Position numbers and translations under genes: made by a program. A DNA stretch of 64,000 bases, taken from NCBI RefSeq assembly GCF_000237325.1, contig NC_017542.1, forward strand, positions 2,452,501 through 2,516,500. The letters are read 5' to 3'. This document shows positions 1-64,000 of the stretch, piece by piece. Source of the stretch: Paenibacillus polymyxa M1 (GTDB taxonomy: Bacteria; Bacillota; Bacilli; Paenibacillales; Paenibacillaceae). The notes below the pieces were generated by a model. The model made no database searches. It was given only the letters and a program-made list of their open reading frames with translations, and was not told the DNA's origin. Every line of letters starts with the position of its first letter. The first letter of the stretch is position 1.

Positions 1-1346
<1,346 letters not shown>

Positions 1347-1492
1347 TAAGATAAAGCGCAATAAGTTTCGGATCCAGTTTTCAGGGTGTAAGTTCAGTAT
1401 ATCGTCAGCTCAAGTAGCTGAAGTTACACGGACAAACACACAGCATTTGGCGATGCTGATTCCTGAAAAAGAATTTACACCGTAAATTCATG

Positions 1493-1610
1493 TTTGGTGG
1501 CGATAGCGGAGGGGTTCCACACGTACCCATCCCGAACACGACCGTTAAGCCCTCCAGCGCCGATGGTACTTGGACCGCAGGGTCTTGGGAGAGTAGGACG
1601 TTGCCAAGCA
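1493..1610 (+). rRNA. rrf: 5S ribosomal RNA
   Basis: A canonical 5S gene of about 118 bases follows the 23S gene after a spacer of roughly 145 bases. The conserved loop CCCATCCCGAACACG is present, and the two ends (TTTGGTGGC and GCCAAGCA) pair to form helix I. No tRNA is seen between 23S and 5S or directly after 5S, so this operon ends 23S-5S-terminator. Confidence 0.97.
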
Positions 1611-1643
1611 AATAATAGTATGACTCTGCATAGTCGTACTCAG

Positions 1644-1675
1644 GTCGTCGAGAAAGCTTCGACGGCTTTTTTTAT
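1644..1675 (+). terminator. rRNA operon terminator
   Basis: The hairpin GTCGTCGA / TTCGACGGC has a short loop and is followed by a run of seven T. It lies about 35 bases after 5S and is a standard intrinsic terminator for the rRNA operon. Confidence 0.85.
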
Positions 1676-1742
1676 TTTCCCATCATTCAACATAACGTCC
1701 TATAAGTATATAATGCGTATATGCAAATTTGTGATAGTTACG

Positions 1743-1789
1743 AAAAAAGGCTGTTCCATGACTTTTAAAGGTCAAGGAACAGCCTTTTA
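1743..1789. terminator. bidirectional hairpin between 5S and the leftward GTPase gene
   Basis: A near-perfect hairpin has arms AAAAGGCTGTTCC and GGAACAGCCTTTT. It is flanked by A and T runs on both sides, so it can terminate transcription from either direction. It probably ends the leftward 4961-1846 operon and backs up the rRNA terminator. Confidence 0.8.
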
Positions 1790-1845
1790 TAACTTAATTT
1801 CGTAGACATTTCGGAGGGGAATTTTATCTTGAGCCGATCTGTCGA

Positions 1846-2952
1846 TTACAGCGAAACAAAGCACTGTTCCCATTGGTCGGTAATGGATGCTTTGTCAAGC
1901 TGTTCTCCAATGAGTGTGACATATCCCTGGCTCACCGGAAGTGCGGTGGGTTGCCATTCCAAGTGACTTCCTGAGAATTGCAGAAGCATTGTGCCCTCAT
2001 ACGGGAGCACACAATAACCTTTCGCTCGAAGAAGCGAGGAACCTAGCCCGGTCAGGAAGTCTTCTAATCGTTGCTTATCTAATGGCCGAGGAGAATATTG
2101 ATGCAGTGTTAAGCTCTCCAGACGGGAAAAGGAAGGGGGACGATTGCGATCATGACTGTGGTTATGAGGATGTGCAGAGATCACTTTGAATGCGGTATTT
2201 TTGAAGGTACTGCTAGGTCTTTCATTATCTTTGGTAGGAATTGGGATAGGCGATGCTTCTGCATCATTGGGCTGTACCTGTGCAGATGTATGCTGAAATA
2301 CTTGTACAGGTTTCGGGTCAAGCATTACGGAGGTCAGGACAGGTTCCAGCAGTGGTCCGAGGTCAACGCGGCTGTATTCAGTAGTTTGTAGCTTAGCTGT
2401 ATTGTTGAGCTTGCGGATGTTCTTGACGACCTTAGCCACTTCACGGCTACTTGCGACATCCGTTTTGTTCACCACAATGAAGTCGGCGGAGCGAAGCTGT
2501 CCATGCAGAGTCCGAACCAGCTCCTTGTCTGCAGTAAAGCGGCTGTTGTATTCATGGAACAGCACAGCATCCACCACACTAATGCTGTGAACCAGATACA
2601 GCCGATCTGCCAGCAGTGGAGAGCGAAGTTCCTCCAACACTTGCTCGGGGTTAGCTACTCCGGTGGTCTCCATGAAGATCACATCCGGCTTTTGGATGAG
2701 TAGGGTATGCAGTGCGCCAGCCAGCTCATTTCTTTTGCTGCAACAAATGCAGCCCTCTAGCAGTCCTTCCACTGTTACGTCAGGCATTTCCTCTGAAATA
2801 ATAGCGCTGTCTACATCATATTCGCCCATTTCGTTCATTAAAACAGCAGCACGAAGGGGAATCTGGCGAGTATGGGCTAACAGCCGCAAAAGTAGCGTTG
2901 TTTTGCCGCTTCCAAGAAAACCACTGATTAATATAACAGGAACCTTGTTCAT
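1846..2952 (-). CDS. COG0523 (CobW/YciC-type) GTPase, putative zinc metallochaperone
   Basis: This is a G3E-family P-loop GTPase of about 368 residues. The N-terminus carries Walker A GFLGSGKTTLL, then the metal-binding GCICC motif near residue 67 and an NKTD-type base-recognition motif. A CobW C-terminal domain follows, preceded by a short His cluster (HPHNHSHDR). In Bacillus the relative YciC is Zur-controlled and helps deliver zinc to proteins. It is the last gene of a leftward operon after the YcgQ/YcgR-like pair, and a second COG0523 gene sits divergently at 5193. Two adjacent ATGs (2955 and 2952) are possible; 2952 has the better spacing to AAGGAGG. The zinc role is inferred from family, neighbours and the operator near 5096. 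Confidence 0.88.
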   Translation of the reverse strand: MNKVPVILISGFLGSGKTTLLLRLLAHTRQIPLRAAVLMNEMGEYDVDSAIISEEMPDVTVEGLLEGCICCSKRNELAGALHTLLIQKPDVIFMETTGVANPEQVLEELRSPLLADRLYLVHSISVVDAVLFHEYNSRFTADKELVRTLHGQLRSADFIVVNKTDVASSREVAKVVKNIRKLNNTAKLQTTEYSRVDLGPLLEPVLTSVMLDPKPVQVFQHTSAQVQPNDAEASPIPIPTKDNERPSSTFKNTAFKVISAHPHNHSHDRNRPPSFSRLESLTLHQYSPRPLDKQRLEDFLTGLGSSLLRAKGYCVLPYEGTMLLQFSGSHLEWQPTALPVSQGYVTLIGEQLDKASITDQWEQCFVSL

Positions 2953-2973
2953 CATTTTTCCTCCTTGGTGGGT

Positions 2974-3978
2974 TTAGTTCGCTGCATTCAAGCGATCATA
3001 GGTTGCTACCGAGTCTGCCTGGGTATAGACATAAGGAGATTCTGGCTGTTTGACAGTCGTTATTTTATTGGATCGAATTTCAAGTACGGGTGTATTGCCC
3101 TTTTGCGTTGCATGCAGTGTTCCTTCAATAGTCACCCAGGTATCCTTGTCAAAGGATGGAGGGTTCTGGGATTGGACGATAATCCCGAATGGCATAGCAT
3201 CAGCAGTACAGCACATAACGAGAAATCTTCCTACTGCAAATAGACCTTTACCCGGTAGGTTGTCGTCCTTATAGACAAAGCCAGTCATCTGTACTTTTTT
3301 TCCTTGAAAAGCGTGCTTATACAGTTCGATCGCTCCTATAGTTTCGGAGAAAATCTCCGGATGGATCTGTATAACGGGTTGCTGATACAGACGTTTTGCG
3401 AGCTCGGCGAACTCTACATTGTACTCATCCGGCGGAACGAACAGCTTATCCAGTGCTTCCTGACTCCATTTTCCCCTTAGTGGGAGCGAAGTTGGTGTGA
3501 AAGATGTAGTTGATACAAGGGAGGAGGTGGGTGTGTTCGTGTTTTGTATGTCTGTTTTTCGTCGGATATCCGGGTTGGGATAGGTGAAGGACATGCCTTT
3601 TTGGGCTGCCATATCACTGCCAAGCGCCTGATTGGGCAGCAGTGAGCCGAATAGCAGCGGAATGAGCAGCATTCCATATACGAGTGTTTTTTTAAACCAG
3701 CTTTGCGGTAACGGATGTTCACAATCGCATACATCTTGACCATCCGGCCCTCCCACGATTACGTGCCATGCCATCGCCAAGGCGATGAACATGAGTGGCA
3801 CAGGACAGAGTAAAAGCAGCTTTTGCATGTGCGGAGCCAAGTAGTAATGAAGTGCACTCGTGCGGTGTAATGTGATGATGTATACAGCTAATCCGATCAT
3901 GAGCAAGGAGCGCATGCCATATTGGCAGCGGATGCTAAAGGTTGAATTCACGTTTGTATTTACCTCCCCAATAACCAT
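2974..3978 (-). CDS. TIGR03943-family (YcgQ-like) membrane protein
   Basis: About 334 residues, with hydrophobic segments in the first 130 residues and a hydrophilic extracytoplasmic C-terminal domain. The sequence resembles YcgQ of Bacillus, the usual partner of the YcgR permease. The start overlaps the end of the upstream permease gene by 19 bases, so the two are translationally coupled. The C-terminal part has a conserved CCTADA stretch and repeated references to protein turnover typical of the family. In Bacillus the pair belongs to the Zur regulon, so a metal-related function is likely, but the substrate is not known to me. The start at 3978 lies inside the neighbour; later starts cannot be excluded. 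Confidence 0.8.
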   Translation of the reverse strand: MVIGEVNTNVNSTFSIRCQYGMRSLLMIGLAVYIITLHRTSALHYYLAPHMQKLLLLCPVPLMFIALAMAWHVIVGGPDGQDVCDCEHPLPQSWFKKTLVYGMLLIPLLFGSLLPNQALGSDMAAQKGMSFTYPNPDIRRKTDIQNTNTPTSSLVSTTSFTPTSLPLRGKWSQEALDKLFVPPDEYNVEFAELAKRLYQQPVIQIHPEIFSETIGAIELYKHAFQGKKVQMTGFVYKDDNLPGKGLFAVGRFLVMCCTADAMPFGIIVQSQNPPSFDKDTWVTIEGTLHATQKGNTPVLEIRSNKITTVKQPESPYVYTQADSVATYDRLNAAN

Positions 3979-4961
3979 TCAGCAGTTATAGAGCCGATCA
4001 GAACGAGTAAAATAATGAGCAAGCCCAAGATCACGACAAATTTGGTGCGAAAGGTGCTGAGTAGCATGAGTGTGCCTTTGAAATCAAGCATCGGGCCGAG
4101 TACTAGAAAGGCTGCCAGTGGACCCAGTGTAAAGGTATGTGAAAAAGCAGTAGCTACAAAGGCATCGGAGGTGGAGCACAGCGACAGCACATAGGCAAAG
4201 CCCATCATAAAGGCGTACGAGCCGGCCGTTCCATTGCTTAAGGAAAGCATTTCATCACGTGGGATAAAGGTTTGGATGCAAGCTGTCAATAATGCACCGA
4301 TAATGAGATATTTACTCATGTCCAAAAACTCATCGCCAGCATGTACAAAAAATCCCCGCCATGTGCGGTTATGCTGATGAATCTGATTGTTCTGCTTTTG
4401 CTGGTTAAAAGAGAGCAACGACCGTTTGAGCGGATGCACACGCACAAAGGCATATACGATCAATCCGATGGTCGCGGAAACGACAAAGGCCAAACCCATT
4501 CGGACGACAGTGACCTCAGGGTGGGAAGGGAAAGCCATCATCGTGGCAGCCAGTACTACGGGATTGATAATAGGTCCGCTTAAGATAAAAGTGATGCCCA
4601 TATAGGCAGGCATTCCCTTGAGCATTAATTGGCGAACGACAGGGATCATGCCGCACTCACAGATGGGAAACAGCATACCTAGCAAGGAGGCGAGCAGGAC
4701 ACCCGGCACAGGATGCGCAGGCGCTATTTTGCGAATCCATGTCTCCGGTACAAGCCACTGCAAAAGGGATGAGATAAGTACACCGATCAGGAGAAACGGA
4801 ACAGCCTCCAGAAAAATACCCATAAATACCGTCTTTAATGACTGCAGCTGCCCCATACCTAACAAACGAAGCCACTGAGGAGATAGCGTAATAAGCACAG
4901 GGATGAGAAAGGCAAACGGAATCATAAAAGGCAGCATCTTCAACAGCGTACTGTTTTTCAT
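3960..4961 (-). CDS. YcgR-like permease (DUF318 family)
   Basis: A polytopic membrane protein of 333 residues with about eight to ten hydrophobic segments. It carries the family's conserved CECGMIPV motif near residue 100 and a CSTSDAF motif near residue 262, typical of the predicted permease family that includes YcgR. It is preceded by AAGGAGAT at good spacing before the ATG at 4961. It is the first gene of the leftward operon (permease, YcgQ-like, GTPase) and would be driven from the intergenic region that holds the Zur-like box. Cysteine-rich membrane motifs and the operon suggest metal handling; direction and substrate are unknown. Confidence 0.85.
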   Translation of the reverse strand: MKNSTLLKMLPFMIPFAFLIPVLITLSPQWLRLLGMGQLQSLKTVFMGIFLEAVPFLLIGVLISSLLQWLVPETWIRKIAPAHPVPGVLLASLLGMLFPICECGMIPVVRQLMLKGMPAYMGITFILSGPIINPVVLAATMMAFPSHPEVTVVRMGLAFVVSATIGLIVYAFVRVHPLKRSLLSFNQQKQNNQIHQHNRTWRGFFVHAGDEFLDMSKYLIIGALLTACIQTFIPRDEMLSLSNGTAGSYAFMMGFAYVLSLCSTSDAFVATAFSHTFTLGPLAAFLVLGPMLDFKGTLMLLSTFRTKFVVILGLLIILLVLIGSITAEWLLGR

Positions 4962-5095
4962 TCCACATCTCCTTGGGAATAAGGATTCTTATCTACATCC
5001 TATGCCTGTGTTGGGACAATCATGCCGCAGGATTATGATTGAATCACCTCCTATATTGACAATTCAAAGCATGGTCATATATATTTATGTTTGTT

Positions 5096-5115
5096 AATGG
5101 TAATTATTACGATTA
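5096..5115. promoter_or_regulatory. Zur-like operator between divergent operons
   Basis: AATGGTAATTATTACGATTA closely fits the Bacillus Zur box (core CGTAAT-N-ATTACG), with one imperfect half-site. It lies in the 231-base gap between the leftward YcgR-like operon and the rightward GTPase operon, where one site could repress both. A further small palindrome, CGATTAAAAATCG, overlaps its right edge at 5110-5122. Confidence 0.75.
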
Positions 5116-5130
5116 AAAATCGTCAAATGA

Positions 5131-5159
5131 TTGCAAGAAGAAAACTTTTACGGTACGAT
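5131..5159 (+). promoter_or_regulatory. possible sigma-A promoter of the rightward zinc operon
   Basis: TTGCAA at 5131-5136 and TACGAT at 5154-5159 are separated by 17 bases, just downstream of the Zur-like box and 34 bases before the GTPase start codon. This is assigned by eye; the -10 is imperfect. Confidence 0.4.
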
Positions 5160-5192
5160 CCATATTAGTGCTGTAAAGACAAGGAGGATTAT

Positions 5193-6287
5193 ATGATACC
5201 GATTGTTGTTTTATCCGGATTTTTGGGCAGCGGGAAAACAACTCTTCTTCAGCATGCGCTGGCTTACTACAAGGAGCAGGGTCTCAAGCCAGCTATTTTG
5301 ATGAATGAGTTGGGTGATGTTAATCTGGACGGCAGTTTGGTGAACGACCAAGCCCCCATGAAGGAAATGCTCAGTGGCTGTATATGCTGTACCATTCGCG
5401 GGGATTTGGGCGTCGAGCTCATGAATCTTGCCGAGGAATATAAGCCGGATGTGATTATTGTAGAATGTACCGGAGTGGCTAATCCAATGGAGATTGTAGA
5501 TGCAGTGACAGATGCCTCCATATATTCTTCTATGGTTTTACAATCTGTTATCACGGTCATGGACGCGCGTCAATTTCTGGATTTTTCCTTGGGTAGTGAG
5601 AGAAGCAAGTCGTTTCGTTTGATGCAGGATCAGCTACGGTGTGCTTCCAAACTGATTATTAACAAGACTGATTTATTGGCTGCGGGAGAATTGCAGAAAG
5701 TGCAGGCCTTTGTAAAAGAATTAAATCCTTATGCTTTGACTGTAAGCACGGAGCGGAGTGACGTAGACCCGGTTACCTTTTTCTCCATTCAAGGAGAGAA
5801 ACGGATGGAAATTTCGCGGCAAAAGGAGTCCACAGTCGATATCGGGAATGATCATCATTATGCAGAAGATCGTCTTCACACGTATGGTCATGATGACCAT
5901 ACAGACCATCATCCTCATGACTGTCAAGAGCCTGAGCACCACGACCATGACCATGACCACAAACACGGAGAGCATTATCATTCCTACGACCATGTAGTTG
6001 TTCATACGCATTTTTTTGGACAACCTGTGTCACGATTCGAGTTTGAACAGTTGTTCCGCAGTTTGCCTGCTGAAATTTACCGGGCCAAAGGAATTGTCCG
6101 GTTCTTGGAATCGGAGGGGCAGATGATGTTCCAATTTGCCTATCGTGAGCTGGAAATCATTCCAATTCGACCGCAAAAGCCAGTGAACGATGTTGCGGTT
6201 ATTATGGGCGAGAATTTCTCTGCTTCTGAGATCGAGGAACGATTGAAAAGGCTGGAAGCGGCTGCAAAGCCACTGGCTAGTTCATGA
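5193..6287 (+). CDS. COG0523 GTPase with His-rich metal-binding insert
   Basis: A 364-residue G3E GTPase starting after a good AAGGAGG. Walker A GFLGSGKTTLL is at residues 8-18, GCICC near residue 65, and NKTD near residue 156. Between the GTPase and CobW C-terminal domains, residues about 215-275 form an extended His/Asp stretch including HDDHTDHHPHD and HHDHDHDHKHGEHYH, which is expected to bind several zinc ions. It differs from the paralogue at 1846 mainly by this long insert. The gene overlaps the next permease gene by 4 bases (ATGA), which suggests a single operon with the importer. A role in handing zinc to client proteins under starvation is inferred from the family. Confidence 0.9.
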   Translation: MIPIVVLSGFLGSGKTTLLQHALAYYKEQGLKPAILMNELGDVNLDGSLVNDQAPMKEMLSGCICCTIRGDLGVELMNLAEEYKPDVIIVECTGVANPMEIVDAVTDASIYSSMVLQSVITVMDARQFLDFSLGSERSKSFRLMQDQLRCASKLIINKTDLLAAGELQKVQAFVKELNPYALTVSTERSDVDPVTFFSIQGEKRMEISRQKESTVDIGNDHHYAEDRLHTYGHDDHTDHHPHDCQEPEHHDHDHDHKHGEHYHSYDHVVVHTHFFGQPVSRFEFEQLFRSLPAEIYRAKGIVRFLESEGQMMFQFAYRELEIIPIRPQKPVNDVAVIMGENFSASEIEERLKRLEAAAKPLASS

Positions 6288-7396
6288 TTTCGAGAACAAG
6301 CAGCGATTATTCATCCAAGGCTAATTCTCGAGCTGATCTAGCAGGGAAGCCTCCATGGAGATTTACAACAATTCTGCTGCTGTTAACTGCTGGGCTTGTG
6401 CTGTCAGTTACACTCGCAGTCATGCTGGGGCCTGTGGCTGTCGCTCCAGGGACAGTATGGCGAATTGCGCTGTCCCACTTGCCCTGGCTGGATCAGTGGG
6501 TACCCATGACATGGACCAAACCGGAGCAATATATCGTCTGGGAAATTCGCTTTCCGCGTGTGCTGCTAGGTGTTGTCGTGGGAGCAGGGCTTGCTGTTAC
6601 CGGAGCGGCTATACAGGCATTAATTCGCAATTCGTTAGCGGACCCCTATATTCTAGGAGTCTCGTCGGGGGCTTCAGTGACAGCGACGTTAGTTATTGTG
6701 TTTGGAGCTTTTGGATTTTTGGGACGACTTGCACTGCCCCTATCTGCTTTTATAGGCTCCTTAGCTGCAATGCTCATGGTGTTCGCGTTGGCTCGTGTGG
6801 CCGGGCGTATATCGACGACCCGCTTGCTGTTGGCAGGGGTAGCGGTATCTATGATGCTGTCGGCTGTGACTAGCTTTATCGTTACGATGGCCCCGAATGA
6901 AAAAGGCATCCGTGACGCGATGTATTGGATGATGGGAAGTCTGGCAGGCGCTCAATGGGATACGCTTTTTATTCCAAGCCTCATTATAACCGTTGGAACG
7001 GCCGTCCTTTTAACCCGATACCGTTCACTGAATGCTTTGCTAACGGGGGAAGAAGCCGCCGTAACGCTCGGTGTGAACGTGCAGGCGTTCCGTGTATTAT
7101 TGGTTGTTGTCGCTTCCCTTTTAACCGGGGCAGTCGTATCAGTTAGTGGCTCAATTGGCTTTGTCGGGCTTATGATTCCACACATCGTTAGGCTAATAGT
7201 GGGATCGGATCATCGACGTGTCCTGCCTGTCAGCCTGCTTCTGGGAGCTATCTTTGTCGTGTGGGCAGACGTATGTGCTCGGCTCGTGCTTGCTCCGCAG
7301 GAACTGCCGATTGGTATTGTAACGGCTGTATGCGGTGGACCCTTTTTTGTATGGCTGCTGCGGCGCAGCTCCTACTCGTTTGGAGGCGAAAAATGA
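6284..7396 (+). CDS. FecCD/BtuC-type ABC importer permease
   Basis: A 370-residue integral membrane protein with about nine to ten transmembrane helices. It carries the hallmark sequences of the FecCD family: PRVLLGVVVGAGLAVTGAAI early and GFVGLMIPHIVR near residue 295, the latter being the coupling region that contacts the ATPase. This family imports siderophores, haem or cobalamin. It overlaps the GTPase by 4 bases upstream and the ATPase by 4 bases downstream, so the four genes from 5193 to 9264 form one operon. A zinc-related chelate is suggested by the context only; cobalamin or an iron siderophore remain possible. Confidence 0.9.
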   Translation: MISRTSSDYSSKANSRADLAGKPPWRFTTILLLLTAGLVLSVTLAVMLGPVAVAPGTVWRIALSHLPWLDQWVPMTWTKPEQYIVWEIRFPRVLLGVVVGAGLAVTGAAIQALIRNSLADPYILGVSSGASVTATLVIVFGAFGFLGRLALPLSAFIGSLAAMLMVFALARVAGRISTTRLLLAGVAVSMMLSAVTSFIVTMAPNEKGIRDAMYWMMGSLAGAQWDTLFIPSLIITVGTAVLLTRYRSLNALLTGEEAAVTLGVNVQAFRVLLVVVASLLTGAVVSVSGSIGFVGLMIPHIVRLIVGSDHRRVLPVSLLLGAIFVVWADVCARLVLAPQELPIGIVTAVCGGPFFVWLLRRSSYSFGGEK

Positions 7397-8220
7397 ATAT
7401 AGAAGTCGAATGCGTGACCTTCAGTATTCACGATAAACGATTGATCGACGGTATCAGTCTCAAGGTGAGAACGGGAGAGCTGGTCGGGCTGATCGGTCCC
7501 AATGGCAGCGGCAAATCGACGTTGCTTAAGAATATGTATCGTGTGTTAAGACCTGATAGTGGTTTGGTGACGCTGGATGGCCAGGATTTACTACGGATGA
7601 AGTACAAAGAGACGGCACGACAAATGGCAGTGGTAAGTCAGGATGCGCCCCAAACGTTTGATTTTTCAGTACGGGACATCGTCCTGATGGGCCGCCATCC
7701 TCATAAGAAGCTGCTGGAAGCAGATACCGTCTTCGATCATGAACTGGTTGAGCAGGCGCTGGAGCGGGTAGGCATGAATGCTCAAGCGGATCAGGGGTTT
7801 GCTACTCTGTCGGGCGGTGAAAAGCAACGGGTATTGATCGCCAGAGCTTTGGCCGGACAGGCAAAATTTCTCATTTTAGACGAGCCGACGAATCATCTCG
7901 ATATCCGGTATCAGCTGCAAATTCTCGATTTGGTCAAAACACTTCAGATCACTGCTTTAGCTGCACTGCATGATTTAAATTTGGCGGCATGTTATTGTGA
8001 CCGATTGTATGTATTAAAAGAAGGCAAGGTGGTAGCCTCCGGCATAACAGAGAATGTGCTTCAGCCTGACCTGCTGCGCAGTGTATTTGGGGTGGAAACA
8101 GAAATTCGCATTCATCCGAAAACCGGGAAACCGAGTATTACCTTTTTACCGGATTCTCTCAGAGGTGGAGCCATCCACGACATTAGAAATGGTGATCCGA
8201 TGAAGTCAGTTAAACTGTGA
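7393..8220 (+). CDS. FecE/BtuD-type ABC importer ATPase
   Basis: A 275-residue ABC ATPase. Walker A GPNGSGKST is near residue 36, the signature LSGGEKQRV near 138, Walker B FLILDEPTNHLD near 158, and the switch His in AALHDLN near 195. This arrangement matches ATPases of siderophore/B12 importers. Translation is coupled to the permease by an ATGA overlap at 7393. An upstream in-frame start would lie inside the permease and lacks support, so 7393 is chosen. It powers the permease at 6284 and works with the lipoprotein at 8242. Confidence 0.9.
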   Translation: MNIEVECVTFSIHDKRLIDGISLKVRTGELVGLIGPNGSGKSTLLKNMYRVLRPDSGLVTLDGQDLLRMKYKETARQMAVVSQDAPQTFDFSVRDIVLMGRHPHKKLLEADTVFDHELVEQALERVGMNAQADQGFATLSGGEKQRVLIARALAGQAKFLILDEPTNHLDIRYQLQILDLVKTLQITALAALHDLNLAACYCDRLYVLKEGKVVASGITENVLQPDLLRSVFGVETEIRIHPKTGKPSITFLPDSLRGGAIHDIRNGDPMKSVKL

Positions 8221-8241
8221 ATGATAGAGGAGACGGTACAT

Positions 8242-9264
8242 ATGAATAAATATAGCAAACCCGCATTGCCGCTGGTTATGCTTGCTTTTGCGATGATGCT
8301 GTTGTTATCGGCCTGCACAGCAGGAAACACGGCTCAAACCACAAATTCATCTGCAAACGGGCAGCAACCTGATGCATCGCAATCAACGGCCCAAGAGAAG
8401 GCAGTAGAGATTGAGAATATGGGTGTAAAAATGGTATTTCCCGAAGCGCCCAAACGCGCGGTTACATTGAACCAGCATGCGACAGAAGTTATGCTGGCCC
8501 TTGGGCTGGAATCTTCTATGGTAGGAACTGCATATTTGGATGATCAGATTTTGCCTAAATATAAGAATCAATATGAAAAAATCCCGGTTCTGGCCAAACA
8601 ATATCCGTCCAAAGAGGTGTTTATGGCTGCTGCACCGGATTTTGCCTACGCGGGCTGGAAGAGTGCCTTTAATGATAAAAATCTGGGTTCCCGTGAGGAG
8701 CTTGCCCAACAGGGCGTGCAAACCTATGTACAGGAATCCTCCAATAAGCCGGGTCCTATACTAGAAGATGTATATCGGGATATACTAAATATTGGACGTA
8801 TTTTCCGGGTTGAGGAGCGTGCAGAAAAACTTGTAAATGACATTCGTGCACAAGTGCAGTCCATTCAGACTCAAATTGGTACGGTTGAACAGGCACCCAA
8901 GGTTTTTGTCTATGACAGCGGCGAAGACAAGCCATTTACGGCTGCCAACAATTATCTGACGTCTTTGATTAAAAGTGTGAAGGCAAAAAATATCTTTGAT
9001 GATATCCACAAAAGTTTTACGGAAGTAAGCTGGGAAGAGGTCGTAAACCGCAACCCTGATGTTATTATTATTCTCGACTACGGAGATACTTCACTGGCTG
9101 ATAAAGAAAAGCTGCTGTTGAGCAAGCCTGCACTGGCTGGTGTCGAAGCGATCAAAAACAAACGGTTTGTGGTGTTGCCTCTATCCGCAGCGGCTGAAGG
9201 CGTGCGCGCACCGATTGCACTGAAAACCTTGGCTGTAGGTTTGTATCCGGACAAAGTGAAATAA
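8242..9264 (+). CDS. siderophore/B12-type ABC importer substrate-binding lipoprotein
   Basis: 340 residues. A lipoprotein signal peptide ends in the lipobox LLSACT, so the mature protein is anchored on the outer face of the membrane. A type III (FepB/BtuF-like) periplasmic-binding fold follows, with N- and C-lobes joined by a long helix. The start at 8242 follows GAGGAG by 9 bases and is preferred to an ATG at 8221 that lacks a site. It is the last gene of the GTPase-permease-ATPase-lipoprotein operon. No long His loop of the ZnuA type is present, so a free zinc ion is an unlikely ligand; a metal chelate is more consistent with the family. Confidence 0.88.
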   Translation: MNKYSKPALPLVMLAFAMMLLLSACTAGNTAQTTNSSANGQQPDASQSTAQEKAVEIENMGVKMVFPEAPKRAVTLNQHATEVMLALGLESSMVGTAYLDDQILPKYKNQYEKIPVLAKQYPSKEVFMAAAPDFAYAGWKSAFNDKNLGSREELAQQGVQTYVQESSNKPGPILEDVYRDILNIGRIFRVEERAEKLVNDIRAQVQSIQTQIGTVEQAPKVFVYDSGEDKPFTAANNYLTSLIKSVKAKNIFDDIHKSFTEVSWEEVVNRNPDVIIILDYGDTSLADKEKLLLSKPALAGVEAIKNKRFVVLPLSAAAEGVRAPIALKTLAVGLYPDKVK

Positions 9265-9366
9265 ACAAACAAAAGAGTTGCCAAAACATTGACGAACCTT
9301 GCCTAAACTGTTAAACTTGCTAATGCGTAAAGGTTACGTTTATCAAGCGTTTATTTTTTTATTACC

Positions 9367-9386
9367 AAATCGTAATAATTACGGTA
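9367..9386. promoter_or_regulatory. Zur-like operator upstream of znuCBA
   Basis: The core CGTAATAATTACG at 9371-9383 is a perfect palindrome around a single base. With its flanks it matches the Bacillus Zur box very closely. It lies about 95 bases before the znuC start codon. A possible sigma-A promoter, TTGACG-17-TAAACT, sits further upstream at 9289-9317. Confidence 0.85.
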
Positions 9387-9480
9387 GATGGTTTAATGAT
9401 CATAAACGACCTGGAGAATCTGCGCTATGATGACCGCTCAGATGGCTCCAGGCTTTTTAAAGGAAAAGGAGATTTGTATC

Positions 9481-10188
9481 ATGTTATTGGCCTCATTGGA
9501 ACAGGTCACATTTGGCTACGGAGATGTTCCTAACTTGGTGGATGCCAATGTTGAAATTTTTTCCGGAGAATTTGTGGCTATTACCGGACCGAATGGTGCT
9601 TCTAAATCGACGATGCTCAAATTGCTGCTCGGTTTACTTCAGCCTTGGAAGGGCAAAGTGTTTATGTCCGACCGTACAGGTGAAGGCAAAAAGCTCGTTG
9701 TCGGATTTGTATCACAACAAATTGCTGCCTTCAATGGAGGGTTTCCAAGTACCATTCTGGAATTTGTCCGTTCGGGTAGATACACTCATGGTTCTTGGCT
9801 GCGCCGGATGCGGGCTGAGGATCATGATCTGACAGAACAGGCGCTTCGTCAGGTAGGGATGTGGGATTTACGGCATCGCAAAATCGGCGAATTGTCTGGT
9901 GGACAGAAGCAGCGTATTTGTGTGGCAAGGGCACTTGCTCAGGAATCGGATTTGCTCATTTTGGATGAGCCTACGACCGGAATGGATCAGGAAAGCCGAC
10001 ATCACTTCTACGATCTGATGAATCAACAGGTTAAGGAATATGGAAGAACCGTAGTCATGGTTACACATGGACTATCGGAAGTGCAACATTATCTGGATCG
10101 TATTATTGAGCTTGAAAGGAAGGAAGATGGCGGATGGAAATGCTGCACTACGACTTCATGCAGCGGGCATTTTGTGCCGGTGGGGTAA
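9481..10188 (+). CDS. znuC: zinc ABC importer ATPase ZnuC/AdcC
   Basis: A 235-residue ABC ATPase. The Walker A reads GPNGASKST near residue 36, with Ser where most ABC proteins have Gly; this is a variation I associate with the Gram-positive ZnuC/AdcC group. The signature LSGGQKQRI, Walker B DLLILDEPTTG and switch MVTHGL are intact. The start at 9481 follows AAGGAGA and gives the usual family N-terminus; an ATG at 9427 has no site. The 3' end overlaps znuB by 55 bases. It forms an importer with ZnuB and ZnuA and is probably repressed by Zur through the box at 9367. Confidence 0.92.
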   Translation: MLLASLEQVTFGYGDVPNLVDANVEIFSGEFVAITGPNGASKSTMLKLLLGLLQPWKGKVFMSDRTGEGKKLVVGFVSQQIAAFNGGFPSTILEFVRSGRYTHGSWLRRMRAEDHDLTEQALRQVGMWDLRHRKIGELSGGQKQRICVARALAQESDLLILDEPTTGMDQESRHHFYDLMNQQVKEYGRTVVMVTHGLSEVQHYLDRIIELERKEDGGWKCCTTTSCSGHFVPVG

Positions 10189-10982
10189 TTGCACTGCTGG
10201 CCTCGGTGCTTGGAGTTTACCTGATGCTACGGCGCCAGGCTCTCATGGCGGACATGCTATCGCATGTATCGCTGGCAGGGGTGGCAGCAGGTGCCTATTT
10301 AGGGATTAACCCGACGATAACTGGATTTATTGTTGCCGTGATCGGCGCGATTATTGTTGAATACGTCCGCAGGTCTTATAAAACATATAGTGAGATTTCT
10401 GTGGCTATTATTATGGTAGGCGGCCTCTCGACGGCTGTTATTTTAATGAATCTGAATCAGAGCATCAACAAAGGCTTTTCCGCTTATTTGTTTGGTTCGG
10501 TAGTAGCCGTCAATCAGACAGAGCTGATGTTAATGATTGTTGTGGCTGTCATCGGTGGTATTTTCTTTTTTGTATTCAGGCGCCCTTTGTATCAGATTAC
10601 CTTTGATGAAGAAACGGCAAAGACCAATGGTCTTCCTGTCAAGTCTATCTCGTTTGCGTTTAGTATTTTAACAGGGATGATTGTAGCTGCAGCCATGCCG
10701 ATTGTCGGTGTGCTGCTCGTCTCCTCATTAATCGTACTGCCTGCTGCCCTGGCGATTCGAATTGCACCGAGCTTTGCGGCAGCTATCTGGATATCCATGA
10801 TCACCGCATTGATCGGCGTATTTATGGGATTAACCGCATCATATGAACTCAGTACACCCCCAGGGGGGACGATTGCTATGGTGCTATTATTATTCCTGAT
10901 CGTAGGAGCTAGTATTCAAAAGCTGGTCCGTAAGCTTGGCAAGCAACAGGCTTCCCGACGTAAGAATACGGCAGGTCAGTGA
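10134..10982 (+). CDS. znuB: zinc ABC importer permease ZnuB/AdcB
   Basis: A 282-residue ABC-3 family permease with about eight transmembrane helices. Typical motifs include MLRRQALMADMLSHVSLAG near the N-terminus and the C-terminal GGTIAMVLLL segment. A GAAAGGAAGGA site precedes the start at 10134, inside znuC; ATG at 10140 is an alternative. The long overlap with znuC implies coupled translation. The short cytoplasmic C-terminal tail is rich in Arg and Lys. It transports zinc delivered by ZnuA. Confidence 0.92.
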   Translation: MEMLHYDFMQRAFCAGGVIALLASVLGVYLMLRRQALMADMLSHVSLAGVAAGAYLGINPTITGFIVAVIGAIIVEYVRRSYKTYSEISVAIIMVGGLSTAVILMNLNQSINKGFSAYLFGSVVAVNQTELMLMIVVAVIGGIFFFVFRRPLYQITFDEETAKTNGLPVKSISFAFSILTGMIVAAAMPIVGVLLVSSLIVLPAALAIRIAPSFAAAIWISMITALIGVFMGLTASYELSTPPGGTIAMVLLLFLIVGASIQKLVRKLGKQQASRRKNTAGQ

Positions 10983-11011
10983 GCTTATAAAAAACTAAAA
11001 CATAAGGAGTT

Positions 11012-12016
11012 ATGAATATGAATACATGGTTCAAAAAATCATTTGTATTGTCCACGGGGCTAGCACTTATTTTGGCCGGTTGCGGAGCTAAATCTGATAA
11101 TGCAGCCACGAATGCATCCCAAACCGAACCTAATACGGCACAAACAGCGGACAGTGGTAAAAAACTGAATGTGGTCACCACTTTTTACCCAATGTATGAA
11201 TTTACCAAGCAAGTTGCCGGAGATCATGCTAACGTAACTGCGTTGATTCCTGCCGGTGCTGAGCCGCATGACTGGGAGCCAAGCGCCAAGGATATGGCAC
11301 AGGTTAAGGATGCTGATGTATTTGTTTATAACGGGATCGTCGAAGGTTGGGCAGAACAGGCTTTGAGCAGCGCATCGAATGATAAGCGTGTAGTAGTGGA
11401 AGCAAGCAAAGGGTTGAACTTGATGGAAGGATCTGCTGAAGAGGAAGAAGGAGAAGAAGCACACGCAGAGGAAGGCCATGATCACGATCATGTGCTGGAC
11501 CCTCATGTATGGCTTGATCCGGTCTTAGCTCAAAAAGAAGTAGAAGCTATAGAAGCAGGGCTTGTAAAAGCCGATCCTGCAAACAAAGCAGACTATGAGA
11601 AAAACGCTGATGCTTATATCGCTAAGCTGAAAGAACTGGATAACGAGTTCAAAACGGGTCTGAAAGATGTAAAACGTAAAGACTTTATTACGCAGCATGC
11701 TGCTTTTAGCTATTTGGCGAAGCAATATGGTCTGACCCAAGTACCCATTGCTGGTTTATCTCCAGAGCAAGAGCCTACACCGGACAAATTGGCAGGTATT
11801 ATCAAGTTTGCTAAAGAAAATAATGTAAAGACAATTTTCTTTGAAACATTGGTTGATCCGAAGGTTGCCGAGACCGTAGCTACGGAAATTGGTTCGAAAA
11901 CGGATGTGCTGAATCCGCTTGAAGGGTTGACAGATGAAGACAAGCAGAAGAATCTAGATTACCTGGGTGTAATGAAAAACAACCTGGAGGCTTTGAAAAA
12001 AGCTCTGAATGAATAA
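11012..12016 (+). CDS. znuA: zinc-binding lipoprotein ZnuA/AdcA
   Basis: A 334-residue cluster A-I substrate-binding lipoprotein. The lipobox is ILAGCG. The expected metal ligands are visible: a His in GAEPHDWEP, a His in HAAFSYL, and an acidic residue in FFETLVDP. An acidic-His loop (HAEEGHDHDH, residues about 150-160) precedes the conserved DPHVWLDP and is typical of zinc-specific members. AAGGAG lies just before; ATG at 11018 may be the real start because its spacing is better. The gene is followed by a terminator at 12042 and closes the znuCBA operon. Confidence 0.93.
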   Translation: MNMNTWFKKSFVLSTGLALILAGCGAKSDNAATNASQTEPNTAQTADSGKKLNVVTTFYPMYEFTKQVAGDHANVTALIPAGAEPHDWEPSAKDMAQVKDADVFVYNGIVEGWAEQALSSASNDKRVVVEASKGLNLMEGSAEEEEGEEAHAEEGHDHDHVLDPHVWLDPVLAQKEVEAIEAGLVKADPANKADYEKNADAYIAKLKELDNEFKTGLKDVKRKDFITQHAAFSYLAKQYGLTQVPIAGLSPEQEPTPDKLAGIIKFAKENNVKTIFFETLVDPKVAETVATEIGSKTDVLNPLEGLTDEDKQKNLDYLGVMKNNLEALKKALNE

Positions 12017-12041
12017 GTAAACTTTAAATAAATAGTTCGAA

Positions 12042-12076
12042 AAAGACGTCTGCATAAATAGCAGCGTCTTTTTTTA
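12042..12076 (+). terminator. terminator after znuA
   Basis: The hairpin AAGACG...GC / GC...CGTCTT is followed by a T run (TTTTTTT), about 30 bases after the znuA stop codon. Confidence 0.85.
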
Positions 12077-12219
12077 TGACTATCGGCACTTTAGTTACTG
12101 GTGATTCTCGTGTCTACTGACTAAGTTCAACATTGCCATTCATAAAAATAATGATAAAATATAATTGAGCATATCAACTATTAACCCTAATCAACTATAT
12201 TCTAAAGAAGGTAAATGAA

Positions 12220-14481
12220 ATGAGTGACAATTGTATACGGGTATTAGGAGCGAGGGAACGAAATCTAAAAAATATAGATGTGGTGATCTCCAAAAAAGAA
12301 ATTACGGTTTTTACGGGTGTATCTGGCTCAGGGAAATCATCTTTGGTATTCGATACAATAGCGGCAGAATCACAACGGCAATTAAATGAAACCTATACAA
12401 GTTTTATTCGTCACCGTATGCCGCATTATGGAAAACCAGATGTGGATACCATTGAAAATTTATCAGTCGCTTTTATTATCAATCAAAAACGGTTGGGTGG
12501 TAACGCAAGGTCAACAGTAGGGACCGTTACAGATATTTATTCTCTATTACGACTGTTATTTTCACGAAACGGAACTCCGTTTGTGGGGTACTCTGATGTG
12601 TTCTCATTCAATAATCTGGCGGGTATGTGCAGCCAATGTCAAGGTTTGGGAAAGGTTGAAACAATTGATATCGAACGACTGTTAGATAAAAACAAATCCT
12701 TAAACGAGGGCGCAGTCTGTTTTCCCACCTTTGAACCTGGGGGTTGGCGATTAACACGCTATATTCATTCAGGTTTTTTTGATAATGACAAAAAAATTAA
12801 GGATTATTCCGAAGCTGAGTTGGAAATGCTTCTCTACGCTGATGGTATAAAAGTGAAAAATCCCTCACCTGAATGGCATAAAACCTCGTTGTATGAGGGG
12901 CTGATTCCGCGCATTGAGCGGAGTTTTCTAAAAAAAGAAGAAGGAGAAAAGACGAGATATAGTAAACAAATTGAGCGTTTTGTTACCAAACAGACTTGTT
13001 CACACTGCAACGGGACACGCCTGAGTGACAAGGTCCTGTCTTGTAAAGTGAATGGGAAAAATATCGCTGAATGTGCTGAAATGCAGGTGAGTGAACTTTT
13101 AGAGTTTATTGAGACCATTCATACTCCGGTGTCCGTCACAATCGTTTCTGAGTTAGCCAATCGGCTGCAGCAGATGGTATCGATTGGATTAGGCTATTTA
13201 AGTCTAAATAGAGAAACATCTACTCTTTCAGGTGGGGAGTCGCAAAGAATTAAAATGGTCTGTCAACTGGGAAGTAGCCTGACTGACCTTACTTATATTT
13301 TCGACGAACCAAGCATAGGTCTACATCCCCATGACATAAGCAAAATAAATGACCTTATGAAACTTTTGCGAGACAAAGGCAACACCGTGCTTATTGTGGA
13401 ACATGACCCCGATCTGATAAAGATTGCAGATCATATAATCGACATGGGACCGAGTGCAGGAATTTATGGCGGTGAAATTGTATATCAGGGAGACTTACAG
13501 GGATTAAAGGAATCGGGTACACTGACTGGAAAATATTTATCACACCAGCCTGAGTATAAACTCAATACACGCACCCCAAAAGGCTGGCTTTCCATCGAAA
13601 ATGCAACGTTACATAATCTGAAAAATATTTCGGTTCAAATACCCAAAGGAGTAATGACCGTTGTAACTGGTGTCGCTGGTTCAGGAAAAAGTACGCTTAT
13701 CAATCAAGTATTACCTCAATTTTATCCCAAAACTGTATTCATTGATCAAAAAGGGATACAAGCGTCAAAGCGTTCAAATATAGCCACCTTTATGGGGATC
13801 TTTGATAGGATCAGAAAGTTATTTGCAAAAAAGAACGGTGTTAGTGCCTCCCTGTTCAGCTTCAATTCCCAAGGGGCTTGTCCTGTTTGTAAAGGCTTGG
13901 GTGTTACATACACAGACTTAGCTTTTATGGATACAATTGTTACCGTGTGCGAGGAATGCCAAGGGGATCGTTTTACCGATGAAGTGCTCCAATACAAGCT
14001 AAGAGGCAAAAATATTAGTGAAGTTCTTAAATTGACCGTAGCAGAAGCTTTGGAATTTTTTCAGGAAAAAGAAATTAGCAGGGTATTAAACATGCTTTCA
14101 GATGTTGGAATCACTTATATTCCTTTGGGACAACCACTAAACACTTTATCAGGCGGGGAATTACAGAGGATAAAGCTTGCTTCCGAGCTTGAAAATGACG
14201 GGCAAATTTATGTTCTGGACGAACCTTCAACTGGCCTGCATATGGCGGATATAAAACAGTTAATTGGTGTAATGAATCGCCTAGTGGAACAAAATTCAAC
14301 CCTTATTGTAATCGAACATAATTTAGACATTATTTGTCAGGCTGATTGGATTATCGACTTAGGTCCTTTTGCCGGGCAAAATGGTGGTGAAATCATATTT
14401 ACAGGCTTACCAGAAGATTTAGTTAAATGCAGACATTCACTTACAGGAAGTTACCTGAAGGAATATATCGGGCGCACATAG
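12220..14481 (+). CDS. UvrA-like duplicated ABC ATPase (DrrC-like)
   Basis: 753 residues, clearly UvrA-related but shorter than excision-repair UvrA (about 940). Each half has Walker A (GVSGSGKSSL near 32; GVAGSGKST near 485), CxxC pairs (CSQCQGLG at about 137, CSHC near 264, CPVCKGLG at about 554, CEEC near 580), an ABC signature (LSGGESQRI, LSGGELQRI) and a DEPS Walker B. The region that binds UvrB in true UvrA appears to be missing. This short architecture matches DrrC of Streptomyces, which protects against the DNA-intercalating drug daunorubicin. A MarR gene follows 11 bases later, which supports a role in drug response rather than general repair. No LexA-type box is seen upstream. Confidence 0.85.
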   Translation: MSDNCIRVLGARERNLKNIDVVISKKEITVFTGVSGSGKSSLVFDTIAAESQRQLNETYTSFIRHRMPHYGKPDVDTIENLSVAFIINQKRLGGNARSTVGTVTDIYSLLRLLFSRNGTPFVGYSDVFSFNNLAGMCSQCQGLGKVETIDIERLLDKNKSLNEGAVCFPTFEPGGWRLTRYIHSGFFDNDKKIKDYSEAELEMLLYADGIKVKNPSPEWHKTSLYEGLIPRIERSFLKKEEGEKTRYSKQIERFVTKQTCSHCNGTRLSDKVLSCKVNGKNIAECAEMQVSELLEFIETIHTPVSVTIVSELANRLQQMVSIGLGYLSLNRETSTLSGGESQRIKMVCQLGSSLTDLTYIFDEPSIGLHPHDISKINDLMKLLRDKGNTVLIVEHDPDLIKIADHIIDMGPSAGIYGGEIVYQGDLQGLKESGTLTGKYLSHQPEYKLNTRTPKGWLSIENATLHNLKNISVQIPKGVMTVVTGVAGSGKSTLINQVLPQFYPKTVFIDQKGIQASKRSNIATFMGIFDRIRKLFAKKNGVSASLFSFNSQGACPVCKGLGVTYTDLAFMDTIVTVCEECQGDRFTDEVLQYKLRGKNISEVLKLTVAEALEFFQEKEISRVLNMLSDVGITYIPLGQPLNTLSGGELQRIKLASELENDGQIYVLDEPSTGLHMADIKQLIGVMNRLVEQNSTLIVIEHNLDIICQADWIIDLGPFAGQNGGEIIFTGLPEDLVKCRHSLTGSYLKEYIGRT

Positions 14482-14492
14482 GAGGAAAAGCA

Positions 14493-14915
14493 ATGCCAAC
14501 AAAAGATTTAGAAGATCGTTATGTCCCTTTTCAATGTATGATTTTAGCATACTCTAACCGGTTCAGCGTAGAAGGTGTATCAACGGCACAATACTATATA
14601 CTGGATACTTTGAATAAGCAAGGTCCCAAAACCACAAAGGAACTTGCTGAAATGAAAGGTATTACACAGTCGGGGATCTCTAAATTGACAAAACGCCTAC
14701 TGGAGAAAAAGTATATAAATCAGGAAAGGCAAACCAATGACCGCCGCTCTTATAACATTGTACTTACCAGTGAGGGAAAAGCGTTTCTTAGCCGTGTTGA
14801 CGATTTCGGGAATGAAATCATGAATTTAATTGAAGAAGCATTAACAGCAGATGAAGTACAGTCCTTTTCAATGATGTGCAAGAAAATTACGAGCTTATAC
14901 GCTGAGAAGCTGTAG
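14493..14915 (+). CDS. MarR-family transcriptional regulator
   Basis: A 140-residue winged-helix protein starting after GGAGGAAAAG. The recognition region TKELAEMKGITQSGISKLTK (residues about 45-64) and the wing with the family DRR motif (NDRRSY) are intact. It lies 11 bases after the UvrA-like gene and is very probably co-transcribed, as is common for MarR repressors that control a linked resistance gene. The ligand is unknown. Confidence 0.85.
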   Translation: MPTKDLEDRYVPFQCMILAYSNRFSVEGVSTAQYYILDTLNKQGPKTTKELAEMKGITQSGISKLTKRLLEKKYINQERQTNDRRSYNIVLTSEGKAFLSRVDDFGNEIMNLIEEALTADEVQSFSMMCKKITSLYAEKL

Positions 14916-15186
14916 GATAGCCCGCAGCTTTTCAACCCGGCTTATATAGGGCTAAGGGTTTAAAAGATACTAGTACTTTGTAATCTTCATACTATAGAGA
15001 TGATTTACGTTATTGCGAAACGTTTTTATTGAAATTAATGCTGTAGTAGCTAGTTTCAAATTCCTTTTATAATTCAATGGTAGCGTTTTTCTTTTTACAG
15101 ATTCTTTCTATTAATATAACTAGTTTTTTCACCGATATTGAAGTTTGGGCGTGCATTTCATAAGACAACGGATTGGAGAGGTTAAC

Positions 15187-15549
15187 TTGGCAACAGTTAT
15201 AATAGTAGATGATTCTTTATTTATGCGTTCTGTGCTTAAGGATATTCTGTTGGATTTAGGTCACTCTGTTATTGCAGAAGCGGAAAATGGGTATGATGCA
15301 GTTTTGAAATATGCACACTTTCGACCAGATTTAATCACCATGGATATTAATATGCCTAAAATGGATGGGCTTGAGGCTGTTAAAAAGATTGTAGAGCTTG
15401 ATCCTAAAGCCAACATCTTAATGTGTTCTGCTTTGGGTCAGCAGGAAGCCATTATACAAGCATTTAAGGCAGGAGCAAAAGATTTTATTGTTAAGCCATT
15501 TGAGATGGAAAGGGTCGTGAATGCAGTCACAAAAATGCTGGATAATTAA
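15187..15549 (+). CDS. CheY-like single-domain response regulator
   Basis: A 120-residue receiver domain with no output domain. Asp8/Asp9, phospho-acceptor Asp53 (TMDINMP), a Ser at 81 in the Thr/Ser position and Lys103 (VKPFE) are all present. The sequence resembles CheY of Bacillus closely, including MCSA-GQQ and AGAKDFIVKPF. The start is taken as TTG at 15187 after GGAGAGG, which gives the normal CheY length; an ATG at 15145 would add 14 poor residues. It is not next to other chemotaxis genes, so its kinase and target are unclear. Confidence 0.82.
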   Translation: MATVIIVDDSLFMRSVLKDILLDLGHSVIAEAENGYDAVLKYAHFRPDLITMDINMPKMDGLEAVKKIVELDPKANILMCSALGQQEAIIQAFKAGAKDFIVKPFEMERVVNAVTKMLDN

Positions 15550-15633
15550 TGAATCAAGCTTTTAATACATAATATTGAACATGTTGAAGCGGGAGTTCCA
15601 TACTTATTTTTCACGAATATGGAGATGAATAGG

Positions 15634-16122
15634 ATGAGCAATCGAGTATTGTCTCAAAAAGTATTTATAGATGAACTGATCGCTACGATCAAGAGTGGGG
15701 GGCTTGTTCCTGTAAATTATGAACACCTCATCAGTGAACAAAGAAAAAAAATGGATGCTCTAAACAATGAACTCACCGTTCGTATTGAGGCATTAGAGAC
15801 AGATTTGATCTCTGCTTCGACATTTTCCATTCCGTTTGCCAATGGTGAAATTATGTTTCTTGCTCGTTATATTGTACTCATTGGGGATTATACCGAGGGT
15901 TACTTTGTGTTTTATCGAGCAGAAGACTGCGAAAGTCCAGAAGAATATCAATTTTTAACAAGCTCTTATCAACTTCCACATGTATTACTCGAATTATCTC
16001 ACACTTTAAAAGAACATGGTATTAATGAGCCGCATGATATTCTGACTTATTGGAATGGCCCTGTGTATCCGCTGAAAGCTTTGAGTAAAGAGGATATTAA
16101 GCTGTCCACCTATGAGTTTTAA
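15634..16122 (+). CDS. conserved-looking protein of unknown function
   Basis: About 162 residues. I do not recognise a family. The first 60 residues look helical and charged, and the rest has an alternating hydrophobic pattern consistent with a small alpha/beta fold (for example FLARYIVLIGDYTEGYFVFY). No signal peptide or membrane segment is seen. ATGs occur at 15619, 15625 and 15634; the GGAG at 15621-15624 best serves 15634. It is 84 bases downstream of the CheY-like gene on the same strand and is followed by a terminator, so the two may be one transcript. Confidence 0.6.
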   Translation: MSNRVLSQKVFIDELIATIKSGGLVPVNYEHLISEQRKKMDALNNELTVRIEALETDLISASTFSIPFANGEIMFLARYIVLIGDYTEGYFVFYRAEDCESPEEYQFLTSSYQLPHVLLELSHTLKEHGINEPHDILTYWNGPVYPLKALSKEDIKLSTYEF

Positions 16123-16158
16123 ATCCCCTGAGAGAGGCCACTCCCTCAGGGGATTTTT
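16123..16158 (+). terminator. terminator
   Basis: A strong GC-rich hairpin, ATCCCCTGAG / CTCAGGGGAT, with a 12-base loop is followed by seven T. It overlaps the stop codon of the preceding gene. Confidence 0.9.
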
Positions 16159-16163
16159 TTACA

Positions 16164-16193
16164 TTGATAATCAAACGCATGTTCGCATATAAT
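16164..16193 (+). promoter_or_regulatory. SOS-type promoter: LexA-like box inside a sigma-A promoter
   Basis: TTGATA (16164-16169) and a consensus TATAAT (16188-16193) are separated by 18 bases. The spacer holds CAAACGCATGTTCG (16172-16185), which matches the Bacillus LexA/DinR box (CGAAC-N4-GTTCG) at 9 of the 10 defined positions. A repressor bound there would block RNA polymerase. The downstream genes encode a WYL-like mini-protein and YolD, and YolD genes are often found in SOS-controlled operons in Bacillus. Confidence 0.7.
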
Positions 16194-16223
16194 ACAAACA
16201 AACGTTCTGATGAGGAGTGAAGG

Positions 16224-16421
16224 ATGATGCTGGAGAAATATGTGGGACAGATCGTGGAAATCGTGTATATGGACCGAAAGGGCAAACTGTCTCATCGGCA
16301 GATAGAGGTGCATCGTGTGCAGAATGGCTTGATCCGGGCCACCTGTTTGCAAACTGGTCAGCCACGTGTTTTTCGATTAGATCATGTATTGGCATGGCAT
16401 CCGGTAACCAGAACAGCATAG
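16224..16421 (+). CDS. small WYL-like protein
   Basis: 65 residues (or 64 from the ATG at 16227). The pattern IVYMDRKGKLSHRQIEV followed by TGQPRVFRLDHVL resembles a minimal WYL fold, in which the arginine-rich second half (RxFRLDxI) is the conserved core. WYL domains usually sit in larger regulators that sense DNA damage or nucleic acids; here there is no helix-turn-helix. It is the first gene behind the SOS-type promoter and ends 12 bases before yolD. The assignment is by motif and not certain. Confidence 0.65.
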   Translation: MMLEKYVGQIVEIVYMDRKGKLSHRQIEVHRVQNGLIRATCLQTGQPRVFRLDHVLAWHPVTRTA

Positions 16422-16433
16422 GAGGGGCTTACG

Positions 16434-16769
16434 ATGGGAAAAAAGCTTGAAGGAAACGGCATATGGGAAAGTTCGCGTATGATTTTGCCTGAGCATCGGG
16501 AGGCATATTTAAGACTGATGAAGGAGCAGGGAAGACGCGGCAAGCCAACACTGGACGATCAGGAAATACAGCAGATTGAACAGGCCATTATCGTATCCTA
16601 TAACGAACGGAAGCCAATTACGCTAAGAGTGTTCAATCCGTTTGATGATGAGGAATTGTGCGGACTGGTGACAGTGATTAACACAAGTCGGCGAGAAGTG
16701 AAGCTATCTCGTGGGGAAGAGGATTTTAGCTGGATTAAGTTGGAGGAAATTATCGAGGCGGATATCTAA
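16434..16769 (+). CDS. YolD-like protein
   Basis: 111 residues with the family's conserved opening, KLEGNGIWESSRMILPEH, followed by PTLDDQE and a C-terminal beta-rich half ending in IKLEEIIE. YolD-like proteins are commonly encoded next to Y-family DNA polymerases (UvrX, YqjW) in Bacillus and are SOS-induced, but their activity is unknown. Here the partner is the WYL-like mini-protein and no polymerase is present. AGGAGGGG precedes the ATG. Confidence 0.85.
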   Translation: MGKKLEGNGIWESSRMILPEHREAYLRLMKEQGRRGKPTLDDQEIQQIEQAIIVSYNERKPITLRVFNPFDDEELCGLVTVINTSRREVKLSRGEEDFSWIKLEEIIEADI

Positions 16770-16825
16770 AATGATCTGGCCACGGGACTTTTTTACATTG
16801 ATTCTGTCATTTTTTATAATTAAGA

Positions 16826-16854
16826 TTGTTGCTTTGTGGTTCTAGATTTACAAT
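16826..16854 (+). promoter_or_regulatory. promoter of the cupin gene
   Basis: TTGTTG and TACAAT are separated by exactly 17 bases and lie about 30 bases before the cupin start codon. Assigned by eye. Confidence 0.5.
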
Positions 16855-16884
16855 AAAAATGTAACTGCAAAGGGGGAGTTCATT

Positions 16885-17229
16885 TTGAAAATAAGTAAAC
16901 ATAGTGCTGAACATTATATATGGGGAGATCAATGTGATGGTTGGCGCTTGGTGAAAAATGATGATTTGAGCATTATTCATGAGCGCATGCCGGGAAATAC
17001 ACATGAAGTCAGACATTATCATCATCATGCGCGCCAATTTTTCTTTATTTTATCAGGTGCAGCGGTACTTGAAGTGGATGGTGAACGAGTACAATTAGGA
17101 TTTCAGGAAGGGTGTGAGGTTCCTCCTATGGTGCCTCATCAAATGTTTAATGAAACGAATGAGGATGTTGAATTTTTAGTTATCTCTCAGCCTGCCAGCA
17201 GAGGCGACCGGGTTCTGACCGAAAACTAA
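16885..17229 (+). CDS. small cupin-domain protein
   Basis: 114 residues forming one cupin barrel. Motif 1 is visible as RHYHHHARQFFFILSGAAVLEV (here spread over residues about 42-63; four His are close together) and motif 2 as VPPMVPHQMFNET near residue 86. The His residues suggest a bound metal ion. A GGGGGAG site precedes the ATG. The substrate cannot be told from the sequence; relatives are often annotated as mannose-6-phosphate isomerase-like. It has its own promoter and terminator, so it is probably monocistronic. Confidence 0.8.
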   Translation: MKISKHSAEHYIWGDQCDGWRLVKNDDLSIIHERMPGNTHEVRHYHHHARQFFFILSGAAVLEVDGERVQLGFQEGCEVPPMVPHQMFNETNEDVEFLVISQPASRGDRVLTEN

Positions 17230-17282
17230 TATTAGGGGACAGCCCATCCAAAACGTATATAGGATAAACAACGTTAGCGTAT

Positions 17283-17327
17283 AAAAAAACCAGCCTAGCA
17301 CATCTCAAGTGCCCGACTGGTTTTTTT
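17283..17327. terminator. bidirectional terminator between cupin and adenylyltransferase genes
   Basis: Arms AAAAACCAG and CTGGTTTTT flank a GC-containing inner stem (GCAC / GTGC). A and T runs lie on both sides, so it serves both convergent genes. Confidence 0.85.
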
Positions 17328-17329
17328 CA

Positions 17330-18214
17330 TTAATAGATGTCCGTTGCATCTGTAGGGAGAGCTTTTATGTGATAGAGATAGTTAGTAACACGTTGATCGT
17401 CCTGAATCGGGTATTTATAACCATAATGGTTTGCCACTTTCTGGGCAACTTCTCTGAATAAATTGCCCATGATAAAAAGAGACTGCCACATATGTTCATA
17501 GTCTGCATCCGCAAACGTTTGGATGTAGGCCGTCCAATGATCAGGCTCAAGGTGCTTCTCCAAGTATTTTCCCTGCTTCCCTGGATCTGCCGTGAAGTCG
17601 GATTGTATACCCATATGCCATTCCAACATCAAGTGAAGTGCATCTCTTACAGGTCGATCTAACATGAATTTGGCATAGGGAAGCTCATGCCGCCATAGTC
17701 CTTTAGCCACATAAGTACTGACCCACCAGAACTCATTGCAGGAATCTGCATAGGTTTGGGCGGTTGGAGGGACTGTCTTATAATCTTGAAGATTTGGCGG
17801 TGGAAAAGGCTTCACCAGTCCGTCTTTATCCAGGAGCAGTACACTTAAGCTGTCTCGGGGCCAATTGTCGATGTTAGCCACAGGGCAGAGGGTAAGATCT
17901 ATACGATTGCCATCCGTAAATAACATAAGAAAAGCAAAGCGATCACGGGACGTCACAGTAGGCTCCGCATGTTCATCGGGCGTCTGCATAATGATCAATT
18001 CTCCAAAGTGGTGAATCCAGCCACGTTCCTGAATAAAGCTGTCCATGGAAGATACGAGAAAGACGATGTCATAATCCTGAAAAATATCTCGTGGAGCATG
18101 TGGATTGGCGCGTGAACCATTCATAATCACAGCACGTACCCGTTCGTCCTCTTGAGCAAATTGGAGAATGGTATGCAGCATCTCTTGTTCACTTCTCACT
18201 ATAGTCGTCTCCAC
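17330..18214 (-). CDS. aadK: ANT(6)/AadK-type aminoglycoside 6-adenylyltransferase
   Basis: 294 residues matching the AadK family of streptomycin nucleotidyltransferases. The nucleotidyltransferase motif GSRANPHAPRDIFQDYD near residue 33 carries the GS and two metal-binding Asp residues. A third acidic position is in RIDLTLCP near residue 104, and the C-terminal helical half has the conserved NEFWWVSTYVAKGL and AWH-like stretch. Family members transfer AMP to streptomycin, but chromosomal copies can be weakly active. It has no mobile element nearby, so it looks like an intrinsic gene. The start at 18214 adds a few residues before the MRSEQE-like segment of relatives (here VRSEQEM), so a GTG start six codons later is possible. 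Confidence 0.85.
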   Translation of the reverse strand: METTIVRSEQEMLHTILQFAQEDERVRAVIMNGSRANPHAPRDIFQDYDIVFLVSSMDSFIQERGWIHHFGELIIMQTPDEHAEPTVTSRDRFAFLMLFTDGNRIDLTLCPVANIDNWPRDSLSVLLLDKDGLVKPFPPPNLQDYKTVPPTAQTYADSCNEFWWVSTYVAKGLWRHELPYAKFMLDRPVRDALHLMLEWHMGIQSDFTADPGKQGKYLEKHLEPDHWTAYIQTFADADYEHMWQSLFIMGNLFREVAQKVANHYGYKYPIQDDQRVTNYLYHIKALPTDATDIY

Positions 18215-18500
18215 AAGCGGTATCGAAAGGAAAAAAACGTAGACAAGACAGCAGTAGAAATAAAGGCCACCAGTTCAAGGATCATCAAGAAAAACGACCT
18301 CCTGTAAGTTCTTTTATCTGGGAAAAGTATCCTATCCTTACAATAGCCTATCCATGGAAGCCATTCAACTGTATGGGAGAGGTATGTTCATCACCGAATG
18401 TACACTTGACCGAATTGTATAGGCAATTCAAAAGGGTTGGATCAATATCCATCAGCCATATATCATAATTTTATTTATAAGGAAGCAAACAGCGGGCAAA
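18215..18500. other. intergenic region upstream of the SLH protein gene
   Basis: This AT-rich stretch lies between divergent genes. It contains no convincing gene, RNA or strong hairpin. It must hold the leftward promoter of the adenylyltransferase gene, but I could not identify one. Confidence 0.4.
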
Positions 18501-18536
18501 TTGTTCAGAATTTGTTCAGTGACGACATTGTATAAT
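18501..18536 (+). promoter_or_regulatory. direct repeat plus -10 box upstream of the SLH protein gene
   Basis: TTGTTCAG occurs at 18501-18508 and again at 18512-18519, an 11-base period that would place both copies on one face of the DNA. A consensus TATAAT lies at 18531-18536, but no -35 is at normal spacing. This layout is typical of activator-dependent promoters bound by OmpR/PhoP-class regulators. Confidence 0.4.
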
Positions 18537-18577
18537 CCAAGAAGCAATCATAGATTTATTTCAATAGGAGGAAAGGT

Positions 18578-21500
18578 ATGCATTTTTGCAAGTCTACTAA
18601 ACGATTCACATATGCATTGACAGCAGTATCACTAATCTTCTCATCGGCCATCTCGGTGGCAGATGCTGGTGCGGCACCAACCGCACAACCCAAATTAATC
18701 CAAGACGGAACATGGAGCAAGTCTGACACTTGGATGGATGCTCCAGAAAACTATGTTGGCAGGTCTTCGGACACAGTGTTAGGATATTACCGATCAGCGA
18801 TTCAGTTTGAAATGCCCGAGCTGACTGGTAAGGTTGTAACGAAGGCAACCTTGCGTATTCATATCTCTTCCATCGGCTATAGCTATAACTTGAATCCTTT
18901 TTTGACCGTGTATGGATCGACTGCCGATGTTTGGAGCAACGGAGCTTTTCCACTGAACCCGACGGATCAGCCTTTGAATACGAAAACAGGCTCAGACCTT
19001 CAAGTAGGCTGGGTTGATTTTGATGTTACCCATTTTGTACAACAACAGACGGATGATATTGTCTCCTTTGCATTGCTTGCCAATGAAGAAGGGAACCCTG
19101 GAGACTATTCGGAAATTACATATTCAGCCGATGACAACGGCGTAGATATTCCCCAGTTGATATTGGAAACAGCAGCCCTGCCCGCTGTATCCAAAATGCC
19201 TGAGGTAGCTGCTGTAACTACTGAGGAAGATATCCCAACATCCAATATAACCATTACATCAAACCCGCAAGATTCAACGGTAGTGACACATTATCAAGTT
19301 ATGAACATTATCGGGGGCAAGCTGTATCATAGTGATGGGGTAACGGAGCTTTTTGATGGAACTTTTATCACGGCAGCAGAAGCCAGCGATGGCGTGAGGT
19401 TTGTGCCTATGGCAAACGCCAACAATGCAGCGGGAGATACCTTCTCGTTCGATGTAAAGGCGGCTCAGAGTGCAACGGGGGATGGACTAAGCGATGCTAC
19501 TAGGGCTGTTGTTCATGTTACGGAAGTAAACGATGCTCCGACAGCTCAAGACCAAACGCTATCCTCCATTTCAGAAGACTCAGGAGAGCGGACCATCCCT
19601 TTTGCAGAACTGCTTGCGCATGCGTCTGCTGGTCCGAATGAGAATGGTCAACATCTAACGATATCCTCAGTCAGCAGCATTGCAGGAGGGGCTGTACGTT
19701 TGGATGGAACCAATGTGATTTTTACACCTCAGCCGGATTTCAATGGAACCGCTAGCTTCTCTTTTACCGTCACCGATGATGGAACATCGGACGGCGTCTC
19801 AGTCCCGCAGTCGGTGGTCAAGCAAGCCTTCTTTGGGGTCAATTCTGTCGCTGATGTCCCTAATGTGACAGATGCTTTGACAGAGGAAGACAAGCAAAGC
19901 TTTGACGGACTGATCCTTACTCGTAATCAAGTGGATGGAACTGACGTGTCGTACTTTAGAATCTCAAACATTATTGGTGGAACCCTCTATAAAAACGATG
20001 GGGTAATGGAAATCCGAGATGGTCAATTCATTTCTGTAGCGGATGGCGAAGCAGGGCTTAAATTTACGCCAAATCTTTATGCTAACTCTCCATCAGGTGA
20101 TCATTTCAGTTTCGACGTACAATCATCGCTAGATATGGCTGGAACAGGGATCAGCGAGCCGAACCAAGCCAGAATCACTGTAAGTGAGGTAAACAACAGT
20201 CCGATAGCTGTGAATGATACACTGCCATCGTTATCGGCAAATGCAGGAGCACAATCTATCGCTGTTGATGAACTCTTAGCGAACGACACGGCAGGACCTG
20301 TGAATGAGAGCTTACAACATCTTAGCATCGCATCGGTAGAAAATGCGCAAGGTGGGACGGTAGTTCTAGACGGATCGGTTGTGTTATTCACTCCGAATTT
20401 AGACTACCAGGGCCCGGCAAGTTTTGATTATACTGTGATTGATAACGGCACAACCAACGGAGCATTAGATGTGAAGAACTCGACAGCTACCGCTTCATTC
20501 TCTATCAACTCAGTACCAACGCCAGACCCGGTGCCAACGCCAGATCCAGTGCCAACACCAGATCCAGTGCCAACGCCAGATCCAGTGCCAACGCCAGATC
20601 CAGTGCCAACGCCAGATCCAGTGCCAACGCCAGATCCAGTGCCAACGCCAGATCCGGTACCAACACCAGATCCAGTGCCAACGCCAGATCCAGTGCCAAC
20701 GCCAGATCCTGTACCAACACCAGATCCGGTACAAACAGATGACAATTACACAGAATTGCGTGCTTCTATCAAAAATAGAAAAATGCTAGTAGGGGGTACA
20801 GAACGGGCTACAGCAAGCGTTGTAAAATCAGATTCGTCAGAGATTGATGTCAGTGAAAAAGCAACTTGGACTTCCAGCAATACGAATGTCGCTACGGTTA
20901 ATCAGGGAGAGATTAGAGCACTTTCAGAAGGGAACACGGTAATTTCCGCCACATACAGCGGATATAGCTTTAACGTTCCAATTACCGTAACAGCTGTTAC
21001 TGCTCCCGCACCCAATAATGCTGGCAGTGATTCCAGTAGTTCCAGCGGTAGCGGGTCTGGCCATCGAAACAGTGACCATTCTAGCGATGATTCCAGCAGC
21101 AATACGGCAACATCAGCTGTATCATCTTCATCGGTAACTGTATCTAAAGAACCAGTAGCTGTACCTGAAGAACTGGTGACTGAACCAACTGTTCCTGTGC
21201 AAGACATATTCAACAGTAACGTAGTGGTTGCAGACAACAAAGTACTGCAGAATATAAAATCTAAAGCAGAATCTGCTTTAAATTCTTCTACTAATGTTAA
21301 ACCGTCAGACCTACAAGGACATTGGGCAGAAAAGACGGTCGACACGTTTTCAAAGCTGGGTATCGTAAATGGATATAAGGATGGCAGTTTCAGACCTGAT
21401 GGTGAAATTACCCGTGCAGAGTTTTCTACTATCATCTCTAGAATCTTCGATATTAGTGTTGGAAACCAGCCTGTGGTTTTGAACGATATTGGGGATCACT

Positions 21501-21862
21501 GGGCGCAGGATGCCATAACAAAACTGACCACAGCAGGAGTATTAAACGGTTATGAGGACGGTACATTTAGACCAGACCAAACGATCGTTCGTCAAGAAAT
21601 GGCTGCCATTTTGGCGCGGATCTTGGATTTAGACCGATTGAAAAAGGACACCTCGAATGAAAAAAGCTTCACCGACCTGTCCACTTCTTTTGCGGCTGAT
21701 ACGATTAAACAATTAGCACAAGCTGGTGTGCTTTCGGGTATAAGTACGAGTCAGTTTGGACCTAAGTATCATGCGTCACGTGCTGAAGCCTTGACTGCGA
21801 TTTATAATGCACTTAGTTTGAACAGCGAAATTAAAACCGTATTGGAAAGTTTGGAGCAGTAA
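18578..21862 (+). CDS. SLH-anchored surface protein with DNRLRE, cadherin-like and Big_2 domains
   Basis: 1094 residues, exported by an N-terminal signal peptide cleaved near residue 30. A DNRLRE-type domain follows (about 40-215), then about two cadherin-like/dystroglycan-type repeats (about 215-640; the EVNDAPTAQDQ-type boundary is visible). Next come a Pro-rich linker of 12 PTPDPV units (646-717), a Big_2 immunoglobulin-like domain (about 725-805), a Ser/Thr-rich spacer and three SLH domains (about 908-1080). The third SLH is more divergent. SLH domains bind pyruvylated secondary cell-wall polymer, so the protein is displayed on the cell surface and the linker probably spans the wall. AGGAGG precedes the ATG. 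It appears monocistronic. Confidence 0.88.
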   Translation: MHFCKSTKRFTYALTAVSLIFSSAISVADAGAAPTAQPKLIQDGTWSKSDTWMDAPENYVGRSSDTVLGYYRSAIQFEMPELTGKVVTKATLRIHISSIGYSYNLNPFLTVYGSTADVWSNGAFPLNPTDQPLNTKTGSDLQVGWVDFDVTHFVQQQTDDIVSFALLANEEGNPGDYSEITYSADDNGVDIPQLILETAALPAVSKMPEVAAVTTEEDIPTSNITITSNPQDSTVVTHYQVMNIIGGKLYHSDGVTELFDGTFITAAEASDGVRFVPMANANNAAGDTFSFDVKAAQSATGDGLSDATRAVVHVTEVNDAPTAQDQTLSSISEDSGERTIPFAELLAHASAGPNENGQHLTISSVSSIAGGAVRLDGTNVIFTPQPDFNGTASFSFTVTDDGTSDGVSVPQSVVKQAFFGVNSVADVPNVTDALTEEDKQSFDGLILTRNQVDGTDVSYFRISNIIGGTLYKNDGVMEIRDGQFISVADGEAGLKFTPNLYANSPSGDHFSFDVQSSLDMAGTGISEPNQARITVSEVNNSPIAVNDTLPSLSANAGAQSIAVDELLANDTAGPVNESLQHLSIASVENAQGGTVVLDGSVVLFTPNLDYQGPASFDYTVIDNGTTNGALDVKNSTATASFSINSVPTPDPVPTPDPVPTPDPVPTPDPVPTPDPVPTPDPVPTPDPVPTPDPVPTPDPVPTPDPVPTPDPVPTPDPVQTDDNYTELRASIKNRKMLVGGTERATASVVKSDSSEIDVSEKATWTSSNTNVATVNQGEIRALSEGNTVISATYSGYSFNVPITVTAVTAPAPNNAGSDSSSSSGSGSGHRNSDHSSDDSSSNTATSAVSSSSVTVSKEPVAVPEELVTEPTVPVQDIFNSNVVVADNKVLQNIKSKAESALNSSTNVKPSDLQGHWAEKTVDTFSKLGIVNGYKDGSFRPDGEITRAEFSTIISRIFDISVGNQPVVLNDIGDHWAQDAITKLTTAGVLNGYEDGTFRPDQTIVRQEMAAILARILDLDRLKKDTSNEKSFTDLSTSFAADTIKQLAQAGVLSGISTSQFGPKYHASRAEALTAIYNALSLNSEIKTVLESLEQ
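20513..20728 (+). repeat. 12 tandem 18-bp units coding (V)PTPDP
   Basis: Twelve consecutive copies of an 18-base unit (type GTGCCAACGCCAGATCCA) fill 216 bases exactly. Units differ only at third codon positions (GTG/GTA, ACG/ACA, CCA/CCG/CCT, GAT/GAC), which shows selection on the protein. Several neighbouring units are identical, so the array is prone to slippage and likely varies in copy number between strains. Confidence 0.95.
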
Positions 21863-21876
21863 TCTGGAATGATGTA

Positions 21877-21906
21877 GAGGCGAGCCTATGTGGCTCGTCT
21901 TTTTGG
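21877..21906 (+). terminator. terminator after the SLH protein gene
   Basis: The hairpin GGCGAGCC / GGCTCGTC with a 5-base loop is followed by TTTTT, 14 bases after the stop codon. Confidence 0.8.
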
Positions 21907-21969
21907 TTGAGAAGCAACGTGACAACTGTTATGTTGTACAACAATCCATCAACCTATAGTTGATGAGCT

Positions 21970-22803
21970 TTAAGACTTGGTACCTACCGCAAGCATATGC
22001 GGGCTCATACCGATCACGGATTCCTGCTCTTCAACCTGCTGTGCTATATCCAGCAAACGTCTGCGATGGGAGGGAATCGCCCATTTTTCTTCAAATCCGG
22101 GTGCAATCCAGACGGGGCCTTCCACACCCAAAACACGAGGCTCCTGCAATCCAGCCACCTGCCAGTCTGCACGCAAGGCATCCGGTGTATGAAAGTAGGA
22201 GCGTGTGATAAAAGAGGGATAAGCCGCCGGTCGTACATGCTGACCATCTGTTAACTCCTGTCTGACCATATCCATGAATGCATCTTCCTCTAAAATGGTA
22301 TTGCACTCGCCGTACACCGATAGCCCCCACAGTAACGAGCCAAACCTGGAAATAGCCGAAGTAATCAGCGTTCCCCCCTTTTTTAAGACACGCGCTGCTT
22401 CTTGCAGGGCTTTTACTCGTTCCTTCTGTTCTGTTAAATGATATAAAGGTCCCATCAATAGCACGATGTCCGCGCTTTCATCTTTACGATCAATATTTCT
22501 GGCATCTGCGGTTTCCAGCTTGCTGATAATGGGTTTATTCAGTTGCTGCTGACGAGCAAATTCAATGGCTTGCGAAGAAAGATCAAATAGATGAACTTCA
22601 TATCCCAGTTCTGCCAGCCACGAAGAGTAGACCCCTATACCGCCGCCGATATCATAAATAACATGAGTGGACTTGCTGAGATAACGGGAAATGATTTCTT
22701 TTGATCTTTCCAGCTCTATTTTTCCGATGCCTCGCTCTAATCTGCCTATTTCTGCACCGCCATCATAATAAGCCAGAATTTTATGCGTATCTTTTTCGAA
22801 CAT
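21970..22803 (-). CDS. class I SAM-dependent methyltransferase
   Basis: 277 residues. The Rossmann-type SAM site is clear: motif I VIYDIGGGIGVYS near residue 49, an acidic residue ending strand 2 (VHLFDLS), and motif IV ADIVLLMGPLYHL near residue 112, followed by LKKGGTLITSAISRFGS. The fold fits methyltransferase domain 11/25 enzymes that act on small molecules. The ATG at 22803 lies 10 bases after GAGGTGAG; a GTG at 22815 would add four residues. The substrate cannot be inferred. Confidence 0.82.
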   Translation of the reverse strand: MFEKDTHKILAYYDGGAEIGRLERGIGKIELERSKEIISRYLSKSTHVIYDIGGGIGVYSSWLAELGYEVHLFDLSSQAIEFARQQQLNKPIISKLETADARNIDRKDESADIVLLMGPLYHLTEQKERVKALQEAARVLKKGGTLITSAISRFGSLLWGLSVYGECNTILEEDAFMDMVRQELTDGQHVRPAAYPSFITRSYFHTPDALRADWQVAGLQEPRVLGVEGPVWIAPGFEEKWAIPSHRRRLLDIAQQVEEQESVIGMSPHMLAVGTKS

Positions 22804-22811
22804 AGTGCATC

Positions 22812-23069
22812 TCACCTCATATGATTGGAATAATATAACAATAGCACTAGCATTAAGAACAAGTCTACCGTACCTTTGAAGAGGTATCCACTTTGACCAA
22901 CTATGAACTTAGGATAACTATAAAAAGCCAATTTGGGGTCCGGGTTGGCTTTTGCTAAGCAGTAAAGCTCATCATCCACGATTTGAACCCCACAAATATA
23001 AATTGCATATATTATCAAGCAAGTCGATCCATAAGATATGAGTTTGAGAGGGGAAGAATACGTGATCAT
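22812..23069 (-). CDS. possible small membrane protein (uncertain)
   Basis: 85 codons reading into the ribosome-binding site of the methyltransferase gene. Two hydrophobic segments (around residues 12-30 and 66-80) flank a polar middle with a natural-looking composition (DDELYCLAKANPDPKLAFY). No Shine-Dalgarno site precedes the first ATG, which overlaps the start of the divergent glycosyltransferase gene. It could be a genuine small protein, a remnant of a longer gene, or chance. I do not recognise a family. Confidence 0.3.
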   Translation of the reverse strand: MITYSSPLKLISYGSTCLIIYAIYICGVQIVDDELYCLAKANPDPKLAFYSYPKFIVGQSGYLFKGTVDLFLMLVLLLYYSNHMR

Positions 23070-23790
23070 ACATGTATACGCATTATGCTGGAACGAAGAA
23101 AAGATGCTCCCGTTTTTTTTTAAGCACTATGATAATATAGCCGACCAATATTACATTTTCGATAATGACTCGACTGATAATTCTATATCCATGTTAAAGG
23201 CACATCCCAAAGTAAATATGAATAGATTTGAGATCGAAGGTAATTCGGTCGTGAGATCAGCACAAGATCTATTCAACCAATGTTGGAAAGAAAGCAGGAA
23301 TAAGGCAGACTGGATTATTATCTGTGACGTAGATGAACATTTTTATCACCCTAACCTTAGAACATATTTGCAGGAATGTACTTCGAAAGGGATAACATTG
23401 ATTGTCCCTAATGGTTATGAAATGGTTTCTGATTTTTTTCCTAATAGCCAGCAACCATTATATGAAACGGTAAGGAATGGTGTAAGAAGTCAAACGTACG
23501 ATAAGCCTCAAATATTTAATCCAAGTGCGATTCAAGAAATAAATTTTAGCCCTGGTAGGCATACTGCTGAACCTGCTGGGAATGTAATAAAACCATCTAA
23601 TAATGAAGTGCTATTGTTACATTATAAATACTTGGGATTTGACTATCTGAATTCACGTTTCTCAGCCTTGAAACAAGGGCTACGGGAAGGGGATACCACT
23701 AATCGATGGGGATTTCACTATTTGTGGGATGAAAACCAAAAAATGGAACAATTTAAGGATTTAAAAAATAGATCTGTAAGAGTGTTGTAG
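23062..23790 (+). CDS. glycosyltransferase family 2-like protein
   Basis: About 242 residues from the GTG at 23062, which follows GAGAGGGGAAG. The N-terminus (VYALCWNEEKMLPFFFKHY) and the FDNDSTDNS and IICDVDEHFYH motifs fit a GT2-type enzyme with a DxD-like metal site near residue 90. A His-rich active-site region (GRHTAE, LLHYKYL) follows. This type of GT2 protein is common in surface-polysaccharide clusters. It stands alone with a terminator behind it. The acceptor is unknown. Confidence 0.8.
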   Translation: MIIHVYALCWNEEKMLPFFFKHYDNIADQYYIFDNDSTDNSISMLKAHPKVNMNRFEIEGNSVVRSAQDLFNQCWKESRNKADWIIICDVDEHFYHPNLRTYLQECTSKGITLIVPNGYEMVSDFFPNSQQPLYETVRNGVRSQTYDKPQIFNPSAIQEINFSPGRHTAEPAGNVIKPSNNEVLLLHYKYLGFDYLNSRFSALKQGLREGDTTNRWGFHYLWDENQKMEQFKDLKNRSVRVL

Positions 23791-23897
23791 CATGAGCTGT
23801 TGTCGCAAGTGACATTTGTAAGTAACTATTATAACCTTCGCTGTTTCTGTGTAAACGTGCTTGCAAGAGAGTATAGTTTATTTGAAATTGATCTACA

Positions 23898-23940
23898 AGG
23901 ATAAAGGCACTTTTTTCTCAGGGTGCCTTTATCCTTTTTT
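23898..23940 (+). terminator. terminator after the glycosyltransferase gene
   Basis: Long perfect arms, AGGATAAAGGCAC and GTGCCTTTATCCT, are followed by six T. Confidence 0.9.
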
Positions 23941-24250
23941 ATGGTTGGAAAAGAAATTGGTGAATCAGCTTGCTTAATGCTCGGTCACTGCCTTTTAATG
24001 TCCCCAGAATTTAAAACGGCTTGAATAAGTAAATATCTATTTTAATTTTAATAGGTAAACAAACAATCATATGTAACAAGTTATTAATATGATACATGGA
24101 GCTACATTAATCCCTATTCTGTTCTATATAGATTGAACTTTAAAAAATATAGTAGATAAAGGTCTAAATATATTTTTTAGTTCAATATATATAGTATTTT
24201 TATATAATATGGATTTGTAGTTAATAAATAGAAAAGGAGAGATGAACTTA
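23941..24250. other. AT-rich leader region before the collagen-type genes
   Basis: This is a very AT-rich stretch without an open gene. A candidate promoter, TTGAAC (24133) with GATAAA (24155), has a 16-base spacer. AAAGGAGA at 24233-24240 is the ribosome site for the gene at 24251. Nothing else can be supported. Confidence 0.35.
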
Positions 24251-24604
24251 ATGGCTGTATTATCAACTGGACCTATTGAGAATAGTCCTGTTAGTGGGAT
24301 CAGGCCTATTCAGCAGGTTACCGTTAAAATAATTAACCGTGATTTGGTCAATTCTTCAACTATTTTAATTCAGGGCTACATTTTAAATGGTTTACGAACA
24401 TTGTATGTACTAGAACAAATAGCTTTAGCCCCCAATGCAGTTGTTACGAGAAATTATCTAGCGAACTTCGACGCATATGAATTCGTTTTTACCACAAGCG
24501 GTTTAGCAGAAGAAAGTACTGATATTTCAGTTTGGGGAAAAAACGCGAGCGGTACAATCATTGATGTTCAGCGTATTGTTGCGGATGAGCAACTAGGGTC
24601 TTAA
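24251..24604 (+). CDS. short paralogue of the collagen-like protein's N-terminal domain
   Basis: 117 residues starting MAVLSTGPIEN. It is clearly homologous over its whole length to residues 1-117 of the collagen-like protein that follows (shared MAVLSTGPI, VNSST-LI-G-ILNG, TLYV, FVFTTSG-AE, ISVWGK). It stops exactly where the collagen repeats begin in the neighbour. The ATG at 24251 is preferred to 24242 because it has proper spacing to the ribosome site and matches the paralogue's start. I do not recognise the domain family. It may be a capping or co-assembly partner for the trimeric collagen protein; this is inference. Confidence 0.75.
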   Translation: MAVLSTGPIENSPVSGIRPIQQVTVKIINRDLVNSSTILIQGYILNGLRTLYVLEQIALAPNAVVTRNYLANFDAYEFVFTTSGLAEESTDISVWGKNASGTIIDVQRIVADEQLGS

Positions 24605-24741
24605 AACTCAACATATGTATAGAGATAGAACCACAATCGCAGCAAATGGTTGAGACATAAAATAGAGGGAACAGGGTCTTGAGAAAGATCGTTGTTCACA
24701 AAAAAAAATTTGCTTTTTACTAGAGAGGAGGGAGTACCTAA

Positions 24742-27369
24742 ATGGCAGTATTATCAACTGGACCCATTGCAAACGATCCTGTTCTAGGAGTCAGACCCAC
24801 CCAACTGGTCACTGTAAAAATAGATAACCGAGATTCTGTAAATTCTTCTACTGTTTTAATTGAGGGTTTTATTTTAAACGGTAGCAGAACATTATATGTA
24901 CAACAACTAGTGGCAGTGGGGCCCAATGTGGTTTTAACTAGGAATTTCTTTGCAGGTTTCGACGCATTTGAATTCGTGTTTACCACAAGCGGGCCAGCAG
25001 AGGATGAAACTCAAATTTCTGTTTGGGGTAAAGATGCATTGGGGCAATTAGTACCTGCGCATCGGTTAGTATCTGATGAACTTTTAGGAACCGATCAAGG
25101 CGTCCAAGGACCTCAGGGTGTTCAAGGACCTCAAGGTGTTCAAGGGTCTCAGGGTGTTCAAGGAGCACAAGGTGTTCAAGGACCGCAGGGTGTCCAAGGA
25201 CCGCAGGGTGTCCAAGGACCTCAAGGTGTTCAAGGGCCTCAGGGTGCTCAAGGACCTCAAGGTGTTCAAGGCGTCCAAGGTGTCCAAGGACCTCAAGGTG
25301 TTCAAGGGCCTCAGGGTGCTCAAGGACCTCAAGGTGTTCAAGGCGTTCAAGGCGACCAAGGCCCTCAGGGAGTCCAAGGCGATCAAGGACCTCAAGGAGT
25401 TCAAGGCGACCAAGGCCCTCAAGGCGTTCAAGGTGTCCAAGGCGACCAAGGACCTCAAGGCGTTCAAGGTGTCCAAGGCGACCAAGGACCTCAGGGAGTT
25501 CAAGGAGCCCAAGGCGACCAAGGTCCTCTAGGTGTTCAAGGCCCTCAAGGCGACCAAGGCCCTCAAGGAGTTCAAGGCGTCCAAGGCGACCAAGGCCCTC
25601 AGGGAGTCCAAGGCGATCAAGGACCTCAGGGAGTTCAAGGTGTCCAAGGAGACCAAGGCCCTCAAGGAGTTCAAGGCGTCCAAGGCGACCAAGGCCCTCA
25701 AGGAGTTCAAGGCGTCCAAGGCGATCAAGGCCCTCAGGGAGTTCAAGGCGTCCAAGGCGACCAAGGCCCTCAAGGAGTTCAAGGCGTCCAAGGCGACCAA
25801 GGACCTCAAGGCGTTCAAGGAGCCCAAGGTGACCAAGGACCTCAGGGAGTCCAAGGCGATCAAGGACCTCAAGGAGTTCAAGGAGCCCAAGGCGACCAAG
25901 GCCCTCAAGGAGTTCAGGGAGCCCAAGGTGACCAAGGACCTCAAGGAGTTCAAGGAGCCCAAGGCGACCAAGGTCCTCTAGGTGCTCAAGGCCCTCAAGG
26001 CGACCAAGGCCCTCAAGGAGTTCAAGGCGTCCAAGGCGACCAAGGCCCTCAGGGAGTTCAGGGAGCCCAAGGAGACCAAGGACCTCAAGGAGCCCAAGGC
26101 GATCAAGGCCCTCAAGGCGTTCAAGGAGCCCAAGGTGACCAAGGCCCTCAGGGAGTTCAAGGCGTCCAAGGCGACCAAGGACCTCAAGGAGTTCAGGGAG
26201 TCCAAGGCGATCAAGGACCTCAGGGAGTTCAAGGTGTCCAAGGCGACCAAGGCCCTCAAGGCGTTCAAGGCGTCCAAGGCGACCAAGGACCTCAGGGAGT
26301 TCAGGGAGCCCAAGGCGACCAAGGACCTCAAGGAGTTCAAGGCGTCCAAGGTGACCAAGGACCTCAGGGAGTTCAAGGAGCCCAAGGTGACCAAGGACCT
26401 CAGGGAGTTCAAGGCGACCAAGGCGACCAAGGACCTCAGGGAGTTCAGGGCGTCCAAGGCGACCAAGGACCTCAGGGAGTTCAAGGCGTCCAAGGCGACC
26501 AAGGCCCTCAAGGCGTTCAAGGAGCCCAAGGCGACCAAGGCCCTCAAGGAGTCCAGGGAGCCCAAGGCGATCAAGGACCTCAAGGCGTTCAAGGAGCCCA
26601 AGGCGACCAAGGACCTCAAGGAGTTCAAGGCGTCCAAGGAGACCAAGGACCTCAGGGAGTTCAAGGAGCCCAAGGCGACCAAGGCCCTCAGGGTGTTCAA
26701 GGTGTCCAAGGAGACCAAGGCCCTCAGGGTGTTCAGGGAGCTCAAGGCGACCAAGGACCTCAAGGTGTTCAGGGCGTCCAAGGTGCTCAAGGCCCTCTAG
26801 GTCCACAAGGTGTTCAAGGCCCTCTAGGTGCTCAAGGCCCTCTAGGTCCACAAGGTGCTGAAGGCCCTCTAGGTGCTCAAGGCCCTCAAGGCGACCAAGG
26901 CCCTCAAGGAGTTCAAGGCGTCCAAGGAGACCAAGGTCCTCAGGGAATTCAAGGAGCCCAAGGCGACCAAGGTCCTCTAGGTGCTCAAGGCCCTCAAGGC
27001 GACCAAGGTCCTCAAGGAGTTCAAGGCGTCCAAGGCGACCAAGGCCCTCAGGGAATTCAAGGAGCCCAAGGCGACCAAGGTCCTCTAGGTGCTCAAGGCC
27101 CTCAAGGGGTTCAAGGAGACCAAGGCCCTCAAGGAGTTCAAGGCGTCCAAGGAGACCAAGGCCCTCAAGGAGTTCAAGGCGTCCAAGGAGACCAAGGTCC
27201 TCAGGGAATTCAAGGAGCCCAAGGAGACCAAGGTCCTCTAGGTGCTCAAGGCCCTCAAGGAGACCAAGGCCCTCAGGGAGTTCAAGGCGTCCAAGGCGAC
27301 CAAGGTCCTCAAGGAGTTCAAGGCGTCCAAGGCGATCAAGGCCCTCAAGGCGTCCAAGGCATTTTGTAA
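24742..27369 (+). CDS. collagen-like repeat protein, Gln-rich (Gly-X-Gln triplets)
   Basis: 875 residues. An N-terminal globular domain of about 119 residues (paralogous to the gene at 24251) is followed by 252 consecutive Gly-X-Y triplets running to the last residue. The Y position is Gln in almost every triplet (GPQ, GVQ, GDQ, GAQ), with GPL the main exception. There is no C-terminal domain and no signal peptide. The N-terminal domain without a secretion signal fits a spore-surface (exosporium-type) or filament protein, as in BclA-like proteins, but neither localisation is shown here. The flanking glycosyltransferases suggest it may be glycosylated. GGAGGG precedes the ATG. Confidence 0.88.
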   Translation: MAVLSTGPIANDPVLGVRPTQLVTVKIDNRDSVNSSTVLIEGFILNGSRTLYVQQLVAVGPNVVLTRNFFAGFDAFEFVFTTSGPAEDETQISVWGKDALGQLVPAHRLVSDELLGTDQGVQGPQGVQGPQGVQGSQGVQGAQGVQGPQGVQGPQGVQGPQGVQGPQGAQGPQGVQGVQGVQGPQGVQGPQGAQGPQGVQGVQGDQGPQGVQGDQGPQGVQGDQGPQGVQGVQGDQGPQGVQGVQGDQGPQGVQGAQGDQGPLGVQGPQGDQGPQGVQGVQGDQGPQGVQGDQGPQGVQGVQGDQGPQGVQGVQGDQGPQGVQGVQGDQGPQGVQGVQGDQGPQGVQGVQGDQGPQGVQGAQGDQGPQGVQGDQGPQGVQGAQGDQGPQGVQGAQGDQGPQGVQGAQGDQGPLGAQGPQGDQGPQGVQGVQGDQGPQGVQGAQGDQGPQGAQGDQGPQGVQGAQGDQGPQGVQGVQGDQGPQGVQGVQGDQGPQGVQGVQGDQGPQGVQGVQGDQGPQGVQGAQGDQGPQGVQGVQGDQGPQGVQGAQGDQGPQGVQGDQGDQGPQGVQGVQGDQGPQGVQGVQGDQGPQGVQGAQGDQGPQGVQGAQGDQGPQGVQGAQGDQGPQGVQGVQGDQGPQGVQGAQGDQGPQGVQGVQGDQGPQGVQGAQGDQGPQGVQGVQGAQGPLGPQGVQGPLGAQGPLGPQGAEGPLGAQGPQGDQGPQGVQGVQGDQGPQGIQGAQGDQGPLGAQGPQGDQGPQGVQGVQGDQGPQGIQGAQGDQGPLGAQGPQGVQGDQGPQGVQGVQGDQGPQGVQGVQGDQGPQGIQGAQGDQGPLGAQGPQGDQGPQGVQGVQGDQGPQGVQGVQGDQGPQGVQGIL
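25099..27366 (+). repeat. collagen-coding tandem repeat, about 2.27 kb
   Basis: The region consists of 9-base triplet units (type GGA-GTT-CAA, CCT-CAA) arranged in higher-order blocks of about 27 and 36 bases that encode GDQGPQGVQGVQ-type units. Gln is nearly always CAA, with occasional CAG. Third-position changes in Gly and Pro codons are scattered through it. Such an array is likely to expand, shrink and recombine, and may be misassembled in short-read genomes. Confidence 0.92.
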
Positions 27370-27390
27370 GCTTAAGGTCAAGGTATATTT

Positions 27391-27432
27391 AGAGGACTCA
27401 AAAGTTATTTATAACTTTTGGGTCCTTTTTTT
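27391..27432 (+). terminator. terminator after the collagen-like gene
   Basis: Arms AGGACTCAAAAGTTA and TAACTTTTGGGTCCT form a hairpin followed by seven T. Confidence 0.9.
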
Positions 27433-27471
27433 GTTTTAAGTTAATATTTTGCAGTTCTGCTGTAAAAAAAA

Positions 27472-27519
27472 CCTTTGTCGAAGCTCCATGGAAATAATTC
27501 CAAGAGACTTCGACAAAGG
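27472..27519 (-). terminator. terminator of the leftward glycosyltransferase gene
   Basis: Perfect 12-base arms (CCTTTGTCGAAG / CTTCGACAAAGG) are followed, on the minus strand, by a run of eight T. It sits about 50 bases after the stop codon of the gene at 27568. Confidence 0.85.
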
Positions 27520-27567
27520 CATTGGAAAATAATTGTTGGCCAATATTCTATTCAGCATTGTTGTAAT

Positions 27568-29103
27568 TTAGGGCAACACAACCACTTTCTCTTTACAGGA
27601 CGCAACAAATTTTGCATATTGAATACAAGTTTCTAATGAATCATTTGGCTCCATAGGCCACCATCGTATGGCTCCCCTGGGAGCTTTGGAGGCATAGGTT
27701 TCGATTTCTGATGGAATTCGACCTACAACCACAATTTCGATCTCCCTAAAGTTGTTTTCAATGCCCTTTTGGAGTGTCTTATTTAATTGCGTATGCTCTA
27801 TTTCAGGGCAGGAATGGGGGATAGGGAACAATATCGAGAATCTTGAGGTATCTTCTTGAATAACGTGAGCAGATTTCCGGGCAGGATCATCCGTAGAAGT
27901 CTCCCATATACGACGATAAGGCAATAGCTGTGGTAAATCGAATTCTTTCAATCTCATTTGAATCCTTTGAAAATTAGATCTATATAGTTCCCCTACAAGA
28001 ATCTGAATCTGCTTATTTCTGAGGAATGTAGTGTTATTTCCTTGTTCGTTACGATATTGGATATATATCAAATCGGGGATGTTTACAAATTTAGTGCAAA
28101 GAAACGTCCGGACCAGCATATCGTAATCATCTGCTACCAGTAGTTCATTGCGATGGCCTCCGATCAGATGATAACAGTCCCTCGTCCACGCACGTGGATG
28201 ATTGGGTAAACCGACCAGATGACGAATGGTTTTGCCATTAATGGTCGTATGTTTTTGTACATTTTGCCATCTGTTCATATCATGCAGCCAGACTCGATAA
28301 TGAACACTGTAACCAAAGCCACAATCCCAGCCGTACCAATGCGCATGATTGCTCCCTGCATACACCTCAGCGCAATCCCCATAAACAAAGCCACAGTCAG
28401 GGTTTTGTTGAAATGCTTTGACGATTTTCTCTAGGCAGTCAGGAGTTAGCTCATCATCATGATCAACTTCTACTAAAATTTCCCCTGTACATAGACCGGC
28501 TGCAAACCTTTTGATAGCCCCTATATAACCATTGCGGGAATCTTGGCGGTATCTTCGCACACGGTGATCCTCTAAAGGTAGTAAATACTCCTTGTATGTC
28601 TCATCTTCATCACCGGAATCATCCACGATTACCCATTCCCAGTTCTTGTAGGTCTGCTTCAATAAAGATTGATAAGGTCGTTGAATTTTTTCTTTTGATC
28701 TGTAACTGGCAGTAAACACGGATATTAAAGGTGTGTTTGAAGAGAATTGTGTTGGAGGAATCGTTCTATTCTCCGGAAGAGGATCTGTTGCCTTAAGCCA
28801 GCAGAAAAATAAATGCATAGGTTGAATTTCGTCTGGTGATTGGAAGTGTAACCAGCGTTTTTTTTCGTGACCAGGTAACGCTTTTAGTGCTGAAAATTCT
28901 CCCCACTCTTCTCCGAGCGAGACGTAAACCCGAGGTTTTTGGAGGCTATTGTCTATAAGTGGTTGATCAGCCTCATACAAGTTTATTGTAATGTGATTCT
29001 CTTCCAATCTATCTATCAATTCTTTTACATGATCCTTTAAAACCTTCTTCGATACAAATAAATGAGCTGTCAGTAGCGGAGTGAAATTCAATGACATGAT
29101 CAT
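27568..29103 (-). CDS. glycosyltransferase family 2 protein, two-part
   Basis: 511 residues. An N-terminal part of about 125 residues has no clear family. A GT2 domain follows (about 130-370) with LISVFTASYRSKEKI, the nucleotide-binding VIVDDSGDEDE, and the DxD motif EVDHDDELTPD. A C-terminal part of about 120 residues may be a degenerate second domain. It runs opposite to the collagen-like gene and towards it. Size and layout suit a transferase that decorates a surface protein or glycan; the sugar is unknown. ATGs at 29103 and 29097 are both possible. Confidence 0.85.
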   Translation of the reverse strand: MIMSLNFTPLLTAHLFVSKKVLKDHVKELIDRLEENHITINLYEADQPLIDNSLQKPRVYVSLGEEWGEFSALKALPGHEKKRWLHFQSPDEIQPMHLFFCWLKATDPLPENRTIPPTQFSSNTPLISVFTASYRSKEKIQRPYQSLLKQTYKNWEWVIVDDSGDEDETYKEYLLPLEDHRVRRYRQDSRNGYIGAIKRFAAGLCTGEILVEVDHDDELTPDCLEKIVKAFQQNPDCGFVYGDCAEVYAGSNHAHWYGWDCGFGYSVHYRVWLHDMNRWQNVQKHTTINGKTIRHLVGLPNHPRAWTRDCYHLIGGHRNELLVADDYDMLVRTFLCTKFVNIPDLIYIQYRNEQGNNTTFLRNKQIQILVGELYRSNFQRIQMRLKEFDLPQLLPYRRIWETSTDDPARKSAHVIQEDTSRFSILFPIPHSCPEIEHTQLNKTLQKGIENNFREIEIVVVGRIPSEIETYASKAPRGAIRWWPMEPNDSLETCIQYAKFVASCKEKVVVLP

Positions 29104-29340
29104 TCCCCTTTACCAGTTTCGAACACCAACGAGAGGGAGGTGCCGATTCAGATGTTAGTATTGTTTTTATTGAAACATCCATTTTCCCGGCATCATTTTA
29201 TTTTTCAGCAATATATATGTATATGTATGTGTATGTGTTCGGGGATGTGAGGAAAATGCCAGCCCATGTGAACATAGCAAATTAAATCGTTTGAAACCTC
29301 CGGCGTAGACACCTAAGCATAAAGGAAAGGTGGAGTAAGC

Positions 29341-30207
29341 GTGCAATGCCCATTAGTAAGTGTAGTTATACCTGCATATAATCGGCCGCATACACTAAAA
29401 ATCGCCATCGACAGTGTATTGGAACAAACTTATCCGAACATCGAAATCATTATCTGTGATGACAGTACAACGAATGAAGTACAAGAAATGCTTGATTCTT
29501 ATTTAGATTCTTTTCCCCAAATTAAATATTATAAAAATGATAAAAATCTTTTTCTCGAAAATTGGCATAAATGTTTTGATTTGGCGTCAGGTGAATATAT
29601 CAATTATTTGATGGATGACGACATGTTTCAAAAAGAAAAAATAGCAAGGATGATCTATTTTTTTGAAAATTTCGAAAACATCACACTGGTTACCTCGTAT
29701 CGGCAAACCATGGATGAATCAGGGACTATTCTCCCACCGCTCTATGCAACGGAAAGGCTGTACGAGGAAACAAGGATCATGGACGGAAGAATGTTGGCAA
29801 ACGTTGCATTAACTCGTTGTTTAAATGTGATTGGGGAACCTACAACAGTGTTTTTCAAAAAAGCAGATCTTATCGAACGGTTTGGGGTTTATAAAGGAAA
29901 ACAGTATTCTCTTCTTAATGATTTAGCTTCCTGGTTGAACTTACTATCCAAAGGAAAAGCAGTTTATATTCCTGAAGCACTAAGCTATTTCCGAATACAT
30001 CCCAATCAAAATAATCAGACGCTTGGTCAAAATGCGTTCACGGAATGGTTAGATATTATGATTGCCTCAAGAGACGATGGATTTCTTGATACTGATGATT
30101 TGTTTAAAACTGCACTTCATGCTTATCAGGAACGTATAAGGGGTCGTCCACAATTTGTTGCAGATATCGAGCGAATTGAAATGATATTAAAAACATTGGA
30201 ATCCTAG
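29341..30207 (+). CDS. glycosyltransferase family 2
   Basis: 288 residues beginning with GTG after GGAAAGGTGGAG. The domain opens with PLVSVVIPAYNRPHTLKIAI, has the IIICDDST motif and a DxD-like YLMDDDMFQKEK near residue 98. It is the first gene of a rightward run with a DegT aminotransferase and a NeuD-like acyltransferase, so it probably transfers the amino sugar these enzymes make. The acceptor is not known. Confidence 0.88.
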   Translation: MQCPLVSVVIPAYNRPHTLKIAIDSVLEQTYPNIEIIICDDSTTNEVQEMLDSYLDSFPQIKYYKNDKNLFLENWHKCFDLASGEYINYLMDDDMFQKEKIARMIYFFENFENITLVTSYRQTMDESGTILPPLYATERLYEETRIMDGRMLANVALTRCLNVIGEPTTVFFKKADLIERFGVYKGKQYSLLNDLASWLNLLSKGKAVYIPEALSYFRIHPNQNNQTLGQNAFTEWLDIMIASRDDGFLDTDDLFKTALHAYQERIRGRPQFVADIERIEMILKTLES

Positions 30208-30240
30208 TCTGCTCATCCCATATGCGAAGGAGGCTGGCTC

Positions 30241-31380
30241 ATGTTCGATATTCCCTTTTTACGACCTAATTTAGTAAAAAAGGAACGATTTATTTCCAAT
30301 TTTGAGAAAATAGAAGAGACCCGGATTTACTCCAATTATGGTCCCTTAAATAACCTGTTTGAAGAGCGGGTCATTGCGCAAATGTTTGATGGAATCGGTT
30401 CGGCTGTGACCGTTCATAACGCTACTATTGGCTTGATTTTGGCGATCGCCCAAAGCAAGCGACCACAGGGCAAATATGCAGTTATGCCAAGTTTTACTTT
30501 TGCGGCCACCCCACTTGCTGCTGAGTGGTGTGGGTTAGAACCCTACTTCCTTGACATTGAACCGGAGAATTGGCAAATGAATAGGGAGCAGTTAGAGCAG
30601 ACAGTCAAGCTGCTGGGAGATGAGATTGCGGTAATCGTTCCATATGCCACTTTCGGTACAGCCATTGATTTATCCGTATATAATAAGCTGCAGGAGCAGG
30701 GAATTCCGGTAGTCATTGATGCTGCTGCCAGCTTTGGAACGATAACGCCCGAGGAAGCCACCCATTTTGGCAAAGGTTTTGGAGGGGCCGTAGTATTCAG
30801 CTTTCATGCCACCAAATCTTTTGGTATCGGAGAGGGTGGATTGGTATACAGTCTGGACCAAGATCTCATTAAGCGAATTCGTCAGGCAGGGAATTTCGGT
30901 TTCTCCAGCAGCAGGGAGTCTGTCACCCAAGGTCTTAACAGTAAGATATCCGAGTATACCGCTGCTATCGCTTTAGCCACCCTCGATCATTTTAAGACTG
31001 TACGGGAGAACAGAAGGACGATCTACGAATATTATCTTCAAGAACTGCTTCAAGCAGACTTATTAGAACGAGGATGGTCTATACAAAAAACGCAAGGATC
31101 AGTTGTCCATCAATTTATCCCTCTCCTTAGTCCGGATTCACACACGAATCAAGAGGTCGTTAAGTTATTAGCCTCTAATTCAATAGAAGCCAGAACCTAT
31201 TTTTCTCCGGCGTGCCATCAGCAGAAGCAGTTCCAAAGCTATACGCGGTCTACTCTTCGTGTTACCGAACATATTGCCAAACATATTGTCAGCCTGCCCT
31301 TGTGGGAAGAACTGGACGAGATTATTGTTCGAAGAATTGTAAACGTTCTAGGAAGCCTGGGAAAAGAGACAACCGGATGA
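30241..31380 (+). CDS. DegT/DnrJ/EryC1/StrS-family sugar aminotransferase
   Basis: 379 residues of a PLP-dependent fold-type I enzyme. The internal-aldimine lysine is Lys192 in FSFHATKSFGIGEGG, and the cofactor-binding Asp is in PVVIDAAASFG near residue 160. Family members put an amino group on a nucleotide-linked keto sugar. AAGGAGG precedes the ATG. The gene overlaps the acyltransferase by 4 bases, so the two steps (amination, then N-acylation) are probably consecutive. Confidence 0.88.
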   Translation: MFDIPFLRPNLVKKERFISNFEKIEETRIYSNYGPLNNLFEERVIAQMFDGIGSAVTVHNATIGLILAIAQSKRPQGKYAVMPSFTFAATPLAAEWCGLEPYFLDIEPENWQMNREQLEQTVKLLGDEIAVIVPYATFGTAIDLSVYNKLQEQGIPVVIDAAASFGTITPEEATHFGKGFGGAVVFSFHATKSFGIGEGGLVYSLDQDLIKRIRQAGNFGFSSSRESVTQGLNSKISEYTAAIALATLDHFKTVRENRRTIYEYYLQELLQADLLERGWSIQKTQGSVVHQFIPLLSPDSHTNQEVVKLLASNSIEARTYFSPACHQQKQFQSYTRSTLRVTEHIAKHIVSLPLWEELDEIIVRRIVNVLGSLGKETTG

Positions 31381-32018
31381 GGAAAATCGTGATTTGGGGA
31401 TCAGGCGGACATGCAAGGGAAATCAACTGGTTATGTGAAGAGCTAGGAGTGAAAGTGGCAGGTTTTTTGGACGAACGACCTGAGATGAAAGGGCAGATCG
31501 TAAATGGCGTTCCTGTACTGGGGACGTTGAATGACATTGAAGCGTTAAAATATGAGGTGGAGCTGATCTGTGCGGGGGTGGGTGACCCGGCATTAAAGAA
31601 GCGATTCGTTAATAATACAATTCAATTGGGATTTCGTATCGCAGCTCCGCTAATACATCCCCGTATTCGTTTGTCTCGAAGAAACACCATTGGAGAAGGA
31701 AGCATGGTCTTTGAAGGGGCTGTCCTGTCGGACAATATTAAGATCGGACAGCATGTAATTATCAATCGGAGTGTTAACGTGAGTCATGATGCGGTTATTG
31801 GCGATTATGTAACCATAGCCCCGGGTGTGAATCTGGCAGGCAATGTAACCATAGATGAGGGTGCCTATATCGGCATTGGTGCCTCGGTACGGGAGAAACG
31901 TCACATTGGTTGTTGGTCTATGATCGGTGGTGGGGCCTTTGTTAAAGAGGATATACCTGAATTTTCCATGGCTGCAGGTGTACCAGCAGTCGTTAAAAAA
32001 CAACTTGATATGTTCTGA
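31377..32018 (+). CDS. NeuD/PglD-type sugar O/N-acyltransferase
   Basis: 213 residues. An N-terminal Rossmann-like region begins RKIVIWGSGGHAREI, and a C-terminal left-handed beta-helix shows hexapeptide repeats (INRSVNVSHDAVIGDYVT, with the conserved His-Asp). This two-domain layout fits the PglD/NeuD family that acetylates amino sugars. The start at 31377 overlaps the aminotransferase stop (ATGA). With the DegT enzyme it would produce an acylamino sugar such as a bacillosamine- or quinovosamine-like unit; the exact sugar is not determined. Confidence 0.88.
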   Translation: MRKIVIWGSGGHAREINWLCEELGVKVAGFLDERPEMKGQIVNGVPVLGTLNDIEALKYEVELICAGVGDPALKKRFVNNTIQLGFRIAAPLIHPRIRLSRRNTIGEGSMVFEGAVLSDNIKIGQHVIINRSVNVSHDAVIGDYVTIAPGVNLAGNVTIDEGAYIGIGASVREKRHIGCWSMIGGGAFVKEDIPEFSMAAGVPAVVKKQLDMF

Positions 32019-32092
32019 TCTTCCTTCCTTTAAAATAGAGCGTAATCAAATTTGCAGCAATATGCTTGGCAATAAAGTGATTTACCTGTCAA

Positions 32093-32150
32093 AAGGCTGT
32101 ACCGGAAAAGGTTCTTATGACCTGACCCCGGCACGGCCTTATTATATTTT
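32093..32150 (+). terminator. probable terminator of the glycan operon
   Basis: Arms AAGGCTGTACCGG and CCGGCACGGCCTT pair over 13 positions with one mismatch and one wobble. The T tract that follows is interrupted (ATTATATTTT), so termination may be partial. Confidence 0.55.
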
Positions 32151-32222
32151 AAGCTAGACGATATATTCGTGTTACATATGGATAAAATTAAAATTTATTT
32201 TTGATTATTTTTGTATTTTATA

Positions 32223-32251
32223 TTTTCAAATTAAAACAAAAGTGTTATAGT
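32223..32251 (+). promoter_or_regulatory. promoter of the rhamnose aldolase gene
   Basis: TTTTCA and TATAGT are separated by 17 bases, about 70 bases before the start codon, in a very AT-rich region. No operator palindrome like the one at 34520 is visible here. Confidence 0.45.
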
Positions 32252-32323
32252 CTCCATAAACAAAAAATATCCACCTTAATAAAACAATTCAAAACCAAAA
32301 CAGAACTTGGAGGTCTTTTTCCT

Positions 32324-34393
32324 ATGGTACAAAGTCTATGGAATTCTTCACAAGCATCTGAGCAGAAAAGCACGCTGGAACAACTCGTATACCGTTCTAA
32401 CCTGATTGGCACAGATAGGAGCGTGTGCAACTGGGGAGGCGGCAATACTTCGGCCAAAACAACGATACAGGATTTCCGCGGGCGTGAAGTGGAAGTGATG
32501 TACGTCAAGGGCAGCGGTTCCGATCTTGCAACAATGAAAGCGCATAACTTCACAGGGCTTCGTATGGAGGATATTCGTCCACTGTTTGAACGGGAAGATA
32601 TGTCTGACGAGGATATGGTCGCATATTTGGCGAACTGTATGATAGATGCCAAGCATCCGCGTGCTTCAATTGAGACACTACTACACGCATTTTTGCCTTT
32701 TAAGCATGTCGATCATACACATCCGGACGCGATTATCAGCTTATGCTGTGCGCATAACGGCAAGGAAATCGCTAAGGAAATTTTCGGTGATCGTTTTGTA
32801 TGGGTACCCTATATCCGTCCCGGCTTTAAGCTGTCGAAAATGATTGCCCAAGGGGTACTCGATCATCCACAAGCTGAGTTGGTATTGATGGAAAAGCATG
32901 GCCTGGTTACGTGGGGAGACACATCCGAAGCGGCTTATGCCAAAACGATCGAAATCATCCAAGAAGCAGAAAGCTATATTAAAGCTCACCAAGAGGAAAA
33001 GCAGGGGTTTGGAGGCGCAAAATATAAAGCGCTTACTTCGGAGGAGCGCCGCAGCATAGTGTCCCAGGTCATGCCATCCGTCCGGGGTGCAGTCAGTGAT
33101 GAGAAAAAGATGATCCTCACCTTTGATGACGCGGAGGATGTGTTGGAGTTTGTGAACGGCCTGGATTCTAGTGCTTTATCCCAGGTTGGAGCAGCATGCC
33201 CGGATCATCTGGTTCATACCAAAATGAAACCGCTCTATGTAGATTGGACACCGGATATAGAGGATGTTGAGGGGCTGAAAGTTAAGCTTGCCGAGGGTAT
33301 AGCAGCCTATAAAGAGCAGTACCAAGCTTATTTCGAGCGTAATCGACATGAAGGAGACGTGAGATTTGAAGCAGCGCCGCGTGTAATCTTGATTCCGGGT
33401 GTAGGGATGATCAACACAGGCAAAAGCTGGAGTAATGCACAGGTAAGTGGTGCCTTGTATCATCGTGCTATTGCTGTCATGCGAGGAGCAACGGCGTTAG
33501 GGGAGTTTGTTTCGCTCAGTGAAAATGAATCTTACAACGTGGAATACTGGCCGCTGGAGCTTTACAAGCTGTCACTGGCGCCAGCAGAAGCGGAATTTTC
33601 ACGCAAAATTGCGTTCATTACAGGCGGTGCAGGCGGAATCGGCAGTGCAACTGCACGGCGTTTGGTAGATGAAGGTGCGCATGTCGTATTGGCAGACCTC
33701 AATCTGGAAGGTGCGCAAAAAATAGCCGCAGACATAAACAGCAGTTACGGTGAAAACCGTGCCATCGCCGTAAAAATGGATGTGACGCAGGAAGATCAGA
33801 TTCAGGCTGCCTATGCCGAAACGGCGCTAACCTATGGTGGTGTAGATATTATCGTAAACAATGCAGGTCTTGCTACATCCAGTCCGTTCGATGAAACGTC
33901 ATTAAAGGAATGGAATTTAAACGTGAACGTGCTGGGAACAGGCTATTTTCTGGTCGCGCGCGAAGCGTTCAAGCTGATGAAGGAACAGACACTTGGCGGT
34001 AGCATGGTGTTCGTTGGTTCCAAAAACTCAGTCTACGCGGGCAAAAATGTAACGGCCTACAGCTCGGTTAAGGCGCTGGAGGTGCATCTGGCCCGTTGTA
34101 TTGCCGCAGAAGGCGGGGAATACGGTATCCGCGTAAACACCATTTTGCCAGATGCAATTTTGCAAGGCTCGGCGATCTGGAACTCCAATTGGCGTAACGA
34201 GCGAGCCGCTGCCTACGGCATCGAGCCAGACCAGCTGGAGGAGCATTACCGCAAGCGAACGACGCTGCTGGTTAACATTTACCCGCAGGATATCGCGGAG
34301 GGCATAGCCTTTTTCGCCTCATCCAAGGCGGAAAAAACGACAGGCTGTATGCTGACCATCGACGGCGGTGTACCCGCAGCCTTTACACGCTAG
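32324..34393 (+). CDS. bifunctional rhamnulose-1-phosphate aldolase / lactaldehyde dehydrogenase (YuxG/RhaEW type)
   Basis: 689 residues, the same length as Bacillus YuxG. The N-terminal class II aldolase domain (about 1-430) has the zinc-binding His cluster in HVDHTHPDAI near residue 137. The C-terminal short-chain dehydrogenase domain (about 430-689) has the NAD motif GGAGGIGSAT and the catalytic Tyr/Lys in AYSSVKA. The aldolase splits L-rhamnulose-1-phosphate into dihydroxyacetone phosphate and L-lactaldehyde; the dehydrogenase oxidises lactaldehyde to lactate. The ATG at 32324 follows TTGGAGG and gives the known N-terminus. It is first in the rhamnose cluster but separated from rhaI by 268 bases with an operator. 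Confidence 0.92.
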   Translation: MVQSLWNSSQASEQKSTLEQLVYRSNLIGTDRSVCNWGGGNTSAKTTIQDFRGREVEVMYVKGSGSDLATMKAHNFTGLRMEDIRPLFEREDMSDEDMVAYLANCMIDAKHPRASIETLLHAFLPFKHVDHTHPDAIISLCCAHNGKEIAKEIFGDRFVWVPYIRPGFKLSKMIAQGVLDHPQAELVLMEKHGLVTWGDTSEAAYAKTIEIIQEAESYIKAHQEEKQGFGGAKYKALTSEERRSIVSQVMPSVRGAVSDEKKMILTFDDAEDVLEFVNGLDSSALSQVGAACPDHLVHTKMKPLYVDWTPDIEDVEGLKVKLAEGIAAYKEQYQAYFERNRHEGDVRFEAAPRVILIPGVGMINTGKSWSNAQVSGALYHRAIAVMRGATALGEFVSLSENESYNVEYWPLELYKLSLAPAEAEFSRKIAFITGGAGGIGSATARRLVDEGAHVVLADLNLEGAQKIAADINSSYGENRAIAVKMDVTQEDQIQAAYAETALTYGGVDIIVNNAGLATSSPFDETSLKEWNLNVNVLGTGYFLVAREAFKLMKEQTLGGSMVFVGSKNSVYAGKNVTAYSSVKALEVHLARCIAAEGGEYGIRVNTILPDAILQGSAIWNSNWRNERAAAYGIEPDQLEEHYRKRTTLLVNIYPQDIAEGIAFFASSKAEKTTGCMLTIDGGVPAAFTR

Positions 34394-34519
34394 GAAGCCA
34401 AGGAAGGCAGTCCAATAGAACACTTAGGATCATAGCGAACTAATTTAATGTACTAATTTACTGCAATAATCTAGGCCACAAGCCCATAGTACGAAGAGGT
34501 TTTTAATTAGTTTCAAACA

Positions 34520-34548
34520 CGTAAATAAGTTGTGTTAACTTATTTACG
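34520..34548. promoter_or_regulatory. perfect inverted repeat upstream of the rhamnose isomerase gene
   Basis: CGTAAATAAGT (34520-34530) is repeated inverted as ACTTATTTACG (34538-34548) around a 7-base spacer. No T run follows, so it is not a terminator. The 29-base symmetric site sits 114 bases before rhaI and is a good candidate operator for the DeoR-family regulator encoded at 37375. Confidence 0.7.
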
Positions 34549-34661
34549 CGCGAATGCCTTTATATACACGCTAACACTTTAAAATAAAAGTGACTTTATG
34601 GGTGGTCAGCAGCGGATCGGCCTCCCCCCATAACTCACTTACTTTTCAAGGAGGAACCACG

Positions 34662-35882
34662 ATGAGTGACAAAGCGTACGCCTTATTTGAGGAGCAGCAA
34701 CAACAACGGGGTATTGACCTGGAGCAAGTAAAGACCAAGCTGAAAGCGCTAAGCATAGAAACACCGTCCTGGGGATATGGCGACTCAGGTACACGTTTTA
34801 AAGTCTTTCAGAAAACGGGCGTGCCGCGTGATCCGTTCGAAAAGCTGGAGGATGCCGCACAGGTTCATGCCTTGACAGGCTTGTGTCCGTCCGTTGCCAT
34901 TCACATCCCGTGGGATAAAGTAGACAATTACGGTAAGCTTCGCAGTCATGCCGAAAGTCTTGGCCTGCAGATTGGGGCCGTAAATCCCAATCTGTTTCAA
35001 GACGAGGACTACATGCTCGGTAGTGTTACGAATGTAGACCCGGCAATCCGCCGCAAGGCTATCAACCATTTACTGGAATGCGTGGATATTGCAAAGGAAA
35101 CGGGCTCCAACGATTTTAGCTTATGGTTCGCAGACGGAACGAATTATCCCGGTCAGGGGGACATTCGCAAACGCAAAAATTGGATGTTGGAGGCACTCAG
35201 CGAAATGTATAAGGCGCTCACGCCAGACATGCGTATGCTGATTGAATACAAGGCGTTTGAGCCGGCCTTTTACCATACGGATATTGCCGATTGGGGCATG
35301 GCGTACCATTATGCGACCAAGTTAGGGCCGCAGGCACAGGTGCTGGTGGATACAGGGCATCATCTGCCGGGGGCCAACGTGGAGCATATTGTTGCGTTTT
35401 TAATGGATGAGAAACGACTGGGCGGCTTTCATTTTAACAGTTATAAATATGCGGATGATGATTTGATCGTGGGTTCTGCCAATCCGTATGAGCTGTTTTT
35501 AATCTTTTACCAAATTTTGAACGCAGCTCAGGATGTTGATGCAGATATCCGCCATACCGTTGATAAAATTGCTTATTTGATCGACCAGTCGCACAATATC
35601 GAACCCAAAATTCCGGCCATGATTCGCTCGGTACTGAATGTGCAGACTCAATATGCGAAGGCACTCTTGATTAATCATGCAGAGGTGGAGGAAGCGTCGA
35701 GCCGTCAGGATGTGCTGGGTGCGGAGGATGCGGTACGCCAAGCATTTGAGTTTGATGTGGCCCCGTTGCTTAAAGCGATCCGTGAAGAGCAAGGATTACC
35801 TGCAGATCCAATGAAAGCCTACTTGGCGTCTGAGTATGGTACGCAGATTTTGCAAAGAGGCAAGGGTGGTGCGAGCTGGTGA
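34662..35882 (+). CDS. rhaI: L-rhamnose isomerase (RhaI type)
   Basis: 406 residues of a TIM-barrel metal-dependent isomerase of the RhaI group rather than the Escherichia coli RhaA group. Conserved metal and substrate residues are visible in LIEYKAFEPAFYHTD (Glu), VLVDTGHHLPG (Asp, His) and GGFHFNSYKYADDDL (His, Asp). It converts L-rhamnose to L-rhamnulose in the cytoplasm. The ATG at 34662 follows AAGGAGG. Its stop overlaps the rhaB start by 4 bases (GTGA), showing a tight operon. Confidence 0.93.
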   Translation: MSDKAYALFEEQQQQRGIDLEQVKTKLKALSIETPSWGYGDSGTRFKVFQKTGVPRDPFEKLEDAAQVHALTGLCPSVAIHIPWDKVDNYGKLRSHAESLGLQIGAVNPNLFQDEDYMLGSVTNVDPAIRRKAINHLLECVDIAKETGSNDFSLWFADGTNYPGQGDIRKRKNWMLEALSEMYKALTPDMRMLIEYKAFEPAFYHTDIADWGMAYHYATKLGPQAQVLVDTGHHLPGANVEHIVAFLMDEKRLGGFHFNSYKYADDDLIVGSANPYELFLIFYQILNAAQDVDADIRHTVDKIAYLIDQSHNIEPKIPAMIRSVLNVQTQYAKALLINHAEVEEASSRQDVLGAEDAVRQAFEFDVAPLLKAIREEQGLPADPMKAYLASEYGTQILQRGKGGASW

Positions 35883-37354
35883 GCATCCTCGCTTATGATT
35901 TGGGAGCAAGCAGCGGCAGAGTTCTACTCGGAAAATTGACAGATTCACGTATCGTGGTGGAAGAAATCCACCGCTTTTCCAATGATCCGGTCAAGGTTGG
36001 GGAGCGTCTGCACTGGGATATATTGCGTCTCTATCACGAGGTTCAGCAAGGATTGCTCAAAGCCAAGCATATGGGAATGAATCCATCCAGCCTGGCGATT
36101 GACTCCTGGGCGGTCGATTTTGGACTGATTGGAGAAACCGGAGAATTGCTAGGCAACCCTTATCATTATCGGGATTGGCACACCCATGGAGTAATGGAAG
36201 AAGTACAGGAACAACTGGGAAAAGAGTTTATTTTCCAGCGTACAGGTATTCAGTTTTTGACGTTTAATACGATTTATCAGCTGGCTGCTATGCGAAATGC
36301 AAGATCACCCTTGCTAGAGCAGGCGGAACATTTTCTGATGATCCCTGATTTGCTGCGGTATTTTCTGACAGGTGAAATGTATCATGAGTTTTCGAATGCA
36401 ACCAGCACGCAATTATATCATCCGTTACAGCAAAAATGGGATGATGAGCTTTTGTCCGGAATCAACATTCCCCGCTCTTGGTTTGGAGAGGTACTGGAGC
36501 CGGGAAGTGTTGCAGGTACAATCCGTTCATCGGTCATGACGGATCTGGGCATTGGAGCGATTCCTGTGATTGCAGTAGCAGAGCATGACACAGGATCAGC
36601 AGTGGCGGCCGTGCCTGCGCTAGAGCGGTCCTTTGCGTACTTGAGCTGCGGAACATGGTCCCTGATGGGAACGGAGACCGCACAGCCAGTTATCAATGAT
36701 GATACGCTTCGATTTAATTTTACAAATGAAGGCGGCGTGGGCCGAACCTACAGGTTGCTAAAAAATATCATGGGGCTGTGGATACTACAGGAGGCGTGCA
36801 GAGAGTGGGAGCGGCAGGGAAACTCTTATTCCTTTCCTGAATTGGTTCATATGGCAGAACAGGCTCCAGCGTTCACTTGTTTGATTGACCCGGATGATGA
36901 ACTGTTTTTGCATGCCGGAGATATGAAAACACGCATACGCCAATACTGCCGCAATACCGGGCAGCCATTGCCGGAAACGCCGGGCGAAATTACACGCTGT
37001 ATTCTGGAAAGTCTGGCGTTAAAGTATCGTTACATTTTGGAGCTTACAGAACGAGTGTCAGGACAGCGTTTTAATGGCTTACATATGGTCGGCGGTGGGA
37101 TTCAAAATCGCTTGCTGTGCCAATGGACGGCCAACTCGATTCAAAAACCCGTATGGGCGGGCCCCGCAGAAGCGAGCGCAATCGGCAATCTTGCGGTACA
37201 ATGGATGACACAGGGAAAGTTCGCCGATATATGGGAAGCACGCCGGGTGATTGCGGATTCGATTACCGTAGAGGAATATGAATCTGCCGAGTCAGAAGCG
37301 TGGGAGGATGCCTACGGGCAGTTCCGGCGGGTGACAGGACTTTTTGTACATTAA
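35879..37354 (+). CDS. rhaB: rhamnulokinase
   Basis: 491 residues of the FGGY carbohydrate-kinase family. The N-terminal phosphate loop region reads ILAYDLGASSGRVL, the substrate region IDSWAVDFGL carries the catalytic-type Asp, and the C-terminal ATP-binding region reads HMVGGGIQNRLLCQ and GPAEASAIGN. It phosphorylates L-rhamnulose at O1. The GTG start at 35879 overlaps the rhaI stop. Confidence 0.93.
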   Translation: MSILAYDLGASSGRVLLGKLTDSRIVVEEIHRFSNDPVKVGERLHWDILRLYHEVQQGLLKAKHMGMNPSSLAIDSWAVDFGLIGETGELLGNPYHYRDWHTHGVMEEVQEQLGKEFIFQRTGIQFLTFNTIYQLAAMRNARSPLLEQAEHFLMIPDLLRYFLTGEMYHEFSNATSTQLYHPLQQKWDDELLSGINIPRSWFGEVLEPGSVAGTIRSSVMTDLGIGAIPVIAVAEHDTGSAVAAVPALERSFAYLSCGTWSLMGTETAQPVINDDTLRFNFTNEGGVGRTYRLLKNIMGLWILQEACREWERQGNSYSFPELVHMAEQAPAFTCLIDPDDELFLHAGDMKTRIRQYCRNTGQPLPETPGEITRCILESLALKYRYILELTERVSGQRFNGLHMVGGGIQNRLLCQWTANSIQKPVWAGPAEASAIGNLAVQWMTQGKFADIWEARRVIADSITVEEYESAESEAWEDAYGQFRRVTGLFVH

Positions 37355-37374
37355 AGATGTGGAGTGAGATTGTC

Positions 37375-38133
37375 ATGCTGGTCGCAGAAAGATATGAGAT
37401 GATTGTGCAGCTCGTGAATGAAAGAGGAAGCATACGGGTGTCCGAATTGAGTGAGCTATGTAAAGTAACGGAAGAAACGATTCGCCGCGATCTGGATCGT
37501 CTGGAGCAGGCGGGACGACTGCGCCGTTCACATGGGGGAGCGGTTAGTGTCAAAAACGAGCAGCCTGAAACGCCCTATGCGGTACGGGAAATTATGAACG
37601 CAGAGGAAAAGCGTCGGATTGCTGAGGAAGCGGTCAAGCAGATTCAGCCGCATGATCGCATTTTGCTGGATGCCAGTACGACTGCCTGGTATATGGCGTC
37701 TAGTCTGCCGGATATTCCTTTAACGATACTGACGAATTCGATTCGGGTAGCTACAGAGCTGGCAGGTAAGGAAAAAATCGAGGTTATTTCGACGGGAGGT
37801 CAGCTGCTTCAACGTTCACTATCGTTCGTAGGCCCGCTCGCAGAGCGTTCATTAGAAACTTATTATGTAGATAAGCTGTTTTTTTCCAGTCAGGGAGTTC
37901 ATCTGGATCGTGGCATTAGTGAATCGAATGAGCTGCAAGCTCGTTTGAAGCAGAAAATGGTCAGCATTGCAGATCGCGTGATTTTACTGGCAGATGCGAG
38001 CAAATTCGGGCAGCAGGCGTTTACACATGTGGTGAACTTGTCGCAAGTGTCCGAAATTATCACAGATTCGCGGTTGTCGGACCCGATTCGCAGTCAGCTC
38101 GCAGAGCTGTCCATCCCGGTTACGATTGTGTAA
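37375..38133 (+). CDS. DeoR-family regulator of the rhamnose operon
   Basis: 252 residues. An N-terminal DeoR helix-turn-helix (VSELSELCKVTEETIRRDL near residues 21-39) is followed by the signature GRLRRSHGGAV and a sugar-phosphate-binding C-terminal domain with the conserved LDASTTAWYMA and TNS stretch. GGAGTGAG precedes the ATG at 37375, 20 bases after rhaB. It most likely represses the rhamnose genes and is released by a rhamnose catabolite such as rhamnulose-1-phosphate; its site may be the palindrome at 34520. Confidence 0.88.
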   Translation: MLVAERYEMIVQLVNERGSIRVSELSELCKVTEETIRRDLDRLEQAGRLRRSHGGAVSVKNEQPETPYAVREIMNAEEKRRIAEEAVKQIQPHDRILLDASTTAWYMASSLPDIPLTILTNSIRVATELAGKEKIEVISTGGQLLQRSLSFVGPLAERSLETYYVDKLFFSSQGVHLDRGISESNELQARLKQKMVSIADRVILLADASKFGQQAFTHVVNLSQVSEIITDSRLSDPIRSQLAELSIPVTIV

Positions 38134-38190
38134 GCATGTAGTTTCCGGGGTGAGGTCGCTCTGCGGTTCATTTGATCTTACGATCGCTGT

Positions 38191-38243
38191 TGCAGCGGGA
38201 TTCTCTGGTGAGTATGACCTATATAGGTAAGAATCCCGCTGCA
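38191..38243. promoter_or_regulatory. perfect 14-bp inverted repeat between the DeoR gene and lutA
   Basis: TGCAGCGGGATTCT (38191-38204) and AGAATCCCGCTGCA (38230-38243) are perfectly complementary with a 25-base loop. No T run follows directly, so a simple terminator is unlikely unless it acts with other factors. It may be an operator, an mRNA-processing or stability hairpin, or a leader structure ahead of lutABC. Confidence 0.65.
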
Positions 38244-38299
38244 AGCTATGCTTATGATGAAAGTTTTCTTTTGGAAAATGGACGGAAGGGGTGTATCGT

Positions 38300-39028
38300 A
38301 TGAAGGTATCTTTATTTATTACCTGCCTGAGTGATGCGATTTATCCCAAGGTAGGGGAAGCGATGGCCCGCTTGCTTGCCAGATATGGTGTCGAGCTGGA
38401 ATTTCCCAAGGTGCAGACATGCTGCGGGCAGCCGTCCTATAACAGCGGCTATTGGGATGAAACAAGGGCTGCTGCAAAAACGATTTTGAAAGCGTTTAAT
38501 GACAGTGATTTTGTTGTAGCTCCTTCCGGTTCCTGCACATATATGATTCATCATTACCCGGAGTTGTTTAAGGATGAGCCTGAGTGGCTGGATTCGGCAC
38601 GGAGACTGGAGCAAAAGACGTATGAGTTTACACAATTTATGGTACAGGTGCTTGGCGTGACCGATGTGGGCGCGTCTTTTCCTCATACGGTAACCTACCA
38701 TCCGTCTTGTCATGGAACACGTTTGCTCGGCGTAAAAGAGGAACCGATGAAGCTGCTTGGCAGTGTAAAGGGTTTGCAATTAGTGCCGCTTCCTTTTGCT
38801 GAGGACTGCTGTGGGTTTGGTGGTACTTTTGCGGTAAAAATGCCCGATATTTCGGGAGCGATGGTGACTGAAAAAGTGGACCATATCAGGGAGACGGAAG
38901 CTGAGGTGCTGGTCGGACTGGACATGGCCTGTTTGATGAACATCGCCGGAAATCTCAGATATCGGGAAGAGCCAGTTCGGGTAATGCATCTGGCAGAGCT
39001 GCTGTATGAAGGGGTGAAGCACGCATGA
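38300..39028 (+). CDS. lutA: L-lactate utilisation iron-sulfur protein LutA
   Basis: 242 residues of the CCG-domain family. Two cysteine-rich motifs are present, QTCCGQPSYNSG near residue 36 and DCCGFGGTF near residue 173, which bind the iron-sulfur cofactor. LutABC together oxidise L-lactate to pyruvate. The ATG at 38300 is preferred to the GTG nine bases upstream because its N-terminus (MKVSLFITCLSD) matches relatives. The gene overlaps lutB by 4 bases. Confidence 0.92.
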   Translation: MKVSLFITCLSDAIYPKVGEAMARLLARYGVELEFPKVQTCCGQPSYNSGYWDETRAAAKTILKAFNDSDFVVAPSGSCTYMIHHYPELFKDEPEWLDSARRLEQKTYEFTQFMVQVLGVTDVGASFPHTVTYHPSCHGTRLLGVKEEPMKLLGSVKGLQLVPLPFAEDCCGFGGTFAVKMPDISGAMVTEKVDHIRETEAEVLVGLDMACLMNIAGNLRYREEPVRVMHLAELLYEGVKHA

Positions 39029-40545
39029 CCGCTGTACATACCCATTCTTTGAACCAAAAGGTCAAAGAACGTGCAGAGCTGGCTCTAAATGACGATTTTC
39101 TACGGAATGCAGTTCGTTTCACTACCGAGCGACTGCGCAACGGTAAACGGGTAGCTTCTGAGCAGCATGGAAATTGGGAGGAATGGCGTGAGCGGGGGCG
39201 CCAAATTCGGCTTCATACCATTGCCCATCTGGACTATTACTTAAATCTATTTGTAGAAAATGCCCGTGCCAACGGGGTGCATATCCATTTTGCCGACACA
39301 GCTGTGGATGCTGTACGCATTACACTGGACATTGCTGCGCATAATCAAGCACGTTCTGTCGTCAAATCCAAGTCGATGGTGTCGGAGGAGCTGCATTTGA
39401 ATCAGGCGCTGGAAGGTGCGGATATCGAGACGATTGAAAGTGATCTCGGTGAGTACATTATTCAACTGGCAGGAGAGGCGCCATCTCATATCGTAATCCC
39501 TGCGATTCACAAAAACCGTTATCAGATTGCCGAGCTGCTGTCCAAAGAAGCGGGGGAGGAGTTGTCCGCAGATACGACGATTTTGGCGGGCTTTGTCCGC
39601 AAAAAGCTGCGTGAAAAGTTTCTAGATGCGGATATTGGCATGACAGGCTGCAATTTTGCCATTGCTGAGACGGGTTCCATGGTCCTGTTTGAAAATGAAG
39701 GCAACGCTCGTATGGTTTCCACTCTGCCCAAAACGCAAATCACACTGATGGGTATGGAGCGGATTATTCCATCCTGGACAGATTTGGAGGTGATGGCTAC
39801 ATTGCTGCCACGCTCCGCTACCGGACAAAAGCTGACTATGTATATGTCGGGGATTTCAGGACCCCGGCGCAGCCAGGATGCCGATGGACCGGAGGAAATG
39901 CACATTATCATCGTAGATAACGGGCGTTCGCTTCAGCTAGGCAATCCCGAATTTCAGGAGCTGTTAAATTGTATTCGCTGCGGTGCTTGTCTGAACGCTT
40001 GTCCGGTGTACCGACACATTGGGGGACACGCGTATGGCGGGACATACAGTGGTCCTATTGGTGCAGTGCTTACGCCTGCCCTTCACGGCAACATCGAAGA
40101 GTGGAACGATATAGCGAGTGCGTCCAGCTTGTGTGGGGCGTGTTATGAAGCCTGTCCGGTCAAAATACCACTGCATGATATGCTGGTTTATTTGCGTAGA
40201 CGCAAGGTGGAGGCGGGAAAAGGGGATAATCTAGAGACGGCAGCGATGAAAGGTTTTGCGTCAGTAGTTTCCAGCTCAAAGCGATTCGCTGCGGCGATCC
40301 GACTCGGACAGATCGCACAGAAAGCGGTCGTTCGTAAGGGAGAAATTACTCTTAAGCTCGGCCCCTTAAAAGGCTGGAATACGTACCGTGTGGCCCCTAG
40401 TCTGGCAAAAAAATCCTTCCGTCAGCACTGGAACACACTGGCGCGTGAGCTGGAGCAGGAACGCAAGGTCATGCATCGGGACATTCTCAGCCGAATGGAG
40501 ACGATCTTGGCGGATAGAAGAAAAGGAGGGGTGCAGCATGAATGA
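39025..40545 (+). CDS. lutB: L-lactate utilisation iron-sulfur protein LutB
   Basis: 506 residues. An N-terminal LUD domain (about 60-300) is followed by two 4Fe-4S binding motifs, CIRCGACLNACPVY near residue 316 and CGACYEACPV near residue 372, and a C-terminal domain. It is the electron-transfer core of the LutABC complex. Start and stop overlap lutA and lutC, so the three genes are translationally coupled. Confidence 0.93.
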   Translation: MTAVHTHSLNQKVKERAELALNDDFLRNAVRFTTERLRNGKRVASEQHGNWEEWRERGRQIRLHTIAHLDYYLNLFVENARANGVHIHFADTAVDAVRITLDIAAHNQARSVVKSKSMVSEELHLNQALEGADIETIESDLGEYIIQLAGEAPSHIVIPAIHKNRYQIAELLSKEAGEELSADTTILAGFVRKKLREKFLDADIGMTGCNFAIAETGSMVLFENEGNARMVSTLPKTQITLMGMERIIPSWTDLEVMATLLPRSATGQKLTMYMSGISGPRRSQDADGPEEMHIIIVDNGRSLQLGNPEFQELLNCIRCGACLNACPVYRHIGGHAYGGTYSGPIGAVLTPALHGNIEEWNDIASASSLCGACYEACPVKIPLHDMLVYLRRRKVEAGKGDNLETAAMKGFASVVSSSKRFAAAIRLGQIAQKAVVRKGEITLKLGPLKGWNTYRVAPSLAKKSFRQHWNTLARELEQERKVMHRDILSRMETILADRRKGGVQHE

Positions 40546-41293
40546 ACAGCGTAATCCTTCTGCGCAAGCAAAAGCGGAGCATGAGGCGTGGCTTCATCAA
40601 ATGCTGTCAGAATCCCGTGTCAAGCAGGCACGCTTTATGGAGGGCATTGCGGCGCGCCTCAAGCGTCCGCGGCAGACGGAGCCACCGATGCAGCCGTTTC
40701 GCGGCGCACCAGCGTTTTGGCACGAATTCGAATGGAGTGCGGAGCAGCGCATCGAGGAGTTCACCGCCAACTTTACAAGTGTTGGCGGACATGTCGTGCG
40801 TCTGCCGGATCTGAAGGAGACGGCAGACTGGATCGCGCACAAGGCGCGCGAACTGGGAGCGGTCTATATCGTCCGGCAGAATGAGCCGGACCTGGAGGCG
40901 CTCCAGTTGGAAGCAGCGCTGCCGGAAGTCCGACTGTCGGTGTGGAACACCGATCCAGCCGAAGACTGGAAGGCACGCGCCGCGGAGGCCGATATCGGCA
41001 TGGTCATAGCCGATGAGGCCGCCGCCTATACCGGCTCGGTAGCAGTGCTATCCTCGCCGGAGAAGGGGCGCTCGGTCAGTCTGCTGCCGACCGTGCTGAT
41101 CATTCTCCTGCCCGTGGAGCGTCTGCGAACACGACTGGGCGAGATTTTAAGCCGCTTTGACGAAGCAGGGCGCGAGCAATTGCCCGCAGGCATTCATTTT
41201 ATTACTGGACCGAGCCGCTCGTCCGATATTGAAAATGACTTGACGATCGGCGTACACGGACCGGGTATCGTTTATACGTTGTTGATTGGTTAG
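40538..41293 (+). CDS. lutC: lactate utilisation protein LutC
   Basis: 251 residues of the LUD domain family. The C-terminal half has the typical VIADEAAAYTGSVAVLSS and ITGPSRSSDIENDLTIGVHGP motifs. The ATG at 40538 follows AAGGAGGGG and overlaps lutB by 8 bases. The middle of this gene is richer in GC than its neighbours, with several CGCG stretches. LutC completes the LutABC L-lactate oxidising system. Confidence 0.92.
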   Translation: MNEQRNPSAQAKAEHEAWLHQMLSESRVKQARFMEGIAARLKRPRQTEPPMQPFRGAPAFWHEFEWSAEQRIEEFTANFTSVGGHVVRLPDLKETADWIAHKARELGAVYIVRQNEPDLEALQLEAALPEVRLSVWNTDPAEDWKARAAEADIGMVIADEAAAYTGSVAVLSSPEKGRSVSLLPTVLIILLPVERLRTRLGEILSRFDEAGREQLPAGIHFITGPSRSSDIENDLTIGVHGPGIVYTLLIG

Positions 41294-41308
41294 CGTTACA
41301 CTGCCCGT

Positions 41309-42415
41309 CTAACGGGCGCGATAGAGCGGAAAACGGGTTTCAAAATCCGTTTGTCTGCGACTGCTCCTAACCGAAATGCGGCCATTGTGCAGCTCAGTAA
41401 TGCTTTTGGTAATGGCAAGACCCAGCCCGGTGCCTCCGGTTTCCTTGGAGCGTGATTTGTCCACTCGATAAAACCGTTCAAACAGATGCGGGACATCTTC
41501 CTGTGGAATCGGGGCACCGTAGTTGGTGCAGATCACTATCGCTTCATCGCCTTCACGTCCGATGGTGATATCGAAACGTTTGCCATCCTTTCCATATCGA
41601 ATCGCGTTGGAAAATAAATTTTCATACAGGCGTACCAGCTCGTCCGTGTCGGCCAATATCCGCACAGGCTCAACGATTCGGACACGATAAGACATGTCCG
41701 CCTGTTCCAGTGAGGGTACAAATTCCTCAGCAAGTTGAGTGAGCAATTTGCCGAGGTCTACAGGCTTCAGCTCCAGAGGCAGGCTACCACCGCTCACACG
41801 CGTGTACTCAAACAATTCGTCGATCAGCTTTTTCAGCGTCAGCGATTTTTCATAAGCAATGTTTACATAGTAGCGCAGCTCCATTTCGTCCCGGTAGCGG
41901 TCGGTTTCAATATACTCCAAAAAGCCAATCACAGATGTTAGCGGGGTGCGAAGATCGTGGGATACGCCAGTGATCAGGTCGTTTTTGGCCTTGGCGGAAG
42001 CCCGTTCTTCTTCTAGTGAGAGACGGAGCTTGTCTGCCATGGTATTCATATTTTTCGCCAAGGTTGCCAGCTCATCCGCTGAAGATACCGGAATCGAATA
42101 GGATAGATTTCCGTCCGCGAATTTCTGCATCCCTTTCGTAATCTCGCGTAGATAGCCAATCGTATTTTTGGTAAAAAGGAAAAAGAAATAAATATATAAA
42201 GGCAGCCCGCTCACCAGCATGATCAGTGAGGAACCAATATGATTTACGGTCCAGCGGATCAGCCGGGTGCCGAAAAATGAACGGGAGGGATTCAGCCATA
42301 ACAGCAAAGACGCTCCATAATAAAACACCATTAAAATCAGTCCAGTTAAAGTGAAGGCAGCAAGGCTAAGAGCTGCCAGCTTCCATCCCAGCGTATCATA
42401 TCGTTTTGCCTTCAA
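41309..42415 (-). CDS. sensor histidine kinase
   Basis: 368 residues. Two transmembrane helices (about 13-40 and 62-82) enclose a short outer loop of about 20 residues. A HAMP domain follows (about 85-137), then HisKA with phospho-acceptor His153 (GVSHDLRTPL) and HATPase_c with N, G1 (TGGTGLGLAI) boxes. A short sensing loop of this kind usually detects membrane or envelope stress, as in VanS/BceS-like kinases, but the signal is unknown. It lies 15 bases downstream of its response regulator gene in one leftward operon. Confidence 0.88.
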   Translation of the reverse strand: MKAKRYDTLGWKLAALSLAAFTLTGLILMVFYYGASLLLWLNPSRSFFGTRLIRWTVNHIGSSLIMLVSGLPLYIYFFFLFTKNTIGYLREITKGMQKFADGNLSYSIPVSSADELATLAKNMNTMADKLRLSLEEERASAKAKNDLITGVSHDLRTPLTSVIGFLEYIETDRYRDEMELRYYVNIAYEKSLTLKKLIDELFEYTRVSGGSLPLELKPVDLGKLLTQLAEEFVPSLEQADMSYRVRIVEPVRILADTDELVRLYENLFSNAIRYGKDGKRFDITIGREGDEAIVICTNYGAPIPQEDVPHLFERFYRVDKSRSKETGGTGLGLAITKSITELHNGRISVRSSRRQTDFETRFPLYRAR

Positions 42416-42430
42416 GACGCAAGTCCTCCA

Positions 42431-43132
42431 TTAATCGAATTTTTCCATTTTATAGCCGATGCCCCACACTGTTTTCAGGTATTTGGGCTTTCTCGGATCA
42501 GTCTCAATTTTCTCGCGAATTTTACGCACATGAACCATTAGCGTGTTGTTGGATTCCAGATATTGCTCCTTCCAGACCTTCTCGTAAATCTGCTCCATGC
42601 TCAGCACTTGCCCCCGGTGTCGAGCCAAAAGCTCAACAATGGCGAATTCACGCGGAGTCAGCTTTACGGATTCTCCAGCGAGAGTGACTTCATGCGTAAC
42701 AGTGTTAATGGAGAGTTCATCCAGTACCATTTCATGCTCCAATACAGAAGAGGAATGGGTATACTTCCGTACTCTACGTAGCTGGGATTTGATGCGTGCC
42801 ACTAGCTCCAGCGGGCTGAACGGCTTGGTGACATAATCATCGGCCCCAACGCTAAGCCCTGTAATTTTGTCCATATCTTGTCCCTTCGCAGACAACATAA
42901 TGATCGGAAAATGTTCGGTTTCCCTGATTTTCATGCAGGCTTCAATCCCGTCCATGTTGGGCATCATCACATCCAGCACCATCACATCTATCTGTTCCCG
43001 ATTAACCTGCTCCAGCGCTTCCAGTCCGTCCCGTGCCATGAGCAAGCGATATCCTTCATTTTCTAAATATATTTGCATGAGCTTAATTATTTCAGGTTCA
43101 TCGTCTACTAATAAAATGGTTCCGTTATGCAT
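42431..43132 (-). CDS. OmpR/PhoB-family response regulator
   Basis: 233 residues. The receiver domain has Asp10/Asp11, phospho-acceptor Asp54 (VLDVMMPNMDG) and the KPFSPLEL lysine. A winged-helix domain follows with LTPREFAIVELLARHRGQVL and the recognition segment MVHVRKIREKIE. The start at 43132 is the usual family start; an earlier in-frame ATG at 43216 would add 28 atypical residues. It partners the kinase at 41309. Its targets are unknown, but direct-repeat sites at 47420 and 18501 fit this regulator class. Confidence 0.9.
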   Translation of the reverse strand: MHNGTILLVDDEPEIIKLMQIYLENEGYRLLMARDGLEALEQVNREQIDVMVLDVMMPNMDGIEACMKIRETEHFPIIMLSAKGQDMDKITGLSVGADDYVTKPFSPLELVARIKSQLRRVRKYTHSSSVLEHEMVLDELSINTVTHEVTLAGESVKLTPREFAIVELLARHRGQVLSMEQIYEKVWKEQYLESNNTLMVHVRKIREKIETDPRKPKYLKTVWGIGYKMEKFD

Positions 43133-43243
43133 GGCCCGCGCACCCTTTCTGTTCTTTCCAGCAGTATACAATATGGGCGTATTATATACCTTTTTGGCGG
43201 TGGAGGCTATGGACACTCTTCTCAGGTCGTTTGTCGGGTATCA

Positions 43244-44443
43244 TCAGCCTTTGAATAGTAACGTTTCGGGCGAAGACATACGCTCTTCTTGCTTGAAGTT
43301 CCTTTTTCCTGTACCCGGTAGCTGACCGAACAAAATCCACGCACATGGCAGGAAGCGGGCGATGAACGACACGACGAGCCAAGAGCAAAGAAGTGCACAG
43401 AAAAAACCTCCAGCGTACCACACATGAATAAGCTGCGGCGAACCGATGTGTGGTGAAAACTGCCGATACAGGAGCAGGAAAAACGGATGGATGAGATACA
43501 CCCCAAAGGACAGGGTACCCAGACGTTCCAGCTTGCGAATGACAATGGAATGTTGTCTCCTATACATGAGAAAGGAAATCTGTAACAAAACCAGCGTACT
43601 AGACAGGCTGTACATATTATACATAAGTTCAAAAACCAGCGAATTGTATGAAGTTCCGTACATTCTATTTTCATACCACATATAGACATGAATGATGGCT
43701 GAAATCAGCCATAAAGCCCAAATTGCAATCCAGGTCAGCACGCTGACAAAGCTTCGTTCCCCTTTACGCATCAGAAACCAAGTTCGGAGCTGGGGATAAT
43801 AGTAACCGAGAGCAGCGCCCATCATGTAACAGGCCACATAGGACAGCGCCCAGCTGCCTTTATTTTGAACCTGAAAGAGAAATTTATTGCTAATTATAAA
43901 TGCCCACTGTACCAGCAGCCCAATGACAATAGACCATTGCGGAAATTGCCGATAATGCTGAAACAGCCACAGTACGCATGGAAATGCAAGATAGAATTGC
44001 ATCATGATAAAACTATAATATAAATGGGTGTAGGCTTTGCCTGTGACCAGCTTCAGAGCAAAACTTTCCGCTAGTGTAGTTATACTCCATGGTTCGTTAC
44101 TGCCAGCCATAAGGGACAGGATGAAATAAAAGAGAGAGAACATGACATAAGGTACGAGAATATACAACAATCTCTGCTTATAAAAGCGGCTCAAAAGCTG
44201 TCGTCCCATTGGACGATCCTTATAGTTGTAGAACAGTACCATGCTGCTAAGCGCGATAAATACAGGGGTACCATACTTCATCAACACATTGAGCGCATTA
44301 TATACAACATAAAGGCTGGAATGTGTAAGTTGAACCGTTGCATAAGAAGTGGCATGTACCATTAAGACGGCTAAAATCGCCATGGCTCTGACCAACTGTA
44401 ATTCGGGAATTTTCTCTTTGGTCGTAGGCTTCATAAGCTTCAT
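43244..44443 (-). CDS. membrane acyltransferase (acyltransferase 3 family)
   Basis: 399 residues with about ten transmembrane helices. The family's catalytic-region motif is seen near the N-terminus (LQLVRAMAILAVLMVHATS, with the conserved Arg and His) and a second conserved segment near FGVYLIHPFFLLLY. Such enzymes O-acylate cell-surface sugars or peptidoglycan. It lies upstream of the two-component genes on the same strand but with a 111-base gap, so co-regulation is uncertain. AAGGAAATG-type spacing before the ATG supports the start. Confidence 0.85.
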   Translation of the reverse strand: MKLMKPTTKEKIPELQLVRAMAILAVLMVHATSYATVQLTHSSLYVVYNALNVLMKYGTPVFIALSSMVLFYNYKDRPMGRQLLSRFYKQRLLYILVPYVMFSLFYFILSLMAGSNEPWSITTLAESFALKLVTGKAYTHLYYSFIMMQFYLAFPCVLWLFQHYRQFPQWSIVIGLLVQWAFIISNKFLFQVQNKGSWALSYVACYMMGAALGYYYPQLRTWFLMRKGERSFVSVLTWIAIWALWLISAIIHVYMWYENRMYGTSYNSLVFELMYNMYSLSSTLVLLQISFLMYRRQHSIVIRKLERLGTLSFGVYLIHPFFLLLYRQFSPHIGSPQLIHVWYAGGFFCALLCSWLVVSFIARFLPCAWILFGQLPGTGKRNFKQEERMSSPETLLFKG

Positions 44444-44567
44444 TTCCTTTCAGTAGTGAACAGTATCTTGTTGAACTCTTTCTATTAAAAGATAAAGTTC
44501 TTAACAATCTGAAAGGGAGTGGCTTAAGAATCGCTTATGAACTTCTTAACTTTTGTTAAGAATTAAG

Positions 44568-44614
44568 AAAAAGAACTTCCATAGGCTCAAAATGAGCAGC
44601 ATGGAAGTTCTTTT
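44568..44614. terminator. terminator of the CHRD gene (both orientations possible)
   Basis: Arms AAGAACTTCCAT and ATGGAAGTTCTT flank an inner stem (GCTC/GAGC). On the minus strand it is followed by a T run, 19 bases after the CHRD stop codon. Confidence 0.75.
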
Positions 44615-44632
44615 AGTACTCATGTCCATTCG

Positions 44633-45058
44633 TTATTTGCAACGTTTGATAGGTGCGCGTCTGATTTGTCCACGAATGGCACCGTTCGGATGACGGATCG
44701 TGTGGACATTGACGTAGGCGTTGCCCTCTCTGATTTGGCATACCAAATCATTAATGGTTCTGCCTCTGAGCGGACCAGTAAGATCAAATGCACGCAGCAC
44801 GCCGGTAACGACGCCTCTTCTTACGGTAATCCCAAACTTCGAAGGGCCAAACAGGGTAGCGACAACAGGTCCGTTTTGACCTCTTCGTCCCAGATGAATG
44901 TGCGCTTCCGTTACTCGTGAAATATTGCGGACCGTCAGTTCAAAGCTTAATTGCTGGCTCGCTGGACGGTAACGAAATTCCGCAGTTCCTGTCGCATTTG
45001 TTCTGACAGGAGGCACTTCATTAGCCCCCCTCAACGTGGCTCTAAACTTATTAGACAT
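44633..45058 (-). CDS. CHRD-domain protein
   Basis: 141 residues forming essentially one CHRD (chordin) domain, with the opening FRATLRGANEVPPV and the conserved EAHIHLG, GVVTG and NVHTIRHPNGAIRGQI segments. No signal peptide is obvious. The ATG at 45058 follows GGAGGGA; an upstream ATG at 45133 is unlikely. The tail is basic (RRAPIKRCK). CHRD domains are found in diverse bacterial proteins without a known common function; some relatives bind metal ions. It is transcribed divergently from the acetylesterase gene. Confidence 0.8.
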   Translation of the reverse strand: MSNKFRATLRGANEVPPVRTNATGTAEFRYRPASQQLSFELTVRNISRVTEAHIHLGRRGQNGPVVATLFGPSKFGITVRRGVVTGVLRAFDLTGPLRGRTINDLVCQIREGNAYVNVHTIRHPNGAIRGQIRRAPIKRCK

Positions 45059-45326
45059 TACGTCCCTCCTTTCCCAGTGTTGGTTTAGTGTATTCACAGA
45101 ACCAGAGAAAGGGCTGTACATTTGCCTATTCATCAGAAGTTGTGTGTTTACGGGTTCTGCTTAAAGGGAACTATATCTCTTCAAATTCCACTTGATTTAG
45201 TTGGGCTACAATTACTATTGTAAGAGGTACGCAGATAACGGATCCTGTTGTTTATTCGGCTACGTCAACTTGTTATTTGCATAAGAATTACATAGGTACA
45301 ACCGTGCAACCATTGGTAGAATTTTA
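45059..45326. other. intergenic region between CHRD and acetylesterase genes
   Basis: This divergent promoter region has no open gene. The leftward ribosome site lies at its left edge and the cre-like site at its right. I see no other clear signal. Confidence 0.4.
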
Positions 45327-45340
45327 TGTATGCGCTTACA
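45327..45340. promoter_or_regulatory. cre-like catabolite repression site
   Basis: TGTATGCGCTTACA matches the CcpA cre consensus (TGWAANCGNTNWCA) with one mismatch. It lies 51 bases before the acetylesterase start codon, a position expected to repress a plant-polymer hydrolase gene when glucose is present. Confidence 0.6.
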
Positions 45341-45390
45341 TCGAATATTCTTTGCTTCTTACAATTAAAAATCTGGAGGAGGAATGAAGA

Positions 45391-46551
45391 ATGAAGTGGA
45401 AAAAAGGATTGACTGGTATGCTTTTAGCAGCTTTTTTATGTGGTGCGCCAGGGGTGGGTATAGCTACTCCGGCACATGCATCCAATGGCGAGTACAAGTT
45501 TGATTTTGGTGGAGGTACGGTCGAAACGGGTTATACCGGAGTGAGCGCTTCGCTGTCCTATGACTCAGCACGTGGCTATGGCTTTCGTACCCCTGAGAAT
45601 ATGCGTAATGTCAGTGCATCGGGGACTGGGGTGGCAAGTGATGCGGTACAATTCCTGACTACAGGTACGAAAAGCGAGAATACTTTTGACGTCGATCTTC
45701 CTCCAGGTTTGTATGAGGTGTCGGTTACTTTAGGAAATACTTCCCGTTCGAGTGTTGCGGCCGAAGGGGTGTATCAGATCATAAATATGACAGGGAATGG
45801 GGCCAAGGATCGCTTTCAAATTCCAGTGACAGACGGACAGTTAAATCTACTGATTACTGAAGGCAAAGAGGGCGCGGTCTTCACACTTAGTGCACTGGAA
45901 ATCAGGCAATTGTCTAGCAATCCAGCTACGAATCGCACGATTTATATCGGCGGGGATTCTACGGTATGTAACTATTATCCGCTAGATAGCAGCGTGCAGG
46001 CAGGATGGGGTCAACTGCTGCCAGAGTTTGTAAACACGAATACTTTTCAAATCCGCAATATGGCGTCAGGGGGCCAAATTGCTAGAGGATTCCATCAGGA
46101 CGGTCAGTTGGAGGCTATCGTTCAATATATCAAGCCAGGGGATTATTTTATTCTCCAATTAGGCATTAATGACACCAATCCAAAGCATAACGAAAGCGAA
46201 GCGGAGTTTAAGGATTGGATGCGAGATATGATCCGGCAGGTGAAGGCTAAGGGGGCGACGGTAATTCTGTCAACACCGCAAGGACGAGCCACTGACTTTA
46301 ATGCTAACAATGTACACAACGCAGAAAACAGATGGTATAGAAGCGCTATTTTGGCGCTGGCTCAAGAGGAACAAACGCCTTTAGTCGATCTGAATGTGCT
46401 CAGTTCAGCTTATTTCACTTCTATTGGCAAAGAAGCTACGCTGGCTTTGTATATGAACGGTGATACACTACATCCAAACTTTGCAGGAGCAAGGCAACTG
46501 GCGCGATTAGTAGCACACGATTTAAAAAGACAGGGTCTGAGTGGATTCTAA
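45391..46551 (+). CDS. rhgT: secreted rhamnogalacturonan acetylesterase (SGNH hydrolase)
   Basis: 386 residues. A Sec signal peptide ends near residue 30 (AHA-SN). An N-terminal beta-sandwich domain (about 32-175) of the kind found before RhgT-type esterases follows. The SGNH core has Ser190 (GGDST), a Gly in MASGG near 226, Asn259 (LGINDT) and the Asp357/His360 pair (DTLHPN). The enzyme removes acetyl groups from plant rhamnogalacturonan, so it links to the rhamnose catabolic cluster at 32.3-38.1 kb. GGAGGAGG precedes the ATG. A cre-like site lies upstream. Confidence 0.9.
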   Translation: MKWKKGLTGMLLAAFLCGAPGVGIATPAHASNGEYKFDFGGGTVETGYTGVSASLSYDSARGYGFRTPENMRNVSASGTGVASDAVQFLTTGTKSENTFDVDLPPGLYEVSVTLGNTSRSSVAAEGVYQIINMTGNGAKDRFQIPVTDGQLNLLITEGKEGAVFTLSALEIRQLSSNPATNRTIYIGGDSTVCNYYPLDSSVQAGWGQLLPEFVNTNTFQIRNMASGGQIARGFHQDGQLEAIVQYIKPGDYFILQLGINDTNPKHNESEAEFKDWMRDMIRQVKAKGATVILSTPQGRATDFNANNVHNAENRWYRSAILALAQEEQTPLVDLNVLSSAYFTSIGKEATLALYMNGDTLHPNFAGARQLARLVAHDLKRQGLSGF

Positions 46552-46568
46552 ATTTCAATGCTGGTTTT

Positions 46569-46605
46569 ACCTCTGTTTCTTACATTTGTAGGAACAGGGG
46601 TTTTT
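46569..46605 (+). terminator. terminator after the acetylesterase gene
   Basis: Arms ACCTCTGTTTCTTAC and GTAGGAACAGGGGT are followed by a T run, 18 bases after the stop codon. Confidence 0.8.
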
Positions 46606-46667
46606 GGCTTATGTTCAGGGTGCTATAATAATGGAAAAAAGCAATAGTAATGCGGAGGAATTAGAAC

Positions 46668-46991
46668 ATGCAGCCTTTCACTGCCCGTGTGCTTCAGATT
46701 ATATTGCTGATCCCTGAGGGAAAAGTAATGACTTACGGTCAAATTGCGGCAGAGGCCGGAAGCCCAAGAGGTGCTAGACAGGTGGTGCGAATTTTGCATA
46801 CACTGAGCCAAAAACATCGACTTCCATGGCATAGAGTAGTCAACCGCTTGGGAGAGATTGCTTTGCAGGAGGATGAATCCGCCTCCCTGCAGCGCCTGTA
46901 CTTGGAAGAGGAGGGCATACAGTTTAATGCAAACGGACGTATCCCGCTGGATCAATATCTTTATCATCCGCAGACGGAGACGGAAGAATAG
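46668..46991 (+). CDS. alkyltransferase-like (ATL) DNA-binding protein
   Basis: 107 residues related to the DNA-binding domain of O6-alkylguanine-DNA alkyltransferase. The active-site motif PCHR is replaced by PWHRV (Trp54), so the protein cannot take up the alkyl group. ATL proteins bind O6-alkylguanine and hand the lesion to nucleotide excision repair. The recognition helix segment RGARQVVRILH is conserved. GGAGG precedes the ATG. It is flanked by terminators on both sides, so it is a single-gene unit. Confidence 0.87.
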   Translation: MQPFTARVLQIILLIPEGKVMTYGQIAAEAGSPRGARQVVRILHTLSQKHRLPWHRVVNRLGEIALQEDESASLQRLYLEEEGIQFNANGRIPLDQYLYHPQTETEE

Positions 46992-47019
46992 GCGAGGAAC
47001 ACTAGTCTAAATCCTCGCC

Positions 47020-47068
47020 AAAAAGAGACGGGACAAATCATAGTTTTGATTTGTCCCGTCTCTTTTTT
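47020..47068. terminator. strong terminator after the ATL gene
   Basis: Perfect arms of about 20 bases, beginning AAAAGAGACGGG and ending CCCGTCTCTTTT, enclose a 6-base loop and are followed by T. Because A and T runs lie on both sides it may work in both directions. Confidence 0.92.
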
Positions 47069-47135
47069 AAACTGGCGTATCATGTAGATTAATGAAGAAT
47101 GGCGTTCATATATAGCACTAGATTTCCCAGTAAGC

Positions 47136-47324
47136 TTATCCAATCAGATGCTGCTGGTCACGCTGGGCAAGGTGAAAAGAAATACTGTTCATCAGCGGTA
47201 TATCATTATTTTTTCGGGCTTCCCGAATGAGTTGTTTCTTTTTTTGTTCTGATTCGCGTAGAAAGCGAGTCATCCACAAATCAGACGGTTCGTTAGTAGT
47301 TGTCATGCGAGATTCTTTTATCAT
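47136..47324 (-). CDS. small charged protein of unknown function
   Basis: 62 residues, rich in Lys, Arg and Glu and predicted mostly helical. A strong AGGAGGG site precedes the ATG at good spacing. No membrane segment or signal peptide is seen. I do not recognise a family. It stands alone, and its terminator may be the hairpin at 47020-47068. Confidence 0.55.
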   Translation of the reverse strand: MIKESRMTTTNEPSDLWMTRFLRESEQKKKQLIREARKNNDIPLMNSISFHLAQRDQQHLIG

Positions 47325-47643
47325 CTATTAACCCTCCTAGTGAGCGGCTGTTATTCTTTCTCTATTATATGTTCCAAACCTTAATAGATGCTGTTGGTTT
47401 CCTTAAAATTAGCTGAAATTTAGGTAAAGTTCAGGTAAAAACAGCTTAAATCTATGTCTGGTGGGACGTAAAGTAGTTTACAACGAGTAGTCTGGCAGTA
47501 AAGGTTACAAAAATGTATTGTTTTGACACCTTGTACCAACATAAACCTGAAAGTACAATTAGAATGCAAGGAATTCGTGGAAATTTATGTCGAAAAGAAT
47601 GGAAAAGATTCGAAAGATGCACCGAAAGGGGAGAGATTCATTT
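47325..47643. promoter_or_regulatory. regulatory region upstream of the TolC-like efflux operon
   Basis: AGGTAAA occurs at 47422-47428 and 47433-47439, an 11-base period typical of OmpR/PhoP-class binding sites. A promoter TTGTAC (47531) with TACAAT (47554) and a 17-base spacer follows. Nothing else in this stretch can be supported. Confidence 0.45.
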
Positions 47644-48807
47644 ATGAAGCAAAAAGCGGCTGCCGTGCTGCTTGTATTGTCCTTTTCTACAGGCTTGGTT
47701 ACCACTGCACAGGCTGACAGTTCATCAGGAAGCATTTCAGCAAATGTGTCAGTTAATTCATCTGCTGCGGCTACGGCGAAGACATCATCCGTAACGGGAC
47801 AGGCTCTACCTCCATTAACGCTCAAGCAAGCAGTGGAATGGGCACAGACGAACAGCTACAATACGCGTACCGCAGAGCGGGATGTAGAGCGTCGCAGACT
47901 TGAACTGAAAAATGCAGAAAAGGAGCTGGGCAATTCACCTATCGATTATATAGACAATGAGTATGTGGATAATGAAACGTCCTGGAGGAATTACAGTTCT
48001 TCGACACTATCCTATCTAGCTAGCAAAAAGCAGGCGCAATATGCCAAAGACCAGATTTATTTTAATGTAATGAAAAGCTACCAAAGTGTGTTTGTAGCAG
48101 AGAATCAGGTGAAAAATGATCTGGAGGCGCTTGAAATCGCCCAAGCGGAGGAAAAGATTGCACTTGCCAAATTTGCGCGCGGCAAGCTGTCTGAATATGC
48201 GAAAAATGAGAGTACACAAGCCAGATCCCAGGCGCAGCAAGCGGTCGAGCAGGGAAAAATTGCGTTGCAAAAATCCAGAGATGCACTCAACTTCCTCATG
48301 GGACAGCCTAACGGGACAGCCTATGAAATGGTGGATCGACCTGTGTACAAAGAACCGAAGAAGCTGGATATCGAATTACATATACAACAGCTGACAGACA
48401 TGAATCCAAATTTGTGGAAGCTGGAGGATAGTATCAAAACTTCGGAACTTAATGTAAGATATTTTGATTTTAACAACGGCGCCGGTGCTTACGATCTAGC
48501 TAAAATGGATGTCGATACAGCTAAAGAGGAGCTTGCCAAAGGTCAAAAGGATTTTGCCGAATCACTCCGTAATTTGTATGCCACGGTTAAGGAAAACCAA
48601 AAGAAATACGTACAGTTGGAGGAAAGTTTGCGCACGGCAAAAGAAGCCTTGGAATTATCACGCAAAAAGTGGGCCAGAGGTCTGGTTATCGAGATGGAAT
48701 TGAAAAATAATCAGTTGAAAGTGAACCAGATTGAACGGCAAATGGAAGAGCTGGCGATCGAGTTGGATCAAAATGAGTATACGTTGAACAAGCCATGGAG
48801 CACATAG
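47644..48807 (+). CDS. TolC-family protein in a Gram-positive efflux operon
   Basis: 387 residues with a signal peptide (cleavage near residue 24, AQA-DS). The rest shows the repeated long coiled-coil helices of the outer-membrane efflux (TolC/OEP) family, with the typical LTLKQAVEWAQTNSYNTR opening and repeated Glu/Lys/Ala heptads. True TolC proteins form a barrel in an outer membrane. In a monoderm cell this protein presumably acts in the wall zone, possibly as an extended helical tube or a co-factor of the adaptor. The ATG at 47644 follows GGGGAGA. It is the first gene of an operon with MacA- and MacB-like genes. Confidence 0.82.
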   Translation: MKQKAAAVLLVLSFSTGLVTTAQADSSSGSISANVSVNSSAAATAKTSSVTGQALPPLTLKQAVEWAQTNSYNTRTAERDVERRRLELKNAEKELGNSPIDYIDNEYVDNETSWRNYSSSTLSYLASKKQAQYAKDQIYFNVMKSYQSVFVAENQVKNDLEALEIAQAEEKIALAKFARGKLSEYAKNESTQARSQAQQAVEQGKIALQKSRDALNFLMGQPNGTAYEMVDRPVYKEPKKLDIELHIQQLTDMNPNLWKLEDSIKTSELNVRYFDFNNGAGAYDLAKMDVDTAKEELAKGQKDFAESLRNLYATVKENQKKYVQLEESLRTAKEALELSRKKWARGLVIEMELKNNQLKVNQIERQMEELAIELDQNEYTLNKPWST

Positions 48808-48820
48808 GGAGGAAAAGGCG

Positions 48821-50281
48821 TTGGCAGAAACGGTTTTAAATGATGCTTTAATCAAGCTACGGAAAAAACGGAGAAAAAAGTGGATCTGGACTGCGATTGT
48901 TTTACTGGTTGTAGGCGGAGGCGGAGCAGCAGTATATCTGAATATGCCGAAAGAGCAGGCAGCACCTGTAGTTCAGGACGAGACGTTTAAAGTAGAGCGC
49001 GGCGATGTGAGCGAGAAGCTGGACACGTCCGGCACCGTGCAAGCATCCAAGGAAGTGAAACTGAACTTTACGAGTGCAGGCGATAACAAGCTGGCTGCGG
49101 TGAACGTGAAAGCCGGGGACAAGGTCAAAAAAGGGCAAGTGTTGGCGCTTCTGGACAGTTCAGAAATTAAAATGCAAATTCAAAGTGCGTCTGATTCTTT
49201 AGAGATATCCAAAGCCAAGTTGGCTGAATTGGAGAAGGGTCCGAAGGCGGAAGATATTGAAATTCAGAAAACAAATGTACTTCGGGCCAAAATGGCTGTC
49301 GATACAGCGCAAGAATCATTTGAGTTGGAAGAGGCCGAAAGTCAGAAGAAAGCTTCCCAAAAGCAATTGGAGCAAGCGCGGAAGGCATATGAAGACCAAA
49401 AGTTTTTACATGATGCCGGGGCTGTATCCAACAGTGAATTGGAGCAGGCAGAGCAAGCATTGGATAAAGCACAAACGGACTATGATAATCTAGATTTACA
49501 GTTCCGCAAGATTATATCGCAAAAACGTCGTACCATTTCAGAGGCTGAAATCGGCTACCGTGCCGCATTGGCTGAGCTTCGCAAGACTCAGGTTCCGGCT
49601 GATGCATCGAGTATTCAGTCCTCACGGATAGAGGTGCGAAGACTGGCGACTGAGCTAGAGCAGAAAAAAAATGAACTGAACAAGCTTCAGGTCACGGCAC
49701 CGTGGGACGGAGTGATCTTGAAGGTTAACGGGGATGTGGGAACCAGTCCGACGGCTCCATTTATTGTCATGAATAACTCGGATTCTAACGATCTTAAGGT
49801 AGTTGTGAAGGTAAGTCAGAACGACATTGTCAAGGTCAAAAAGGGGCTTTCGGCTGTGTTGACGACCAATGCATATCCGGGTGAATCGTTTCCAGGCAAG
49901 GTGCAATTTGTCTCACCGGAAGCCTCTACGGATGAAGGGATGACGACGTATCTGATGGAGCTGTCTGTTCATGACCCGAAAGGTAAGCTTAAAACAGGCA
50001 TGATTATGAATGTGGCCGTTATTTTGGGAGTCCACAAAAATGTACTGTTCGTTCCTGCGACTGCCCTGAGATCCGAAGGAGGACAGGATGGCGTGTATGT
50101 TTCCGCTAATAACGCTGCGAATCCGGGGGCACGCACATTCAAGCCCGTAGAACTCGGATTTTACACGCCAGACCGAGTAGAGCTTAAGTCCGGTGTTAAG
50201 GAGGGAGACACGATTATTGTGCCTGCCCCTGAACCTCCGCCAGATCCTTCCGCAATGGGCGGCATGCAGGGAGGCTTTTAA
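48821..50281 (+). CDS. MacA/HlyD-type efflux adaptor protein
   Basis: 486 residues. A single N-terminal transmembrane helix (about 22-40) anchors the protein. A lipoyl-like domain follows (about 60-120), then a long coiled-coil hairpin (about 120-270, with the LEKGPKAEDIEIQ turn region), a return lipoyl half, and beta-barrel and membrane-proximal domains. It links the MacB-like ABC transporter to the TolC-like protein. The start codon is TTG at 48821, after GGGAGGAAAAGG. The C-terminal tail is Pro/Gly/Met-rich (PEPPPDPSAMGGMQGG). Confidence 0.88.
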   Translation: MAETVLNDALIKLRKKRRKKWIWTAIVLLVVGGGGAAVYLNMPKEQAAPVVQDETFKVERGDVSEKLDTSGTVQASKEVKLNFTSAGDNKLAAVNVKAGDKVKKGQVLALLDSSEIKMQIQSASDSLEISKAKLAELEKGPKAEDIEIQKTNVLRAKMAVDTAQESFELEEAESQKKASQKQLEQARKAYEDQKFLHDAGAVSNSELEQAEQALDKAQTDYDNLDLQFRKIISQKRRTISEAEIGYRAALAELRKTQVPADASSIQSSRIEVRRLATELEQKKNELNKLQVTAPWDGVILKVNGDVGTSPTAPFIVMNNSDSNDLKVVVKVSQNDIVKVKKGLSAVLTTNAYPGESFPGKVQFVSPEASTDEGMTTYLMELSVHDPKGKLKTGMIMNVAVILGVHKNVLFVPATALRSEGGQDGVYVSANNAANPGARTFKPVELGFYTPDRVELKSGVKEGDTIIVPAPEPPPDPSAMGGMQGGF

Positions 50282-50287
50282 ACGGGC

Positions 50288-51007
50288 ATGAGATATGTTA
50301 TTCAGATTGAGGGTTTGAAAAAAGTGTACCATGTCGGAGATCAGGAAATTCATGCTCTGCGTGAGGTTCAACTTGATATTGCTGACGGTGATTTTGTTGC
50401 GATTATGGGACCGTCTGGATCAGGCAAGTCCACAATGATGAATGTCATCGGCTGTCTGGATTTACCTACATCAGGACAATTTTATTTGGATGGATATTCG
50501 ATCTTAGATGCTCGCGAGGATGAACTGGCTATTATACGTAATCAGAAAATCGGATTTGTATTTCAGAAATTCCATTTACTTCCACGATCCACAGCTCTGG
50601 AAAACGTGGAACTGCCTATGATCTATGCGGGGGTTTCTGCCAAGGAGCGTCGTTTGCGGGCTATGGATGCCCTCACAAGCGTAGGTCTAGGCGATCGGAT
50701 GAACAACAGGCCAAATGAATTGTCAGGCGGTCAGCAGCAACGGGTATCCATTGCGCGGGCACTTGTGAACAATCCGGTTATTCTCTTAGCGGATGAACCG
50801 ACAGGAGCTTTGGACTCCAAAACAAGTGTGGAAATCATGGGGATTTTTCAGCGTCTGAACGATCAGGGGAAAACGGTTGTACTGGTTACTCATGATCAAG
50901 AGGTTGCGGAATACGCCAAGCGTCTGATTCATTTTCGAGATGGGCGGATTGAAAAGGATCAGCCTGTTGAGGAACGAAGAATGGCGGCAGAGGAAGTGAA
51001 GGCATGA
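50288..51007 (+). CDS. MacB-type ABC transporter ATPase
   Basis: 239 residues of the LolD/MacB ATPase family. Walker A GPSGSGKST is near residue 41, the family Q-loop FVFQKFHLLPR near 87, the signature LSGGQQQRVSIARAL near 145, Walker B VILLADEPTGALDS near 165 and the switch VTHDQEVA near 200. It overlaps the permease by 4 bases and energises that permease mechanically rather than moving substrate through a channel. Confidence 0.92.
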   Translation: MRYVIQIEGLKKVYHVGDQEIHALREVQLDIADGDFVAIMGPSGSGKSTMMNVIGCLDLPTSGQFYLDGYSILDAREDELAIIRNQKIGFVFQKFHLLPRSTALENVELPMIYAGVSAKERRLRAMDALTSVGLGDRMNNRPNELSGGQQQRVSIARALVNNPVILLADEPTGALDSKTSVEIMGIFQRLNDQGKTVVLVTHDQEVAEYAKRLIHFRDGRIEKDQPVEERRMAAEEVKA

Positions 51008-52215
51008 AGTTTCAGGAAATTATTCGTGTGTCGCTCAATAGTTTGCGAACCAATATGCTGCGATCCTTGCTGACCATGGTGGGTATTATTATCGGAGTAG
51101 CCGCTGTGATTGCGATTGTAGCCATCGGTAAAGGATCAACCGCTACAATTACATCGCAGATCAATAGTATGGGAAATAATCTGCTGATGATCTATCCTTA
51201 TGCTCCATATGATGGGTCAAGTTCCATGTCGTTCAACCAGACGAAAGGAATATCTTTGGAGGATATTGAGGCACTAGAGCAGCAAAAAGCAGTAGCCGAG
51301 GTGGCGCCAAGTGCGATGACCAATGCAGATATTACATGGAGTCGCAATAAGGTCAGCGGGCAAATCGAGGGGACCTCGCTGGGATTTGTTCATGTGAGAA
51401 AGTTGTCGCTCGCTCAGGGCAGATCGTTTACCCACTATGAAGTGGATAAACGATTGAATGTGGCTGTATTGGGGAGTGATGCGGCCCGTAATATTTTTGG
51501 CCCGGATGCTTCCAAAGCGGTAGGTGAGATCATTATGATCAAACAACTGCCCTTTAAGGTGGTTGGTGTGCTGGCTAATTCCAATTCAAATATGAATAAT
51601 AGCGGACAGCAGGTCTATGTGCCAATCACAACGGGGATGGAACGACTAGGTAATATGAGCATTCAGCAGGTGAATGCCTCTGCAACAACGGAGGACAAGA
51701 TTGATCAGGCAAGTGCTCAAATTCGGCAGGTGCTGCGTGTCAGACATGAGCTAAAGCCATCAGAGGGCGATGATTTTCAAATTATGACCCAGACGGAAAT
51801 CTTAAAAACAGTGTCCGGGGTTGACCGGGTTATGAATATGCTGCTGATTGGTGTAGCTGCAATTGCGCTCGGCGTTGGTGGTGTTGGCATTATGAATATT
51901 ATGCTGGTGTCTGTCACGGAGCGTACGAGGGAGATCGGAATTCGCAAAGCGATTGGTGCGCAACGCAGTGATATTATGCTGCAGTTTGTGGCTGAGGCTG
52001 TTTTTCTCAGTCTAATGGGTGGACTGGTCGGCGTTATGGTGGGTCTTGGGGGTGCAAAGCTGCTTGAGAAATTCGTCCAAATGCCGATTGTGTATTCGAT
52101 AGAGCCAGTACTGTACTCTTTTTTGTGCTGCATGGGAGTCGGAGTGCTGTTCGGAGTATATCCGGCGCGCAAAGCCTCGAAGCTGCGTCCGATTGATGCT
52201 TTAAGATACGAATAG
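51004..52215 (+). CDS. MacB-type ABC transporter permease
   Basis: 403 residues of the FtsX/MacB permease family. One N-terminal helix is followed by a large extracytoplasmic MacB-type domain (about 45-245), then three C-terminal helices with the conserved GGVGIMNIMLVSVTERTREI loop and GVYPARKASKLRPIDALRYE tail. It works with the ATPase at 50288 and adaptor at 48821, probably exporting peptides or antibiotics from the outer membrane leaflet. Closely related sets in Bacillus confer resistance to bacterial peptides. Confidence 0.92.
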   Translation: MKFQEIIRVSLNSLRTNMLRSLLTMVGIIIGVAAVIAIVAIGKGSTATITSQINSMGNNLLMIYPYAPYDGSSSMSFNQTKGISLEDIEALEQQKAVAEVAPSAMTNADITWSRNKVSGQIEGTSLGFVHVRKLSLAQGRSFTHYEVDKRLNVAVLGSDAARNIFGPDASKAVGEIIMIKQLPFKVVGVLANSNSNMNNSGQQVYVPITTGMERLGNMSIQQVNASATTEDKIDQASAQIRQVLRVRHELKPSEGDDFQIMTQTEILKTVSGVDRVMNMLLIGVAAIALGVGGVGIMNIMLVSVTERTREIGIRKAIGAQRSDIMLQFVAEAVFLSLMGGLVGVMVGLGGAKLLEKFVQMPIVYSIEPVLYSFLCCMGVGVLFGVYPARKASKLRPIDALRYE

Positions 52216-52220
52216 GAAAG

Positions 52221-52268
52221 CGGGTGCTTTGCCTTACTCGAAAGAGGGGGGATAAAGCGCCCGTTTTT
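52221..52268 (+). terminator. terminator after the efflux operon
   Basis: Arms CGGGTGCTTT and AAAGCGCCCG are followed by TTTTTT, 6 bases after the permease stop codon. Confidence 0.82.
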
Positions 52269-52423
52269 TGTATGGAATAAGTGTTTTAAATGATAAAAAA
52301 ACATGAATAACCACTTTAATTTTATATATGTGATGTTTTATATGTTTTTTTTAGGTTGATTTATTATTATATATGACGTATTATATTCCATATCAGATCG
52401 CAAGCAAAAAAGGAGGGGCGTTC

Positions 52424-53068
52424 ATCATCGACCTTACGGCAAGACAAGTAGAAATTTTAAACATCGTACAAAAGCATGCCCCGATTACGGGTGACCAGAT
52501 TGCGGAAATGCTTAATCTCAGTAAGGCGACCATTCGGACCGACCTATCCAAATTGGGCATTTTGAATTACATAGATGCTAAGCCCAAGGTCGGTTATTTT
52601 GTTGGAAAGCGGGGTACGCCGAACCGGGAGGAAAAATTCCGGCTTTTGCAAATGAAGGTCGGTGATCTTCACGGGGTTCCAGTCATCGTACGTGAAACAA
52701 CCACAATTCAGGAAGCTGTCGTAGCTCTGTTTTTGGAAAATGTGAGCAATTTGATCGTCACCGATGAAGACGGAAATTTGGCAGGGGTGGCTTCCCGCAA
52801 GGATTTACTCAAGGTCACGTTAGGCAATCCCAATGCAGCAACCATTCCTGTCAGTCTTGTGATGACCCGACAGGCGAATGTGGTCACTGTTTCCCCAGAG
52901 GATACCGTACTAGAGGCAGCACGCAAAATTATTGCCCGTCAAATCGACAGTCTGCCTGTCGTCGTCCCTTCGGATTCTGACAAACCAGGAGAGCACTGGA
53001 AAGTCGTGGGACGTATTACAAAGACAAATATTATTAAAATGTTGCTCGATATGGTAGCAGAGGATTAA
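52424..53068 (+). CDS. ccpN: CcpN-type regulator of gluconeogenesis (HTH plus CBS pair)
   Basis: About 214 residues. An N-terminal helix-turn-helix (ITGDQIAEMLNLSKATIRTDL near 20-40) is followed by two CBS domains (about 70-210). The gene order ccpN-yqfL-glpX matches Bacillus, where CcpN represses gapB and pckA when glycolysis is active. A strong AGGAGG at 52411 sits 7 bases before ATC codons at 52424/52427, and the protein that would start there has the normal CcpN length. The first ATG (52373) lacks a ribosome site and adds 17 atypical residues. An ATC start is rare, so the start is uncertain; the longer form is the alternative. Confidence 0.85.
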   Translation: MIDLTARQVEILNIVQKHAPITGDQIAEMLNLSKATIRTDLSKLGILNYIDAKPKVGYFVGKRGTPNREEKFRLLQMKVGDLHGVPVIVRETTTIQEAVVALFLENVSNLIVTDEDGNLAGVASRKDLLKVTLGNPNAATIPVSLVMTRQANVVTVSPEDTVLEAARKIIARQIDSLPVVVPSDSDKPGEHWKVVGRITKTNIIKMLLDMVAED

Positions 53069-53081
53069 TGGGAGGAATCGA

Positions 53082-53885
53082 ATGGTTCAGGCGAGCAGTC
53101 ATTTTATAGCGATCTGTTCAGACTCGATAGGTGAGACGGCAGAAGCTGTTGTACAGGCGACCATGCGCCAATTTGAGTTACCAGACACAGAGATCAAAAG
53201 ATTTATGAATGTGAGGGATGAAGACGAGCTGAGTCGGGTAATGGAGGAAGTTGCCGAGCGTAAAGGCTTTGTAGCTTATACGCTGGTACAGCCGGAATTG
53301 AGAGAGGCGATGAAAGAGGAGGCTGTTCGGCTGAATGTGCGGGCTGTCGATATTATGGGACCGATGATGCAGGCGTTTGCCGATACGTTTCATAACGATC
53401 CCAAAGAGAAGCCTGGCCTACTGCACCGACTGGACGACAACTATTTTCGGCGTGTAGAGGCGCTGGATTTTGCAGTTCAATACGATGATGGCAAAGATGT
53501 GAGCGCTATTCTCAAAGCAGATATAGTATTGCTTGGCGTGTCTCGTATTTCCAAAACTCCTTTATCCATGTTTCTCGCACATAAAGGTTATAAAACAGTC
53601 AACATACCGGTTGTACCGGAGCTGACACCACCTGTTCAGTTGAAGGATGTTCAGCGTGGCCGAGTGTTCGGATTGACGATCCAGCCGGAGCTACTGTTGA
53701 AAATACGCAGTGAACGACTGAAGGTAATGGGGCTTCCTAATAATGTGCAGTATGCTACAGCGACGAGGGTGGAAGAGGAGATCGCGTATGCGCAGTCTTT
53801 GTTTAAAGAGCTGAATTGTCCAGTCATTGATGTTACAGATAAAGCAATTGAAGAGACAGCAGGCTTGATTGTCAGAATGCTATAA
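53082..53885 (+). CDS. pyruvate, phosphate dikinase regulatory protein (YqfL/PDRP family)
   Basis: 267 residues of the DUF299 kinase/pyrophosphorylase family. The P-loop GVSRISKTPLS near residue 155 is diagnostic. In many bacteria this enzyme phosphorylates and dephosphorylates PPDK; YqfL of Bacillus is its homologue next to ccpN. It starts 13 bases after ccpN with GGGAGGAA before the ATG. No PPDK gene is seen in this window. It probably controls the pyruvate/PEP step of gluconeogenesis together with CcpN. Confidence 0.92.
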   Translation: MVQASSHFIAICSDSIGETAEAVVQATMRQFELPDTEIKRFMNVRDEDELSRVMEEVAERKGFVAYTLVQPELREAMKEEAVRLNVRAVDIMGPMMQAFADTFHNDPKEKPGLLHRLDDNYFRRVEALDFAVQYDDGKDVSAILKADIVLLGVSRISKTPLSMFLAHKGYKTVNIPVVPELTPPVQLKDVQRGRVFGLTIQPELLLKIRSERLKVMGLPNNVQYATATRVEEEIAYAQSLFKELNCPVIDVTDKAIEETAGLIVRML

Positions 53886-54029
53886 AGCGAAGCAACTTAG
53901 AAGCAACGTTTATAAAGAAAATATGAATCACGGGATACAGGAGTGTAAATATAAAATGGCAGCAAAGCTGCCGTGAAATATTATTTGCCTGTGGGTAACA
54001 ATTATTTTTAGGAGAGGTGAGGGATAGGT

Positions 54030-55007
54030 ATGGAGAGTCAAATGGCATTGGAATTCGTTCGGGTAACAGAGGCAGCGGCACTGCAATCGGCACAATGGAC
54101 AGGGCGTGGAGATAAGAATAGCGCGGACGAGGCGGCAACAGTAGCCATTCGTACTCATTTTAATGCGGTATCCATGGACGGCACGGTCGTGATTGGTGAA
54201 GGCGAAATGGATGAGGCTCCCATGCTGTATATCGGGGAGAGAGTAGGCAATCGCAGAGGGCCGGCCATGGATATTGCTGTTGATCCTCTCGAAGGGACTG
54301 AAACGGTGGCGAACGGTTTGAATAACGCACTGTCGGTCATTGCTGCTGCACCTCGTGGTAGTCTACTACACGCTCCGGATATGTACATGCAAAAATTAGC
54401 TGTTGGTCCGGCATTGGCTGGAAAGCTGTCACTAGAAGACACGATTCCGACTACATTGTCAAAAGCAGCGCGCATACTGGGGAAATCCTTGTCCGATCTT
54501 ACGGTGTCGATTCTGGATCGTTCACGGCATGCCGGGATTATCCAGCTTCTGCGGGAAAGCGGCGTTCGGATCAAGCTGCTTGGTCATGGGGATGTGATGG
54601 GCGCAATTGAAACCTGCCTGGATAGCGGTGTAGATTTGCATATTGGCTCTGGCGGTGCTCCTGAGGGTGTATTGGCCGCGGCCGCGCTGAAATGCATGGG
54701 CGGAGAAATACAAGGCCGTCTGCTTCCTCATGGAGAAGAAGAGATTGCACGTTGCAAACGCATGGGTATTACTGATCCAGGGGCGTTGCTGTCGATGGAG
54801 GACATGGTCGGACGCCAAGGCGTGATGTTTGTCGCTACAGGCGTTACGCCTGGTGAGTGGTTGCAGGGGGTTCGTTCTCTGCCTGGTCACAGAGCTGAAA
54901 CCCATTCAGTTGTAATGCATTCAGATACAAAAACGATTCGTTTCGTGCGAAGTATTCATCATACAGCTGATTCTTCCGGTACGCTTGCAGCCGCGGCATC
55001 CTCTTGA
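54030..55007 (+). CDS. glpX: class II fructose-1,6-bisphosphatase
   Basis: 325 residues of the GlpX family. The metal-binding and catalytic motifs GEGEMDEAPML near residue 52 and VDPLEGTET near residue 88 are intact, as is HIGSGGAPEGVLAAAAL. It removes the 1-phosphate of fructose-1,6-bisphosphate, the committed step of gluconeogenesis. GGAGAGGTGAGG precedes the ATG at 54030. The 144-base gap after the YqfL gene suggests a separate or internal promoter, although all three genes are co-oriented. Confidence 0.93.
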   Translation: MESQMALEFVRVTEAAALQSAQWTGRGDKNSADEAATVAIRTHFNAVSMDGTVVIGEGEMDEAPMLYIGERVGNRRGPAMDIAVDPLEGTETVANGLNNALSVIAAAPRGSLLHAPDMYMQKLAVGPALAGKLSLEDTIPTTLSKAARILGKSLSDLTVSILDRSRHAGIIQLLRESGVRIKLLGHGDVMGAIETCLDSGVDLHIGSGGAPEGVLAAAALKCMGGEIQGRLLPHGEEEIARCKRMGITDPGALLSMEDMVGRQGVMFVATGVTPGEWLQGVRSLPGHRAETHSVVMHSDTKTIRFVRSIHHTADSSGTLAAAASS

Positions 55008-55061
55008 AATTTGAAGTCAAGACTTCCTTCACTGGTGAATTCAATCATAATAAACTTATAA

Positions 55062-55107
55062 AACAGCAAGTCTCTGACTAAAGGGAGACTTGCTGTTACT
55101 GTTTTTT
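55062..55107 (+). terminator. terminator after glpX
   Basis: Perfect arms AACAGCAAGTCTC and GAGACTTGCTGTT with a 10-base loop are followed by ACTGTTTTTT. Confidence 0.85.
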
Positions 55108-55812
55108 GGGGATAAAAGAGTAAAAGCAAGGATATAAATTTCTAAAAAACAGGCACTTTTGAAGTGAAATTGAAACGTTTCTATTAGGGCTTGAAAAGAA
55201 AAAACATAGCTTTGGAAGAGAAAAAATCAATTCAAACTAATTTTTTTAGACGAAGAGTCAAAAAAAATTATGCATTATATAGTTCTTTGAAACTATATAA
55301 AAACCCTGTTTATTAAAAATTTAAAGAGTTATTAATTTGGGTTTGTGTGTGGTTGTTTTAAATTAGTTCCATTATATAGGAGGTTGAAGGGAGGTGCGGA
55401 AAAAGTCGGAATTTGTCGGATGATATCAGGTTGAATTTGTTACATTTATGTTAAAGGCATGTAAAGATAAAATTGTTATAGGACAAGGGCTTTAGGCGTA
55501 ATTGTAAATCAAAATGATTTTAGTTTTACAATGTTCGTGAAAATGTGAAATTATGTTTTAAGCCAAATTTGCAGATCGTGATGGGCAGATAATGAGCGAA
55601 AAAGTAAAATTGTTGCTTTTGTAGTTTGGAAACAAATAGCATAATATGGATTTTGGTTTATTTTTATGAAGTCTAGTAATTTAGAACTTTTGTCCCATGT
55701 CAAGCCGTTTTAAAGTTTGTATATTTAAAAAAGCTAGAAAGTGTTGGAAGAAAAAAAGATATATAAGGATTTATTGTAAAATTATTACTTCATAGAGGAT
55801 GGAGGAATTCAT
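55108..55812. other. long AT-rich non-coding region before the NRPS-associated genes
   Basis: About 700 bases without any plausible gene, much richer in A and T than its surroundings. A weak promoter, TTGTAG (55619) with TAATAT (55642) and a 17-base spacer, lies about 165 bases before the thioesterase gene. The composition break suggests a boundary between the core gluconeogenesis genes and a secondary-metabolite locus. No hairpin, repeat or RNA gene is convincing here. Confidence 0.5.
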
Positions 55813-56637
55813 ATGACGACTCGATCACAATCTTGGTTCGCGAAAACAGAGGTCCAACCAACTGCGAAACTCCAACTATTTTGCTTCCCCTACGCCGGCG
55901 GCGGTGCTTACATATTTAACTCTTGGAAGTCCAGGCTCGCACCTGATATTACTGTGTTGCCAATACAACTCCCAGGACGTGAGGCCCGCTCCATTGAAGC
56001 TCCAATGGAAACCCTTCAAGACATCGTTCAATCGCTGGTTCCCGCTATGGCTCCATACATGCATAAGCCGTTTGCCTTTTTTGGACATAGCATGGGGGCA
56101 CTGATTGCATTTGAAACAGCACGGCAGTTGTACAGCAAAACAGGAAAACTACCTGTGCATATCATCGTATCTGGCAAATCCGCCCCTCATATTCCATACT
56201 CCAAAAAACGACTCCATGATTTAGCAGATGATTCTTTCACCGAAGAGCTCCGTTTGATGCAGGGCACCCCCGAAGAGGTGCTGCAAAATGCAGAATTGAT
56301 GCAAATTATTATGCCTCGTCTGCGTGCAGATTTTAAGGTATGTGAAACTTATGTTTATCAGCCGGGAAATCCACTGGCATGCCCGATGACGGTTCTAGGG
56401 GGAACGAAGGATTTTGAGGTTAGCACAGACTCACTCCGTGCCTGGCAGCAGCATACGATGTCACCTATGGATGTCCGGATGTTCGAAGGCAATCACTTTT
56501 TCATCCATGAACAAGAGCAAGAGGTTATGAGTGCAGTCGAGGACATTCTTTCCGCATCCTCGCCGATGGCCCACACTGCGGCAGCTCATACAGCTTGCAA
56601 CACAAGCACTCCACAACCACGATTCAGGCAGAGTTGA
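55813..56637 (+). CDS. type II thioesterase (NRPS-associated)
   Basis: 274 residues of the alpha/beta hydrolase type II thioesterase family. The N-terminus has the typical LFCFPYAGGGAYIF, the nucleophile Ser lies in FFGHSMGALIAFE near residue 95, the Asp in GGTKDFEVS near 198, and the His in FEGNHFFI near 227. The C-terminal 20 residues are longer than usual and Ala/Thr-rich. These enzymes remove misprimed groups from carrier domains. It precedes the damaged ABC/NRPS genes and the large NRPS, so it belongs to the same locus. GGATGGAGG precedes the ATG. Confidence 0.88.
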   Translation: MTTRSQSWFAKTEVQPTAKLQLFCFPYAGGGAYIFNSWKSRLAPDITVLPIQLPGREARSIEAPMETLQDIVQSLVPAMAPYMHKPFAFFGHSMGALIAFETARQLYSKTGKLPVHIIVSGKSAPHIPYSKKRLHDLADDSFTEELRLMQGTPEEVLQNAELMQIIMPRLRADFKVCETYVYQPGNPLACPMTVLGGTKDFEVSTDSLRAWQQHTMSPMDVRMFEGNHFFIHEQEQEVMSAVEDILSASSPMAHTAAAHTACNTSTPQPRFRQS

Positions 56638-56846
56638 CTGTCCCACACATCACGATACACTTCGCTATCACCATCTCAGCAATAACCGATAAAACAACCC
56701 ACCATGATGCATTTCCCAACATAGATTAAAATCCAACTTTACTGTACAGGCACTCATTCATTTCAGACACAGAGTTTACTTCAACGACGTCCATCGCCAA
56801 TCTAAATAGTTCGCACTGCATAAAGTGTGGGCAATGAAAAAGAGGG

Positions 56847-57256
56847 ATGCCCTTGTTTCGAGCAAATTCTGCTTTTCGGAGACTTACACGTTATATAAAA
56901 CCGTATAACCTTTGGGTTTTTATAACCGTAATTTCTTCTTTGTGTTTAGCAGCTATTGACATTATTTTGGGTAAGGCCATAGAGCAAATGGCACAGGGCA
57001 CATTCTCCTCCACCCAGAACATGATCTATCTAGTTGTTGGTATGACGGTCATTGGAATGCCTTGTAAGTTTGTGATGAGGTACGCTTCAGCACGATTTAG
57101 TGTTAGTGCATTGCGTGACTTGAGAGGCGATCTCGTACATAAGTTTTATGATTTACCTGTTTCTAGCGTGGAGAGGAAGTTCACCGGAGATCTGGTATCC
57201 CGTCTAACAAACAATACGGCGCTGTTGCAGAACTTTTTTATCCAGCAATTTGCTAA
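56847..57256 (+). pseudogene. truncated ABC exporter (N-terminal transmembrane domain only)
   Basis: About 135 codons match the first part of an ABC exporter transmembrane domain, with FLT-like helices and the conserved DLRGDLVHKFYDLPVSSVE and FTGDLVSRLTNNTALLQ stretches. The similarity ends at about IQQFANQ, where it meets a condensation-domain sequence in another frame. The rest of the transmembrane domain and the whole ATPase domain are missing. It is therefore a 5' remnant whose 3' part has been lost in a deletion or recombination. The remaining frame continues into unrelated residues up to 57425. Confidence 0.75.
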
Positions 57257-58192
57257 TCAGACGGTGTATCGTCTAACCATATCGTGCAGGAGCTGGGACA
57301 ACTGTACGAGGGACAGGCCTTGGAGCCGCTGCCAATTCAGTACAAGGACTATGCGGTGTGGCAGCAGCAGGAAATGCAGCGTGAGTCCTACCAGCGCCGG
57401 GAACAGTTCTGGCTGGAGCATTTAGCCGGGGAATTACCGGTACTGGATCTGCCGATTGCTTATCCTAGACCTGCTGTTCGCAGCTTCGAGGGAGCAACGT
57501 ATGAGTTTACCGTGGACCCGAATGTATCCGAGCAATTGCGCCAAGTGGCGGCACAGACCGGAAGTACGCTGTACATGGTGCTGATGAGCGCCTACACCGT
57601 TCTGCTGTCCAAATATAGTGGTCAGGACGATTTGATCATCGGTACGCCGGTAGCAGGTCGTTTGTTACCTGAACTGGAGCCGCTGATCGGCATGTTCGTC
57701 AATACACTAGCCATCCGGCATCAGCCGCAGGGCAACTCAACGTTCCACAGCTACCTACTGGAAGCCCGAGAGCGTACGTTACAAGCCTTCGAGCATCAGG
57801 ATTATCCGCTGGAAGAGCTGGTGGAAAAGCTGGATATAGTACGGGATGCAAGCCGTAATCCGTTGTTTGATACTATGTTTGTACTGCAAAATACGGAGTC
57901 ACAGGAAGCAAAGCTTGAAACGTTGTCCTTCAGTCCTTATGTGCAGGAGCATCGTATTTCCAAATTTGATTTGACCTTGTCCATGAGTGATGAAGACGGG
58001 CAGATCAAGGGTTCCTTTGAATATTGCACGAAGCTGTTTGGCGCTGACGCTATTGAACGATTAACCGGAGATTTGATAGCGATCCTGTCACAGGTTGCGG
58101 CCAATCCAGATTTGCAATTAAGCGATATTCAGGTGAACTTGGGTGAACAAGCAAAAGGCTTCTCACCGGATTCCATCGACTTTGTTTTCTAG
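57257..58192 (+). pseudogene. C-terminal half of an NRPS condensation domain
   Basis: About 311 codons align with the second half of a condensation domain. The first recognisable residues, SDGVSSNHIVQELGQLY, contain the DG of the HHxxxDG core motif, but the His residues before it are absent. Then come IQYKDYAVWQQ, the YxxxxFWLEHL region, RSFEGATYEF, GTPVAGR-type motif 5 and DYPLEELVEKL. A GTG at 57284 could start translation of the remnant. It stops in the linker where an adenylation domain should begin. It closely resembles the same segment of the second condensation domain in the NRPS downstream (about 61.6-62.4 kb). It cannot catalyse condensation. Confidence 0.8.
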
Positions 58193-58227
58193 ATCAGTTT
58201 TCAGGTTTCTAAAAGGCAATGATTTCA

Positions 58228-58289
58228 CTTTGCATGTGCAAAGGGCAGCGGCTTCGTCCGACTGCCCTTGCCTGCAAAGTATTCTTTTT
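58228..58289 (+). terminator. possible terminator before the NRPS gene
   Basis: Arms CTTTGCA...GGGCAG and CTGCCC...TGCAAAG form a long hairpin with a small internal loop, followed shortly by TTTTT. It lies 36 bases after the stop of the condensation-domain remnant. Confidence 0.55.
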
Positions 58290-58359
58290 CCGATACAACG
58301 CTCATCTACGTAACAACGCACCATTCCAACCGGGGTACAGACCCCATAAAGCAGGAGGG

Positions 58360-61300
58360 ATGTCATTGAAAGCCTTATTTGAGAAAGAGAAAAATTACTG
58401 GAGTCATAAGCTGGAATCCGAGGATCGTATCATCTGCTTGCCATATACCAACCATGTGTCCAGGGATACAGCTGCAACAGATTCTAATTGTCATACGTAC
58501 ACGCTGACATTTCCATCAGAAATTTCCCAAAGAATATCATCTATAACAGGTGGGGCTCCATGGGCTGTATTTATGGTTCTGCTTGCTGGAGTAGAAAGTT
58601 TATTGCATAAATACACAGGTGAAGAAAGTGTGCTGCTGGGCATTCCTGTAGCCAAGTCTGGCAACGGTGCTACCAAGCCAATCAACCATCTGCTTTTATT
58701 GAAAAATACGCTGGATTCTTCAACGACCTTCAAAACCTTGCTGTCTCAGATCAAAACCTCTGTCAGCGAAGCTATTGAACACCAAAATATTCCTTTTTGG
58801 AACTATACCGAGGGGCTTGAAATCCTACGTAACAAGGACGACAAGCCTCTTATCCACACCACGGCCTCCTTGCAAAATATTCACATTTCTGATTTTCTAC
58901 ATCACGTGCAATCTGAGCTGGATTTTCAATTTCAATGGGAAAATGCTGCAGTTTCTCTAAACGTGAAATACAGTAGCGACCGTTACGACCAGGTGACGAT
59001 TGAACGCTTTGTTGAGCAGCTATTACGGCTGTATACCGTTGTTTTACATCAGCCAGAGTTGGAGATTTGCACAGCACAAGTGCTGTCAGAACAAGAAGTA
59101 GAGCAGCTGGTTCATACTTTCAACGATACAGCTGTAGATTATCCACGTGATGCTTCCATTCATGAATTGTTCGAGATACAGGCGAAGCAGGTACCACAGC
59201 AGGTGGCAGTAGTGTCTGGACCCAATAGCCTAACCTATGAAAAATTAAATGAAAAGGCCAACCGACTGGCTCATTTTTTACGTAAGCAGGGAATCCGTAC
59301 TGAACAGACAGTCGGCATTGTAGCTGAGCGCTCGATTGAGATGATTGTAGGCATGCTCGCGATTCTTAAAGCAGGCGGGGTGTATGTTCCGATTGACTCT
59401 GATTACCCGGACGAGCGCGTGCGTTATTTGCTGGAGGATTCCGAGACCAAGATACTACTTGTACAAAAAATGGAGCATCGGCCCACAGATTTTAAGGGAA
59501 TAGTACTTGACCTGAGTGATGATGCGATCTATGAAACAGATGATGCTGATCGCTGCAATTCCGTTTTGTCGTATGATAACGGGATGAGTACAGATACGGG
59601 TAATATGGGATATGTGGACTGCCTAAACCCACTCTATTCTATTTCTGCTAGTCCCGAACTTGCTTCTACTACAACTATCCCAACAGAAGCTACGCAATCA
59701 GAACAAGCTAAACCAATACAGCAGGTTTATGCAGCTGAAGAACAACCGAAGGCGACCGCAGCTGATCGATTGGCCTATATTATGTACACCTCAGGGACAA
59801 CAGGCCAGCCCAAAGGGGTAATGGTGGAACATCGCAATGTCGTTCGTTTGGTGAAACATGCAAACTATGCACGTTTGGATGCGGACACGCGCATTTTGCA
59901 GACTGGGTCTGTTGTCTTTGATGCGTCCACCTTTGAAATTTGGGGGGCGTTGCTAAATGGTGGACAGCTTGTGCTAGTGAGTCAGGATGTCATTTTGGAC
60001 GTGCTTAAGCTTAAGGAAGCTGTACGCAGCCACGGCATTACCACGATGTTTCTGACCACACCGCTCTTTAACCAGCTGTCTCAGCAGGATCTGGCGCTGT
60101 TCGAGGGGATACGGGAACTGCTGGTCGGCGGTGATGTGATGTCCGTACCACATATGACTCGGGTGCTGAAGGCTCATCCGTCCCTGCGAATCAGTAATAT
60201 CTATGGCCCAACTGAAAATACGACCTTTTCCACAGTGCATGCGATCAACGGTGTGCAATCGGAATCTGTGCCAATTGGCAGACCGATCCATAATTCGACA
60301 GCATATGTCGTGGACCGTTCGATGCAGCTTCAGCCCGTCGGGGTATGGGGTGAGTTGCTAGTGGGCGGTGATGGGGTGGCACGTGGATACCGCAACCGTC
60401 CGGACTTAACGGCTGAAAAGTTCATCGATAGTCCGTTCCGTAACGGCGAACGCTGCTATCGCACCGGGGACCTGGTACGTTGGAATGCAGATGGGGCGCT
60501 GGAATACAAGGGACGGATCGATGCGCAAGTGAAAATCCGGGGTTACCGGATCGAGCTGGGCGAGGTGGAAGCGCAGCTGTTGAAGCTGGAGGTGGTGCGA
60601 GAAGCTGTTGTGACTGCACATGAGGATGAGCAGGGGCAAAAGCAGCTCTGCGCTTATGTAGTAACTCATGCGAATGCACAGTTAAGTGAGCTCCGCAGCG
60701 CTTTGAGCCGGGAACTGCCGGGTTATATGGTGCCGTCGTATTTTGTGCAGTTGGAGCAGCTGCCATTGACGCCTAATGGCAAGGTGGATCGCCGAGCTTT
60801 GCCTCAGCCGCAGGGAAGCATAAGCTCAGGTGCAGAATATGTAGCTCCTCAAAATCAGTTACAAGCACAACTGGTCAGCATTTGGAAAGATGTGCTGGAA
60901 CTTGAGCGCATTGGGATTAAGGATAACTTTTTTGAAGCAGGAGGTCATTCCTTACGGGCGACAAATGTCATCTCGCTCATCCATAAGGAATTGCATAAAA
61001 ATGTGCAGCTAAAGGACCTATTCCAGCACCCAACCATCGAACAGCTTGCGCAGGTTATTGAAGCACTGGAGCAAACCACCTATGAATCCATTCCTGTTTC
61101 GGGAAATAAGCCATTTTATGCGGTATCCTCGGCTCAAAAACGGATGTATATTCTCAATCAGCTTGATGGAGCGGGAACTAGCTATAACATACCAGGCGCC
61201 TTGACATTGACCGGTTCACTTGATTACAAGGCACTGGATAACGCGTTCCGTCAGCTTATTTATCGCCATGAAACATTGCGCACAAGCTTTGAAAGCATGA

Positions 61301-64000
61301 ACGGTGAACCTGTCCAGCGAGTACATGACGAGGTTCCTTTTCGCGTGGAGTTGATTCATGCCCACGGAGCTGACCAAAAGGAAACGGATGAGCTGGTGCA
61401 TGGCTTTGTTCAGCCGTTTGATCTTGCGCATGCTCCGCTGTTCCGGGCGGGTCTGATTGAAACTGGGCCAGAGCATCATATTTTGCTGCTGGATATGCAT
61501 CACATCATTTCGGACGGCACCTCTATAAATGTATTGATTCAGGACTTCATCCACTTATATGCGGGGGACACGCTGCCGTCGCTGCGCATTCAGTATAAGG
61601 ACTATGCCGCATGGCAGCAGGAACAGCAGCAAAGTGAACGCTATCAGGAACAGGAAAATTACTGGCTCAATACCTTCGCAGGAGAGCTGCCAGTGCTGGA
61701 TATCCCGACGGATTATCCACGTCCGGCGGTGAGAAGCTTTGAAGGAGATGTACTGGAATTTACGCTCGATCAACGGCAAAGCGAAGGATTAAAAGGCATT
61801 GCGATGCAGACCGAATCGACCTTATATATGGTGCTGTTGGCTGCCTATACGACTTTGCTTAGCCAATACAGCGGGCAGGAGGATATCATTGTCGGCTCGC
61901 CGATTGCGGGGCGGCCACATGCTGATCTTAGCAGTCTGATTGGGATGTTCGTCAATACACTGGCGATCCGCAATTATCCGGAAGGCGGGAAAACATTCCG
62001 CGATTATGTGCTGGAGGTCAAGGATAACGCGTTAAAGGCTTTTGAACATCAGGATTATCCTTTCGAAGAGCTGGTAGAAAAGCTGGGCGTGGATCGGGAT
62101 TTAAGCCGCAATCCATTATTTGATACCATGTTTGCTTTACAAAACCTGGAGCAAACAGAGCAGCAGCTGGCAGAGCTGCAATTAGCGCCCTATCCGAGTG
62201 AACAAACAACGGCCAAATTTGATCTAAGTCTGTTCGCGCAGGAGGATGGGGAACAAATTGCCTGCGGTTTTCAATACGGAACCCGGCTGTACAAACGCGA
62301 AACCATCGAACGACTGGCTGTACATTTACAGCAGCTAATCAATGTGGTTATAGAACAGCCGGAGATCGCTCTTGCGGCTATAGAAATGGTTTCGGCCCAA
62401 GAAAAAGAGCAGCTGGTGGAGCAATTCAGCACTACAGCAGCAGACTCTCCGTATCCACGGGATCAATTACTGCATGTGCTGTTCGAGGAACAGGTTGCAC
62501 AATCGCCAGATCGACTAGCGATCACCTTTGCGGACACACAGCTCACTTATCGCGAGCTGAATGAGCGTTCCGATCGTCTGGCATGTGTCCTTACTTCCCA
62601 TGGGATACGGCGTGGGTCCGGGGCTCAGATACAGCGAGTAGGGATAGTAGCTGAGCGTTCCATTGAAATGGTCGTGGGCATGCTGGCTATTATGAAGGCA
62701 GGCGGGGCTTACGTTCCTATTGATCCCGAGTATCCGGAAGAGCGTATCCGTTATTTACTGGAGGATTCCGGTGCCGAGCTGTTACTGTCACAGCGACGGG
62801 AACAGATTTCTTTTGAACCAGGTATTCCGGTTATCGATTTGAGCGATGCGCAACTATGGAGCAGCGAATTTGAAGGATACACTCATACTCATGAATCAGC
62901 TTCCATTACAAATGGGGGGTCTGCCTTAGATCTTTCGCATGTCATATACACCTCTGGTACGACAGGCAAGCCGAAAGGCGTTATGGTCAATCACCGTAAT
63001 GTCGCACGGTTGGTGAAAGGCAATAGCTACGCCACGCTTGACGAAAATACGCGTATGCTGCAAATGGGCGCAGTTGTATTCGATGCCTCCACGTTTGAAA
63101 TCTGGGGAACGCTGCTGAACGGTGGTCAATTATATGTAGTAAATCATGACACTATTTTGGATGCTGCCAAGTTCAAACAAGTGATGAACAAGTATCGTAT
63201 TAACACCATGTTCATGACCACGGCTTTATTCAATCAGCATTCACAGCAAGACATTGAAGTGTTTGCATCCCTAAAGGAATTGCTAGTGGGTGGGGATGTG
63301 ATGTCCGTACCACATGTTAACCGCGTGCTGAAGGAGTACCCGCAGCTTCGGTTGAGTAATGTTTATGGGCCGACAGAGAACACGACCTTTTCCACCACCT
63401 ATGAAATTACAGAACCGCAAACTCAAGGTGTTCCCATTGGACGTCCGATTGATCATTCCACCATTTATGTGGTCAATCGTTCGTTAAAATTGCAGCCTGT
63501 CGGGGCGTGGGGCGAGCTCCTTCTCGGTGGCGATGGCGTGGCACTCGGGTATCTGAACCGGCCTGAGCTTACGGCAGAAAAGTTTATTGAAAGTCCATTC
63601 CGGCCTGAAGAATATTGCTATCGTACAGGGGATTTGGTGCGTTGGCGTGCTGATGGCGTACTGGAGTACAAGGGAAGAATGGATGAGCAGGTCAAAATTC
63701 GCGGCTACCGCATCGAACTGGGTGAAGTTGAAACCCGTTTGTCCACGATTGCAGGTGTGAAGGAATCTGTTGTTACTGTGCGGCAGGACGATAGCGGGCA
63801 AAAACAGCTGTGTGCATATTTTGTAACAGACAGCGAATTGAGCGCTAGCGACTTACGTAGTGTGTTATCACAGGATCTGCCGAGCTATATGGTGCCTTCC
63901 TACTTTGTGCAGCTGTCGAAACTGCCTTTGACACTGAATGGCAAAGTAGACCGTAGGGCACTGTCTGCACCTGAGCCTAATGTCGATACAGGTATGGATT
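58360..64000 (+). CDS. non-ribosomal peptide synthetase, half C-A-T-C-A (3' end outside window)
   Basis: An open frame of 1880 codons that runs off the right edge. GCAGGAGGG precedes the ATG at 58360. Domains by residue: C-lobe of a condensation domain without HHxxxDG (1-260), adenylation 1 (265-810), carrier 1 with Ser864 (GGHSL), full condensation domain with HHIISDG (919-1355; motif at 1047-1053), adenylation 2 (1370-1870). Adenylation cores YTSGTTG, NxYGPTEN and NGKVDRRAL are intact in both. Specificity residues read by eye are DAFFLGITFK and DAFFLGVTFK, nearest to isoleucine/valine codes. Carrier 1 has the DNFF-GGHSL form usual when no epimerase follows. A1 carries an unusual insert near 59.53-59.76 kb. 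Confidence 0.92.
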   Translation, partial: MSLKALFEKEKNYWSHKLESEDRIICLPYTNHVSRDTAATDSNCHTYTLTFPSEISQRISSITGGAPWAVFMVLLAGVESLLHKYTGEESVLLGIPVAKSGNGATKPINHLLLLKNTLDSSTTFKTLLSQIKTSVSEAIEHQNIPFWNYTEGLEILRNKDDKPLIHTTASLQNIHISDFLHHVQSELDFQFQWENAAVSLNVKYSSDRYDQVTIERFVEQLLRLYTVVLHQPELEICTAQVLSEQEVEQLVHTFNDTAVDYPRDASIHELFEIQAKQVPQQVAVVSGPNSLTYEKLNEKANRLAHFLRKQGIRTEQTVGIVAERSIEMIVGMLAILKAGGVYVPIDSDYPDERVRYLLEDSETKILLVQKMEHRPTDFKGIVLDLSDDAIYETDDADRCNSVLSYDNGMSTDTGNMGYVDCLNPLYSISASPELASTTTIPTEATQSEQAKPIQQVYAAEEQPKATAADRLAYIMYTSGTTGQPKGVMVEHRNVVRLVKHANYARLDADTRILQTGSVVFDASTFEIWGALLNGGQLVLVSQDVILDVLKLKEAVRSHGITTMFLTTPLFNQLSQQDLALFEGIRELLVGGDVMSVPHMTRVLKAHPSLRISNIYGPTENTTFSTVHAINGVQSESVPIGRPIHNSTAYVVDRSMQLQPVGVWGELLVGGDGVARGYRNRPDLTAEKFIDSPFRNGERCYRTGDLVRWNADGALEYKGRIDAQVKIRGYRIELGEVEAQLLKLEVVREAVVTAHEDEQGQKQLCAYVVTHANAQLSELRSALSRELPGYMVPSYFVQLEQLPLTPNGKVDRRALPQPQGSISSGAEYVAPQNQLQAQLVSIWKDVLELERIGIKDNFFEAGGHSLRATNVISLIHKELHKNVQLKDLFQHPTIEQLAQVIEALEQTTYESIPVSGNKPFYAVSSAQKRMYILNQLDGAGTSYNIPGALTLTGSLDYKALDNAFRQLIYRHETLRTSFESMNGEPVQRVHDEVPFRVELIHAHGADQKETDELVHGFVQPFDLAHAPLFRAGLIETGPEHHILLLDMHHIISDGTSINVLIQDFIHLYAGDTLPSLRIQYKDYAAWQQEQQQSERYQEQENYWLNTFAGELPVLDIPTDYPRPAVRSFEGDVLEFTLDQRQSEGLKGIAMQTESTLYMVLLAAYTTLLSQYSGQEDIIVGSPIAGRPHADLSSLIGMFVNTLAIRNYPEGGKTFRDYVLEVKDNALKAFEHQDYPFEELVEKLGVDRDLSRNPLFDTMFALQNLEQTEQQLAELQLAPYPSEQTTAKFDLSLFAQEDGEQIACGFQYGTRLYKRETIERLAVHLQQLINVVIEQPEIALAAIEMVSAQEKEQLVEQFSTTAADSPYPRDQLLHVLFEEQVAQSPDRLAITFADTQLTYRELNERSDRLACVLTSHGIRRGSGAQIQRVGIVAERSIEMVVGMLAIMKAGGAYVPIDPEYPEERIRYLLEDSGAELLLSQRREQISFEPGIPVIDLSDAQLWSSEFEGYTHTHESASITNGGSALDLSHVIYTSGTTGKPKGVMVNHRNVARLVKGNSYATLDENTRMLQMGAVVFDASTFEIWGTLLNGGQLYVVNHDTILDAAKFKQVMNKYRINTMFMTTALFNQHSQQDIEVFASLKELLVGGDVMSVPHVNRVLKEYPQLRLSNVYGPTENTTFSTTYEITEPQTQGVPIGRPIDHSTIYVVNRSLKLQPVGAWGELLLGGDGVALGYLNRPELTAEKFIESPFRPEEYCYRTGDLVRWRADGVLEYKGRMDEQVKIRGYRIELGEVETRLSTIAGVKESVVTVRQDDSGQKQLCAYFVTDSELSASDLRSVLSQDLPSYMVPSYFVQLSKLPLTLNGKVDRRALSAPEPNVDTGMD

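Follow-up and report, generated by a model that had tools for sequence, protein, structure and literature searches.

The closest described systems are the tridecaptin clusters triABCDE/trbABCDE/trmABCDE of Paenibacillus terrae NRRL B-30644, P. polymyxa E681 and Paenibacillus sp. M-152; in E681, TrbD comprises 10 modules and TrbE 3 modules, as stated in passages of PMC6429003, PMC6535564 and PMC8127968. Related to these is an orphan TriD-like nonribosomal peptide synthetase (NRPS), denoted 'unrps', which a passage of PMC11007031 (2024) describes in P. polymyxa DSM 365 and also in M-152 and CJX518, and the same paper proposes that TriE, or a free thioesterase, may finish the orphan NRPS peptide. 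With respect to P. polymyxa M1, the available part of Aleti et al. 2015 (PMC4397504) predicts a 'decapeptide, maybe a truncated tridecaptin' in SQR21, M1 and SC2, and a passage from 2021 (PMC8621861) reports tridecaptins from M1 by MALDI; the text of that passage gives no M1 masses and its HPLC fractions are those of DSM 32871. Word searches of the literature, including passages of PMC7773762, PMC6829208, PMC6465253 and PMC11106739, found no mention of the deletion in M1 that is described below.

The locus of M1 has the same gene order as these clusters and shares with them TriA, a three-module TriE with a thioesterase domain and the TriD tail, whereas triB is truncated, triC is absent, triD is reduced to 311 codons and a ten-module NRPS is encoded about 212 kb away. 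The window is the whole stretch of 64,000 nt that was analysed (G000:C1:2452501-2516500, with G000 denoting P. polymyxa M1), and coordinates without a contig prefix are positions in it; the features described in the window are on the forward (+) strand. At the 5' end of the cluster, the thioesterase gene triA (pteH in strain M-1; 55813..56637, Pfam Thioesterase, 6.9e-54) is intact, and a passage of PMC3708778 places pteH at 2,508,313 in M-1, which is window position 55813. It is followed by a 5' remnant of triB (56847..57258), the gene of an ABC exporter of about 600 aa, with about 137 codons left; this remnant is identified by comparison with relatives and by a match to the first part only of Pfam ABC_membrane; residues 1-137 of 138 are 80-94% identical to those of 8 relatives, 7 of which encode them in open frames of at least 629 aa. 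The triB frame (ORF 56847..57425) ends in an out-of-frame tail within triD sequence (57259..57425). The 3' remnant of triD (57257..58192, Pfam Condensation) consists of the C-terminal 311 codons, which begin inside the HHxxxDG motif of the final condensation domain and end with the C-terminal tail SPDSIDFVF. The next gene, triE (58360..63999, continuing to G000:C1:2522112), is uninterrupted over an open frame of 3799 codons and encodes a three-module NRPS with 3 AMP-binding, 3 PP-binding, 4 Condensation and 1 Thioesterase domains, the last of which carries GYSIGG. Past the window, the gene after triE (L031:14162-16078) encodes a 638-aa beta-lactamase-family protein, which may be the tridecaptin D-peptidase TriF. 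What M1 has lost is thus three quarters of triB at the 3' end, starting with codon 138, the whole of triC and everything in triD but its final 311 codons; the pair of ABC exporters TriB and TriC is missing, and no ten-module TriD is encoded beside triE, with an intact ten-module copy located elsewhere.

The first-pass annotation had pointed to a junction between an ABC exporter gene and an NRPS condensation domain, and the reading frames, Pfam matches and alignments to relatives agree on it. The exporter frame starts at 56847, reads ...NNTALLQNFFIQQFAN up to the junction and then runs through 55 nonsense codons to a stop ending at 57425; the exporter had been called recognisable up to this point, which holds except that the final Q of the annotated end is already the first nonsense codon. 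The NRPS frame from 57257 reads SDGVSSNHIVQELGQLYEG... to a stop ending at 58192 and starts inside HHxxxDG, as annotated: the right-hand Pfam match, Condensation, covers profile positions 142-446 of 456 and the left-hand match, ABC_membrane, positions 3-118 of 274. The stop codon that had been noticed just before the junction in the NRPS frame is a TAA at 57254..57256, directly 5' of the junction and supplied by triB sequence. In the base-by-base comparison with the parent sequences, the two bases TC at the junction (57257..57258) fit either parent in G032, G031 and G034, where matching extends up to 57258 on the left and from 57257 on the right; G072 and G073 give the same limits, and in G007 the left match stops at 57256, with 1 shared base at the join: of TC, only C fits the left parent. 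Because the parents share only 1-2 bases at the join, long homology did not drive the event, and breakpoints with at most 2 bp (TC) in common are those of an illegitimate, or microhomology, deletion. These comparisons show that the junction at 57257 is real and not a chance resemblance. Its two partners do not stem from two pathways: triB and triD belong to one cluster, and their join, which had been read as a fusion of two biosynthetic genes, is out of frame, so that no fused protein results.

The extent of the loss follows from the relatives, in which both flanks align to a single cluster, in agreement with the earlier suggestion of a deletion scar. In the closest relative, G072, the left side matches triB with 94.5% identity over 659 bp and the right side, including the triD remnant, matches the end of triD with 92.2% identity over 1644 bp; the inner ends of these matches, 2062 on the left and 46842 on the right, are about 44.8 kb apart. 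The spacing of the flanks is 44,536-44,781 bp in 6 references (G072, G073, G032, G007, G031 and G034), a count that leaves aside G016 (spacing about 31.9 kb, the fetched sequence containing 1045 N), G006 (triD end elsewhere) and six genomes whose fetched stretches hold no right-hand match (G014, G092 and G063, as first stretches, and G004, G062 and G093). The gene order of the relatives' cluster is thioesterase, ABC, ABC, an NRPS of about 14,060 codons and an NRPS of about 3,770 codons, and this cluster, which contains both flanks, is the tridecaptin cluster. The intact ABC gene and intact upstream NRPS that the first-pass annotation proposed to look for in related Paenibacillus are found there; the long NRPS, TriD, is encoded by one open frame in G031, G032, G007 and G073, is partial or rearranged in G006 and is broken by N stretches in G016. 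We consider it very likely that about 44.5-44.8 kb were deleted within triABCDE and that position 57257 marks the scar, which is defined to the base. As a separate observation, triD is split into several frames in G072 (7115, 2249 and 4885 codons) and G034 (11354 and 2793 codons), which might reflect either sequencing error or a pseudogene.

The earlier suggestion that a whole peptide pathway was lost holds only in part, given that triE is intact and an intact TriD paralogue is encoded elsewhere on the chromosome. This paralogue, here TriD2, is a single open frame of 14,242 codons (M1 2,734,453-2,777,181), about 212 kb downstream of the scar, with ten modules and 10 carrier sites; it ends in SPDSIDFIF, the TriD tail with one residue changed, and has no release domain. 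Among the 9 genomes searched for the TriD tail, two strong copies were found in M1, G032, G073 and G014 and one in each of the other five; the two copies in M1 are TriD2 and the scar. Orthologues of TriD2 in G032 and G073 (93% and 90%, respectively, with a 3-kb query) are present alongside intact tri clusters, the frame is open in all 3 genomes fetched (M1, G032 and G073), and G032 and G073, each compared with M1, give a dN/dS of 0.105-0.107 over about 14,025 codons. In M1, TriD2 is preceded by short pieces of the cluster in its own order, from the pre-triA region through triA, the start of triB and later triB to triD; these degenerate relics (L113, G000:C1:2733567-2734895) have similar counterparts before TriD2 of G032 (L119) and G073 (L122), the latter with an additional 47-bp piece of the triC end. 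To the right of TriD2, homology stops about 75 to 115 bp past the stop codon and no triE sequence follows. We infer that TriD2 is the surviving NRPS of a decayed triA-triD duplicate. It has in common with 'unrps' all ten residues of the predicted decapeptide, as given for DSM 365 in PMC11007031, the lack of a release domain and the absence of adjoining tri genes, although the passage of PMC11007031 reports no conserved genes near the orphan, whereas M1, G032 and G073 show the upstream triA and triB relics; furthermore, that paper shows a tridecaptin cluster in DSM 365 and M-152, in contrast to M1, which is without triD. The decapeptide synthetase of Aleti et al. is probably TriD2; in its available part, PMC4397504 reads the product as a decapeptide and mentions neither the scar nor the triE kept intact at the other locus.

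Two more features of the M1 genome bear on a possible pairing of TriD2 and TriE. Each of 9 genomes searched has a single strong match to the N-terminus of TriE (E <= 2.4e-88, against 1.0e-36 for the next best), and in M1 TriE is the sole close match of its kind; because M1 has lost triD, TriE has no other visible partner than TriD2. The substrates were predicted with the eight-residue code of adenylation domains. The codes of TriD2 predict Gly-Dab-Gly-Ser-aromatic-Ser-Dab-Dab-Ile-Glu and those of M1 TriE predict Ile-Ile(E)-Ser; at positions 1 and 9, TriD1 of the relatives differs from TriD2 in carrying a Val-type and an aromatic code, respectively. The Dab code is confirmed by a table in the available part of PMC3708778. 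Taken together, and with the aromatic residue read as Trp, the predicted codes of TriD2 and TriE fit the 13 residues of tridecaptin M, given in a passage of PMC6906472 as Gly-Dab-Gly-Ser-Trp-Ser-Dab-Dab-Ile-Glu-Ile-Ile-Ser. The region of adenylation domain 13 in M1 TriE is 89.7% identical to a Ser module of M1 TriD2 over 1213 bp and 84.2-84.5% identical to TriE of G031 and G034 over about 1410-1422 bp. The Ser code at position 13 was dropped as a mark of pairing with TriD2: TriE of G031, a genome with no second TriD tail, has the same code.

On this basis we propose that the M1 lineage lost about 44.7 kb of its tridecaptin cluster through an illegitimate deletion whose ends overlap by no more than 2 bp, with triA, the out-of-frame scar and the intact triE left in place; the lost TriD would have been redundant because the genome carries TriD2. 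TriE at the scar might then elongate and release the TriD2 decapeptide in trans, so that the two loci together would make a type-M tridecaptin, exported by some other transporter. The duplicate appears to have lost its thioesterase and exporter genes and is without TriE, and the original in M1 appears to have lost TriD and the exporters. We slightly favour this explanation as a whole, deletion and two-locus synthesis of tridecaptin M included. A two-locus pathway of TriD2 and TriE has about an even chance, and complementation of two damaged cluster copies, with TriD2 docking on TriE 212 kb away to yield the full type-M tridecaptin, falls just short of an even chance. Acceptance of TriD2 by TriE in trans, a product of the tridecaptin M type and the use of another exporter are each suggested rather than seen; against the two-locus pathway stands the loss of the M1 exporter pair, and the TriD2 product could instead end as a decapeptide. 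If the proposal is true, it would be a natural case of a giant NRPS assembly line split across loci and would suggest that two upstream synthetases can share a single release synthetase, a point of relevance to the origin of tridecaptin variants. DSM 365 keeps both synthetases, and completion of the TriD2 peptide by TriE therefore cannot be read from that strain; M1, as a natural triD deletion, makes the proposal of 2024 directly testable. Genome mining may label M1 as a tridecaptin or a decapeptide strain and miss that the parts are at two loci.

The main alternative, which we regard as possible but clearly less probable than the two-locus proposal, is that the deletion is real, TriE is a functionless leftover and TriD2 makes either nothing or a separate decapeptide. 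Such plain decay agrees with the available text of Aleti et al. (PMC4397504), where the M1 product is read as a decapeptide or truncated tridecaptin, and with dN/dS: values for triE are 0.126-0.179 between M1 and 5 relatives (0.114-0.216 between pairs of relatives), no lower than the 0.096-0.147 of the dead triD remnant, so that no selection after the deletion is visible. Selection on triE was accordingly given up as proof of function, this comparison having no power to tell a kept triE from one that is merely young. Losses of the locus in other genomes point the same way. The start of triB was found at E <= 1e-30 in 16 of 75 genomes of the genus, in short frames in three of the 16 (M1, G004 and G062); In G004 and G062 the loss begins within triB and extends past triE; G069, which was found via the left neighbour, keeps that neighbour without a triB match, and there the loss begins before triB and likewise extends past triE. 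The ends of the losses differ among G004, G062 and G069. A clustering of breakpoints in triB was considered and dropped, since the query with the triB start favours breaks in triB and the break in G069 lies before it. Loss of the tri cluster has thus happened more than once, an argument for plain decay no less than for a real deletion. What speaks against plain decay is that triE, an unbroken frame of 3799 codons, has all of its domains, that TriD2 is open and constrained in the 3 genomes fetched despite having no release domain, and that M1 is reported as a tridecaptin producer in the passage of PMC8621861.

An artefact of assembly or finishing, with a false join at 57257 and a complete tri cluster in the actual M1 genome, is unlikely. 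NRPS modules are repetitive, and, according to a passage of PMC11007031, assembly of a published draft of DSM 365 dropped parts of these very genes, namely 23.3 kb of triD and TriD2 in full; the tri locus is thus hard to assemble. An intact cluster would also trivially explain the MALDI report of M1 tridecaptins, and passages of PMC6052121 and PMC13298791, both silent on the wholeness of triD, list a tridecaptin cluster in the near relative SC2 and list M1 and SC2 as homologous to the tridecaptin M cluster, respectively. The assembly join between repeated modules that the first-pass annotation had considered is nevertheless disfavoured: the join is not in a repeat, its left side is the single-copy exporter gene triB, and the parents share at most 2 bp. 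Moreover, the rest of triB and triC are missing from this 2-contig genome. In DNA searches with the G072 sequences of the triB 3' part and triC, no match longer than 100 bp reached 75% identity among the candidates scored (40 of 81 with the query that found TriD2 and 40 of 42 with the other). As proteins, TriC and the rest of TriB have best matches of 60% and 56%, respectively, to other ABC proteins and in the ATPase part only (150 of 150 and 150 of 151 candidates scored). As these sequences are not repeated, their absence is not accounted for by collapsed NRPS repeats. Finally, a 152-aa protein on a 5.29-Mb NCBI contig (P0005) has the triB start joined to the triD end, as in the M1 scar but in frame, whereas the M1 join is out of frame, and such deletions thus seem to occur. 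In the window, ACCGGAGAT occurs in both parents at the places that match this join (57183 and 58064), which therefore looks like an independent event. We infer that the M1 assembly is correct at the junction.

The idea that TriD2 is the moved rather than lost triD, to which its 87-90% DNA identity to G073 triD over most of its length would lend itself, is rejected as next to impossible: it is contradicted by G032 and G073, where an orthologous TriD2 exists in addition to an intact tri cluster, TriD2 has its own upstream triA and triB relics, its codes differ at positions 1 and 9, and triC did not move with it.

The M1 junction itself was sought in collections that do not include strain SC2. 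Of 75 candidate proteins, 5 match the 192-aa frame, and all five lack the M1 tail. The plasmid collection gives 13 matching records, none over 80% of the query, and the junction is spanned by none among the 10 listed. Three records filed as P. polymyxa plasmids (CP097774.1, CP097776.3 and CP097777.3) carry the triD end with about 90.5% identity, and two of them (CP097774.1 and CP097776.3) continue into the triE start; all three are possibly mislabelled pieces of chromosome. P0006, a 278-aa protein family of 55 members with 94% identity, carries the label partial and may reflect only contig ends.

Several rearrangements and variants of the cluster were observed in the relatives. In G006:C1 the tri cluster is split between 4.22-4.26 Mb and 4.95-4.99 Mb, with triB, triC and most of triD together and the triD end and triE about 0.7 Mb off on the other strand. 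In G093 (L086, G093:C16, about 95200-96250), triD module 1 is seemingly joined in frame to triE, giving an NRPS of 3937 codons; this stretch matches both places in G073, consistent with either homologous recombination or assembly collapse, and the 19.9-kb locus holds 10 N. In triD of G031 (L036-L038), the codes at modules 3, 6 and 7 are unlike the others read and predict another tridecaptin variant.
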